Part shown: piece by piece, positions 1-64,000 of the stretch
How positions within the stretch are numbered: position 1 is the stretch's first letter
How the letters are laid out: every line of letters begins with the position of its first letter
Assembly (NCBI GenBank): GCA_950295325.1
Contig: OX485805.1
Location: 1,304,501 to 1,368,500 of the forward strand
DNA: 64,000 nucleotides
Direction: 5' to 3'
DNA from: Polytrichum commune
Taxonomy: Eukaryota; Streptophyta; Polytrichopsida; Polytrichales; Polytrichaceae
Notes under the pieces: generated by a model
Databases searched by the model: none
What the model was told of the DNA's origin: nothing
What the model saw: only the letters and a program-made list of their open reading frames with translations
Position numbers and translations under genes: made by a program

Positions 1-390
1 CATCTCAAGTCTGGTCGTTCATTTCGTAGAGAGGCCGAGGTCTACTCCAAGTAATTTCAGGTGGCTTTCGAGGATTCTTTTACCACATAGAAAGGAGATG
101 GGATGATCTTGGCAGGGCAGTTGGTGTAATTTACGGATGCTGCAGTTCATGTTGTCTTCTTAATAGTTCAATCACCAGGAACATCAACGCATTGTGTTGG
201 TGCAGTGCTAAGGAGGTCCCTTAAATCCTTGTTTTGGACCAGCGCGAGGTCATCGGGCGCTGAAAATTGTTGATTTAACATTAAGATGACTCCGAGTTTG
301 GTTGCGAGGATTTAGGTCACGTCCAACGAAGCGCGGAAGCTAGTTTTTAGTCCCAGAGTCTACCTACGAACAACATAACATTGTTGAGCA
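1..390 (+). other. 5' flank / probable 5' UTR of the F-box gene
   Basis: No ORF of note lies here. The stretch directly precedes the ATG of the F-box/PP2 gene and is of mixed composition, so it probably holds the core promoter and 5' UTR. I see no convincing TATA box and cannot place the transcription start. The window edge may cut the promoter. Confidence 0.45.
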
Positions 391-2250
391 ATGGAAGGCA
401 ACGAACAGATGGAAGACGCATGGATGGAAGAAGAACAGGGGCCAACTGTGGGTGAACCAATGCGCAATGGAGAATCCAGCGGCGGTTCTGTGGAAACGTC
501 GAACGGGCTGCCCGATCTGCCCGAGGCCTGCATCGCCACAATACTCTCCTGCCTTCCTCCCCGAGAAGTTGCGAAAGCAGCGTATGTATGCCGGTCTTAC
601 CATTTGGCTTCACAATCTGACTCAGTTTGGGCCAGTCTGCTCCCACCTGGTCACATGGACATGCTAGAGCTCATAACGGATCCAAAACCAGTGTTTAAAA
701 GCAAAAAAGACATCTACAACTATCTCACCACACCAAAGTTCTTCGCAGGGGGAACAAAGGTTCGTTTTGTTCTTCTCTCCAGTCCGGAAGTCTACCTGTC
801 ACTTTATGTCCGAACTCCGAGCATGTCTCCCTCTCTCTTTGCAGAGATGTCAGGATTCAGATGAAAAGCCATTATGGACATGTCCGTGAATTGTGAACCT
901 ATTGAACTCATCCGAAAAGGGATATATTAGTTATCGCCCCTCTCTTGCAATTATTGTTTATGAGCAACTTTGAGATCCATCCTAAGCGCCATGTGCATGC
1001 CTTTCTGTGAATAAAGTGTGAATTGATTGGTAATCTTTTAGTTGCGATGGAGGTCTTCGGAGAGTGGTAGTAGGCTCAAACATTCTACGTCCACTAATTC
1101 AGATGCAGATTTATCATTTATGAAAACCTTATCGTATTGCGCATAGGAACTGCTGATGACATGGTTTTTGACTTGTGCAAAATAGGCTTACTGGATAGAC
1201 CGGGGAACGGGAGGAGTCATCGTGAGCATATCAGCAAGGGCATTGCACATAATTTGGGGCAACACACCTGAGTACTGGAATTGGATACCGAACGAAAACT
1301 CATTGTACGTCTCTTCACCTAGAGAATCGACTGTGGTTGTGAAATTTTTTTGTCAGTGTTTTGTGTCTGTTGGAAACGAATTGCACCTCTTGCCTTCTTG
1401 CCTATGTGAATTACACATGATGGAGTATTATGATGACCAGTTCAGATTTGAGAAGGTTTCAGCTGCATCTTCCAAATGAATGGAACAGTTGACAAATAAT
1501 TAGGTCCAACTCTTGAGAGCACTTAACATCATGGCATGAATGGTTTCCTTATTCAGCTCCTAGACATACCATAGCATGATTTTGGTTTTTATTATATGCT
1601 CAATCATGAATATCATTTATAAAGCCAAGCTGGACTGATTTAAGTGGCATAAACTTCGACTTGGTTTTAATCTCATAGTTTCTGTAAAGTTGATTACCAG
1701 GTTTCCAGAGGTTGCACGATTGAAGAATGTTTGCTGGTTTGAAGTATGTGGTGACTTTGAGGTTGCACTCCCTCCTGGTTCTTACACATTGTCTTGGCGA
1801 ATCCAATTAGAAAGGCCGACTAATTTTAGTGCTCATCCTGTACATTTCACCTTCTCAAAGAACGACCTTGATGTATCGGAGTGCGCGTGTTACTTCGACC
1901 CGAGACCTGAAGTTGCACTTCGAGCAACCGAGAATTACAAGCTACCAACGATACGTGTCCTTGGCAATCGTTGGCAGGAGTACGATGTTGCAGAATTTTC
2001 TGTGGATAGAGAAGAACCAAGCTGTATGCTACGGGTCCACCTGATATCAACTAAAGGGGGGATGTGGAAAAGTGGGATATCCATGGATGGGATTGTCATA
2101 AGACCGACTAATACTATCAAGAATCTGCAAAGAGGCCCCTCTCTGGCAGGACCAAGCATTGACAGGGGGCACATATCAGTTGAAGGAGCACGTTTGCATT
2201 TTCCTGATATTCTTCAGAGGTTCTTTTCAGCCTTGCGAAACCTTTCCTAG
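391..2250 (+). CDS. F-box protein with PP2 (phloem protein 2-like) domain
   Basis: Three exons can be joined in frame: 391-759, 1186-1304 and 1701-2250 (stop TAG), giving about 345 residues. The first intron uses AAG|gttcg and aatag|GCT; the second has a strong gtacgt donor at 1305 and a ccag acceptor ending at 1700. An acidic N-terminus of about 38 residues precedes the F-box at about residues 39-85 (LPDLPEACIATILSCLPPRE, then a conserved VW). The PP2 domain follows from about residue 124 to 300, with the hallmark YWIDRGTGG, SARAL.I.WG..P.YW.WIP and CWFEVCG motifs. Family knowledge: such proteins are SCF E3 ligase adaptors; PP2 domains are lectin-like and may bind glycans on target proteins. 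Length and domain order match plant PP2-A/PP2-B F-box proteins. The substrate is unknown. An AATAAA at about 2536 could serve as polyadenylation signal. Confidence 0.92.
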
Positions 2251-4023
2251 GCCCTGACCACTGAGGTGGGCAAAGTTTTGAGTAGATGGTCATCTGTCTT
2301 GTATCTATAGAAACCGGTGATTGGTAGTGTAAATAAGGAGCCTGTGGAACCTTGATAGTTTCCAGCTAGCACAAGGCTGGCAATTCCAGGTTTCAGCCTG
2401 CAACCAATTTTGTGAGTTACATACCATGCAATTCCTAGGATTATTTTGATGAGGTGATACTCAAGTTCTTTCACTCTCTTAATGTTATTGTACACTATCT
2501 TTACAAGGAGCTAGTGTCTGATATCAATTGCAGAAAATAAACTAAGCAGATTTTTAGCTCTTTCTGTGCATGAGGTCCTCATCTAGTTTTTTTTTAAATA
2601 ATTTCCTTTCACTGACGGTGATCTCATCTTTGTGGGATTTACACATTGTTTCTTCTTGTCCTCGAGAAAAGAACATGGACTAATGTACATCATGCAAGAC
2701 TTCAAAAGTAGAGCAAGAAGCTACATAAAGCGAAGTGGACTTTCTGGCTCAATCAACCTGTGAATCTCACAATTAAATTTTTGATGCATTGAGCTCGTGC
2801 AACATGGTAGATTGGTAGGAACTAGGGGTGTTTGTATTTGTGATTCTGCTAATATTGGTGTGATGTGACTGAAGCTTTTCTGTCCACAACATTCCTCTGT
2901 AGCTGAAGTTTTGTCAGGTCTACTAAAGCTTGCTCCTGTGTATGGTGCAGTTGGAATCCTTGGCATGTTGAATCCGATGTTGAGGATGATGATGTTGACG
3001 ACGATGATGATGGCGATGATTCATCAGTAATGGACATGAACCGATCATACCCGAACCTTTAAATTGCCTCTTGATGTAAAAATATGAGCCTCATAATGTA
3101 GACAGTGCCAGGCTCCAACTTCACCATGGATACAAGTCTAGCTTCAGAGGAGACTCATCTCATCTTTAGTTCCGACCTTGGGATCGACGAATGATGCAAC
3201 CCAGCTTCCAGTTTTCTGGGGCTCCAATGCCTACTGGCACGTTGTCATATTTCAGACTGATACTTCTTAACATGGGGCCAGGACCACCCAGTAGGAGACA
3301 GAGGTGAAAGGGACATATTTGGAAACATATTTTTGGGACAAGTCCGTGGGCACTGGAGGGACTCTGGAGGAGGCTTTACATTTCCAACACCGTTTGTTTG
3401 TGTATATGTTGTTGCTTTTGCACAATAATGCATGTCTATTAAATGCAGTGTTTTGATAAACTTCTATGGTAGTTGTGGGGAAACTGACCTCCGATTCGGA
3501 GTCCACTTTGCCAATAACCACATCATCAGAGTGGAGCTTGTGGAAGAGATGGAAAACATTGGTTCCTTAAGCAGTTATGTGAAGTATTACCTTATAATAT
3601 GTGCACACAACCACCTTGCATTTATTGAGTATGTTAAGTGTTGTGGTGACTGCCCTCTCACCTACTTGGGAGTCATTTTCCCTTCTCACTAAGGGAAACA
3701 ATCCATACACATGTGAATTCAATTAGATGAAATGATATGACGACCAACATGAGGTTGTTTTCTTCTCCACTTCCTAGTGCCCTCGGGGGGTGCACCTTTC
3801 ATTAAAACCTAGAATCACGTGCGTTCACTGCATACTCTAAAAACCCCCTATATACAAGTTATTTTTTGTGAAATGAAGTAATACACATACAATTGCAACA
3901 ATAAATATACAAGTGACAATATGTATACACAAAAAAACATCCATTCATATATAGTCATTAACATAAGTATACAAATATACTTTGAACAATAATCAACCCC
4001 TATAATATGTATAACAAAATATC
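2251..4023. other. 3' flank of F-box gene and AT-rich spacer
   Basis: The first few hundred bases are likely 3' UTR of the F-box gene (AATAAA near 2536). A short acidic exon-like segment lies at 2951-3062 (listed separately). The remainder to about 3690 has only short, unconvincing ORFs. From about 3840 to 4020 it is AT-rich and precedes the stop codon of the minus-strand ORF at 4024. Confidence 0.4.
2951..3062 (+). other. Orphan exon-like acidic segment
   Basis: After a good acceptor (ggtgcag ending at 2950), a 37-codon frame from 2952 runs to TAA at 3060-3062. It reads WNPWHVESDVEDDD, a run of Asp, then MNRSYPNL. The GAT/GAC-rich tract looks like the C-terminal tail of an acidic protein. 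I find no upstream exon in the window that joins it convincingly. It could be an alternative last exon of the F-box gene, a gene relic, or chance. No function can be assigned. Confidence 0.25.
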
Positions 4024-4575
4024 CTAGCTTTCATCAGCAAAGTCGTTGAAAACTTTTTCATCTCCCAGATGTAACTCATAAACATTTGATTCACCAATAT
4101 ATGTCATTGTAGCCAATGCAATTATTGTCTCTAAGTCTACCATCAAATGATCAGTAAGATCATAGGTCCACTTGTTGTTAGCCCCTTTTTGATACCAACA
4201 TAAACCAATCTCCACGTTTGATGGACGGTCCATCAAGTCAATTGGATCCCTATACTCCACCCAACGATTATCAAACTTCCTCCGCATCCTATAAACTCTC
4301 CCAACAAACCAAACCTTAACTCGAGTAGATTTTTTTGGCCTACCTCGTTTTTTCACAGTTTTAGCTTCAGGTGTGTTCAAAAAACACACACCACAGTCAC
4401 AACCAAGCTTTAACAAAGTGTCATGGTTTCCAACACTCGGGAGTTTAGGCTTCATATATAATATACTAGATTTAATTCGAGTCAACCGATCTTTAGACAA
4501 AGAAGGATTGCCATTCAATTGACTAACAAGTGTATTTTTAAAATTTCTAGACTCCCCTACCATTACATAAGCCAC
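4024..4575 (-). CDS. Hypothetical protein with AT-hook-like motif
   Basis: An uninterrupted 183-codon ORF starts at ATG 4575 and ends at 4024, far longer than expected in such AT-rich DNA. I do not recognise the family. Visible features are a Cys cluster (CDCGVC) at about residues 59-64, directly followed by a basic KKRGRPKKS segment at about 75-83 that resembles an AT-hook minor-groove binder. The C-terminal half is mixed, Trp-rich (WVEYRDP, CWYQKG, KWTYDL) and ends acidic. The surroundings are repeat-rich, so a transposon-derived or lineage-specific gene is possible. No intron is needed. There is no signal peptide or membrane segment. It may also be the last exon of a larger gene extending above 4575, though no upstream exon was evident. 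Confidence 0.45.
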   Translation of the reverse strand: MAYVMVGESRNFKNTLVSQLNGNPSLSKDRLTRIKSSILYMKPKLPSVGNHDTLLKLGCDCGVCFLNTPEAKTVKKRGRPKKSTRVKVWFVGRVYRMRRKFDNRWVEYRDPIDLMDRPSNVEIGLCWYQKGANNKWTYDLTDHLMVDLETIIALATMTYIGESNVYELHLGDEKVFNDFADES

Positions 4576-7500
4576 AACTGACTTTGCATTTTATAGAGAG
4601 GGAATTTCAGAATGAGGCCATGACAATGTCAGGACTTTCGGTGATTCCCACGGCGGCAGTAACCGTAGGGACGCTGAGAAGCGCTGGAGCAACAGGTGAA
4701 AGAAGGAAAAATGAAGTAGTTGTCGGCAAAAGAAGCAGGCTATGCGAAAAGAGAAAACAAAAACCTTCAGCACCCGACAAAAAAAGAAAACAAAACCTAG
4801 GGATGGGAGGGGAAAAGGGTCCTTGTTACTTTGAGCTGAACGAATCATTTCAAAACCCTAATACTGCCTCTTTCCCCGATATTACCTTGACACCTTGTAC
4901 ATGGTTCATACTACCCTATAAGGTTGCTAACGAAAATCTTTAATCCTAGTTAATCCTAATTTCATCCAATATGAAAACTTATGATATGTAGTATAATAAC
5001 AGTACCATACAAGTACAATTATTGTATATTTTTTAAAGGCCTTCCATATATGTACGTAACTATAAATTATAACATGTATACCATATGTATACGTAATACG
5101 GCAAGGTCCAAATCAATACCCTTCCTGTGCACTCACGTATACTCGTACATGTTTAGTACAGTGCACCCCCCGAGCTAGTGCCCCCATCTAAGAAACTCCC
5201 ATCTCACATGAAATTCCATGTGTATCATAATACGATGAGTGGTACTTAATCATCTCGCCAATTTGCAAGCACTAGCTGAAAATAATTCCAATATCCTTGT
5301 TGTATATATACTCCAATGGTATTCAAAAAGGTGATAGTAATCATGAATTAGTCCAACACTCATTGGAACTCTTTGAATCCACATTACCTAGTGTGAAGGC
5401 AAATGCAACCAAACAATTAACTAGAATGACTAAGTTCATCATGAATCAAAATGAACCTGCAATCCATCGCCTTCAAGTTAATAGCAATTTATTGTAGTGT
5501 TCTCTTGCAATTGGTGTGCAATGGTAATTTCCTAGGGAGAGGTGATCTAGGGTATGTATGTACAATAAAGTCAAATCTTGTGCGTTTGGATTGTGCAAAT
5601 AAGGTAGGTGGTATGTGGCCTATTTATGGACATTGGAAATTGAGATAATAGTTTAGCAAATATATGTTATATGCTTCTCCAAATATAAAAACCTAATGGA
5701 GTCATAGCATGAGTTATGTGCACGCACAACAAGTCCACCCCCTAGTACATTGTGATATATACAAAAGGTGCATATTACACAAGGGCCATGCCATAATATT
5801 CTACACACTAATTGTAAAACGCATCCCATCATGATGGGAACATTGGAATTGTGTCAAGAAAATGGAAAAGTAGAAGATGATCAAGTAATTCAAATGCCAT
5901 ATAAACCGGTTTATGATCCGTCCATTACGCTTATGTGCATCTTCACTGGCAACTAGTAAGAATGGAAATATAGTCCATATATAATCTAATTGTTAATTAT
6001 AGGTTATTGTGATTTTTTAAAAGTAAGCCCAAAATTACAAAGTCTCGTCCAAATTTTTACATTGAGGACATATATTCAATATATCCACGTTGAAGTCTCT
6101 TATAAAACCTTATAGGACAAGAACGTGAAGCATTGAGACGGAATTTCCCTAAAGTGTGGAGGAATTCATCTAAGTGCATTGTATGGGTTTTATATAGAGC
6201 TATGACATGTAATGCTATTCAAGTGTTCAAATTGAACAAACCAACAATGCACTTGGCACCACTATGTGTGTATATCTCACAATAAAATAGATAAAAAATC
6301 TAGATAATCTAACAAATATGAATAAAAAAGACAACCACCAACCACATAATGATAAGCACTCCGGGGGTTCATTGGCAAAAATTGTAGAACAACGTGCGAT
6401 AAAAAATAGGGTCTAATATATTCATTGTAGATAAATTTTGTGAAAAACTTACATATAAAATAGGGGGGTTTTAAAATAGTGAAAAATGATTACATGTAAA
6501 ATACCATCACACCTTTATTTTGAAAAATACCATACCTTATAATACTTTTTGCAAGGTAAATAGCCCCCCAATAAATAGGTCCCGAACGCACGTGTATGCA
6601 AAATATAAGAGGGAGTGAACCCCCCGAGGATAATCAATTGTTGGTTGTAGTAGCGAGGGTCTTCACCTTATTGCCAACCCCACTAGCTTTGGGAAGAGTT
6701 TTGGGCATAATTGGTCAAAATCCTTGTGATATTTCGGTTGGCGTCTGGAAGCAAGGCAACGAAATGAGCAAGAGAAGGTGAAACCCTAAAACAAAGCTCC
6801 TTTAACAAAAAAACCTCCCTATTCGATGACCCCATAACATGCCAATACACAGTCCGTAAATACCCATGGCATGACCAAGACGGATTCATCATTGGGAAAA
6901 GAGGCCCCCACAACTCCAAAATTTTGGTGAACTTCTCCTGAGAAGTGTTTGACAACAACCTTAAGAAATTAGCTAGGCGAAAAACTCCGGGCACTAATTG
7001 CACATAGCAGTTTAATTAGTGAAAGTAAGCATACTTCCACATGTGGTGATGGTGCTACAGTGTTCATCGTAATGAGTGTCACTTACTCTGGAGTTACACC
7101 ATGTTTTTACTTTTTTACTTGTGATGTAAGATTTCACCAAGTAAAGTTGATTATGTTCTATAACCCTAAACAACCTATTTGACCTAGTATGTTGGCAAAT
7201 AATGATATATATACAAAATAGTAATAGCCTTGTGTAGTTCCAAATAGTATGTGACACAAAATGTCATAAAGGATGTGGTGAGGCATCTTCATTGGCAATA
7301 ACTATGTTACAAGGCCCTCCGAGATATAGTAGATTAGGCGCATTCTCTTGTGGGGTCGTCTTTGTGCATCAAAACTGCAATACCCATATGCACACTTCCA
7401 AACACAGCTTAATTGAGATTATTGCAGGCCATCTTATAATGGCTTACATTATATCAATCATCCCTATGTTAGGTGTGGGCCAGATTTCAATGCCAAGATA

Positions 7501-8500
7501 AAAAATCAAACCATTCCATATTGTTTTGTAGTTGTTTTGATGATTCTTTTGGTGTAAGCATCACTACCTATTTCCCAAACAAACTCTCTGCTTTGCCAAC
7601 TTCCTTGCGGACTTCTTCTCCCACCAGCGGTAGACCTTTGGCCCCGAGCGGCTCGTTAGTATGCTCATTATAGGCATATGCAGGAAAAAAACACTAAAAA
7701 AAAACATTGTTGCTACTTGTGAGAATAGCAAAAATGATGATGATTGTGTTGAGTGCAAAAATGCATATTGTGTTGAGAAGTAACATGATTATTTTGCAAT
7801 GACAAATTTCTAGAAACAAAATGCGATTGTCGAGAGGAGAATACACCCAGTTGTAATCTAATTTTCTTTTCATGTCATATCAAGAAGGAAGATGAACAAG
7901 ATGATTTTGGGAAATAAGAGAAATAAATAAATATTAAGGAACAAGACGATCAATGCGATCTTAATAATGAACACACTACCAAAATAATCGAAACAAGTTG
8001 ATTTCTAAATCTACAAGAAGTAATAAAATTCTAAGAATGAAGAAAAACAATAAGACATTATGAATAGGAGTATAGAGTATATTTCAAAGAAGGAGATAAT
8101 GTATACATAATAAGTATAACAAGGGGATTTCAAGGAAGAAGAAAAACAAGGTGATCATAAAGAAATATATTTTTTCTTCTTAAAAAAACATGTAGATTTA
8201 GATTACGAGAACCAAACATGAGAAGAAGAAGAAGAAGAAGAATACTCTCAAAGACAATGAATAGTCGAAATAAGAAGAGCATGAAGATCTCATAAGAAAG
8301 AAAAACAATGAAGAAGTGGAGCAAATCTTGGGCATGTTGATTACAAAGAGGAGGTGAAGCATGGCAACATCCTATAAGTGATTGATGTGACATGTGAAGG
8401 GGCAAGGATGAGGAGAGTCCCACATGGCTGCAAGTTGGCAAAACTGCAAAATCAACAACCTATCGTGCTTGTTTAGTTTTTTTGGAGTTTGCCAGCATGC
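4576..8500. other. AT-rich intergenic DNA without recognisable genes
   Basis: Only short ORFs occur here. The longest (4584-4943 plus; 6683-7003 minus) show no domain I recognise and no supporting splice structure. The minus-strand frame at 6683-7003 (106 codons) is open throughout and could be a transposon relic, but I cannot place it. Composition is strongly AT-rich with many short A/T runs. No terminal repeats or target duplications were seen by eye. Confidence 0.4.
8218..8241. repeat. (GAA)n microsatellite
   Basis: Seven or so consecutive GAA/AGA triplets lie in an A-rich purine tract; no coding frame of interest contains it. Confidence 0.8.
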
Positions 8501-10500
8501 ATGTATTATTATTATTATTATTATTCCGCACAAGACATGAGACCATCTTGTTGCTTATTGCTTAAGTTGCTTATAACAAATTGGCATTATCATTGATGAG
8601 ATGAAAGCAAATGAAAAACGCTCTAGCTACAAAAATACTTGAGTGCCACAAATCCCCGGGCCTAGGGCTCCCTTGTGTACATCTACCTTTACTTTAACAT
8701 TCTTAATAGCCTTTTTCAATGTACATACTGCAACAAAAATAAATACCTCTCCCATTATGTATACTATGTATGCTAATACCTCAAATAATACCCCTTTTTA
8801 CACTCACATTAATTCATACATGGTATGAAAAGTCCAACCCCCCAAGACTAGCTTGTGTGTGTGTGTGTGTGTGGGGGGGGGGGTAGAGCAGGTAAAGTGC
8901 TTAATTAAAAGCCCAAAAATTATTGTGAGGTTCAAAAAACAAAGAGATATATCTCCAAACTCCAAGGATACAATATGGTGGACCTTGAAGTGGTTGGAAC
9001 CCTTAATGTTCTTCTTTTGTTATGAAACCTACTAAGGTATGTGGGTGTTATATGGTTCATTTTTCATGTTCTCCAACATCTACCGATTAGATTTACACAA
9101 CCAAACTCGTGTTGCACTAGCAAATCTATGATAAAACATCTACAAAAACCGGATTGAAATTTGAACCTACCCTAACTTAGTTATGGTTAACGGAAGTGCA
9201 CGTTTGTTGATTTCTTAACTGGATACATCGCCCCTCCCAATTATGTTCACTATTGAAGGTCAAGTAGTTATTCATAATTGAAGACGTTGTCCAATGTCTT
9301 TTAAACATGTGTCTTTGTGACATTTACTCTTAGTTTCTCACCAAATCACATACCAATCAATTATAAGGGTCCGATTAAGAAAACGAGCCACTTAAGACCC
9401 ATGTATCTTATAGATCGAATGTGAAAGGGCACAACCATTTCCAAGGGACTTTCTAGGCAAATTTCCACCTTTTGCACCCACGAAGGGTTTTCATAACCTC
9501 CCACCAAGCTTAGGTGATCGGACTAAGGTAACCCTCTCTTTATCTCACCATAACTTAGACCAACATTGAAACCATCTCTAACTAACAAAATCAAAGGCGA
9601 AACAATAAATCAGCTCCAAGGCTGCACTATCCGTTAATACCGAGCTGTGGACTGGCTTTCGAATTCCTTGTCACTATTGACGGCCTGCTCGAGATCCGAG
9701 GTGGGCTTGGATGCCGGCCATGGAATTGATGAATCGATGGCACTTTGTTGCGGTTCAAGTAATTGTGAAGACAGCTTTGACTCGAGATGACATGCCAATA
9801 GAAAAGGTTTTTAATTCTTCGTCCTCTTCGGAGTTTGATTATTCCATTGACAACTCAGATTTTGTTAAGGGCAGTCTGCAAGGCTTGTCAATTTAGCTGT
9901 GTTATTACCAGCTCGATCAGAAGCCTAGATTTTATTTTACGTATGCAGGTGGTTGCTGTGTAGATCATGCATGTAGGTTTGCGGGTGAGCTCATTTTTTC
10001 CCAGTTGCAGACTCTTTGCAGCGGGAGAATCAAGAACTGCATTAGGGTTGTTGTTGACCTCACAGTTTTATGCCAGTTTTGGTTGCTCTTTTTTACACAT
10101 TTTGCAAAGTGGAAGCAATAGTCTGTTCTCCCTTCATCGGACAATTCTAGATAAACCTTCAATGCGCTGAGACCCACGTAGGAACTGCAAACTGTTGCTG
10201 CTGTTTCCTGGTTTTATGACCTAATTTGCGCAAAATCCACAGTGTATGTGAATTGGTGGTTCAATGGGATCATGCTGAAGGGTTGGCCAGTAGGTCGTGT
10301 CTATGTTTGTTTGCCAGTTGACTGGTGAAGCAAATGCGGAAATTAGTTACAAAGGCTATAATTCTTTGCTGCAGGTTAGGTTTCACCTGCTGGTTGCGTC
10401 AAATTCGTACCTATTGGTGGACTTGGGCGGGAGTGAAGAGAGTGCATATATAAACATATACTTGCAAACTAAATAGATCGAACAATGAACCGGTGACGGG
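8501..10500. other. Intergenic DNA upstream of the DZIP1-like gene
   Basis: Contents are an (ATT)n run at about 8506-8526, then a (GT)n tract followed by a long G run at 8852-8883. At 8640-8661 lies a segment (GAGTGCCAC.AATCCCCGGGC) that recurs at the edge of the Harbinger remnant near 41795. From about 9600 the composition becomes less AT-rich, which suggests promoter or 5' UTR of the gene starting at 10501. The short ORF at 9711-9896 has no recognisable domain. Confidence 0.4.
8852..8883. repeat. (GT)n microsatellite followed by poly-G
   Basis: About nine GT dinucleotides run directly into a stretch of roughly eleven G residues. This is a compound simple repeat prone to slippage and sequencing error. 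Confidence 0.8.
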
Positions 10501-13500
10501 ATGGTGAGACGAGCATTGAGTGGGGAGTCCCAGCCTGCTCATGCGGTGTGGGCTGCTGACAAGAAAACTCGAACATGCTCAAAGGTGGCAGGGACAGTGG
10601 CCACACGAAGACGTCGTGTTCGTCATACACATCCCAAGAAACAATTGCTGTCTGCGAGCACGAGTGACAATGTGGGAAGCTCGCCCAATGACATGGGGAA
10701 GGCAATTAAGGACCCAGGCCTCATGGTCATGGCCTCCTCGACTGGGTACACCACAGAGACGCTCGAAAGGGAGGACACATTCCTCAAGGACTGGGAGAAG
10801 CCCCGGAGAGTGTCCAAGCACGCCATTAACCATTCCAGCAATCATGCTGCTGCGGCATCAAAGCAGGCTCCACCCAGCAGCACCAAAGGGAGTGCCCCGT
10901 TTGTGTTTCAGAAAAGGCTTGCGAGGATTGACTGGCGCACGCTGCACACAATCGATGTTGATCGCGTCACCCGTGAAGTTGGTGTGCACACATATCACAC
11001 AGTTGAGGAGAGCCGATGCATGATTTTTTAAATTTTTATTCCATTTAAATTTTTTTCCTGATTGTATGTACGTGGAATTGTAAAGGATTGCTCATTTGAT
11101 GGTTTATCCATGAACTTTAGTGAGGTTTAGCCACGATTTAGCTTCATTCTCAATTAAGGTTTTTAGTTGCATTTGACAGTTGAGTAGAGCTGATGCAGGC
11201 TGTTGTTATTGTTGTCCATTTCTGATTGGTTCCGATTGTATGCATTGGTAATTTCAATTATACCTGATTCGATGGCTTCTCTATGATGTTCAGTGAGGTT
11301 TAGTCTGTTTTTGGAAATTGGTTCATGATTAGGGTTCTCAAAGTAACTTTGGTTGAAGAGATGCATTCAATTCCGATTATATGCATATCTTGTTTCAGAT
11401 TATTTCTGTTTATTATGGAGTCCAGTGAGGTTTAGCTTGTTCGTGGAGAAATTCTAACAATAAGGGTTTTGATATCCATTGCAAAATTGTCTTTCGAAGT
11501 CATTTCTTAAACTGTTCGCCATTGACACTAGAGACGGGCATGGGCTTGGGTGTGGGCTGTAGACATTGACACTCTAGAGTCAGTGCTTGACACTATTGCA
11601 TTTGGTGATATCCAAGGTGAAGACACACGCAATTTCACAGAGGCAAACTTTGTGAAGATCTTCCGGCTCGCACAATTGATGGTAGCACACCATTGAACCA
11701 TCCACCTCTCTTTTGTCCCCACTTGTTGGTGGCACACCACACGCACTTGTTGCAATTTCGTTCTCCAAATAGTCCAATGTATTGTCTCTTGCAACCAAGT
11801 GTCTTCGTTGCTTTCTCCCAGCACCAAAGAAGATGCCTCAATATTAAAGTCCTCTCCAGTACTTTATGAGCTTATAGCTGTGAGATACTTCTTCTCTTGT
11901 AAACCCAATGATCTTTGAAAATGAAATGCCTTTTCGAACTGTCCTAGGGAAGTTCTTTGAACCAAGAGTGCATGCAGGTAGAATATCTGCTCCATGTGCA
12001 GGAGCTGCTAGCATCGCACAAGTCAGAGTTGCTGTTGGCAGGGGCCACCATGCAGCAGAAAGGAGAAAGACTACGATCACGGTATATGTGGCAACGCAAT
12101 GCTCTTTTGCAGACCCGCCATGACTTGAAGCAAGCCAGAAAGGTATCATCTTATCTAAACCATAAACTTCTCAATCAGTATGCACTTTCTCGTTGACTTC
12201 GGTTTTATGTTTGCAATCAATACATTTTATACAAGGATGATTAGTAGACTCAACTAGGGCAACCTTTATGCAATTTCAAGTTATTAAACTGGATTTTGAG
12301 ATAGTCACGTGGTCTAGTCTTGTATATTGCAACCTTCTTTTCATGGATATTTGGCATGAATGAGCCATGAATATGATGCTAGACCACACGCAATTTGAAT
12401 CGTTTGGAAAGTTTTATAATGCCTCCAAGTGGTATGCAGTTGTTGATAGACTCTGATGTCTTGTGGGAGGTCTCAGACTTTAAAAACATATGAAGTGATG
12501 CTTAAAATGCAGGGGAAGAGCCAAGTACCTCCAAACAATCAACAGGTCAGTATGCAGTGCCACTATTGCTATCCTCACCATGCATGCACAGGAGATTCGA
12601 TTTACTTATTAAGATTGTTGTCCCAATTCTAGTGTTTGTAGCGAAGGAACTGTCCATGTGTTGATTACAGTTGTGGTAATTGTGTTTCAGGTCCGGCATT
12701 GCCCGTTCTGTGAGAAGATGTTTGAGTCTGCATATTACCTCGTGAGTTTAAATTGACTTGTTTCCTACTACAAGAGTAGATTATGTCAGATCTAAGAACT
12801 CATAGCTTTGGATCCTCCAATCTGTTGATGTGTACATTGATTCTTCTGGCTAGATGTTTCAGTTCTCTCATGTATTAGGAAGGATCATAAGGATGCCAAC
12901 AAACAATAGAAGGCTGTATTATTGGTGGTTTCTTAGTTCATTTCTTCAAGGAAAGAATGGGGTGTCAGGAGTTTCACATTTCCAGGAGGCACCCAAAAGC
13001 TCAAGATGTGACTGAGGAGAAAATCTTGGCTGTGGTGTCCAAAGCTGAAGAAGCTACTGCTGCAAGGGTTTGCAACTAGACCTATTCCAGCTTCCTTTCA
13101 GTTTATTCCTGAATGAAACAGTAGCTTTTGCTTTCTATTGCTGTAAGTAATGATTGGTCAAGGTTTCTCCAGAACTCTCATTGGCACATTGAATTTTGGT
13201 GTTTTTGTGAAGCTCACCTCCTCAGCCATGTCTGCATTTTTCTGAAAATGTAGGAATCCAAAAGTTGACAATTGCACTCCTATGTATTGTTTTAGATTGT
13301 GGAGCTGAGTGCAACATGCATGTAGGTGAACCAAATCTACCTGTCTTGTCTGCCAGTTCCTTCAGATTATTACATTACAGTTATCTCTTGAATTTGTTCT
13401 CTCTTGAGCTACCGGTGGTCAATGATTATATCGATTTGTTTTTGCGGTCGCAGGTGAAAGCAGAAACAAGTGTAGCTGTGCAAGCTGAAATCCAGCAACT

Positions 13501-16500
13501 CCATGAGAAATACCAGGTCTTTGTTCCTATACTTTCAACTACCTAGAGTTTGTCCATTCTTGTGAGTGTGGTGACTTAAACCTTCCCCGTAACCATCTGA
13601 TTAAACTTGTTCCGGCTTGAGCATAACTTCATCCAGATTATGTGTGTGTATATATATATATATATTCAAATTCTCCCTTACAAAATGTGGTAGCAAATCA
13701 TTTAGTTGAAGGTGCAAACTAGAAAATGAGGACAAGAAAATCTAACCATTTCAGAGGTACAATTGACAGGGGGACTTGCAAAGGGCAGAAATAAATGCAA
13801 ATGCCCAGGTATTCCCTTAAATTTTCATGTCTGATCATGATACGTGGCTTTTGTTTCTAAAGACAGGTCTTTGGTTAACTTCAAGCACTTGACACAAAGG
13901 CACATCAATAGTGGTTGGCTGTCATTCTCCTGGCAATTATGGCATGTTATGGGTTTTGAGCTCCTTCAATTCCAATGAATTTGTAGACTCGTCCTACATA
14001 TGTGCACCTTTTTTGAGATGGATCTATGACATGTATATTATAATTCGAGATCCAGGTGAAGTCATTACAAGCGGATCTTAAGCTGAGTACTAGTCAGCTG
14101 CATGATTTTCAAAACCGCCTTGAGCTTCTTCAGTCCCAAATCCGTTCTAGCTCACCAAGTGTAAGTGTGCTGATATTTTGTTTTCCATCCACCATCCTCC
14201 AATTCTTCTCCATAATTCCTCAACCTTTTTTGAAAGGAAGCTACTTTAGCGAATTTTGCATGAAAGTGGTTATGTACTGTACTCATCATGAGAAAACATT
14301 GTGATTCTGATGATCAATGTGTTCAGAAGACAGGCCGGCGTGGATTGTATGCAGTAGACAAAGCAAATGAAAAGTACAATGGTCCTGACCAAGAGGTATG
14401 AAAGAAGTCATTTGTGCATGGAGAGTTATTTCTGGATGATAATAAAGTGCTCGAAATAATGGATTGGTTGAATGTCTATTGATTGAATGTCTCAGAGGCT
14501 GTTTGAGCTGGAGTCCAAGTTCACAGGTTTGGAGCGTCAAGTGAAGACTCTTGGTCAGGTTAGCTTCAATAACCAGCAATGCTCTAGTCAAATATCATCT
14601 ATTTCAGTATTATGCATTTGCCCATGACATGTATGTCAAGAAATTTTCAGGCCTCCAATGTAATGAATATCTTAAAAGGCTCTTTTCTCAGTAGTATGTG
14701 GATGGAGCAGGAGAACTCAAGATTATTACAAGAGCTGGATTCAGCATACAATGAAGTAAGATCTAATCACCAACCTGCTGAGTGTGACCAGTTGTATAAC
14801 AGCATATAGAGTTAGGAGGTGAACAACTGTACTTGGAGTACATGGAAGTGGTGGGAGATCCTTAGGCTTTGTGAATGTAGCGGAAGTGGCTTTATTCATT
14901 TTCAATCCTAATGCAATTAATTTCTGGTTTGCTTTTATTTTACAGGTCTCAGATTTGAAATCAGGGAAGAGATATTCTATCTCTACATTGGAGACTCAGG
15001 TCATCATTGCCAAAACATGCGCTTTGTGTATGCCACAATGTATTTAAAGAGACACTCTTCGTGTCAAAGAGCATATTGTGATAAATTTTAATTGGATACG
15101 GAAGTGGCATGTCAATTAGCAGTTTTGATTTTTAGCCAGCGACTTTCAGCAGAGTACTTTCACAAAAAAATTCTAATTCTGAAATTCAATTATTTTGTTC
15201 ATTATATAAGCTGGCATAGTGCCTCTTATCAAGAAGTTTCTCGTTCTAACATGACATTATTTGTTTTAGAGAATCCAGGTTTTGATCCACATTTTTAATT
15301 TGCAGGTAAAGGAGCTGCGCAAGGAGAACCAATATCTGAAGAGAAGCATGTCCAAGGTAAGAAGCATGGCTCACACTGGCAAAGTGGACGACCGTGTCGA
15401 CAATCAGAGGTTTAAAGCTTCTGACCGGTTTATGACATCCATGATGATTCCACTTGAAATCCCACAGCTTCAATTTATGGAAGTTCCAGTGGAGTTGATT
15501 AAAAAATTTCAACCTAATGACATAAACAATCTTGTTGATGGCCTCTTGGAAACCCAGATATTAGAGGAAAAGCTTGAATTTGAGCCTGGACACCCTGGAA
15601 CTACCACTTCATTTGAGAATCCAATGAGTGATCATAGCAACAAACCTGGCATAGGGGATTCGAGTTGCTTGAATGATGAGCAACCGGAGGAAATAAATGG
15701 TTCAGGTGCAGTTGATAGTGTTAAGTTCGTTACAAGTGAGAAATTTGAGGATTCATCAACTCCAGTTCATCACAACTTGCAACACATTATCGAAGAAAAG
15801 ACTGGGATCAGTGTGCCCTTGAGGGAAGTGCAGCTTGGGGACTTTACCATGTTGACAGACATGGTATTGTCTGTCAGGCTAAATTAGTGTAGTGAACGAC
15901 ATGAGCATGTAAATTGGGAAGCACGGTTATTTCTGGTGCAAGGGCTTCAAAGCCATTTTGTTGATCGTGGTACAGTTAATTCATCACAATCTGATATGTT
16001 GTTTGGGAACATGATGATTGCAGGTTGAGGAAGAGCCAGCAGCTCTCACAGTGTTGCTGAAAGAAAGGCAAGAATCTCCACGAGATTGTTGGACAAGAGA
16101 ACCTGAGAAGGATCAAGCACTTCTTGCGTTAGCTCGACCGACACTTCAGAGACGCAAAAGGGAAACATCTGCACATATTAAGATTGAGGAAAGAGAGTGG
16201 GAGTCATCTCCAGAGCATGAAGAACCTCATAGACACTCCATTTTACCTGTCAAAGGAGAATTTAAAGATGTCAGTCGACAGAAGAAGTATGAGACGTCCC
16301 CGGAAAGGAATCTGAAGGGGATGTCATCGTCACATGTGGAGAAACCTAAAGCTTCAACTAGCAGGATGGTATGCATTATTGACCAAGGCCTCGTTGTTGA
16401 AATGCACGGTATTGGCTTAAAACACGATTGAAATTCAAATATGTCCTTTAAAGTGTACTGCAAAAATGTTTGAATGAAGTTGTTCCTTGTGGTCCTGCTC

Positions 16501-19500
16501 AAAATACTGCAGTTGAAGGGGAAAGGGCAGCGAAGTCCAAGCACAGTGGAGGAAATGCGTGCACAGCTTGACAGGGACATGGCTGCTGCCCATGAGGAGG
16601 AGAAGAGGTGTATACAGTTTTGTGCCCTATCCTCCTTGTCACATCATTCTGCATATGAATTATTTGAAGTTTGTTCAAATCACTTTATAACCTGTCTACA
16701 ATTTCTACAAGGTCAGCCTTTGCCTCGAAGCTCTATTTTGAAGTTATGTGGATGGAATAATCACGGGAGATTCATTCTCAACACAAAGGTTCTACACGCC
16801 CATTTCATCAGTACTTTACTTAATATGGGTGTCTAGACCCTGCATGTCTGTGCGGGTATGTGTGACACATAGTTTGTCTTGAGATTCAAGGTTCCAGGGC
16901 AATTTCTGTATTCTTCAGGATGTCCTCCTCCTTCCAGTGCTGGTGACTCGTAGTGGGTGCACAAAACCTTGTTCATCATGTCTTGGCATAGAAAATAGTA
17001 TGAGCTAACAGTGAGCAGTTGTGTAGGCGTCAAAAGGCAGTCAAACAGCTCTTGACAAAGGAGCTCGAAAAGGAGAAATTGGAGGAAAAGAGGAAAGGTA
17101 AAAGAATCAGAAAGGAAGATGATGATAGTGGAAGGCAACGGTCTACTACCAAAGCAGAGTATTCTAGCGAAAGTGTAAGTACTCGGAACAACTCTTACAA
17201 TAAATACCACCTGCTCAATCAGCAAGTGAGTTTGAGGGCAGGTGCAAACTGTGATTGTTACTCTGAATCACATATACAACTTGTGCATGAGTTTGACTCA
17301 ATTTTAGGGTGAGAGCTGATGTAGATTCAAACCGATACTTACACCATGGTTAATGCTATTGCTGTTCACCAGTCAATACATCCTTAACCATCTTTTCACC
17401 TTAAACCCTGCCAGATCGTACCTCTTCTGGCTGGCCTCCACAATACAGAAGAAGGTACAAAACCTCCACCAACCTCAGCAATCCACGTGCTCAGGAATAT
17501 TGCTAGGAAACAGGAAGAAGCCAAAGAAGGGCGTCAGACCTCAAAGCCTGGTACTCTCCGTGAGAACACCTGTGCACATCCATTTGCTTCCCCACCTCCA
17601 TATTTCTCCAAAAGCAAAAGCTCCAGAACTTCCCTTCAAACAAAGGCCAGAACTCCATCTGAGCCTGCAAGACGCATACAAACTGAGGCAGCACTTGTGC
17701 TCCCTATTACACTCCCTTCTAGCAGCTCAGACAAAAAGGCTAGGAGAGGTGCTAACCTAATCTCAGATGCATCAACATCCCATTCTGTCCTCCGCAATGA
17801 GGACCAGATTGCACTTGCTCTTAATTTGGGAAAATATTTCCCAATCTCGAAGACTATAAGTAACAAAAAAAGACTTGGTGTGGTTTCTGCTACCCAAAAA
17901 TTGCAAAAATTAGCTAAGCTCAAGACTGAATTTTCAGAGCTTCCTCGATCACCCCAATTTCATGATCCGGTGTGTGTTCTTCTCTCATAAGTACATCAAA
18001 CACTTCACGGTTAATGGTAAACTGTGTTCTTTTGCCTTAATAGTGAACACCTTTGGAGTCCATAATCTGTTGAGATGTGAGAACCTTGTTATTATTATTG
18101 CAATTTGATCAAGCACACTTGATGACTTCTCCAGTTTCTTAGGACACCACCGTCTAACCAGGCATCATAGATCATAGTACATGGCTTGTTGCCCTCTACC
18201 ATGAACAGCTGCTTTTAGTCTACCATAAATAGCCGAACTGTGATTGGCATATTTTCAGTGGCCTTTAAAGTCTTCACTAATTTTTTTATTTTTTATTTAA
18301 AAAAAAACAAGGTTGTGCTTGGTTGAAATAGTATGCTATTTGCTGAATGCAGGAGGACGATTCAGGAAAAAGAGGACTGGAAAAAGACAATAAGAAGGTA
18401 TCTGCTTTTTCTCCCTCAAGGGTTGATTCTAAACAGTATTCATCTTTGTGGGTTTCCCTTCTATATGTCATATTTTATCTGATCCTTGCAGGTACATAAG
18501 ATTGAAGAGATTGCTGAGGTAGCAGCCATGGATGTTGGAGAAGAGATTCCCACTATTCCAATCCCAGAGAAGCAGAAGTGGCTGAATGAGCATCCTTATG
18601 TTCCAATCTCTACCTTGTGAGCTACTTGACCCAATGCTTTCTGCTCACTTTCTGATAGCATTTTCTCTTGTAAAGACACTAATTCCCCTAAAGGACGCAC
18701 CACAAATGTCAATTTCACAAGAAAATATAAACTGTAGGTATGGTGTAATTTCCTTTGAATAATGGGAGAAGTGATCAATTTCTTATTTGTACAAACTATA
18801 GGCCACATGTGTTGGCGAAGTACCCACATCCTGAGACAGTATTTGAAGAGACGCACGAACAGCTTGCTCATGTACTGTATCAATCCCTTGAATGCCTTAT
18901 GCACATTGCCTCTCTGGCTCTCTATTATTCAAATGAAGTAGGCTGTGTTGGAGGTAATGCACATATTAATGCCTTAAATGCAATTTTGAAAATTAGATAC
19001 CAGCAGGTGGGGTTCTGTTCTGTATCTTGTTTCAGACAAGAAGAGTTGGCAAATTCAATTTACTATCAGACATGACCAATTTTGGAATCACTGTTTCCTT
19101 GTCAATATGAGTACAGCTTGTTAGTTTACATCTACTCATTGTACCCACGTTTTGTACGTAACACTGACGCAGCTTTGATGCTAATAAAGTATTGGGACTA
19201 TGGCAGCAATTTGATGATCAACTCACTGAAGAATTGAAGAAGTTTGGAATCAAGCCAGATGCAAGTGGTATCAGGTACTAGAGACTCCCTCACTGTTTCC
19301 TGTCCTTAGAAATCTCCACCACCTTAGTACACTTTCTCATACTATACTATATTGTGCCAATATGTTTACTTTCATGCGAACAAAGAACCAAATTCAGTGA
19401 AATCAATGACTATTTTGCAGCGATACAGCATACAGTTCTGTGACTAGCGCACTAGAGAAGCAAAGGTTGCAGCGTATGTCTCAAGTTCATGGCAATGACA

Positions 19501-22500
19501 GGCGCCTTATGGAGTATGAAAGAGGTGCTATAATCTGGCATACCCAGGTAAGCCCATCGAACCATCACCCAATTAGGGATCACTGCTAGACGTCACCTAA
19601 GGGTGAGTCAGTAGGTCAGTGTCTTTTGTTAAACTTAGGGAACAAAGATGTATTTATCTTTGTGCCGAACATAGCAAAAGATACTTCTTACAGCTGATAA
19701 GTAGATGATAATCAAGTACATTTTCTACACTGAACAATTTTGTTCGTTGTGGTGCAGAGGGCAGTGCATGATCGAGATACAGAAATCATTGAGTCACAGT
19801 TCAACGTGGCTACAGATTGCTCGTCAGCTCACGAAACTGATGCCAACGCATCTGAGGACAGCAATGATGATGAGGTTCGCACATAGTCCTCTTTTAACCA
19901 ACTGCACTACAGAACTGATTTAGGATGACATTTAAATTGGTGTGCCATGTTAATAAGAGTAGTCTTCATGACCTGTCTTGTAGCACCAAGTGTCACAGGA
20001 TACCCTCACTAGTTGCCACCCAATGAACTCAAGGCAATTTATGTGGGTTGATGGTGGATAGTGCGGGCCATACTAAATTTGATGTTTAGTGTAGCGTGCC
20101 ATGCAATAATACTTTCATAGTAATTTATCCTTAGTCTCTCAGAAAGTTATGTTTTGGTAGGGAGTTTCGCCCCACTTTTGACGATCTATGTTGTTTAAGA
20201 AGCATCCAAGTGGTGTCAGAATCCCCAATTTTGGTGAAATGAAGGGGTGGTGTTTGACTTTGGCCAAAAGACAGATTTATTAAGATGGAGTTCATGGCAA
20301 GCTTTTGAAGGCACCTAAAATGGTGCTATTGAAAGTTTGACAAGGAGTTCATTTTTGCATGTTAACCATCTCTTTGTCAAAGTCAAACACCTCTGCTTCG
20401 ATTCAATAAATGTGGCTTCCGACACTTGAATGCTTCTTAAACATTACGAATTGTCGTAAGTGGGGCAAAATTCCTACCAAAACATGACTCTTTGAAAGAT
20501 TTTAAGATAGACTCTAATGTCAGTGATCATGTTGCAACCAATCTCAAGATGTAAACTTCTTTACTCAGCATAAACATACCTTTTGCTTTAGTCTTGTTAG
20601 CTGTGAACTGGTTAGGCTTGGCATAGTTTCATGCAATGCGGGGTAGTTACCTTCATAGAGTATAGTCTCTCTATCTTCAATCGATCAGGTAATTCTTGAC
20701 TTAAAATTTTCTTTCCTTTGTGACAATTCACCAAGTAAAAAATTGGTGTGCCTGTACTTGTCATTCTTCAAAAACCATGACACCGATTGATTATGTTTCT
20801 GTTGAGCAGGCTGATGACAGTAAGTATAATTCAAGCAGAAGCCACCAATCTGATAGAAGCTATGAATCAGATGACTTGAAAATTACAAAGCCACAAAAAG
20901 ACCACACTGAGCAGCACATAGAGCACAACCCAAGAGGGGACACAGGTGACAGGGAGCAGAGTAGTGCTGAAAACAGTGAGAGTAGTGACAATCAGAGTGA
21001 GCAATCAGTTGAAGTTCCTCATAGAAAGGGAAATCTGACAAAGAGTAATCTGTTTCGGTCGAAGAAAGCTCAGTCTAGGTTGCGTCGTGGCTCGAGAACC
21101 CCACCAGATAATCGAGCTCAAGATGCCTCCAGGTGCTTTTCCAGGTGCAAGTATGTGCAATGAATCATTTTAGCATGAAACATTCCAGTAGAGCCTTATT
21201 TGCTTCAGTCCAGTCCTTGAGAATGCAAACCATTTCTATGTTTTCTAGTGCTTATGCAAGATATCTATAAATTTCAGGTCATTTTCTTGGAAGCCTAAGG
21301 GGAGACCAGGAAAGTCGGTGAAAGTCATCCGAGATCCACCATCACGAGGTGAGTTGATAATTCCTCCAGCCAAGAAAGTTGATGGTGCCATGAGGGATGA
21401 GCGCGAGGAAGTGGATGACGAATTGGGTCTGGGGGAATGGGAGAGTGATGAGGAAGCCTCACAAACAAGGACAACAACTCAGAGGTGATAATTCTATGTA
21501 ACATTTGCAACTTTGCAGTAAATCTGCAAGCAATTTGGCCTTCTGTTTCCAGATTCAATGTCACAATCTAAGGATAGGATTTAAGATTCCCACATGTATA
21601 AAGGTTGTTACATTATTTAGAAGTGGAAGTTGATGCACGTCATTATGTTGTAGTCAACACATATGAGGTAGTAAGGTCATGATTTGGAGTATAAGATGAG
21701 GCAGAACTGAAGAAATCTTTTATTACAACTATCTGCCCCAAATGCAAGGACATGTTTCTGCTCTACGGTATTAGAGTGTATAGAAAGACCAGAATAATAT
21801 CTGGCTTCTCCACCTCTCTCTCCTTGGTGCCTGCATGCTTTTCCAGATCTTTGGGGCAAACACGCATGATCAAGAGGAGACAAGATCTGGGAGGAAATAC
21901 ACCTTTGTAGACCCAAAAAAACCATGCTATGATCTCTCCTCTATAACCTTTGGGCGCCAGTCACCCTCGAGGACTAAGTGCCATCTTTCTTAGCTGCTTG
22001 GCAAATAATTGCAGAGGAACTCTTATTATCAGGTGAAAAATGCCTTGAGGATGATATATTGTCATTGAATGTCTTACATTGCAGAAGGGTAAATATTGAT
22101 GATCACGAGACTGCTTCCTCATTGAAAGCAAATGGCAAGATTTTTTTTCCATTTTCTTCATATTTCTTTACTGCAAACATCTCAATGTTTATCCTCTAAC
22201 AATCATACCTCTACATGACGTTGATGTTGGAATTATGCGAAATTACAGAGATTTACTGAGCTTTTCAATTGCCTGTAAAAAATAAATTTGAACCTATGTT
22301 TATAACAGTTGATCATTACAAATAAACCCAAAAACCTCATATTAAATAGATTTTTTTTATTATTGTTATGCAAAATGTAATTTATGAAGAGATGTGTACT
22401 GCACAGGTGATGTCCTTCGAGATTTGTCTCCACCAAAGGATCTACTCCCAACAAAGTCAAGCTTGTTGTATAAACCTGCAGAGAAACAATGCAGACCATC

Positions 22501-22600
22501 ACGGAGACCAAGTCCTTCCAAATCAAGTCCCCAGAAAGTCTCCTCTGCCCAGATTGGCATTCTGGACGATAAGAATGCCAACACCATGTATCCTTTCTAA
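10501..22600 (+). CDS. DZIP1: DZIP1/Iguana-type basal-body zinc-finger protein
   Basis: Twenty-eight exons join in frame to 1476 codons: 10501-10981, 11563-11681, 11978-12142, 12513-12545, 12691-12741, 12969-13067, 13454-13516, 13770-13808, 14056-14160, 14327-14395, 14496-14558, 14711-14755, 14946-14999, 15306-15863, 16024-16368, 16513-16607, 17027-17174, 17415-17969, 18353-18397, 18492-18616, 18802-18871, 19207-19274, 19421-19547, 19758-19874, 20810-21150, 21278-21484, 22085-22134, 22407-22600. The DZIP1 N-terminal domain spans about residues 133-255: the RIDWRTLHTIDVDRV motif, then ED(T)RNFTEANFVKIFRLAQLM, then VEYLL. A C2H2 finger follows (C270, C273, H286, H291, ending RRHP). Coiled-coil stretches, a long charged Ser-rich region and a DZIP1-like QFDDQLTEELKKFGI segment near residues 1110-1130 complete it. 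Family knowledge: DZIP1 acts at the ciliary basal body and transition zone and, in vertebrates, in Hedgehog signalling. Here the inferred role is sperm flagellum assembly. Weakest points are the exon 21 end, the exon 12 acceptor and the last three exons. Confidence 0.85.
10999..11480 (+). repeat. Three imperfect tandem units in DZIP1 intron 1
   Basis: The intron carries three related units starting near 10999, 11177 and 11350. Each begins GTTGAGnAGAGCnGATGCA or a variant (the third is shorter) and contains the shared core AGTGAGGTTTAG at about 11119, 11291 and 11423. Spacing is roughly 130-175 bases. No coding frame runs through them. Confidence 0.65.
20147..20487. mobile_element. Foldback MITE, Mutator-like features
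   Basis: A 341-bp element lies within intron 24 of the DZIP1-like gene. Its left end TTATGTTTTGGTAGG is matched inversely by CCTACCAAAACATGA at the right end, and similarity continues inward at least 70 bp (GCCCCACTT, TTTAAGAAGCAT, CAAGTG). An inner pair (GTGTTTGACTTTG and its complement) makes it almost a full hairpin. Flanks CTCTCAGAAAG and CTCTTTGAAAG match at 9 of 11 positions and look like an aged target duplication. Long terminal repeats with a 9-11 bp duplication suggest a Mutator-type non-autonomous element. No transposase is present. Confidence 0.75.
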
Positions 22601-25600
22601 TGACATGTGAATTGCTAGAGTACATTAGAGCTATGATCCCCAAAGAGATAGATATCTGTTTGTTAGACCACACGAAGTGCATATCCTCTTGGGAGTATAA
22701 AATGCAATGAAGTAAAAGTCCAAGCCCTTCAGGAAATATATGAAGGTGCTTGGGAGGTTACAAACATGTATTTAATCCTAAAAGGGTCCCTTAAACAAGT
22801 GTCTTCATAGATTGCCACTCTGCAGTGGTTATGCTCTTTAGTGAGCTGCAACTACTAGAATTGCAAAATCATCAGCTGTAGAGTTTCAAAACAATAGAAG
22901 AAATTGTCCAAATTACTAAATTTAGGTTAAAGAAAACGAGTTTAATGTCGAATGAATACCTACAATATTTGAATACCTATGATATTTTGGCGGCTTTTCA
23001 CAATCACATGTTATTTTCATCTACCCTTTAAATATTGGCTCGACTAACCTAGGATACCTCTTTTTTGAGGATGCTCATGTAATGTATGAGAAATTTCTTA
23101 TAGTTTTCAAAGACAGCAACAAACCCATTGTTAATAGAGATTCCTTGTAGTTGGCAAATTGATATATACAATGGTAGCACATGTTTATGCAAGTCCTTGA
23201 CAATATGAGTAGTGTACTCAAATGCAAAGGGAGAACAATGGAGAACACAAACGACAGTGAAGGGAGTGAAGAGACCAAGATATTCAATGAGTTGACTTCA
23301 GAAATAGATGACATTATTAGTTTGTAGGCACTGAGCAGTCTCATTTGGTCAAAGCAGTTTGTACTGTAATATATTGATTTGTGCAGATTTCCTTAGAAGT
23401 TTTGTTTAGGGTCAGCCGATCGTAGATTTGAGCCCAAGTTTCTTGAAGTTCTCAGACTATAGTACTTCAAGCACGGTCTCAGTTTGCCTAATTTCACAAG
23501 TAGAAATTACAACTCGTCAATTTGAATTCAAGTAGCAGCACACCATGGATTGATTTCATTTCCACGCCTCAGAACCTGATCTCCTTCATCTGGGTATTGT
23601 GAACAAACCACCATTCTGGTTTGGACATATCCTGTGCTTCCAATTGTGAGTTGACATCACATTCTATCATATACCCTAGTGGCCTCATTCTTGTATGATC
23701 ATAGGTCAAATGTACTAACACAAGAACACACTACATATTGGTTAAATGAAGTGAAAGGTGAGCTCCAAGACTAATTGTACATGATTAAACTCTAAAATAT
23801 TTATAATAGTTTCAGGTTTGTTCTTTCAATTGGAAATTTGTGGGTGCATTTTATGAAGTCAGAAAATACCTTGGCAATATAAAAGTTCTGAGTTTCAATT
23901 CAATTTGTGATCAAGTAAATTAACATTGCAAGTAAGAAATGGTGGCACACATGTGTACATGTCTCCAATGGGTCCAGTGAGAACTCACTGGTGTGGTCTT
24001 CAATAGCCATGAATGATGGTGGTACGCCATTCCGTCAATTTATGGTCCAACTCCTAACTACCCTCTCCATTGCGATACCGTGGAGGCATTGAAGCAAGAC
24101 TCCTGTTGGGTTGTTAGAAATCAGTATCAATGTTGTCCGTCCCCACTTGCAATAGGGATAATGCACAGCATTACTTACCATCCCAGCATGATTGTGGTGG
24201 ATAATTTGAATGTGGTGTTCCAAAGCATGCCAATCTCCTAGCAAAGACTAGGTAGAGCTGAGATATAGTGCTGTCCAAATAACATCCATTGGTAATTAAT
24301 TTCATGCTTTTACATCTAATGAAAAAATCTACTAGAGGCTATCCCAAGAAATATTAACTGCTACAGTTCATATTTGTTAGAATTGTGCAGTTGCCTAATT
24401 AGTCAAGAGGGTGTTTTCCTCTTGCCAAGTCAGACAGTTAGGTACCTGTTAGCCTGCCATTCTGGACTTCAATGCACCATCTTTCTCATTATTAAGTTCA
24501 CGTCTGAAAAGGCACATCTATTTGAACTTGAAGTTACGTCAGGTAAGAAAATCTTGACGAGATCATCTGCATCAACATCTCCCTGTCAAGACTCAAAACT
24601 CTTGAGGACAGAACAAAGTCTCAGTATCAATGAACAACTAGTGTTCAATTGAAAATGAGAAGTCTGATCAGTCGTGGATAGGATGAGTTTATTGCTATTT
24701 TTGTTGGAAGCAGCATAGACTGCAGATGCCCGGGGTTAGCTCGCAATACCGCCATTCTCTGTCACTCTCTCACTTACGAATAATGGTGGATCTGCCCTAA
24801 TGATGCAAAGTGCATATTCATGGGTTACCACTAACATTGAAAGGTTGCTGGAAATATGGACGGAAACTTGTGATGATGATGATCGAAGGTACAGATTGAA
24901 TTCAAGGTGTTGTGCAGGTAAATCCCTAACAGTCTCCTTGGAATCCTCTCTGGCACGCCTGCCGACCTGCCCCCACATTCCTTGCCTGTTGCGAAGTGCA
25001 CATTCTTCCAGCTGCTCAGATTATGAGATGGTGGCCCGGCTGGCTGGAATATTGTCGCTACAGGTCGCCTTTTCTTGTTCTTTCTTTCCTACTGCGGACT
25101 TTGTTGCAACGGTGGAGACATGATGTTACAGCGGTGTTGCTGATTCTCCTAGTCCTGGTTGTCGATTTGGAGGCTGCATTGTCTCCCGGAGATGCCAGCT
25201 CAGAAGTGCAACAACCAGCTAGCACCCGCAATAGAATACTTAGAGTTGCAAGTTGTGCGAGTCTATCTCCATTTCTTCAAACTTGTCAATCCATGTTTCT
25301 TTCACCTTCTACCTCCTTGAAAGAAAATTTTGCACACATTGAAAGGAAATCTGCCTACCACCACCTTGCCACCTGGAAATCAAGCAATGCCAGTAATTTG
25401 GTGCAATTTCGTTAGTTAGCATTGCACAACAGCTTCCGTTCACTTAATGTGAAACTGGCATTGCAAATCCAATTTATAAGCGGAATCGGAACCCATTCCT
25501 GCTTCTTGAAAATTTCCTCTTCTCCGGGTTAACTTTGTGATCCCCCTGATCGTAATGTAGGCTCCGTTAGTTTCCAACGAGCATTGTAAACACCATCGCT

Positions 25601-25777
25601 ACTGGAATGCATTTCTGCTGCTTGGACGCTTTTTGGCAAATTCTGGGTTCATATCCTTTAGGCAATCAGATCCTACTTTTCTGCAATTTCGGACTACTTC
25701 TAAAATTATCGCCACCAATATATTCTTGCACAAATAGAGCTGCCTTTATGGTCCTCCGCTTGGACTATTAATCCACC
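22601..25777. other. Intergenic region between DZIP1-like and LEA_2 genes
   Basis: The first part is presumably 3' UTR of the DZIP1-like gene. From 22700 to about 24700 only short ORFs are present and none shows a domain. From about 24750 the DNA is less AT-rich with overlapping ORFs in two frames (24800-25123 and 24996-25415). Neither resembles a known protein, and they may lie in the promoter or a long 5' leader of the LEA_2 gene. Confidence 0.4.
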
Positions 25778-26440
25778 ATGGGCGCAGCAGGAAAGCTCAA
25801 CGTAACAATCGCGATGGTGGAGTCCGAGAAGGGATTCATGAATTGGTACCGAAACCTGTCACCGAAGTCGAAGAGGCGGTTGGGATTCTGCTGCAAATGG
25901 TTCGGCCCACCGTTGATCGTGCTCGCGGTGGCGATCCTTACCCTGAGCCAGACGATCTTCAAATTTAGGGACCCAGAGATCACTCTCACGGATGTCAAGT
26001 TCACGGGAGTGAAGGTGGACGCCACGAAGCCATTGACCGCGAACTCGGTGAACGCATCGCTGTCTGCCAACATGAATGTGCGCAACCCTAACCGATATAA
26101 CTTCAAGTTCAGCAACAGCACCATCCACGTCGTCTACCACGAGATCATGGTGGGCAACATTTCCATGCCCGCAGGTGAAATTCGGGCACAGCGAGCTGTT
26201 GACCTACCTGCGCTTGTCACCGTCGGCTCCCTGCGATTAGGGCGAGCCTTTGGTAACTTAACTCAAGACTTGGTGAAGGATGTGCTCCCCTTCTCCATGA
26301 GCACCATGATCCCTGGCCGTGTCAATGTGGTCCACTTGTTCAAGCTCAATGTGAAGCTCGAGTTCCACTGCGATGTTACCTTCTGGATCGGCAACTCCAC
26401 CATCAAGGATTACCTTTGCTGGCGGAAGGTGCACATGTGA
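25778..26440 (+). CDS. LEA_2 / NDR1-HIN1-like membrane-anchored protein
   Basis: A single-exon ORF of 220 residues. A short basic cytoplasmic N-terminus (PKSKRR at about 29-34) precedes one hydrophobic segment at about residues 42-61. The LEA_2 beta-sandwich domain follows at about 65-200, with the family's typical core NMNVRNPNRYNFKFSNSTIHV and a later FHCDVTFW strand. Several N-x-S/T sites (N92, N113, N127, N160, N206) fit an apoplastic or lumenal C-terminal part. Family knowledge: LEA_2/NHL proteins are linked to desiccation and stress tolerance or to pathogen response at the plasma membrane; the exact role here is unknown. ATG 25778 was chosen because CCACC precedes it; an internal ATG at codon 13 is an alternative. 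An AATAAA occurs at about 26577. The coding part is clearly more GC-rich than its surroundings. Confidence 0.9.
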   Translation: MGAAGKLNVTIAMVESEKGFMNWYRNLSPKSKRRLGFCCKWFGPPLIVLAVAILTLSQTIFKFRDPEITLTDVKFTGVKVDATKPLTANSVNASLSANMNVRNPNRYNFKFSNSTIHVVYHEIMVGNISMPAGEIRAQRAVDLPALVTVGSLRLGRAFGNLTQDLVKDVLPFSMSTMIPGRVNVVHLFKLNVKLEFHCDVTFWIGNSTIKDYLCWRKVHM

Positions 26441-28086
26441 TGAGACCTACTCCTGGTCCAGAGATTAATAGACTTCAATGTTGGTCAAAATCCAAATGAA
26501 TCAGTGCATGCTAAAGATCCTTGGAATTGGATTTCCCTGATTCTGTATTTAGTAGGTACTTAGGGAGACTGCATTAAATAAATCTGAAACTTCTACAACA
26601 TTTGTAGAGAGGAGAAATTACGAAAAATCCAAAACCAGAACGATGAAGAGTTAATGTGGTCGAGGTACTTCAACGTACTGTAGTAGATCTAAGTGAACAG
26701 ATTTTAGAGAATTTGTGATGAAAATTCTATATTCTTCTCATATATTGATGAAATTAGCTGCTGCGGCACGGACTCTGGAATCTGGCACGCCTCCGTTGAA
26801 GGAAGGTAACAGCACCAGCTACAACTATACTGAATCGAAACTACAAGATCATCGCTTCTTGCAGAAGAGCGGACCTGTTGGTGTATGGATGCAATTGATC
26901 TTGTCGATTATGCTGCTTCATATTTTCCGGAAAATTGTAGATCTACTAAGTTCTTACAATAGAATGTTACAACCCTGAGCTTACGTGCAGTGGTTTCAAT
27001 TAGACATTTCGATAGAGCTCAAATCCAACATAGGCATTAATGTGTGCTGCCATTTGCGATTGTTATAAAATGTTGGCCCAGCTGGAAAATTCAGGTTTTA
27101 TCAGAGGTGTGGGTACGTAATTTTAAAAATTAAGTAAACTCTTTGATCTGGCACCAATCCTTTAAAGTGAAGATGAATCAGGCACTTAGAGTGTATCAGG
27201 ATCACAGGTTGAAAACCGAGCTGTGAGTGATCACATGTCTCTTAATTCTCAGCACCCTCGCACAAACTTTTACAAAGCTCTCTACCTGATAGTGTGCAAG
27301 CTCACGAAACATGGCAGCCTCAAACCCTCTTCGGAGGGTTCCTATTCAACAAGGACCTAGCATTGTGTCGATTCAAAATTGAACTCTTGATCAGTTTGTC
27401 TCAACTCATTCAATCCATTTTTTCATTTGCAACACAGGCAGACTTGTTAAAGAATCTACATTTGCAACATTGGCATACTTGTTAAGACCCTGCTAAGAAC
27501 CCCCGAAGAACACAATCTCAAAGTTAGATAAGTCTCCTTGAACTAGCGATGTGCTACAAAGCGCATTATCTGCAAGTTTGATATTTAAACTTAGATAGGC
27601 TAGTCTATATTGGATCCCCACAGGAACCTGGTACAAAAGGTAGGTTGACCAGTTATATCCCTACTGGTATCCAGTGGATTTAGTGTCATATTCGTTGTCA
27701 ACTTTGTGACATTCTTAGTTTCCACCGAGAGAATGTCATATATGTGACATTCTTGTGCTCAATAAGTTGACATTAACGCAGTCAAAACGCTTTTGCTGAT
27801 AAATTTGCACCAGTGGTTCCAATTTCCAACCTTAAAGAAAAAAAAATCCAGAATATGTAAGAGAATTGTGATGCACGCCTGTATAATTGCTTGGGTAATG
27901 AGGCTGCCAGGGTGGCCTTTATTTTCATGCAGGAACCATCAAAAACATTGAAATCCGGCGGGATTTGTTTCATCCAGAAGAAAAACAACAGAAAAAAGGG
28001 ATCAGTAGCAGTTACAGCAAGATCAGTTACTAGGATATTGCACATTTATTAAAGGTTTCGCAACTGTGGTAATTCATAGTTATTTG
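26441..28086. other. Spacer between convergent LEA_2 and PAR1 genes
   Basis: It contains the 3' ends of two convergent genes: AATAAA at about 26577 for LEA_2 and, on the minus strand, AATAAA at 28045-28050 about 37 bases after the PAR1 stop. The ORF at 26715-26978 has no recognisable domain. Nothing else was seen. Confidence 0.45.
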
Positions 28087-30731
28087 CTAGTGGAAGTAAG
28101 CCTCGTACAGAAGCTCCTCATCATCAAGCCCACGCCCATCCGCCATGGCCTTGACTTGCTGCTGAAGCAGCGACTCCTGTTGCTGTTGTTGCTGGAACAT
28201 CATGAGTGCAGAGTCGTAGCTGACTGGAGACACTGAAGGTTCAACTACGCCAGGTGCGGTGGCTGGAGGTGATGGTGCTGATCCAGTCGAAGAAGAAGAT
28301 GCAGGGCTGGGTGGTGAAGGGGAGGTAGAAGGTTGTCCAGCCGAGTTTTTGGGGAAGTTGAGATTGAAAGGGGTTCCGGATGGTCCTGCGCTCTGAATGT
28401 CCGCACTTGGGGGAGCAGGAGGAGAGGGATTAGTACTGGTGTCAATTCCTGAGCCTTTCTGGATGGGTGGAGCACCGGAAGGAGCAGGAGTGGGGTCCAT
28501 TCCAAGGCGAGGGCCGTGTCTGGGACCGTATCCTCTGCCGCTTGCACCGTTCTCTGGAATATGCCCTCCAGCCATCGGAGCCAAAGCGCCATCGCTGGTG
28601 TACCTGCAACATGTATATGGAATTAAACCAACTGGGTTTCTGATGTGCACAAAACCAGGAAGAACTCTTGAGATAAGGCCCTGTAGAACAGTTTCGGTTT
28701 CTGAATCAGTTGTGATGCTTCCATCCATACATTGATGATATTTTGTTTTTTCACAAAGAAGAGCAACAACATGCTTGGAAGAGGACTATCAGAGGAATCC
28801 ATTCATGTAATTGGAATAAAAATAATTGGGTTGCTGATGTGCACAAAACTAGGAAGAATTCTTGAGATAAAGCCCTGTACAACACTTGGCAACTCGCCCC
28901 TGTAGAACAAGTTACACTTTCTAAATCAGTTGTAACGCGTCTAATCATGAACTGATGATATCTCGCAAAGAAGGAAAATGTCCTTGAAAAGATGACTATC
29001 AGCGGAATCCCATTGGTGTAAATGGAATTAAGCTAACTGCGTTTCTGATGTGCACAAAACTAGGAAGAATTTTTGAGATAAGGCTCCATAGAACGCTTGG
29101 CAACTCGCCCCTGTACAGCAGTTTTGATGCTCAATTAATGAATTCATGCTGATATTTTGATATTCCTCAAAGAAGAGCAACAACATGCTTAAAAAGGGGC
29201 AATCAAAGGAATGATCCATTCATATCATGTGTGTCTAAATTAGATAAGGTTTGCACATTCAGTGTCATTCTTGAAATGATTTATCTGAAGCAATTTTGCA
29301 AAAAGCACACCACCCAGCCTACCCGAGCTAGGTGGATTTTTTCACTTCTTAAAAAAATCCTAGAATTTCAAAGAATCAATAATCTTATAAATGCCTGCGA
29401 TGTACAACATTAGATCCAAGACACTTCTTCTTAGACGCTGAGAAACAAGAGATTATGTTGGTGTTGAATTTTGGCTAGAGTTGGATTGGTACAGTACCTG
29501 GGCATATATAGGCGGCGAAGAGCCTGCTCATCCATGGCCTTCTTGATGGGGTCGACGATCAGGCGCCGAGAGCGCACCTTGTGGGTCTTGCACAGCTGCG
29601 GCAGATACATGCCTGCCATGAAATACACTCATGTTTTGCATCACAAAAAGGAATCAAAATTATTTCAAATATCACTTGAGATCAATAGTTGTAGAGTGGA
29701 TCTGTGCACTTAACATATTTTTGAGGGAAGGGATTGGGCAGTGACCTTCGCCGGCAGCGAGGCTGATGTAAAGGTCGATGATGTTGGGGCAGTTGTTGAG
29801 GCACTCTGGGGAGCACAGCATCTCCTGGAAGTGTGAATCCAACAAAAGGTCGGTGGAGAGACCGAACGACATCCGCTCCAGTCCACATGACTTCACACAT
29901 TCGTCTGATTCGATCCACTCCTCTTGCTTTTCGGCCATGATGATGGATGACTGCATCACACATTGACCAAAAATTTCATAAATTTCCAAACGCAACGTGG
30001 CAAGAAATTTGTTAAGAAGTTGAGAAGTTGACAGAAATTTGTATATACATATATCATATATACTAGACCTCAGTGTGTGTGTGTGTGTGTGTGTGTATCG
30101 TGAGCAGCAGCAGATTCTATAACGGCAGAGTAATTGGTCCATCATTTGGCGCAGAAGGCTTTTGTAATTGAGTCTGAGAGTTGTACGTAAATTACCTGGC
30201 ATTCAACGTGCATCGTGGCATCTTTGCCTCTGTACTTCTCCAGCACGCAGCGCGCACCGGATGAGGAGACGGAAAATGCACAATCCTCAATTGGCAGATC
30301 CTCACATTCCAACTTCCCTGCAGAATCACACAATTCCAAGTTACGGCACAAGAAGATAATGTCAACTATCATGCCTCTGTACGGTCACCCTCCTGTAAAA
30401 TTTTCAGTGTGCATCATTTGAGGTAATGTTTGTGAATTGGAGAGAATAAGTGAGACTTGTGCTGTTTCATTGATGTTGTTGATGGAAAGTGCAACAACCG
30501 TTGAGTATGGAGAAGAACTGTTTGTTGCAGGGGTTGATTCACTGGTGATTTGTATCTGAATCTTACGTATTTTTGCAGGATAATTACGCTTGCATAGAAG
30601 CCACTAAAGAATATAAATGAATAATTGAGAAATATAAAGAAAGGATTGAAGAACCAACCAAGGACACCAAGGAGACATGATAGGGAAAGAGCAATAAGAA
30701 TGGCAGGCAACACTTCTCGCAACGGCGTCAT
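28087..30731 (-). CDS. PAR1: PAR1-family secreted protein with Pro/Gln-rich tail
   Basis: Five exons on the minus strand, in order 30731-30668, 30317-30196, 29950-29746, 29612-29498 and 28603-28087, join in frame to 340 residues. All introns are GT-AG with consistent phases. Residues 1-22 form a signal peptide (hydrophobic AILIALSLSCLLG). The PAR1 domain (about 23-165) has the family's cysteine pattern: CEDLPIEDCAFSVSSSGARC, WIESDECVKSCGL, LCSPECLNNCPNI(I)DLY, LAAGEG and YLPQLC. Family knowledge: PAR1 was described as photoassimilate-responsive in tobacco; its biochemical role is not established. Typical members end near 180-200 residues, whereas here about 170 further residues follow, rich in Pro, Ser and Gly, with a glutamine run near residue 310 and an acidic end. 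Most of the tail is in the last exon. Secretion to the apoplast is inferred. Confidence 0.9.
28610..29230. repeat. Three-unit tandem repeat in PAR1 intron 4
   Basis: Three diverged copies of a roughly 200-base unit begin near 28615, 28808 and 29022. Each contains TGATGTGCACAAAAC, AGGAAGAA, TTGAGATAA and GAAGAGCAACAACATGCTT or variants. They are intronic and have no shared reading frame. Confidence 0.8.
30073..30096. repeat. (GT)n microsatellite in PAR1 intron 2
   Basis: Twelve GT dinucleotides lie in the intron between exons 2 and 3 of the minus-strand PAR1 gene. Confidence 0.85.
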
Positions 30732-33700
30732 TGCAAGCAGAATGATACACGATCGAATAGTTTGTTGTTCTTGCAGGTACTGTTTTCAGCTACAGTTCAT
30801 GAGACCTGAACAAATGTCACAAGGATAAGCACATGGGGATCTTCGAAGTTTCAAAATTAGAGAGCGATCTTCAAGATGATGATCATTATCACGTCCAACA
30901 GTAATTAATTAGCAGGCAAGTCTACTAATTCCTTATGCAAATAGGTTTCAAAGACTCAGAAATCCATCCTCCATTGATTGTTACAAGATTCAATGAGCAT
31001 AAATCCTTTCGTAAGTAGTGATCTGGCACAGAAACTCCACTGTAACCTGTGCCAAAAAAATTGATATTCTTGACATCTTGAATGTATTCAATTTTCTTTT
31101 CAAACGACTTAGCGTTGCATGAGTGTCGGTCACAAAATGTTATAAATAAACGCCGGTTCCTAATCACAGTAGCGACTTGAATACCAATGTACGACGAATC
31201 TCTGCCTCAAGAAAACCGAACACGAAGAGATGCAGTGCAATGATGTAACAGTTACGGTATTCACATTTAAACGAACCGGCTGGGTAACTAATCTCGATGA
31301 AGTGACACCAGAAATTTAAGGTTCACCGAAACAGTATACATCTAAACTAATCCACACAGGAATGACAAATACTCTTCTTAGCGCCATTAACTGCACATAG
31401 GAATGATTTGTAATTTCCTCCCGAAAGTTACTCCCTGCATGAATCTGTTGCCCCAATGCTCCCGATTAATCCCCCCGGCAATTCAAGTCGATTCGACTGA
31501 TCCAAATCCTTAAGACGCAAACTGATGATCTGAGACAGCAGTCACATGAGATTAAACCAACCTGGGTGAGTAATAACTTCCTTTGTGGCACTGACGTGCT
31601 CTCCTTTGTGGAGAGGTTATGATGGGTGGAGGGGTGCGAGGGAGAAGCAAGGGGGTGCATCTATTATGTAGCGACGAGGCAGATGGTTTGAAGAAGGTGA
31701 AGAAGGAGCAGTCGCACCTCCGCGCGCATGCAGGGTGATCCGATGATGTATGCCTCTCTGGAAATAACCAACTTCTCAAATTAATCAAACAGACAGAAGT
31801 CTCCATGACATGCACAAACTCACTCTTCACTCACTCGCCTGCCAAACTCATAAGTCTCATGTCACGTCGATCCTCCTGTGAACTGCCTGCTTGAGTCACC
31901 TTGAGCGCCTGCGGTTGGTTAATCGTTACTTTGAGTTTGGTGATGATTTGTGAGTCATGAGTTGTTGAATGTTGATTGCCAGCTTCGCATGACCCCCGTG
32001 GCGACAGTTGATCTCTCTCCTCCTACTGTCATTCATCTTCATCAGATTCGGTTCAGGTCCCACGTCCCATATTCTGTCATTCATCTTCATTGTTCGTGAA
32101 TCTCCACAATCTGATCTGTATCTCTTCCATCTTCAATTCCACTCCGTCATCCTCTTCCATCTCGTAAAGCCCTGGCTTAGATTTTCCCTGTGGGAAGAGC
32201 GGGCGCCTTACCCGCCGTGCATCACAACGGGACTTCAAACATAACGGCATATGAACCGTAGATCCTCGCACGCATCCGATGGCTGAAATATGATCAGGAC
32301 TTTACGTTCCATAATGCCCTCACAACGGGGCAGTCCACAAATAATGGCCATATTCTCGGGCAGGCCATTAAATTTTGCAAAATGCCCTGTTCTGAGGGTA
32401 TTATCTATTACATAAAACCCACCAAAAAATTGTGTAGTGTTAATGGAGGGTGCCTTATGATGCATCAATGCCGGAGGAAAACAAGGAAGGATTATTCCAT
32501 AATTGGCCCTAAGTTGTTGATCAAATCCATAATTGTGCAGTGCAAAATTTCATAGAATGCTTTATGCTCAATAAGGCCCTTAGGACATGGCCTTTTGCGA
32601 ATGCAAGTCAATCCTCCAGCACGCCCTTATTCATGGACTGCCCCACCTTTGGGACCTTATCTATTATCATGTCTTGTTTCTCCTTCCAAGGGGTGGACTC
32701 TTCATACCACATACGAACTAACGTGAGTGTAAGAAGGGGTATTGTTTGAGACATTAATTAGCGTACCTAGCATACATAAGGGAGCCGTATTATTTTTCTC
32801 TAGTGTGTACATTTAAAAAGGTTATTAATTTTTTTGAAGTAATGGTAGATGTACAAAAGGGGACCCTAAGGTTTTGAGAAAAACTCGCCAATAGATGTGC
32901 TACTTTCATCCAATACACATTTTCATTGATTATTGTCATCTGGTAATAGTCCTCAATTACTATCTTGTCCAATGTTGTTAGGGTTTGCATTTGGGTTTTT
33001 GGTTTTACCATGAGGCTCTTGAAGCGCTCTAGGTTCCCTTGAGTTTTGCTCCATAAGTTAAGGCTAAGATATTGAGCTCTTGTCTTTGTTTGTTTGATGC
33101 AATCATTGAGTTACATGTTATGAATGAAACATGTTCGATGACATTCTCATTGGAAAGTGAAGATGGTTTTCTTATGTAATAAAGGGCCTATTTATAATGT
33201 ATATACTTAGCAGAGGCATTTATCACATGAAATTAAAAAAAAACTCGATATAAACACCTGAGTCCATTTTCTAGCATGCCGTTAATATGTATACATTTGC
33301 TTTTCTCTACAAACCTCTCATATATATAGGGGGTTTAATTTCACAATGATTGACACGTACGTCATTTAAGTTTCCAATGAAGAGTCCACCCCCAGGTTTC
33401 TCCTCCATACATAAAAACCATGCCATAGATTTCCCTTTGAGGAAGGCGGGCGCCTCATATGGCGAAGTTGCCCACCGTAAATAAAAGGCGGGCCTTTTGC
33501 GTAACATCATTGAAACTATAGACCTTCCTCATGAATCTAAATATTGAAATCCGAGTCAATGCTTTACATGCAATAAAGCCCCAACCCTAGGGCGCTATTT
33601 GTCGTCGGTCGGAATGCACTTAATTTAAGAATCTCCCTACTAGGTGTATTAGCACATTTTTCCCACACACATTGCACTATTGTCACCTACATTGTGCATG

Positions 33701-35479
33701 TGTAGTGCATTGTTTCTCGTGCATTTCACACGTGTAAGTGCACTCAACCTAATGGAATTCAATTCCTCATTATTCCCAACTCCATCTCCAACCTATTGTA
33801 AAAGAGCTTTGATGTGATATCCAAATAAAAGTCCTAGTCCATATTTACAATATTCTAAATTGCATCACACGATAGATATGTACAAATGATTATGTTGATA
33901 TCACAATCATTGTTTTAAAACACTTTTTATTGTCTTGATATTATATAGATCCAACAGCAACACATACACATTTATATATTTCTTCATCATATGTTAATAA
34001 CATAACATTCAAGTAACCACTATGGGTTCACATATGCCACCATAAATTTGGGTATATTGGGATTGTATCGATAAAATCCATCGATAACATTAAGGCAACC
34101 AAAAAGTTTAGATTTTGAGATTACGTCTAGAATCACATAAATATGTCTTTTTCAATTTATTATATGTTGTTAAAATGTGTTCTTTCTATAGCAAAATGTC
34201 CCAGGTTTGGAATTGCAGGGGATTTATGCCCGTGCATCAATCCCCCATCAAAACACATGACATTATGGCTTGAAATATTGCACACTTGACAAATTTGTTT
34301 ATCATTTCTTTACAACATGTGCCAAATCGAAAGAGAGACAAAAAAAAAAAGGGACAATTATAACATGTCCATGGATATAAAGAATCAAATTTTATAATAA
34401 AAATTCAAGCACGTCCCAAAACCTAAACATTAGGGTGGGAAAAATCACCATTGACTGCAATCACCCAAATTGGGACGTGGCTGCATTACTTTGCCTAAAC
34501 TCTACATTGGTGCCATTTTAGGTGGGCCAGAGCCCATTCAGAGGTAGAAAATAAGTCACTGTCCATTTAAGCACCAAAACCAAATTTAACCCTTCTACCT
34601 CACATATAGTATAGTATAGTATAGTAGGTAAGGATCGACCAAAAGCCACATATAATACACTATTTGTCCCAATGAATACGTGTGGTACTAATATACAAAA
34701 CAAGCACTATATTGTCAAATCTCAACATTAGTGAGAACTAATCTTTTCACTAAGTGATACGAAATACATGGATACATGCTCATTTACCATACATTTTCAA
34801 GAAAATTAGTGCGTGCTCTTAGGTGCTTTGAAGCTTGAGATTGCAACTCTGGGAATCGTTCTCGATGGTGCAGCTGCAACAACAACTTCAAACATTGTAA
34901 AATGATATGATAGCATTGCTATTCATCATAAACTAACGAAAACAATGACGAAAACACTTTGAACATGATTTTGTCGGTTTGCAACCCTAGATCTTATGGT
35001 GGCACTAACTCCATAGTATACCCACTATGTATCACCTTTCGTTAACTTTTCCACACACACTAATAACCAACCTTCACTCAATGGAATACTCAGTGTAGTT
35101 GATTCCATGAACAAGGAGAACACAGACCACTACGTACAGATGAGGCTGTTGAGTTTGAGAAATAATCGGTTGAAGTTCAAAAAGACTTCAGGAAAACTAC
35201 CAATCATTTAGAGGAATCTGTGGAACATACCTCCAATTAGTAAAAGAAAAAGGAAAAGCCGAATTATCACAACATACGACTGGTTAGATTTGGAAACAGT
35301 AGCTAGGACCTTGACCGATTATGCACAAAAATCTCCCTCGGACACCGAGTCGATTCCTTTACCAAAGTCCCAGCTGTCAAAGCACTCAAAGGAGATCCAC
35401 TGATGAGGAAATGGGATCGGCTCACAGCAGACGAAGAACGAACTACACCACACTCTTTAACTCACCACCCACTTGGCTC
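30732..35479. other. PAR1 upstream region and repeat-rich spacer
   Basis: The part up to about 32000 is probably the PAR1 promoter and 5' leader; no exon or TATA box could be placed. Two diverged related segments occur at about 32180-32330 and 33430-33590 (shared GCGGGCGCCT and similar downstream pattern). Inverted GGGTGGACTCTTCAT copies lie near 32690 and 33378. A short TATAG tandem repeat is at 34605-34626. No gene was recognised. Confidence 0.4.
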
Positions 35480-35483
35480 TTAA

Positions 35484-35716
35484 CCCTTAAAGGACAATGC
35501 TGCCCCACGGGCTTGGTATTATTTTGGGAGAATCTTGTTCAAAACTTCTACTCCATTGCACCAAATGGGGTTTTTAGAATGCCAAATCGAGCACCTTAGC
35601 AAGATCTATACTTCTTTAGAATAGAGCCTATGTAAATTAATTGGTTAATCATGCTTTAAATGAATTTTAAAACAAATTTTGGGTGTGGTATCGGGAAAGC
35701 ATATGTCCTTTAAGGG
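35484..35716. mobile_element. TTAA-flanked MITE, piggyBac-like ends
   Basis: A 233-bp segment begins CCCTTAAAGGACA and ends with the exact inverse TGTCCTTTAAGGG, each flanked by TTAA (35480-35483 and 35717-35720). After one gap the repeats continue with ATGCT. A TTAA target site and CCC termini are the signature of the piggyBac superfamily. There is no coding capacity. The short terminal repeat means an origin in another TTAA-preferring family cannot be excluded. Confidence 0.6.
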
Positions 35717-36388
35717 TTAATACCGCTCCATTCCAAGGAACGACGTGGAAGCGGTTGGGCTTGGAAACAATGAACGGGTAGTGCCAGCAGTTAGTTATAA
35801 GCTAGCCAGTTGATTTTGAGAATTTCCGAATGCAATTGGAAAGTTTAGGAAGGGGTTCCGGAAGAAAATCAAGGTCTACGGAAATGGGTTGATTCGAAAG
35901 AGAAAAAAAATAGCGGCATTAAGGCAAGCTGCCCTAGAGTATCCACGGCAAATTACCAATTGAAATATTATTTTCACGGCAGGCAACCGACCAAATATAT
36001 ATATATATTTAGGTAATTTTTTCAATACTATGCATAGTTGGAGACTATGCCTTGTTGGCTTGTGGTTTAGGGTTACTTGCTTCCCGCCACAGCTTCCATT
36101 CCGCAGCGGTGGAGCTTGCATTTTCGTTTGCATTATGAGTCTTTGGGTTCTAGAATTGTTGGATTGTTGAGTGACAATAGCTTCAAGAGGTTTTCGTTGT
36201 TGTTGCTCTGCAAAACTGTGAGGTACTGTACTTACAATGAGACAAAAATATTGTTTGAGGGAGTGTCGGCAGTGCACAACACTCGTCCACTTCATCACAT
36301 CTTGTGTTATCACACTCGTCCACTTCGTCGCATCTCCCAAGCTTCAGGTAACTTGCCATTTTGCAGTGTTATCACACTCGTGATAACT

Positions 36389-36760
36389 TGGGATCATGTT
36401 TTGCAAGCACGGTACCCCAACCTCCTTATTCTTGCATAGTTAGCTCATGTGCAATGTGTTTCTACAGCAACATGTGAGCGTGCTTTCAGTGTGCAGAATT
36501 TGATCAAGACCAAAGTTAGAAATAGGTTGGATAGTAAGAATCTCGATGCAATGCTGTGAATTACCTTGGAAGGGCCAGATGAGGAGGTAGATGACATAAT
36601 TGGTGACGCTATCCCACTTTGGAAGAAGGACAATAAATACCGTTTTTTGTATGCTAATCCCTCTTCTTATTTGAATTCTCCTAATACAGTGAGTGTAAGT
36701 GATGTGTCTTGTTCATTTGGGGCAATTGATACTAACGGTAATGGTACGCAAATTTCATGA
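36389..36760 (+). pseudogene. Decayed hAT transposase C-terminal end
   Basis: One frame across the interval reads VLQARYPNLLILA, stop, LAHVQCVSTATCERAFSV, then IKTKVRNRLDSKNLDAML, stop, ITLEGPDEE and a C-terminal tail with LYANPSSYLN. The CERAFS...IKTK.RNRL signature is the hAT dimerisation domain found at the end of hAT transposases. Two in-frame stops (TAG near 36437 and TGA near 36557) break it, so it is inactive. The catalytic region is not visible upstream, although the frame is open back to 36077. Confidence 0.8.
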
Positions 36761-37835
36761 TTTTTCAGTACTAACTAGCCTCCGGATAATACTTGGACCC
36801 TTTTGTGGTGCTTGTATTTTCTGAAGGCTAAATCCTTAGCGCTAATATGGTAGGGGCTTTGCCAGGTTCAACTCTTGCTAAGGATACTATTTAGACGAAA
36901 AAAAAATGGAGAGTGAATGCCCACATTATATAATCCTAAACACTTGAAAAAAAAATGACAATGACACATCCACCACCAAAATATAAAACCGGCCCCACTT
37001 TAGACCTTTCGGAAATTGCATAAATGAAAAAACAAATGTCGGCTAATTGCCTAAATACATTAGGAAATGGGGACTATCAACCGATAAATTTTGCACTCTC
37101 TAGGCCCACTTCCGGGTAAAAATTGAAAAATCCGAGCCACCTCCAGAAAGCTCGGCAATTAGCCGTTTTCTCTACAGAATTCCCCGGACTCTGCTTGGAA
37201 ACACTAGGATTTTGACCGATTATGCCCCCAAAAATCTCTCCAGACATTACTCCATTTTCGGAATAATCATCCCGCAACTTGTTTGGTTGACCCGGTCTCT
37301 TGTTCCCGGACCCGCATCGACAAACCTCCGTTGGCTAAATTTGATCCATAACATTACTCAACGACATGGACCCTCATAATACAACAGTGCGATGATGAAA
37401 GCTCATTCTGAATATGAGTCTCTTTGCGTAACTTTTTGAGCATCCGACCGTTATGTTCTGGAGGGCCCACAGAACGAGAGCTGAACATTAGAGTAATGTT
37501 ATGTCTTATGTCTTATTGCCAAATTCAATCGCTCGTCCCGTTTGCGTCTTTCATGCAAATTGTTGACATGAAAAAGTGGGCCAAATCCCATCCTCTATTA
37601 TTAAAACGAACCAATTGCAAGCCGCCAATTAACCAGAAGCCAAGTCGTGTGTGTATGAACACGCGACGTCAATTGAGTGACCAAGCAAGTTATATATGTC
37701 TATGGATACCTCACTTGCTATTTTGGGTTCATGCATCCAAGATGTGGGAGAGGGGCAATATTATGGGCATGCCTGGGGAAGGTGGGTTATCCTCCTAGCA
37801 ATAATTAAATGAAGAATGTTGACCTTGGCTACTAA

Positions 37836-38339
37836 GGGCCGCTTCGCACACGAGCCAAGAGCCATGACCATGAAATTGTGAGAGCCCAAAAGAAAAGAAA
37901 GTGTCCAAAGGCCGTCCCAACACACCTCCAAAACCATGTCGTGTGGTCACGGATCCGCAAGTGTAGTGTGAAGCCATATGTGACCGGGCCCTCAACCAAA
38001 TGTTATTTCAATGAATTTCTATTCATGCGGGTCCTCACACATGGTAAAATAGAATAAACCAACGGTTGTGAGATTTTAGAGTACCATGGTCTCCCGGTTT
38101 TGTGTTAGACCTACCTTCAGCATGGGGTTTTTGAAAATGATCCAAGTGACCGTGAAACATGATCCATTTGGTGCCATGTAGAAATCCATGGAGACTTTAC
38201 ATCCATCTTGCATTCACATACTCCGTTGGTCCCTCAAGGGTAGTGTGAAGCGAACTTGGACGGGCTCCGCCTTCTCCACCAATGAGAGTGCTTGAAGTGT
38301 AATGGTCACGGGCCCTCAGTCTCGTGTGTGAAGTGGCCC
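37836..38339. mobile_element. Tourist-like MITE, copy A
   Basis: A 504-bp element begins GGGCCGCTTCGCACACGAG and ends CTCGTGTGTGAAGTGGCCC, flanked by TAA on both sides (37833-37835, 38340-38342). It is the inverse-orientation relative of the copy at 58323-58827 along its whole length. GGGCC termini and a three-base TAA duplication fit the PIF/Harbinger (Tourist) type. No ORF. Confidence 0.85.
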
Positions 38340-38911
38340 TAAGAAGAGTGCATTTTTGCCAATAGTTTTGCGAATTGGGCTAAACGATCGGGCCCTAGGG
38401 AGTTGTTGCATACGAGTGCACACTTCTTCGCGTCATCTTTAGGCCTAAGTGAAATCTCTCCATAATCATCTTGAAAAGTTTATCTCAATTCAACAACTTA
38501 TAAGTAAACATGTACTTTTCATTGCGGATTTGGTTGTACAAATGGCATCTTTGTCAGGATAGAATGTTTGCAAAAATAAATAAATAATTAGATGTCCACA
38601 TGTTCCAAATTAGAAGATTATAATGTTAACATGTGCGCTAGTGTGGTCGGACAAAGATGGTTGCATGGACAAAGAATTCTTTCCTGACCTTTAAGGGCTG
38701 AAGAAATCACTTCAATTCAAGTGTGCTTCACTAGACATTCAGGTGTTTAGATTATCATCTTGATGTAACAGAATACAACTCATAGAGTTTTCGAAGTCCT
38801 TGTCACAACAATGTTCAATTGTTGTTGTGAAAACACGACTACTCATCAAGGTGCCTCCTCCAACCATCTTCTCAATCCACAACTGCTTCTACGGGTATTA
38901 GAAGGAAGAGC

Positions 38912-39124
38912 ATGTCCAATCACCAAGCTCTCATCAAGTGTACTAAAACTAGTGTGGAAGGACTTGCAACACAACTAGAGAAGATTGTAAATACAAGAAG
39001 AGAGGATGAAGCTAACAAGTTGGAGGTTCAATTACGGCTCTTCACCAAAAACATGGAACACCAAAGAGAGAGTGACCGGAGGTTGTACAAGCAAGGAGTG
39101 CTAGCCAAGGAAATGTACGCCTAG
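38912..39124 (+). pseudogene. Short coiled-coil ORF, possible transposon ORF2 relic
   Basis: A 70-codon ORF encodes a charged, helix-prone segment (QLEKIVNTRREDEANKLEVQ). It lies about 2.7 kb from the Harbinger-type transposase remnant at 41775-42320, on the opposite strand. PIF/Harbinger elements carry a second Myb-like gene with coiled-coil stretches, so this could be a relic of one, but no SANT/Myb motif is visible. The assignment is weak. Confidence 0.25.
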
Positions 39125-40711
39125 TCATACAAAAACAAGGTGTGCTAGTGCAAACATTAGGTACAATATCTCAAGTTTTGTGTCTTAAATTGAAAGTAGC
39201 CTCTAGTCCACATGTACAAGGTTTGGATGAGGCTTTCACACTAATTCATGTTGACAATACCACCCCTTGCCCTACAAGCCCCACACCCCCCACCACTCCC
39301 TCTCCGTAGATGAAAAACACACATGTTGCATGGAGTGTTGTAAACCAACCATACTTGTAGAAATGTTCTTGAACCCATACTTGTACTTGCACATGTATGG
39401 GGTCAATGTCCAAAATTGTATTAGAGTTTGAAGATATTTGATGAAATAAAACTTTAATTTATTTTTTATAGCACTTTAAAATATACATCTTGTATATGTT
39501 GATTTACATCTCATTTATGCTCTCATCTACATACTCATTGAAAGATATTTAAAGCAAGTTTGTGATGGGGCTTTCCCAACTAATAAATTAAAGATTGTAC
39601 AAGGTATAAGAGGTAAGTAGTTCACATCGTGGACATTCTAAAAGGTGGAATGCACTTTGAACTATGAGCAGTTACTACTACAAACTTTGAATCTACTAGA
39701 GTTGTCTAAAGATGAACTCACGTCGATGTGAATTACATAATACTTGAAATCTAATGAGTACATTGTCAAACTTATAATCCAACAATGTGGGCATTTATAC
39801 TAGTCTAAACATAAGAATCGTTAGGATGTGCTTGAATTGGAAGGCATAAAACTAAATAATGGCTATCTCTAAATCATGAAGAAGGCATTTATAAAGTACA
39901 CATCATTCATAGTACTTAAACAAACTTAAATGTACATTGTACATTAGTAGGTTGAAAATTTGAGTAGCTAGACAGTCAAATGGACTCATACTTCATGGAC
40001 ACACCTAGAGAATGTTTAGAACCTCATTGGTACATACATGTGTTATTCAAGTGTTTTCTTATACATAATCTGGTTATTTTACTATTCATTATTTCATTAC
40101 AAACCCCTAAACACCTAACACTATACAATACAATAGAACATAACCATGTAGGAAATTTAGAGGAGTTTAGAAAAAAATCAAATCAAAATCCAAATTTATT
40201 TCAAAATCAATTGAAATTCCATAATTTTTTTCCAATTAAGGGTCCAATCCCATTTGAAAGCCAAAGAAAAATGCAAGTTCTTCACCGTGATGTTGGAGTG
40301 ATACATTGTGGACGTCATTGTAAACTTTCTTACCAAGGTCCTCGCCACCAAAATCAAACCCGCCATTATCAATAAGAGAATGTTACCAAGGTCCACATTA
40401 TTTTCGCCTTGATTTGATGAGGCCAGGGATTCGTGGCACTCATGTATTTTCATTAGTGTAAGTTCATTCATCTTTGTGGATGAGATGAACCACTTTAGAC
40501 ACTATCTTATGTCTTCGGCTCCTTGTCTCAAGGGTTTCAAAAATACCAAGTTTTAGTAGTTCTAAATAATCCCAATCTAATCTAATACTTAAGGCAATAA
40601 TATAAAGGGTGTTAGACATTAAAAAAAAATTGCCTCATATAGAAGCAAGTGGGTGCATCATGCGTTGCCAATCTACCATTTCTAGTCCGGTTATTTTAAA
40701 GAAATTAATAT

Positions 40712-41035
40712 GGGCGGACGTTAAATACCCCCTCACAAATTGTTGGCCATCCCGCCTAATTTCGAAAAAAACATTGCCCTTGCATTCTTGAAGGTTGCTT
40801 GACTACAAATCCCATATTGAATGCACTTCACCTTCAAGGTCTAAAATCCAATATATACATGTGCACTTCCAATTAGTAAATAAGCAATTGATTGGGATTA
40901 CATTCTGGAAGTGAAACCATCAATCAAGCACGTAATTAACTTGGAGGTCAAAAACGTTACAAAATCCTCATTAATATTCAGGTTATAATTTTGTGACTTA
41001 CCATTTTCCATTATCTTTGTCATTCTAATAATAGA
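40712..41035. mobile_element. Solo left arm related to the 1.03-kb foldback element
   Basis: The segment starts GGGCGGACGTTAAATACCCC and is collinear with 56778 to about 57175: TTTCGAAAAAAACATTGCCC, TTGCATTCTTGAAGG, the TAAATAAGCAATTGA block and the GTAATTAACTT block. Only the left arm and some interior are present. It is more diverged than the arms of the intact copy, which suggests an older insertion. Confidence 0.75.
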
Positions 41036-41774
41036 TTAGTACAAGTGTTCATAAGATGACCAAAATGAAATAATGAAGATAGAATATAGAACATATTACA
41101 AAAAATATTATATAGAAATCAATTTTATTTTTTGATAATATAATATGAGGTATAAATAAATGGTATGTTATTTGGCATTAGACTTGTGGGACAACGTTAT
41201 GGATGGGGTATACTCAGAAAATCAGAAGTTTCTGACTATAGCCTATCTGAATTATTGTAATATTTTATCCTCATCACATATTGTATAATCTTTAAAATCA
41301 CATGATGTATATTATTTATTTTAAAATAAAATTAATATTATTAATATTAATATTATTGAATTTATTTTTGAGTTCACCAATCTACCATAAGGTGATATAT
41401 ATTATTTTGACATATTACAAATGTTTGAGCAATCAAACCCGTGCAAAATAAATGAATTATGAACAAAAACAATGTCTATGACAACACGTCATAATTATAT
41501 ATTGCACACGTTGATATCTTGCGATATTTATCAACATAACCATGTGGAATTCAAATTCACATCATGGCCTTGGAAACAATTCATGGGAGGTTAGAAAATA
41601 GGCTTAGAGCATCCAAGGCCACATCATTGCCCCTTGCCAACTAATTGATATTTACAAAATAGCTAGTAATTCACAATAGCTATAAATGAGAAAATAGGTC
41701 TTACATGCCAACTCGGAGGTGTTTCACTAAAGTAAGCTCCATCCGAGCTTCTTGATGGACTCATCCAATTTTTG

Positions 41775-42320
41775 TTACTGGATGACTTTTCTTGAGTGCC
41801 ACGAATCCCCGGGCATTTGATAAGGCATTGTATTGTACAAGATTGTACATGTTGTTATGACATCAGAAAGGTATTTGACATTTAACTCGGTTTTGTCCAG
41901 TATTTCCCTCCAAGTTGCCTTCAACATTCCAAATGCGTTTTCAATGGCCCCTCTTCCCCTCCATACCATGCGATTATAGAGGGTTTTTTAGAATCGTTGG
42001 ATTTGGAGAGCGGCATCAACCACGGCATCAAAGGATATCCCGAATCATCTAAAAGAAAAAGGGGGGGGGGATGCATCCATTCCTAGGGACCCATCAAACA
42101 AACCATCATTTTGGGCTAAGAGGTAGAGACTTGATTGACGTAAAACTCGTGCACCATTTGTTGATTCGGGCATCCCTATAAATAAATCCAAAAATCTTCT
42201 ACGGCTTTCCACAACTACATGATAGTTATTGGAATAGCCATGGGTTTTAAAACAAAAATAATTTTATGGTCTTATTTTAGGTCTATCAATTGAAATATGA
42301 GTTCCATCAATGGTACCCAC
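41775..42320 (-). pseudogene. Broken PIF/Harbinger transposase (DDE_Tnp_4) fragment
   Basis: Reading the minus strand from 42320, pieces in shifting frames give GTIDGTHISIDRP (first catalytic Asp), an in-frame stop, then HGYSNNYHVVVESRRRFLDL, IGMPESTNGARV, then LDDSGYPLMPWLM (second Asp) and finally IENAFGMLKATWREIL (catalytic Glu). This order is the catalytic core of Harbinger DDE transposases. At least one stop codon and frameshifts near the G run at 42061-42070 and near 41975 disable it. The last piece is an intact ORF at 41775-41969. Confidence 0.85.
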
Positions 42321-45300
42321 TAGCGTGAGTAGACCACACAAACGCTTGAAGTCATGTTGTGTTTGGATTAATTTTGTGCTTGAGTGTAACGTTGATTGCA
42401 CAACATGTGTTGTATATCATAGATGATATTGTAGATATCTCTATAGCAAACAAATATGAACATAGATGCATATTAGAACTTTGAGCCAATTTTACAAGAG
42501 TGCATGCAACTCTAGGGCGTAAGCACGGTCAAGTACATCATTTCATCACCTTGCACATGTTTAATTGAAAATGATTCAAAACAATATACTAACTTTGAAT
42601 TTTGTGAGGAAAAAAATCATAAACATTTGAAAAACACGTTGATCTACAAAGCCAAGCAATTTTTTTTTTTTAAAAGAAAAAAAAAGAAGTCTACATATTC
42701 TAGAAGACAATGTAAGTAGTGTGCAAGTAGATATATTGAACATGTCATTGTCTAAAATTTGTTCAAAACATGATAAAATTACGTTAATGGTGTTTTCTAG
42801 AAAAATTATAATGATGCCCTCAAGTTATAATGATTTTAGGGATAAAAAATTTTCAACTTCAAAATATTCAAGGTCATGAAATCTATGTCTAAAACCAAAA
42901 ATAACCATTACCCTTTGAGTAATATTGTTACTGATAAGTTTTGAAGATCTCATCTTGATATTTTAGATTTGAGCACCTAACATGAAAATAAAAGGCACCA
43001 TGAAAAAAATTCCAATATAGACAACACATTGCTACTATTGTTAGGTGTTTAACCAAAACAATTATAATTTTAATATACTTGAGCATTTATTTCCATATAC
43101 TTGACCGTACTTGCTCCCATTAATGAGAGGAGGGATTGTATAGTGATAACAAGTATTTTGTCATTGGATATGAGGACATAAAAGTTTTGATAACTTGCAA
43201 ACATTGTGCTTTTGTCATACGAAACAAAACTATCCATCTAGTATACTCTTACTTGTGTAGGACAAATAATGAAACCATATAGTGGACCTAGGTTTAACCC
43301 AAAACCCTAAGTCAGGGTCAATAAAAATGATTGAATTGCATAACTGAAATGTATGAAGAATCGTGAGTGCGGCTATATGTGTTTCCTCCACATGCCTTTC
43401 CAAATGAATGGCTATAGGGGTAGCCTCTAAAGAACTTAGTTGTGTACTCACCAACTCCGAGAATTTGACAAAGTGAGTCGTGCACATTCAATAAGAGGAA
43501 TAAGAGACATGACACAAACATCAAAAACTCTTGAGGGCCTTTGAAAGCAACCATCACTACAATAATAAGTATGGATTTATTTTAGACTAGCATGATACAA
43601 ACAAATCCAATAAAAAGGATAATATGCAATATTTGTATGAGATAAAAGACATTCATATTGCACATAAAATTTGGACGTGCTTCAATATGGTTAGAAGAAA
43701 AATATTCATTTAATGAAGGGAGTTAATAAGTACATCATCATGTAATAGTAAATGAGAAAGAAAATTTGAAGATGGTCAATAGAAATGATTACAGTGCTTT
43801 TGAGTAATGGGTTGTGAAAAGGCTGAATTAGTATACAAAATAGGTGAGGGAATTGTTGGCCATCAATGGCTTCTAATTTTGGGATGTACAAATCAATACA
43901 TGAATTGTGAAAATGAACTATTTGTAAAAACATTTATTGAAATGATGGTATTTTATTTATTTATTGCAGTACGTAGTTCCTTAGATACAAAGAAGAGGTA
44001 AGGCGATATAATTGAGTTGGCAATTGGTACATGAGCAAATTCTTATTCCAAAATGCCTAGTATGTGTGCCCAGGGCCTCATCGATTTGGTCCACCATGGG
44101 CATTGAAATGTTGTGGTCACAATTGAGTACATTGCAAATAGAAATGAGATAACATGTCAGTGAAGAGCAAGGCTCTCATGTCAAGCATGTACCAACGGAA
44201 TATAGGGGTGAGTTGTTGTTGTATTGGATTTTATTTTTAAATTTTTATTTGGCTTTGTAATATGAGGTGTGATTCCTTACTGGGTTTAGCTCATAGTTGT
44301 GCGAAAGAACATAGTGATTGAGGTAAACAAACTGTGTGAGATAGTGCTGAATTTGCCCAAGAGTAAACCTTATTCCCCTGATTACTTTGACCTTAGACCG
44401 CTTACTTATACCTTGTGCCGAACTAGAGAAGTTCGGGACTCTAAGTTTTGTGCAATTGTAAAATAGAAGAGGAAATCAGAAGGGTGGTATAGCTAAATAT
44501 ACAATCTAGACCCCGATTGCTTTGAATCATAAAAAAAATGCAAAAAAGAGTGGAAATCCAAAGCGGGAAACACTTCGGTGGCGGAGAACGTGATACCAAA
44601 ACATGCATTTTTCAGTTTAGAAAAAACTAGGGGAGGTTGAGAAGGTAGCAAGAAGACAACACTTTTAGGAGTGACGTGGCAATACCTCAGCTAAAAACAA
44701 CCTGCCGGTAGGAATACAAATAATGATAAAACTGGAGCCACAAAATGCACCCTAAACTCCGTAATATCAACCCCCATAATGTCACACACTCTCTGACATC
44801 CTGAAACCCTAGGGAACGGATGTTCAAAATTCAAAATTCACTCCTTATTGTCACATTTCTCTCTCTTATATCACGAAATTTGTCATTAATGCAAGCCACC
44901 CAAGAAGTCAACCCACACCCTCACATTGCGCCATGTGTCAACATGTGGAGTGTCACTTCCTCCTCCTTCTTCTTATGCCACTTGTTGAATGTTGGTGCAT
45001 GCGTCCGCCACATCGCCTGGGAAGGCCAAGTGGAGTGTACCACACTTGCGTAGGTGACGGGAGAACGAATTCAAATTGTCCTTACATCTCCTTTGTGTTA
45101 TTCCATAATGTCACATGTTACACTAATCCTATATTATCACGCATCCATGTTAACACTACAAAAATTCCGTAATATCACGTGCACTTTGGTTGCCATGTGT
45201 GTGATACTATGGAGTTTAGAGGGTAGCCCGTATTGGACCCGGGGTGTGAACAGGCTCAGCCCTACAAGTGGGGCTGGATTTACCGTTTAAAGAATAACGC

Positions 45301-47203
45301 CCTAAAGTCAGGTGGGGCTGGGCTTTAGGAATATTGGTGCACTGATTCAACAAATTGGTAAAACTCTATGAATAGCCATTGACAAAAATAGGGAAAAACA
45401 CAGAATAGTTCAAGGTATGTCACGGGCAGAACAGGAATTTCCTTACGCGTCCTATCTGTTGACACCTGGATTTTCATGTGCTGCCCGGAAAGTGTCACCG
45501 TCCAGTACCCGGAAACCTACCTTGGTAAACACCTACCCTGGTTAGAGTAAGTATCTACCCAGATATGTCCTTCTCGGCGGCCGGTCTTAACTGGGAACCC
45601 CGAACGTACGCTCCCAGAAAGTACACTGGAAAACGGGAACGTAATAGAATACGATGTGAACTTGAGTTCTCCGGATGGGAACGACATGATGAACGATAAA
45701 GCACGGCGATGTCGACGAATATTCAGCGATTCGTCAAGTCATCGACGAGAATATGTTACCGACGGACGAAGAAGGTGAACGAAGGCTCGGTGTTGACGCG
45801 CGTACTTCAGTGCTTGATGAGCTTCTTCAAGTAGTGCGGCGCTTCAAAAAATCTTTCAAGACTTTTTCTGTTGTTTGATTTTGGTTCGTAGGCTTCTGGG
45901 GATCACTGGTAAGTTTGAAGTCGTAGAGGCGCAAGATTTTGTAGGAGCTTCAGTTTAGTAGGCTGTTGTTCTTGTGGGGTGAGAGTTTGTCTGTTTCTGA
46001 GATGAAGGTGTGGGCCATTGCAGTTCAGAGGAAGTTGAGAGATTCGTGAATTATTGGGTCCTGGAGGTGATTGAGGTAGGGGTAATCTTTTTTAGTTGAG
46101 TCCGTGTTGAAGATTTGAGGATAGATTCGCATTTTGAGAACGTTGCAACTTGACCCATTTGCAGTTGCAGTACTTTTTGGAGGTTTTGGGTCTGGGTTTG
46201 GGTTGGGCGGGGTGGGGTGGGTGAATGGAAGCGTAGTTACGCATTTTTGTGAATCGTGTGAGATTCTTGTGTCGGTTGGTTGAGGACTGATGGTGGAAAG
46301 TAGATTGTGGAAAGTTGTTTGTGTCATTGATATTTAAGTTTGCTGGATGCGCTCCAAACCAGGTGGAGCTTCAACTTTGTGGCGAACTCAGCTTGGAACC
46401 TTACAAACATCGATTGAGTCACCGGTGAGCTTTTGAGAATACACTCCATGCCGATTTAGGAAGTCCGATCAATGTGATCGAGCTGGAGAGCTTGGTTCAG
46501 AAACTTTCACAGTTTGTGAAAGCACCAAGTTGCGGAGAAGGATCTATACTCTGCACACTAGACTCGAAGAGTCTTATAGTTACAGACTAATTTTTCAAAC
46601 TATAATTCTTCCGGAGCATTCAAAAATTACTTTTCTCGTCTTGTTCTCTCCGAAAATTTAGAGCAACTATGCGTTTAGCAGACTTGACCAGTTTCGGAGC
46701 AAGATATTTGTTTCGGCGAATTTGGAAGCGCACCGGGCTAAAGAAGGCTAACCATCTAACAAGTGGCACAGATAGATTTTGAATTCTACTACTCCTTGGT
46801 GCAGTTCGAAGCTTTGTGATTCTTTGTTGGCCTTAACTTAGAAGATGGGGTGGATGTTTGACCTAAGCGGTGATAATGTAACCGACGTGAATTCTACTTA
46901 GTTTTTGAGGATGTTTTTCCCGCCGAGTCCGCCGTTACGATCCGTACATTTTCAGAGTATTTTGGTGGATTTCTTTTTCTCTGTAGGATGTCGGCTATCA
47001 AGGTCCTCTAATCATTCTGCCGTGTTCACTTTTGCACATTTTGACAGTTCTATGTGTGTAACGGCCTGCAGATAGTCAGACATTCAAGAGTTGTTTTCGT
47101 TTTTTCATTCACAGGCCACAGCACAATCCTCTCGAAGTATTGAACCAGAATAGGTGTTGTCGAATTTGGTGACTCATTTGCAAACACGGAGTCAAGTATC
47201 AAA
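42321..47203. other. AT-rich spacer and LPP upstream region
   Basis: The part to about 44700 is very AT-rich with no supportable gene. A foldback element lies at 44747-45227 (separate entry). From about 45400 composition becomes GC-richer and probably contains the promoter and 5' leader of the phosphatase gene. A gtaagt donor near 45910 and a tcattcacag acceptor near 47113 could bound an intron in the 5' UTR, which is inference only. Confidence 0.4.
44747..45227. mobile_element. Probable foldback MITE with TAATATCAC motifs
   Basis: The left end CACCCTAAACTCCGTAATATCA pairs with the inverse of TGATACTATGGAGTTTAGAGGGTA at the right end with few mismatches, about 480 bp apart. Internal variants of TAATATCAC/TAATGTCAC recur in both halves. 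No target duplication was clear and no transposase is present, so the family is undetermined. Confidence 0.55.
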
Positions 47204-50200
47204 ATGCGGAATTCAGGGTATCCAAGCTCGGTGGACACCAATCAGCACACCGACCTGAAGTTGGGAAAGCTGTTCCTGCACCACTGGAAGGATTGGGTGT
47301 TCGTAGTGTTCCTCATCATAATGGAAATCGTATTGAATGTCATCCAGCCGTACAAAAGATACCTCGGAAAAGAAATGTTTGTAACTGGGGAATACATGTA
47401 CCCATTGATGAAGCAAACCGTGCCTGCAGCCGCCGTTCCGGTAACCTAACCCTCGCATCCTCTTCCATTCGGTTTCAATCAATTAGTATTGGTTGATTAT
47501 TCCCAAAAATCAATGCTTAAATGCAACGAGTTTTTCAATTGGTGCCACTCTGGATGTCTGGACAGATTTTTGTGAAAGCCTTTCTTAAGGTTCTGGATAT
47601 CTTCGAAGTGCTCTTTACATTTTTCTCGCTTCATTGGCAATCTACTCCCCTGTAGTTTCTTCGAGATATATCTGCTGGCATTCAGTTGTGGAGCTTCTTA
47701 ATGCAACACAATTTGGGGGTTGGCCTACATTGTTGGCGAGGAATAATGGTCTACACCAGTGGAGAGAAACGGTGAAAGTGGTAATTGCTTCCGAGTGTAA
47801 TTAGGGATTTGGTTATTCTTTCCATCGAAGACCTTTGGAGATCCTACAGCTCAATTTTCTGTTGGAAGAAGTCGAGCAGAATTCTGTGCAGAAAGTTACA
47901 GGAATTGACAATTCCTGTTGTTGTGTTGTACATGGCAGGTCATTGCACTTGTGATCCCAATTCTCTTCGTTCTCTCTTTCTTCGCCTGGAGACGCTCAAG
48001 CCGTGATTTGCACCACGCTACCCTTGGTAACCTAATCTCTTTCCACATTTCACAGTCCAGTTAACGGCCCTAATCTCTGTTAAATGGCACTAATGTCTGT
48101 TAAATGGCACTATCCAGGTTGAATTTTGGTACTCAATCTCTGTCCACGGTCCAGTTATTGACAATTAACATGGTTTCAACCCTCGCAACAAAATATTGTT
48201 GCATATTTCAAACACTGGAATTTTTTGCCACTTTGAACTCTTTGCCACCTTGAGGCTTGCCCAGTCAAATTCACCAACACTCTGCATTGTTAACTGTCCC
48301 TGTGAATTGATTTTGGTGGAGGTGTAATTTGGAACAGTATAGCTACTTCATTTACTGACTTGCACCACGCTGTCCTTGGGGCCTACTCTCTCTGTCCACA
48401 TTGGTGTCCACAGTCCAGTTAGTGGCACCAATCAACAAGTCTTGTTGATAATGCCACATGGCTTATGTTGCATATTCCAACCCTCACAACAACATAGTGT
48501 TGCATATTCCATGCACTAAAATATCCTCCCTTTCATTGCCACCTTGAAGCTAGTCAAATGCAGCATCACTACAGTGTAAATATTTGTCCCCTCGAGGGAT
48601 TCATTTTGGAACATTACAGCTATTTCATTAGCTGACATGGCACCTGTTTGTATTGATGATTGTAGGTCTTCTCACTGCAGTGCTACTTACAGCCGTCATC
48701 ACCGACGCATTGAAAGATGGCCTCGGCTTCCCGCGACCAGATTTTTATGCTCGTTGTTTTGGGGATGTAGCTAACCCAGCTGTAAATCCCCCAACCCCCT
48801 CTCTTGTATTTCTACTTTATTCCCAAAATTCTCCTACAGAGCGAACTGCGTAGGGTTTACAAACACCGTGCAAGATGTCATATTTCAAGGTTCTGGCAAG
48901 GTGTCTTAAGGATTGACCGACATGTATTGGTTTGGTTCTTTTGATAGTAAAAACTGAGCAAGTAGAAGGTGAGCAGTAGGGAGGCACTGAGGTTAGAAGG
49001 CAAGCCGGGTGGAGCCAATGGCCATTATCTAACGTAATTTCCAGCAGGAAGTGATCATGCTCATGGTTAAAGGACTTTGTAAACAATCTGTGGGACCACG
49101 TCACATCTTCTGAATAAGAAAGGTGTGTTTGAATATATAATTTAACCTAAAAAACTTCGGGTGGAAGGCATACGTCTCTCCTTGATGGAAATTACAAGAT
49201 TAGAAGGTTGCAAGAGGTGGTAACGCAAGGAAACGACAGGCAGAGTGAAATTTGCAGCACTTATCCCTGTTGCGGAATCACTTGGGACATACTCGGGAAT
49301 CAGTATTGCATTGTCCAGTCATATGTGCAGAAGCTTTTTGAAGTGGCAGCCCATGTGTTTCAGAATTGAGTGATAACATTTTCAGAGTGCTTGTCAAGTC
49401 TTTTATTTCTGAAAGTAATCTCGGATGTCGGCAGATTTATGATGCAAATGGTAATGTGGCCTGCACTGGAGACGCAGCCCAGATCAAGGAGGGTTACAAG
49501 TCATTCCCAAGTGGCCACTCATCTGGTATGACCTTAACCCCTCTTGCAAAGCAAGTTGCTGTCTAGAAGTGGTGGTTATAGGTCTTTTTTGTAGGTTTTT
49601 GTTTTCCTTGATCTTGACTCTTTAGAGCCTTCCACCGAAAGGCAGGAATAGCCCATGGGTGAAGGGGCTCTTTAATTATGCTTGCTTCCTTAGGAAGTCA
49701 ATGTTATATACCACTATTACTGATCTTGACTTCTTGTTCATGCCGATTGTGCAGGGTCTTTTTCTGGGCTTGGCTATTTGACAATGTATTTGGCGGGCAA
49801 GATAGGGTTCTTTGACCGCAGAGGCCACCTCTGGAAATTTTTCCCCATTGTGGCACCCTTGTTGACAGCTACCTTTGTTGGCATCTCGCGAATCGACAAT
49901 TACTGGCACCGCTGGTCTGATGTCCTTGCGGGAGCCCTACTTGGTAAGACATTTGTATTAAAAAATGTAGATCATGCCAATTATCTCATCACCTGCTTTC
50001 AGTAAGGACACAGAAATTTAATACTGTGTTTTTCAATTGGCACCGATTTTCTTGAATACCGTGTGTGCCTATTAGGTTACGTGACTCTCACTGAGATGAT
50101 TAAGTTTCACCTGCCATCCGTGCAGGCAACATAAAGCTTGCAAAAACAATGAATTTAGTCCCGAACCTCATAGGCACATACGGGGTAGCCTTCAAGGTCA

Positions 50201-51062
50201 AATGCTTGACAACCAGTTTAGACTGACATGCTACATATTTTGAGTTTCGTCACATGCTTTCAGTCATGACACAGAAATTTAAAATTGTCTTTTTTGGATT
50301 AGCACTGTTTTATTTAACAAGCAACTCATAGCCTTCAAGGTCAATCTACATGACGCAAAGCTCTAATCCTGCTGTCTGTTTGCAGGGTTGGTTGTGGCGT
50401 ACTTTTCCTATCGGCTCCATTACCCAAGTCTGTTCGATGATGCAGGTATGCAAACACTTCAAACCATGAACTACTTCTTGAGGGCAATCTTCAATATGCA
50501 TTGAACATATAAATGGCTTCGCACCTACTGAGGTAGACTGATGTTAATCCAATGCCCCCAAAATGTGGATACACACATTTGAGTGTCGTGTGGTTATGTG
50601 TGGATCTAAGAATGGACACCAAGAAGACTTCTTTAATAAAAACAGATTGGACTATGTGCTCAAGATTTGTTACCCATTCTAGGCTCAACAGTCAACTTAA
50701 TTGGGGTGACCTATATGGTCAAGTAATGAGCACAAGAATCTTTACTTCGATAATAAATAAGATTTTCATATGAACTTCAAAAATTATGAGGACGATGGCT
50801 ATGGGCACTGTTTTGGATTTGGTAATCATCTTGCACTCATTGCGTGTTTCCATGTTCTACAAGAAGTGGGTGCAGAGAGTATAGTGAGATCTGATGAAGG
50901 CACACTTACCTTATGCAATCTGAGTAATGTAAATATCTGTATGACCAATGTGCAGCTGATAGTCCGTTGCCGTTCTTGGGGGTGTACCGCCGCTCCGGAA
51001 CGATACCTTTGGCAGCAACTAGCTACCCTCAACATCAGAATGGAGAGGATATGGGAGTTTGA
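47204..51062 (+). CDS. LPP: Lipid phosphate phosphatase (PAP2 family)
   Basis: Seven exons join in frame to 295 residues: 47204-47440, 47939-48026, 48666-48781, 49435-49525, 49755-49943, 50386-50445 and 50956-51062 (stop TGA). All introns are GT-AG with consistent phases. Three catalytic motifs are complete: K125-x6-RP (KDGLGFPRP), PSGH at residues 172-175 and S222-R223-x5-H229-x3-D233 ([12 protein letters not shown]). About six membrane segments are evident, the first at about 31-48. A hydrophilic loop (about 134-170) separates motifs 1 and 2. Family knowledge: such enzymes dephosphorylate phosphatidic acid and related lipid phosphates to diacylglycerol and phosphate at plasma or endomembranes, attenuating phosphatidate signalling. 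Sequence resembles plant LPP2-type members, although the short C-terminal tail is poorly conserved. Partial duplication of the exon 2 end lies in intron 2. Confidence 0.93.
48004..48650. repeat. Tandem duplication in LPP intron 2 including exon 2 end
   Basis: Unit 1 starts TGATTTGCACCACGCT at 48004 (last codons of exon 2) and unit 2 starts TGACTTGCACCACGCT near 48355. Similarity continues through the CAGTCCAGTTA block, the CAACCCTC.CAACAA block, TTGCATATT, TGCCACCTTGA and GGAACA.TA.AGCTA. The units are about 350 and 300 bases long and clearly diverged. The copied exon end would read DLHHAVLG, but its donor is changed from GGTAAC to GGGGCC. Confidence 0.8.
50570..50785. repeat. Dispersed repeat in LPP intron 6
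   Basis: The stretch shares an ordered set of short blocks with 61065-61260 and, more weakly, 54695-54880: GGACACCAA, GATTGGAC, GTGCTCAA, GAGCA, TTTACTTCGATAAT. It is non-coding and probably an old interspersed repeat. No ends could be defined. Confidence 0.5.
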
Positions 51063-52000
51063 TGTAAATTAGGCAAAGGAATTATTAGAGGTATACAGCG
51101 ACTTGGAAGTCCAACTGGATTGGGTGTACAGAAATGTGGCTTTGCAAACTTTTTGTAAGTTTTTCCACGCAATTCGGATGTTTTTCTGTATAGTTACCAC
51201 ACGGTCATTCTCAAGTGATTTGTGTTTTTCACAGAGTTATGGAAATGTATCACCTCCAAAAGCTTGATCACGTAGTTCAGTAGTGGTCATCCTCTATGCA
51301 TTAGGAAGTGTCCACCTCTCACAAGACATTTTGACAGTGCCACTTGTTGAAGAAACACCCCCTTCCAAACAATGTTCTACATTTTTCACCTTTGAGTTGA
51401 ATTATCGAAATAATTACTTCTAAATTCAACATGGGATGATCAAAAGTGTTCTTTTAAGTTTTCACCATATGGATGTGATCCTTTGTTTGTGCCTCACAAC
51501 TAAGCTTTCGTGTCAATCCTCAGAAGACCCCTGGAAACATGTTGTTATAACACTTCTGAGAATGTGCAGTATTAACCTACCAATTTGTTTTGCTTGAGCA
51601 CCCATGAGCTGGATTCTCCCACGCAACTCTCTTTCAGGCCTCCCCTCCCCCTGGTGTAAGAATTCTTGGAGTGAATCCTATATGCAATTATCTTCTCAAC
51701 ACACCAATTGTCCTTAACCACTGCAAAAATTCTCTGATGGGCGGCATTCTGAAGACTTCGGGCGGTCCAACTGCCCATAATCATCTAAAGAATCACATGT
51801 AACCTATTGAAGCTTTTGCATTGGCCAGATCGACCCATTGGAAATCAAGTCATTCTTCTAACCTTAAATAACTGGAGGAATATTGCTCTGGAGGTATAAC
51901 CAAACCATATGAAATTTTCTGGTTTCCTTCTCCTCCAAGAAGCATTAGAGAAGATTGAAAGTCCGTCAAGGCCTGTATTGGAGAGCTTCACAAAGAGGTG

Positions 52001-52236
52001 CTACACTGGTATGTGCAATTAGGTTGCCCCCTGCTAATTTATCGATATTCCACACTATTTTGAATATTTATTACCATGGTGATAGAATATCAGATTTTCT
52101 TTTTTATGATGGTGGTTGCTATACGGGCGAATAAGAGAAATAAATTTTTGCAATCTGAAATTCGACCCCGGGTGATTTGCATGGGTAAAGACGCACCTTG
52201 TTCATGAATGCAACCTAATTGCACATACAAGTGTAG
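52001..52236. mobile_element. 236-bp element with 27-bp inverted termini
   Basis: The left end CTACACTGGTATGTGCAATT continues AGGTTGC; the right end is its inverse with one mismatch over 27 positions. A collinear diverged copy (AGGTTGCCCC, ATATTCCACA-like, GGTTGCTATA, TTTGCATGGGTAAAG, GCAACCTAATTGCACA) lies at about 60773-60990. No target duplication was obvious. Non-coding MITE. Confidence 0.7.
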
Positions 52237-54927
52237 ATGATATTGGCCCATACATTTAGGATCATGAGCTCCTCACTCATAAAACATGTGTACCACTGAC
52301 TCCTTGACACCAACACAGTCGTGAGGACAACTTTTGTCAACAATTCTTGAGATTCTCCCCCGCCACTCATAGCCCACCCACACCTATTGGTGTGGGCACC
52401 CAGTGAATGGGTTCTACCAGCACTGGTTACATCTAATGACTCTTATTGGTCAAATAGGTGTTAAAAGTGGTCCTTGTTGGTAGGAGTTGTTTGATGGATG
52501 CCCATACCAGTAAGTGTGGGCATGTTGTCATTGACTGCAATGTCCAAGGAGATTTTTGGACATAACTGGTCAAAACCCTAACGTTTCCAAGTCCAACCAG
52601 TTACATATTGTGATCTTTCGATTTTTCTATATTGATTTGAGGTATAATCCATAGATTCCTCTAAAATGAATCAACAATTTTCTTGAAGTCTTGAACTTCA
52701 ACTAGTTATTACTCAAACTGAACCAATTTATTTGTAACTATAGTGAATTGTTGTACTAGTGTGGGTTACCAACTGGAGTTCCGCATTGCTATAACATTTA
52801 ACTAAGTGTGTGATTTCTTACTTAAGCTACATATATAGTTAGTATGCATATCAAAGCACATGATATAACTTGGTAAAAAAAAGATAATGTCGGTGGTAAC
52901 CCACATTAATAGGACAATTCAGTGTAGTTTGTCAGTTCTCCATATTCATTGATTGATAGCCCCACCTTTGTGCAATAGAAACCAAATAGGTTCAGCTTAC
53001 TTCTAAAACTTGAGCTTATGCCAACAAGATTTATATATTTTTGTTTCTGAAACCTCGCCTGGGTAGGTCACTTAGTGCATTTTAAAAACGACGTGCTATA
53101 AAATTGACATAAATTTTATAAAATATTTCCACATGGTTTAGGGGCCATGAAAAGTGTTTAATCCCATTACAAGTAAGGTAGACATACCTGAAATGTGGGC
53201 CATTCAAAGGAATTTTTTTATAATATAGGGGTTCAAGATAAGGACCTTAGGATTTATATCGAGTAGGCTTAGTTTAGCATGCATGCTTCATGATATATGG
53301 ATGAAAATTACTTCATATGCCCAAAAAGATGGAAATTCCCCGCGTTCATTATTGATTGTCTTCCTCATCTTGCACTCCCGCAATCTCATTTGCCAACACC
53401 TAGGGTTACACTTTGTTGAGACTGGTGTTTTTTTGTTTTTTTGTTTTGTTTTGTTTAGGGTTTACAAAACAAGGGAAGAAGAGAGCAATATATAGGTTGA
53501 CAATGCATTATGGCTTGGGGTTAGATTGCCATGGAGTGTGTGTTGTGTTTATGAATACACATTCACATTTGTTGTGTTTCCACCCTAAGCCTTCTTTGGT
53601 TGATACATGATGGTGATGTTATATTAAACCCTAAATCTATAGAGTTGCAAGTAGTTTTAAAATTGTGCTTTATTTCCTTGTTGCATTTTCCATTCATATT
53701 ATACTCTTGGAATGAGTTGCTTCATGTTGTTATAGTTGTATGTTGTGTCTTTCTAAAGTGTTGCACTTGTATGGTTTTGCAATGGTATGTGTGAATCAAG
53801 TTTTTTTGTTGCCATGTTTTTTGCATCACTTTTCCAATGTGTATACTTTTGAATCATTATTTGTCAAATGTACGGAATATAGAATACCAAAAAATGAAAT
53901 AACATTGGAAATATAACTAATGGTAGGGTGGAATAAAATAGGTCATTTTAGAGAATTAATTAATTATAGGGAGCTTTTAAATCATGCCATGGAGTTAAAT
54001 AGCCCTCACACAAATAGCCCTCAATTGCATGTGGTGCACAAAAATCTTATAGAGTGACTTACCTGAGGAACCTCCTCCCACCAAAATCAGCTAGAGCTTT
54101 GTGGTGTCTATGTAACCTTATTAGTTGCGAAGATGAAAGCCTAACAATATTCGAGTGCTCCCACCATTTCATTCTAATAATATCAATGAGAATGCTTCAC
54201 CCGAGTTTATCAACCTAAATTTGTTGATAAGAAAGAATAAGCAAGGTATAGTTTGGAATACTATATGACTTATTCTTAACCCCACCCAACCTACAGTGAT
54301 TGTTGAATGATGTTATGAGGGCAATGGATTATTCTATGACCTTAAAGGTCTACTTATAGTTTATTTAACTTTGGAAGTGACACCACTTAAAGCAACATAG
54401 CCTATTGGGGATGAATTGGTTGCCAACTTATAGGGAGCTTATATCTACAAGAGCCCTTCATACATGATGGATGAGTTTACATAAACAACATGAAGCTCCA
54501 ACCACCACAATCACACACACATGTCCGATACAATTGCACAAGTTTTGCAAAGTTTGTCTTCAGCCAGTTATAGCAATTAGGCTAATCGTTTGGTGAACTT
54601 CAAGCTAACATTCACCAAAGAGTTTGGGGTAGGTGTGCCTTATGTGGGCATATCTTCTGAATCAAACACCTATATTTGAGTTGAATATGGCAAGGCTTGT
54701 GGCTTCTGAGTGGACACCAACCAAGCACTCGATACCATGAGACTAGACGATGTACTCAAATATGTTAACCATTATAGGTTCAATTGTTGACACAGTGGAG
54801 CTCGAGCCTATGTAATTACCTAGTAAAGAGAATGAGAATCCTCATCTTGACCTCCTATAACTTTTACATCGACACTCCAATTTTGAAATGATCATCATCT
54901 CAAGGCCCAGCTAACACTAGAGCTTGA

Positions 54928-55349
54928 GGGCTCTTTACATGTGATATGCAAATTATGTGATCGGCTTAGAAGCCGGAGGCGGTCTAAGTTCACTTGATAC
55001 TAGATCTTAAAGGCGTGAGGGCCCAATTACAATTTGGATGGGAAATCTACATGGCGTCCTACATGGCAACACGTGAACAATGTTTCATAATCTACTAGAT
55101 ATTGCATTAGGCCCACCAAAAAGATGGCGGTTTAATGCAAAATTGACATTAGCTCCTATAAATATTACATCATAATGGTGGTCGGGATCCAAACCTGAAC
55201 ATACGTTGTGGTCCCTCAACATGGTCCACTTTCACTTCACACTTTACACTAAATCCGAGGGCCCATCAATTGCAACAGTGGATTTCTATTTCCCACGGGC
55301 CCTTGGAGTTTCATGGTCACGGCGCTTGGTATGTGTGTAAGGCAGCCCC
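54928..55349. mobile_element. Tourist-like MITE, degraded copy D
   Basis: It begins GGGCTCTTTACATGTGA and ends near GGCAGCCCC. Internally it shares CTACATGG, TTTCATAATC-like, ATTAGGCCCACC, GGGCCC and TTCATGGTCACGGC blocks with copies at 37836, 58323 and 60428. Both termini are eroded and no clear target duplication remains. Confidence 0.55.
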
Positions 55350-56777
55350 TGATTCACAAGGGCTCACCAGATGAGACAATTCCCAATCCTATCCAACAAC
55401 CAAAATAGTTTGTGGAGTTAGAAGTGCCCACAATAGGGCCACATACATACCTTACACCAACAATCGAAGACTTTATTTCATGAACCTTGTGTGCATTATT
55501 AGATATTGCATACACAACTTATTACACGGTTCCACCTGATCACCATGCAACGGCTTCACATGTGCTTTGTATTTATTGCTTATGTTTGTTGGTTGCAAGT
55601 GGGAGGCATCCAAAAGGTGAGATGAGCTTCTATGAGCAGCTTTTAGCGGCTGACACATGGCCCAAAAAAGGCTCTCAAAATATCACAGTGGTGATCTGTA
55701 AGGGTCACTTTTATACGTTAAAGAGTCGATTGAAAGCCACCAAGATAATTTTTGAGATATCGAGCATCCCCAACACTTTGGATTGGCATAACATTACTTG
55801 GCTGATGAGTTGTGTTTAGCTACCTTGACTTCATATTCCGTCTGGAGCGGTGGGATTCCGCCATTCAGGGTCTTTATTCTCGAATCTAGTGTTGGGTTCA
55901 TGAACAAAACTCGTCAGTTGAGTGATGTTATGAGTGCGAAATGCTCTCTATAATTCTTGGTTATCTCACTCTAAGGAATGTTTGTTTTCAAAGGCGAGGC
56001 TGAGTGACGTAATTGAGCACCTTGATGTAGCACTTTTTCACGTGGGTTTCATACGTAGTATTGCTAAGTTTTACATGTCACTTACTCTATAATAGTTCAT
56101 ATTGACCATATAAACTCTTCAATCCAGTTAAAGGTGAAGACATAATGAGATTTCTACCCAATTTTTAGAACCTTGTAACTATTATTTTTATAGTCTACAT
56201 CAAAATGGCTTGACCCTACAAGGCTTTGAGGTTCGTTGGAGGTTCTACCAAGTCAAGCCTCAAGAAAGAGAACACCAATATATATATTCCACAAGTGGTT
56301 TAAACCTACACTATGAACATACAAGTCTTAGGTTATCGAGGTGTGTCACTGATGAATTGTCCTACGTCACTGGAAAATATGCAAGTCTACCACAATGATA
56401 GATTGGGATATTTCTCTTACCGATGCAGGATGATTGCATGGGACTCGTACGTTGGTAGTGTTTGAATCTTGTCGCACACCAAACCCTTGGAGTGAATGGC
56501 CGGACCATCACCATTTGGACATCAACTTACTAAGATTTGACTTCTTCGACTTGAAATGGATCCAAGGAATAACACCAAGATTAATATGATGGAACCCACT
56601 TGAGCTAAGTTAACCAAGACAACCTCTAAAAGATATAATCTTTTCTATGACAAAATGGGAAGTTAAGGCCTACTTGAGTGCACAAATACCCCCAATCACG
56701 TCCTTGCAACTTAGGTCCCTGCTAAAAGCCATTTTTAGAGAGCAAAAAAAAGTAAGAGAAACTCGATGGCTATAAAT

Positions 56778-57810
56778 GGGGGGACGTTAAATACCCCCCC
56801 CCCCCACGAACTTTTCGGAGTGTCAGAGTCGGGCTGGGGCAGCCGCCCGGCCAGAAAATCCGCATTTTTTGGACCCGACCGAAAACTGCTGCCCGCCCGC
56901 CCGATTTCGAAAAAACCATTGCCCTTGCATTCTTGAAGGCCACTTACTCACAAATCCCATAATGAGTGCACTTCACCTTCAAGGGCCAAAATCCAATATA
57001 TATGTTCACTTCCATTGAGTAAATAAGCAATTGACTAGGGTTTCATTATCAAAGTGACACCGTCAATAAAACATGTAATTAACTTCGAAGTCAAAAATAT
57101 TACAAAACCCTCACTAACACTAAGGTTATAATTTTTGTAACTCACAATTTGAAATTGTCTTTGTCATTCTAAAATGACACTTAAATTTAGTGTGCTAATT
57201 TAGTATGTGTATTTTATAATATTTTAGGTAATGCCGTCTACTTTCACAAGTATTCATACGCATTCATTAATATCAAGTGGGATTAAATATAATGAAGTCT
57301 AATTAATCTTCATTAATCCCAAATAAATCAGAAACTATGCTTACCAAATTAAGTAAACCTAATTGATTATAAAATGTACTTACTGTAATTAATTAATTAT
57401 TGAAATTAATTCCAGTGAGTTAATTCTAATAATTAATTTCTGGAATCAATTCCAGTGAGTTAATTATGATAATTAATATCTGGGATTTTGTAATATTTTT
57501 GACTTCGAAGATAATTACATGTTTTATTGACGGTTTCACTTTGATAATGAAACCCTAGTCAATTGCTTATTTACTCAATGGAAATGAACATATATATTGG
57601 ATTTTGGCCCTTGAAGGTGAAGTGCACTCAATATGGGATTTGTGAGTAAGTGGCCTTCAAGAATGCAAGGGCAATGGTTTTTTCGAAATCGGGCGGGCGG
57701 GCAGCAGTTTTCGGTCGGGTCCAAAAAATTCGGATTTTCTGGCCGGGCGGCTGCCCTAGCCCGACTCTGACACTCCGAAAAGTTCGTGGGGGGGTATTTA
57801 ACGTCCCCCC
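56778..57810. mobile_element. 1.03-kb element with arms of about 330 bp
   Basis: The left end GGGGGGACGTTAAATACCCC is mirrored at the right by GGGGTATTTAACGTCCCCCC. Nearly perfect inverted similarity runs inward from 56778 to about 57105 and from 57810 back to about 57485. Flanking TATAAAT occurs on both sides (56771-56777, 57811-57817; TATAAATG if one terminal G is counted as flank). A 7-8 bp duplication is hAT-like. The centre is AT-rich with a two-unit AATTCCAGTGAGTTAATT repeat. No transposase frame. Arms differ at few positions, so the insertion looks recent. Confidence 0.85.
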
Positions 57811-57849
57811 TATAAATGTTGATCCCCATATCTCCCAACCGGACCTCAG

Positions 57850-58891
57850 CTACACTGATTATCCCAATTAGTGCATGTTACTATTCGGAGTCTGGTACAC
57901 TAAATAGGATACTTAGTGTTCGATACACTAAATACAAACGTATACACTAATTATCAATAATTCTATGAAAGTAAGTAACATTAAATGTAAATTCAAACAC
58001 TAAATATCAATTATGCTAATATGTGGAGGTTACATGTTTGAATTTAGTGTTGATAAGGATATGAAAAAAAGGATACAATAAGGGAGGTGGTAGTAGGGAA
58101 GGTGGCAACACATTTATGTTTAACACTAATTGTCAAGGAATCAAAAATTAATGTTGAGCAGGGTAGGGTGTTAACAACACCAAATATAATCAAACACTAA
58201 ATATCCTATTTAGTGTAATGCTATTATTGTTCAGTGGGAGTGTAACATTTTCCCAAGAAAAGTCGTTTATGATGACCTATAATGTCTGAAGTTTTGTTAT
58301 TAAAGATTGAAATCCTGAGTAAGGGTGACTTCACACACACGAGACTGAAAGTCCGTGACCACTACACTTCAAGCATTCTCATTATTTGAAATGGCGGAGC
58401 CGGTCCAAGCTTGCTTCACACTACGCTTGAGGGACCAACAGAGTATGTGAATGCAAGATGGATGTAGAGTCTACATGGATTCTTACATGGTGTCGAATGA
58501 ATCATATTTCATGGTCACTTGGACTAATTTCAAAACCCGCCTCTTGTAGGTAGGCCTAACACAAAACCAGGAGACCATGGCCCTCTCAACGCTCAAAACC
58601 ATTGTTTTATTCTATTTTTTTATCATATGTGAGAACCCATGTGGATAAAAATTCATTGAAATAGCATTTGGTTGAAGGCCCGGTCACATATGACTACACA
58701 CTACACTCGAGGGTCCGTGACCACACTACATGATGTTGGAGGTGTGTTGGGACGGCCATTGGACACTTTTCTTTTGGGCTCTCACAATGTCATGGTCACG
58801 GCTCTTGGCTCGTGTGTGAAGTGGCCCTAAGGCTTTATTGCATTGGGGAACTCCGAATAGTAAAACGCACTAATTGGGATAATGGGTGTAG
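57850..58891. repeat. Inverted pair of about 40 bp enclosing a Tourist-like MITE
   Basis: Left segment 57850-57890 (TTATCCCAATTAGTGC, TACTATTCGGAG) recurs inverted at 58851-58891 (CTCCGAATAGTA, GCACTAATTGGGATAA). The Tourist-like copy B at 58323-58827 lies just inside the right member. The left interior is rich in TACACTAAATA variants. It may be a larger foldback element into which copy B inserted. Confidence 0.6.
58323..58827. mobile_element. Tourist-like MITE, copy B
   Basis: A 505-bp element flanked by TAA (58320-58322, 58828-58830) starts GGGTGACTTCACACACACGA and ends CTCGTGTGTGAAGTGGCCC. It matches copy A (37836-38339) over its full length in the opposite orientation. Shared blocks include ACACAAAACC(A/G)GGAGACCATGG and ACACACCTCCAA or their complements. 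Confidence 0.88.
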
Positions 58892-59470
58892 TAGGTATCA
58901 TATTCCACTACAAATGAAGCCACAACCATTACTCATCAAATCTGTGGCCAGAATTTGGTTCTCCCGGAATCCGTGTCCCCATGAGGCCAACCGAAAATAC
59001 ACACACATGTATAATATATGTATTTATATATGTAACATTTTTACACTATAAACATCGTATATGCAGCCGAGCAGAAGTCTAAACTTATACATGTTGGTAG
59101 CTTAGGGAATGGTGAAACGAGACCCAATATAATTACTTTGGATATTAAATAGGCTTTTAGGGTTACCCGAAGGGACCCACTAAGGTACAAGCACTGACAC
59201 AAGGGTAAGGTATACAGACAACACACCAATTGCACCACAATTTACATCACAGGGTTAAGTTAGCTATCCGAAGCACAGGGCTCCAGCCAATAGGAGGAGA
59301 GGTGACGTGGCAGTGGACGTGGCGCTGACGTGGATGATCAAGCCGGAGGACGGGAAAGGCTGATCATCAATGGCTTTGAGACAAAATTGGAATTCGCTTC
59401 CTTTATTTGGAGATTATGTACATACTGTAGTGCTTTGGAGTATGAGCTTCCCTGCGATTTGTAGTATTAT

Positions 59471-59473
<3 letters not shown>

Positions 59474-59500
<27 letters not shown>
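59474..59500. repeat. (AT)n microsatellite
   Basis: About thirteen AT dinucleotides form a perfect run following TATTATT; it is encoded as poly-IY in one short ORF, which is therefore not credible. Confidence 0.85.
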
Positions 59501-59501
<1 letters not shown>

Positions 59502-59649
59502 CCCATTGTATTAACTACGATTCTCCAAACAAGGGGAACTTTTACAAGATTCTGGGACCAAGTTTGCCGCAGGCCCGGTCCGCGAAAAGTTCAAACATTA
59601 TTCCCAAACCTTGTCAACGGCCGGCCGAGCGTAAATACAAGTAGAGGCC

Positions 59650-60427
59650 CCTATTCCCGTTCACAACCCCATCGGCACTCTATAGGGTACCGGAATTTTT
59701 TCGATCAGCCTGGGGATGGAATTTCGATCATGTTAGGACATGTCATAGTTTTGACTACTAAAGTGAGGAGGAATGAGCGGTTAAAATGAGCGGTTATGGC
59801 AGACTCTAGACATCGGTGATATGTGTGGGCCAACTTTTTGGCTTGAAAATTTTCACAGTAATTTTAATTGAAGGAGTAAAATTACCAAAAAAGAAAGTGT
59901 TGTAGTTATCATGATTCCTTATCTTTCTGCACGGGATAAACTTGCACCACCTTATACTTCTTTACATCTTGCGCAAAATCTCTGAAGTGATCGGGTTATG
60001 GGTGCCTCTACTCTATGTAGGTTTCACATGGGTTCAAATGTACACTAATATGTGCAATTGTAGTTGAACCGCCTGTTCCTTATCAGGATCCCATTGGGAG
60101 TCTGTAGGGTGCCGAAATTTTGATCATATTGGGATTAAATTTTGATCAAGCCATAACCAATAGTGTCATGACACATGTCCCTGTGTTTGAGTGCTAAAGT
60201 GAGGAGGAATGAGCGGTTATGGTAGACTCTAGACATTGGTAATATGTTCAAGCCAACTATTGGCTTCCAAAATTCATAGTGATTTAATTTAAGGAATAAA
60301 AATACCAGAAAATTTGCAGTCCTCCTAATTTCTATCTTCTTGCACACGAAGAATGTGCGTCGCCTTATACTTTTCCATACTTGGCGCATAATCTCTTAAG
60401 TGATCAATTATGGGTGACACTACTCTA
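59650..60427. repeat. Imperfect direct duplication, units of about 370 bp
   Basis: Unit 1 (about 59665-60020) and unit 2 (about 60085-60427) share, in order, CCCAT.GG, TAGGGT.CCG, AATTTTGATCA variants, TAAAGTGAGGAGGAATGAGC, GGTTATGG.AGACTCTAGACA, GCCAACT, CCTTATACTT, GCGCA.AATCTCT, AAGTGATC and TACTCTA. The two units are clearly diverged. The Tourist-like copy C sits exactly at the TACTCTA end of unit 2. Confidence 0.8.
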
Positions 60428-60771
60428 GGGCCACTTCACATATGAGATTGAAAGCCCATGATCATTGCATTCTAAGATCTCTCATTGGTCGAGAAGGCCA
60501 AGACAATCCAAGTTTACTTCACACTACAAGGTGAAGGCCTAAGAGCCCAAAGAAATCATCATGGATGAAAAGTTTACAAGGGTTCCTACATGGCAAACTA
60601 TGGATGGTGTTTCATGGTGTGACAAAATTTGCATTAGGCCCACCTTCAAGAAGTAGCTTGGCACAAATTCCAATACACCATGTTAGTTAAATAACTAGTA
60701 CGGCCTTTGGATGAGTCAAGGGCCCTCACAAGTACATGACAACGGCCCTTGGCTCGTGTGTGAAGTGGCCC
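60428..60771. mobile_element. Tourist-like MITE, copy C (internally shorter)
   Basis: A 344-bp element starts GGGCCACTTCACATATGAGA and ends CTCGTGTGTGAAGTGGCCC, flanked by CTA and TTA. It shares terminal and subterminal blocks with copies A and B but lacks about 160 bases of the interior. The empty-site sequence is visible in the neighbouring duplicated unit (TACTCTATG near 60010). Confidence 0.8.
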
Positions 60772-60772
60772 T

Positions 60773-60990
60773 TAGGTTGCCCCACTCTAATATATCAACA
60801 TTCCACAATACTTTGGATATTTGCTAACACAGTCACAAAATTCAAAGATTAAGTGTTTACAATGGTTGCTATATGGATGAATACCTAAAGCAATTATCTT
60901 TTGTACTATGGTTTTGACCTTAGGTAATTTGCATGGGTAAAGAGGCAACATTTTTGCATAGGCAACCTAATTGCACACATAAGTTGTGTA
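60773..60990. mobile_element. Diverged copy of the 52001-52236 element
   Basis: Collinear blocks AGGTTGCCCC, AT.CAACATTCCACA, GGTTGCTATA, TTTGCATGGGTAAAG and GCAACCTAATTGCACA match the intact element. Its left terminus abuts the right flank of Tourist-like copy C. Confidence 0.6.
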
Positions 60991-62180
60991 TAAGGTAGAT
61001 GCATCCCCTATTTTGGTGACTGATCTTAATCAGATACCTATATGTGAGAGGTATGTGGTTAGGCATGGCTCCAACAACGGATGCCAAAAAAGACATATGT
61101 TTTAAAGGGATTGGACTTCGTGTTTAAAATATGAAAAATATTTTAGACTTGGTATTCAACATAATTTGGGAAGGGGTGGGGGGGGGGGTAATTTGACCAC
61201 TTAATGAGCATGTGTGTCTTTACTTTGATAATGAAAAACATGATCATTGGAGCTCCAAAACTTCTGCCATGGAAATGCCTACAACCTTGATTTAGATGTG
61301 CTAACCATCATGTACCAATGGTTTGTTTCCTATCCTAGGGGAAGTGGGCTAGTTGGAAAAAGAAAAAGAAAAAAGAAAAAAACCATTTTAGACCTATTCA
61401 CCTTACTAGTAACATGGGTTGTGCTTAGATGCTCACTTTAATTGTTGATATAAGAAATATTATTATATTAAGAAAGTACTAGTTTTTTTTATCAATTGAC
61501 ATGGGATTCCAACCTCCAAGTTTTATAACACCAAAGTCTGTCTTATTTGAAATCTAATTGCAAAAGCTATAAGGGTTTAAAGTTTATTTGAGGGTATGAA
61601 TATTTGAGGGTGATTTTTTTTTTAAAATTTCCAACGCCATTTAGGTTCATATTACATGCAAGAATATTAGCAGTCATTCTATTATCCCAATATCAATATG
61701 GTTCTAAATAGTATTGATATGGAAAATAATAAATCTGGTATAGAAAGATTCTCTCATCCTTGAGATACACATCATATATCAATATTTGGTTGATATTACA
61801 ATTTTGATACCCATACGTACCAAATTAATGGCGTTGATTGTTATTACCACCATGCATGCATTCACTCATATAGTGGTCCAACATTGCATTTTTTAAACAT
61901 GGGTTGATTAATGCTCACTAGAGGCACTTAGCACACAAAGGTTGGTGTAATTAGGTTTGGGTACACGAGCAAGCGACTTGTTCGGTCATTCGTCGTCTTC
62001 TTCTTCATCCACGACACACTTCATCCATCCAAGAGCAAAGTGGATGGCATCTTTCTGGGGAAGGCTGTCATCCATCACGCAGTCTGCAAGGGTCGGTCGC
62101 ACATGCACCACTTTCACTTTTAGATGGGGAGTTTGTCTACCTACAATAGTCCAAGTGGATGAATGATAACAATAATAATT

Positions 62181-62213
62181 ATCCATCCATCCATCCATCC
62201 ATCCATCCATCCA
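62181..62213. repeat. (CATC)n microsatellite
   Basis: Eight near-perfect ATCC tetranucleotides in a row; on the minus strand this reads as a repeated MDGW peptide in a spurious ORF. Confidence 0.88.
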
Positions 62214-63059
62214 CATGCTTCGGCACTTTGGTGGATGTGGAAACCACATGGATGGTTCCCTAACTTTCAACTTCATGATTTCCGCAAAGTCGTGAGTCAT
62301 CATCTCTACATCAAAATTCACTTCAATATTAACCAATGTTAAAAAAATATTAACCAATATTAACATTATATCCACCGACCATGCCAAGCCTAGTTTAGTG
62401 GGCTCATAATATTTAACGTAAGTAATATTATATTCATTATCAAAATGAACATTCTCTTTCTCATAGAACGATTATATAAGTTCATCCAAATATGTTTATT
62501 ACCGAGTTTAGAATTGTTAACAAATTTTGAGCACGTAGTCCAATCTCTTTTCAACAGATGTCTTTTTGATATTTGTTCTTGGATTCACATATAATCACAC
62601 GTCTATCAAATATATATATATGTGCCCGTTTAAGAGGACGGTTTGAACCAGACCCTTTTATCTCATAGAAACTATGCTCATAACGTTTACAAAGTGTGCT
62701 TCGTGGGTTGTAGATTCAATGCGAATACGATTTGTCTTTCAACAAATGCCATTTAGCTCATCAACTTAATGGTCGTATCCTCCAATTGTTTGTTAATTAG
62801 TTCCTTGCTTCTAGATGTTTCATTGAACTTGCATGTTGTAGATTAGCGGGAACTCTAATCAATGTCAATGAAGATGTTGACTTCCATGTCGATGTTAAAA
62901 AAATCCACATTTATACTAGTCACGGTTATTCATGGTGCCGACCGAAAAAAAAACATCAACTTCATCCCGTTGAGTTATGTTATGTAACTTCATATTTGAA
63001 ATAAGAGGAGTGCTCATGTACATCATAGAGTGATCTAATTTTATTCATTATGTACAAAG

Positions 63060-63455
63060 AACATATTGTAGCTCTCTAGTAGTTTGGGCACCTTTTTGCC
63101 TAATTATTAATTAAAGTGCAAAAAGTTAAGTTAGACAACCCAAAAAAAACTATCCTAAATTGGGAAGATTAAAAATGTGATCTAGAATAAGTTAAACATT
63201 TTTTCAAGTCATTTCTATAATTCATGAATGGTTTTTCTAATTTCATCTATGGCGGCTACAATTAACCTAAACACTTCCCTTAACCAACAATCTGTACCCT
63301 AAAGTTTATCACTTGCAATATTTGTGATTTTAGGCACTCTTTCGATGTTCTTTCTTTTTATTTGGACACACAACAAAATCGATTTCCCAAAAATTTAGGC
63401 ACCTTTAAAATTAATTATTTTCTGCCCACGCTGCTAGAGAGCTACAATATACATG
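63060..63455. mobile_element. Probable foldback element
   Basis: Left ATTGTAGCTCTCTAGTAG followed by TTTGGGCA is matched inversely by TGCCCACGCTG and CTAGAGAGCTACAAT on the right. Inner blocks AATTATTAATTA and AGGCACCTTT also pair in altered order. Element ends and target duplication are unclear. Confidence 0.55.
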
Positions 63456-63683
63456 TTTGAAACATACTCCAATTAAAAGAAACCCAATGTAAGATGTAAA
63501 CGCCACACTGCATTGTGACACCATGAAAAATTCATCTTGACCCAAAGAATAGCAAGCTCGAGCCCCTGTTCGTCACTAGACAATCTCGAGTGTTTCCGCT
63601 AATTAAACCACCAAGTCGATATTAGTCTTTGTCTTGCGGAGATCACTACAATCCGTTACTCTAAGGAACTAGACTTTTAAGCC

Positions 63684-63714
63684 CATAAGCCTTAAGTTGG
63701 GCTTAAGGCTTATG
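63684..63714. repeat. Perfect 13-bp hairpin with 5-base loop
   Basis: CATAAGCCTTAAG is followed by TTGGG and then the exact inverse CTTAAGGCTTATG. No gene is near enough for it to be a transcription terminator; it may be a relic of a small palindromic element. Confidence 0.75.
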
Positions 63715-64000
63715 GACCGTACTTCTATATTCAATTCCATTTCATCGGAATAAGCCTGGAATGTGCCCATGTAATGTAACTAACATGAACTCATGCCGTT
63801 CCAGCTTGTTGCACCTCTGCATGTGAGATATGAACCACTTTAATGTGGTCCCTGGTGATCCCAACATCCAAACAAACTTCACCATTTCCACTCACTGTTC
63901 TCGGGACAACGGCCTCACCACCACCACGTTGTCCGTTGAATAATAATTCCACTTTTGCTTTTAAACTCCTATTTTGCTTGAACCTTTCAAGGTGGCCACA

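Follow-up and report, generated by a model that had tools for sequence, protein, structure and literature searches.

Animal DZIP1 is known for building the base of cilia, and the family is marked by a single C2H2 finger, a coiled coil after the finger and a conserved C-terminal segment. A window of 64,000 nucleotides from Polytrichum commune contains a candidate gene of this family. The locus raises the question of whether a land plant keeps a sound DZIP1 gene, and of what the protein would do there.

A BLASTP survey published in 2025 covers 11 species and lists DZIP1 as one of six satellite proteins that the flagellated species have and the non-flagellated lack; it reports it in Chlamydomonas and its absence from Arabidopsis (PMC12203921, as far as the text available goes). 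Because the survey ties DZIP1 to flagellated species including Chlamydomonas, an ortholog is expected in a land plant. Land-plant DZIP1 is thus the expected ortholog, and its interest lies in its persistence where the usual partners were not found. No paper on land-plant DZIP1 was found in the open-access literature, a scope outside which most subscription journals lie.

Gene model and domains

The gene was rebuilt by hand from the plus strand, the region from 9501 to 24500 being read (Table 1). Exons 1–15 were joined first and then exons 1–26, all in a single open frame that begins with ATG at 10501 and runs through 1448 stop-free codons to 21484. 25/25 introns have GT-AG ends, the median intron length is 227 bases, and GC content is 0.47 in exons versus 0.38 in introns. 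Because the exons were hand-picked, the GT-AG ends and the continuity of phase arise partly by construction, and neither the open frame nor the phase is independent evidence of coding. Exons 1, 14 and 18 lie in 3/7 open frames of at least 180 codons in the window. Just upstream of the chosen start, at 10485–10496, three codons and a stop make up a short open frame.

Table 1. Features of the DZIP1-family locus, with positions counted from the first letter of the window
Feature	Position	Strand	Evidence or remark
DZIP1-family gene, exons 1–26, 1448 codons, 3′ end not fixed	10501–21484	+	Open frame, 25 GT-AG introns, PF13815, codon score
Dzip-like_N domain, residues 134–248	10900–12121	+	Exons 1–3: 10501–10981, 11563–11681, 11978–12142
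C2H2 finger C270 C273 H286 H291, split by an intron	12700–12992	+	Exons 5–6: 12691–12741, 12969–13067
Exons 7–13, seven short charged exons, each starting in phase 0, that may encode a coiled coil	13454–14999	+	Composition
Exons 14–19, long charged middle without Pfam match above cut-off	15306–18397	+	
Exons 20–24, block called DZIP1-like in the original prediction; exon 21/22 junction uncertain	18492–19874	+	
Exons 25–26, tail rich in Ser and acidic residues	20810–21484	+	Composition
Last exons of the original prediction (near 21.85 and 22.4 kb), no in-phase join at the sites tried	21846–22600	+	Codon scores
Long imperfect fold-back in intron 24, non-coding	20135–20499	.	Self-match in opposite orientation, folding

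The joined protein was compared with Pfam using hmmscan. Dzip-like_N (PF13815) matched with 100.7 bits against a curated cut-off of 27.9 (E 6.5e-29), aligning profile positions 1–115 of 118 with residues 134–248 and running from exon 1 through exon 2 into exon 3. Just after the domain the zinc ligands C270, C273, H286 and H291 are all present, and the Pfam finger models score below cut-off (zf-C2H2_4, 12.1 of 27 bits; zf-Di19, 11.7 of 27.5). By its domain match, the protein belongs to the DZIP1 family. The original prediction had claimed this membership, an N-terminal DZIP1 domain and finger residues at exactly these numbers, and had chosen a comparison of residues 133–291 with the DZIP1 profile as its own test; the match found there, over nearly the whole profile, leaves these claims standing.

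Exon-wise profile search of the genome (407,808,757 bases, 64 contigs) gave two Dzip-like_N matches, both in this gene and at the same place as the domain. Since both fall in it, the gene appears to be single-copy and is the only Dzip-like_N gene that this search found in 408 Mb.

Exons 21–24 hold the C-terminal block that the original prediction called DZIP1-like, and they may correspond to the conserved C-terminal segment of the family. Given alone, they matched no Pfam family at E 1 or below. Residues 1065–1230, within exons 20–24, are 34% hydrophobic, above their surroundings. Comparison of exons 21–24 with the PDB returned 8 matches up to E 10, the best of which (E 0.0022) fell on the repeats of a designed PPR protein and contained no stretch that passed by itself. 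The N-terminal 499 residues returned three (E 0.61–0.78), to two zinc fingers and an ephrin receptor. These matches were rejected, and no DZIP1 structure was among those to either part.

Ciliary genes of the host and the partners of DZIP1

Four further ciliary families besides that of DZIP1 were searched exon-wise in the genome, and three were found. SAS-6_N matched at one place (E 2.1e-19), DHC_N1 (dynein heavy chain) gave 9 matches at two loci, and ParcG (PACRG) gave 8 matches on two contigs, C1 and C2 (best E 8.0e-31), its model of 183 positions being matched in pieces. Because these families match, the genome encodes parts of centrioles and axonemes, which supports the prediction of a ciliated host. 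By gene content, the centriole and axoneme genes are consistent with flagellated sperm.

Matches to the fourth family, IFT57 (PF10498), were rejected. The 6 matches cover profile positions 222–354 only, lie overlapping in a stretch of about 1 kb on C2, and were read as a coiled-coil repeat; the profile also gave sub-cut-off matches in three archaeal control genomes. Near 59.30 Mb on C2, overlapping open frames of 508–558 codons carry coiled-coil-like IFT57 matches, probably within a repeat-rich stretch. The DHC_N1 and IFT57 searches gave matches past 55 Mb on C1 and past 59 Mb on C2.

In the window, 10 of the 56 open frames of at least 90 codons outside the gene were scanned against Pfam, and 4/10 matched (F-box, PP2, LEA_2 and PAR1). 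PP2 and PAR1 are plant families, and the four matches agree with the predicted plant host.

The locus is probably the one DZIP1-family gene detected in a land plant, which most likely has flagellated sperm, and its product would serve basal-body docking and Rab8/RabE-type membrane delivery. The original interpretation is supported as a whole, its ciliary side indirectly, by the gene content of the genome and the published survey.

Seven further profiles were searched by the same exon-wise method, which is insensitive to weak or split matches, and 7/7 had no match in the genome. Those of FAM92, Chibby (up to E 1), CEP290 (one model, CEP209_CC5), B9-C2, Meckelin and Tectonic (TCTN) matched nothing anywhere, so the absence of these proteins is not shown by this result. 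SUFU, of the Hedgehog pathway, likewise gave no match in the exon-wise search, which is weakly in line with the predicted absence of Hedgehog signalling.

A full animal-type module (CEP290, DZIP1, CBY-FAM92 and MKS) might be present and have been missed, given the insensitivity of the search and given that CEP290 homologues are hard to detect by sequence and can be missed (Barker et al. 2014, PMC4092220, available portion). This seems rather unlikely, since the same search found PACRG in pieces of a 183-position model, SAS-6 and two DZIP1 exons. Furthermore, the same portion of that paper describes Physcomitrella and Selaginella as apparently without all known transition-zone complex proteins, reports these proteins as missing from mosses and ferns, and notes that sperm of land plants, where examined, had no Y-links. 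The available part of its method does not list DZIP1.

The gene might instead have been taken over in the plant for a non-ciliary task, for example plasma-membrane traffic or cell division. Several usual partners were not found, and no known domain was seen in the long stretch from the middle to the C-terminus, as such a takeover would have it. We regard it as improbable because the domain and the residues of the finger are well preserved, centriole and axoneme genes are retained in the genome, and the survey, in its available text, ties DZIP1 to flagellated species (PMC12203921).

Coding signal and the 3′ end

Codon log-odds were trained on exons 1–13 versus introns 1–13. Exons 14–26 joined scored +0.204 in their own frame; the remaining forward frames gave +0.080 with 37 stops and +0.029 with 99, and 36/36 forward frames of introns 14–25 were negative. 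The own frame was the best of three forward frames in 10/13 of these exons, with a tie in exon 25, and was beaten by another forward frame in exons 21 and 22. Exons 20, 21 and 22 are weak (+0.04, −0.08 and +0.01, respectively), and one reverse frame of exon 21 reaches +0.07, above its own frame. An alternative join of exons 21 and 22 was rejected because the frame breaks there; ending exon 21 at 18953 and starting exon 22 at 19190 restores the frame, in a join that is still uncertain.

The original prediction had described an apparently intact gene of 28 exons with consistent phases, 1476 residues and an end at 22600. These observations were partly confirmed. The 26 exons join without a stop, and over their 1448 codons the gene may be called intact, which does not extend to its 3′ end. 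Exon 26 ends in phase 2, whereas a join would require phase 0 for the frame near 21.85 kb (codon log-odds +0.14) and phase 1 for the one at 22.4 kb (−0.02). Because of this mismatch at the sites tried, which were chosen by eye and non-exhaustively, the last two exons were dropped, and the count of 28 exons, the length of 1476 residues and the end at 22600 are unsupported. That the gene is a damaged or decaying copy is very improbable: a 3′ end for which no join led to a stop codon, together with the weak scores of exons 20–22, would suit such a copy, but 26 exons hold no stop in 1448 codons, exons 14–26 together carry coding signal, and the exon-wise search found no other copy in the genome.

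Neighbouring features of the window

Within intron 24, self-alignment of positions 20135–20499 in opposite orientation spans 374 columns with 69% matching (E 2.6e-33). The segment 20150–20485 folds at −155.1 kcal/mol (z −12.6), and 0/100 shuffles were as stable. No other copy was seen in the window at E below 0.28. Candidates for its identity are a fold-back transposon and a small-RNA precursor of recent origin. Rfam gave nothing at gathering score in the window; the only candidate around the fold-back, mir-3119, was rejected because its 19.5 bits fall short of the gathering score, 80.

On the plus strand, an F-box open frame (388–861) is followed by PP2 (phloem protein 2) at 1639–2247, the two probably forming one F-box/PP2-type gene. 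The LEA_2 open frame lies at 25772–26437 (+) and that of PAR1 at 29675–30202 (−). Two open frames on the minus strand, 4027–4590 (188 codons) and 28090–28785 (232 codons), had no Pfam match at E 0.01.

Proposed role

Because the plant protein keeps the N-terminal domain, we infer a role in basal-body docking and Rab8/RabE loading. In flies, DZIP1 is recruited by CEP290 and itself brings in CBY and Rab8, the latter being bound by the N-terminus of DZIP1 (aa 1–293) with a preference for the GDP-like mutant (PMC7793253, available sections). Fly DZIP1 thereby stands between CEP290 on one side and CBY-FAM92/Rab8 on the other (PMC6904220 and PMC7793253). Mammalian Dzip1 frees Rab8-GDP from GDI2 via its middle region under regulation by GSK3beta, the Rab8/GDI2-binding stretch being mapped to aa 373–600 and 430–600 (PMC4393111, partial text). 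Since binding lies in the N-terminus in one case and in the middle region in the other, these sources suggest that the Rab8-binding part differs between fly and mammal.

By analogy with flies and mammals, the plant protein would be made during sperm formation and sit at the distal end of basal bodies. There its N-terminal domain, finger and following region may recruit and load a Rab8/RabE-type GTPase, which would deliver flagellar membrane, allowing basal bodies to dock and flagella to grow. More tentatively, DZIP1 may work in this setting without CEP290, the MKS complex and CBY-FAM92, none of which was found here.

Some points speak against the proposed role in docking and membrane delivery. 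Mammalian Rab8/GDI2 binding lies in the middle region, and the middle region of the plant protein has no Pfam match. Furthermore, DZIP1 is not universal in ciliated organisms: Dzip1, Cby and Fam92 homologues are all undetected in C. elegans according to the accessible part of PMC6904220, suggesting that cilia can exist without these three.

A possible but less than probable extension is that in land-plant sperm DZIP1 has outlived the transition-zone complex and CBY-FAM92, and has a Rab8/RabE-type GTPase as its only partner in basal-body docking and membrane delivery. This task, and not transition-zone gating or Hedgehog signalling, might then be the oldest in the family. Non-seed land plants are reported to be without the transition-zone complex and Y-links, yet they grow sperm flagella (PMC4092220, portion available). 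DZIP1 kept in such a plant would offer a natural system for probing its complex-independent task with a single knockout, and its retention identifies the host as belonging to a lineage that has flagellated cells.

Comparison with known systems

DZIP1, DZIP1L and Iguana of vertebrates and Dzip1 (CG13617) of Drosophila have a Dzip-like_N domain followed by C2H2 finger residues, an order that is also found here. Unlike the animal proteins, the plant protein has a middle and a tail without Pfam match, and CEP290, FAM92 and CBY were not found in its genome. With 1448 codons modelled, it is also longer than fly DZIP1, of which the C-terminal construct ends at aa 737 (PMC7793253, available sections). 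The Chlamydomonas homologue, reported as present in the survey, is likewise a member from the green lineage (PMC12203921, available text).

A further comparison is with flies, in which Dzip1, Fam92 and Cby make up one ciliary-base module, with Dzip1 believed to have roles that go beyond Fam92 (PMC6904220, accessible part). CEP290 (one domain), CBY and FAM92 of this module were not found in the present genome by exon-wise search. The whole fly assembly of CEP290, DZIP1, CBY, FAM92 and Rab8 works at the ciliary base, including that of male germ cells, and DZIP1 is the component common to both systems (PMC6904220 and PMC7793253, in the parts available).
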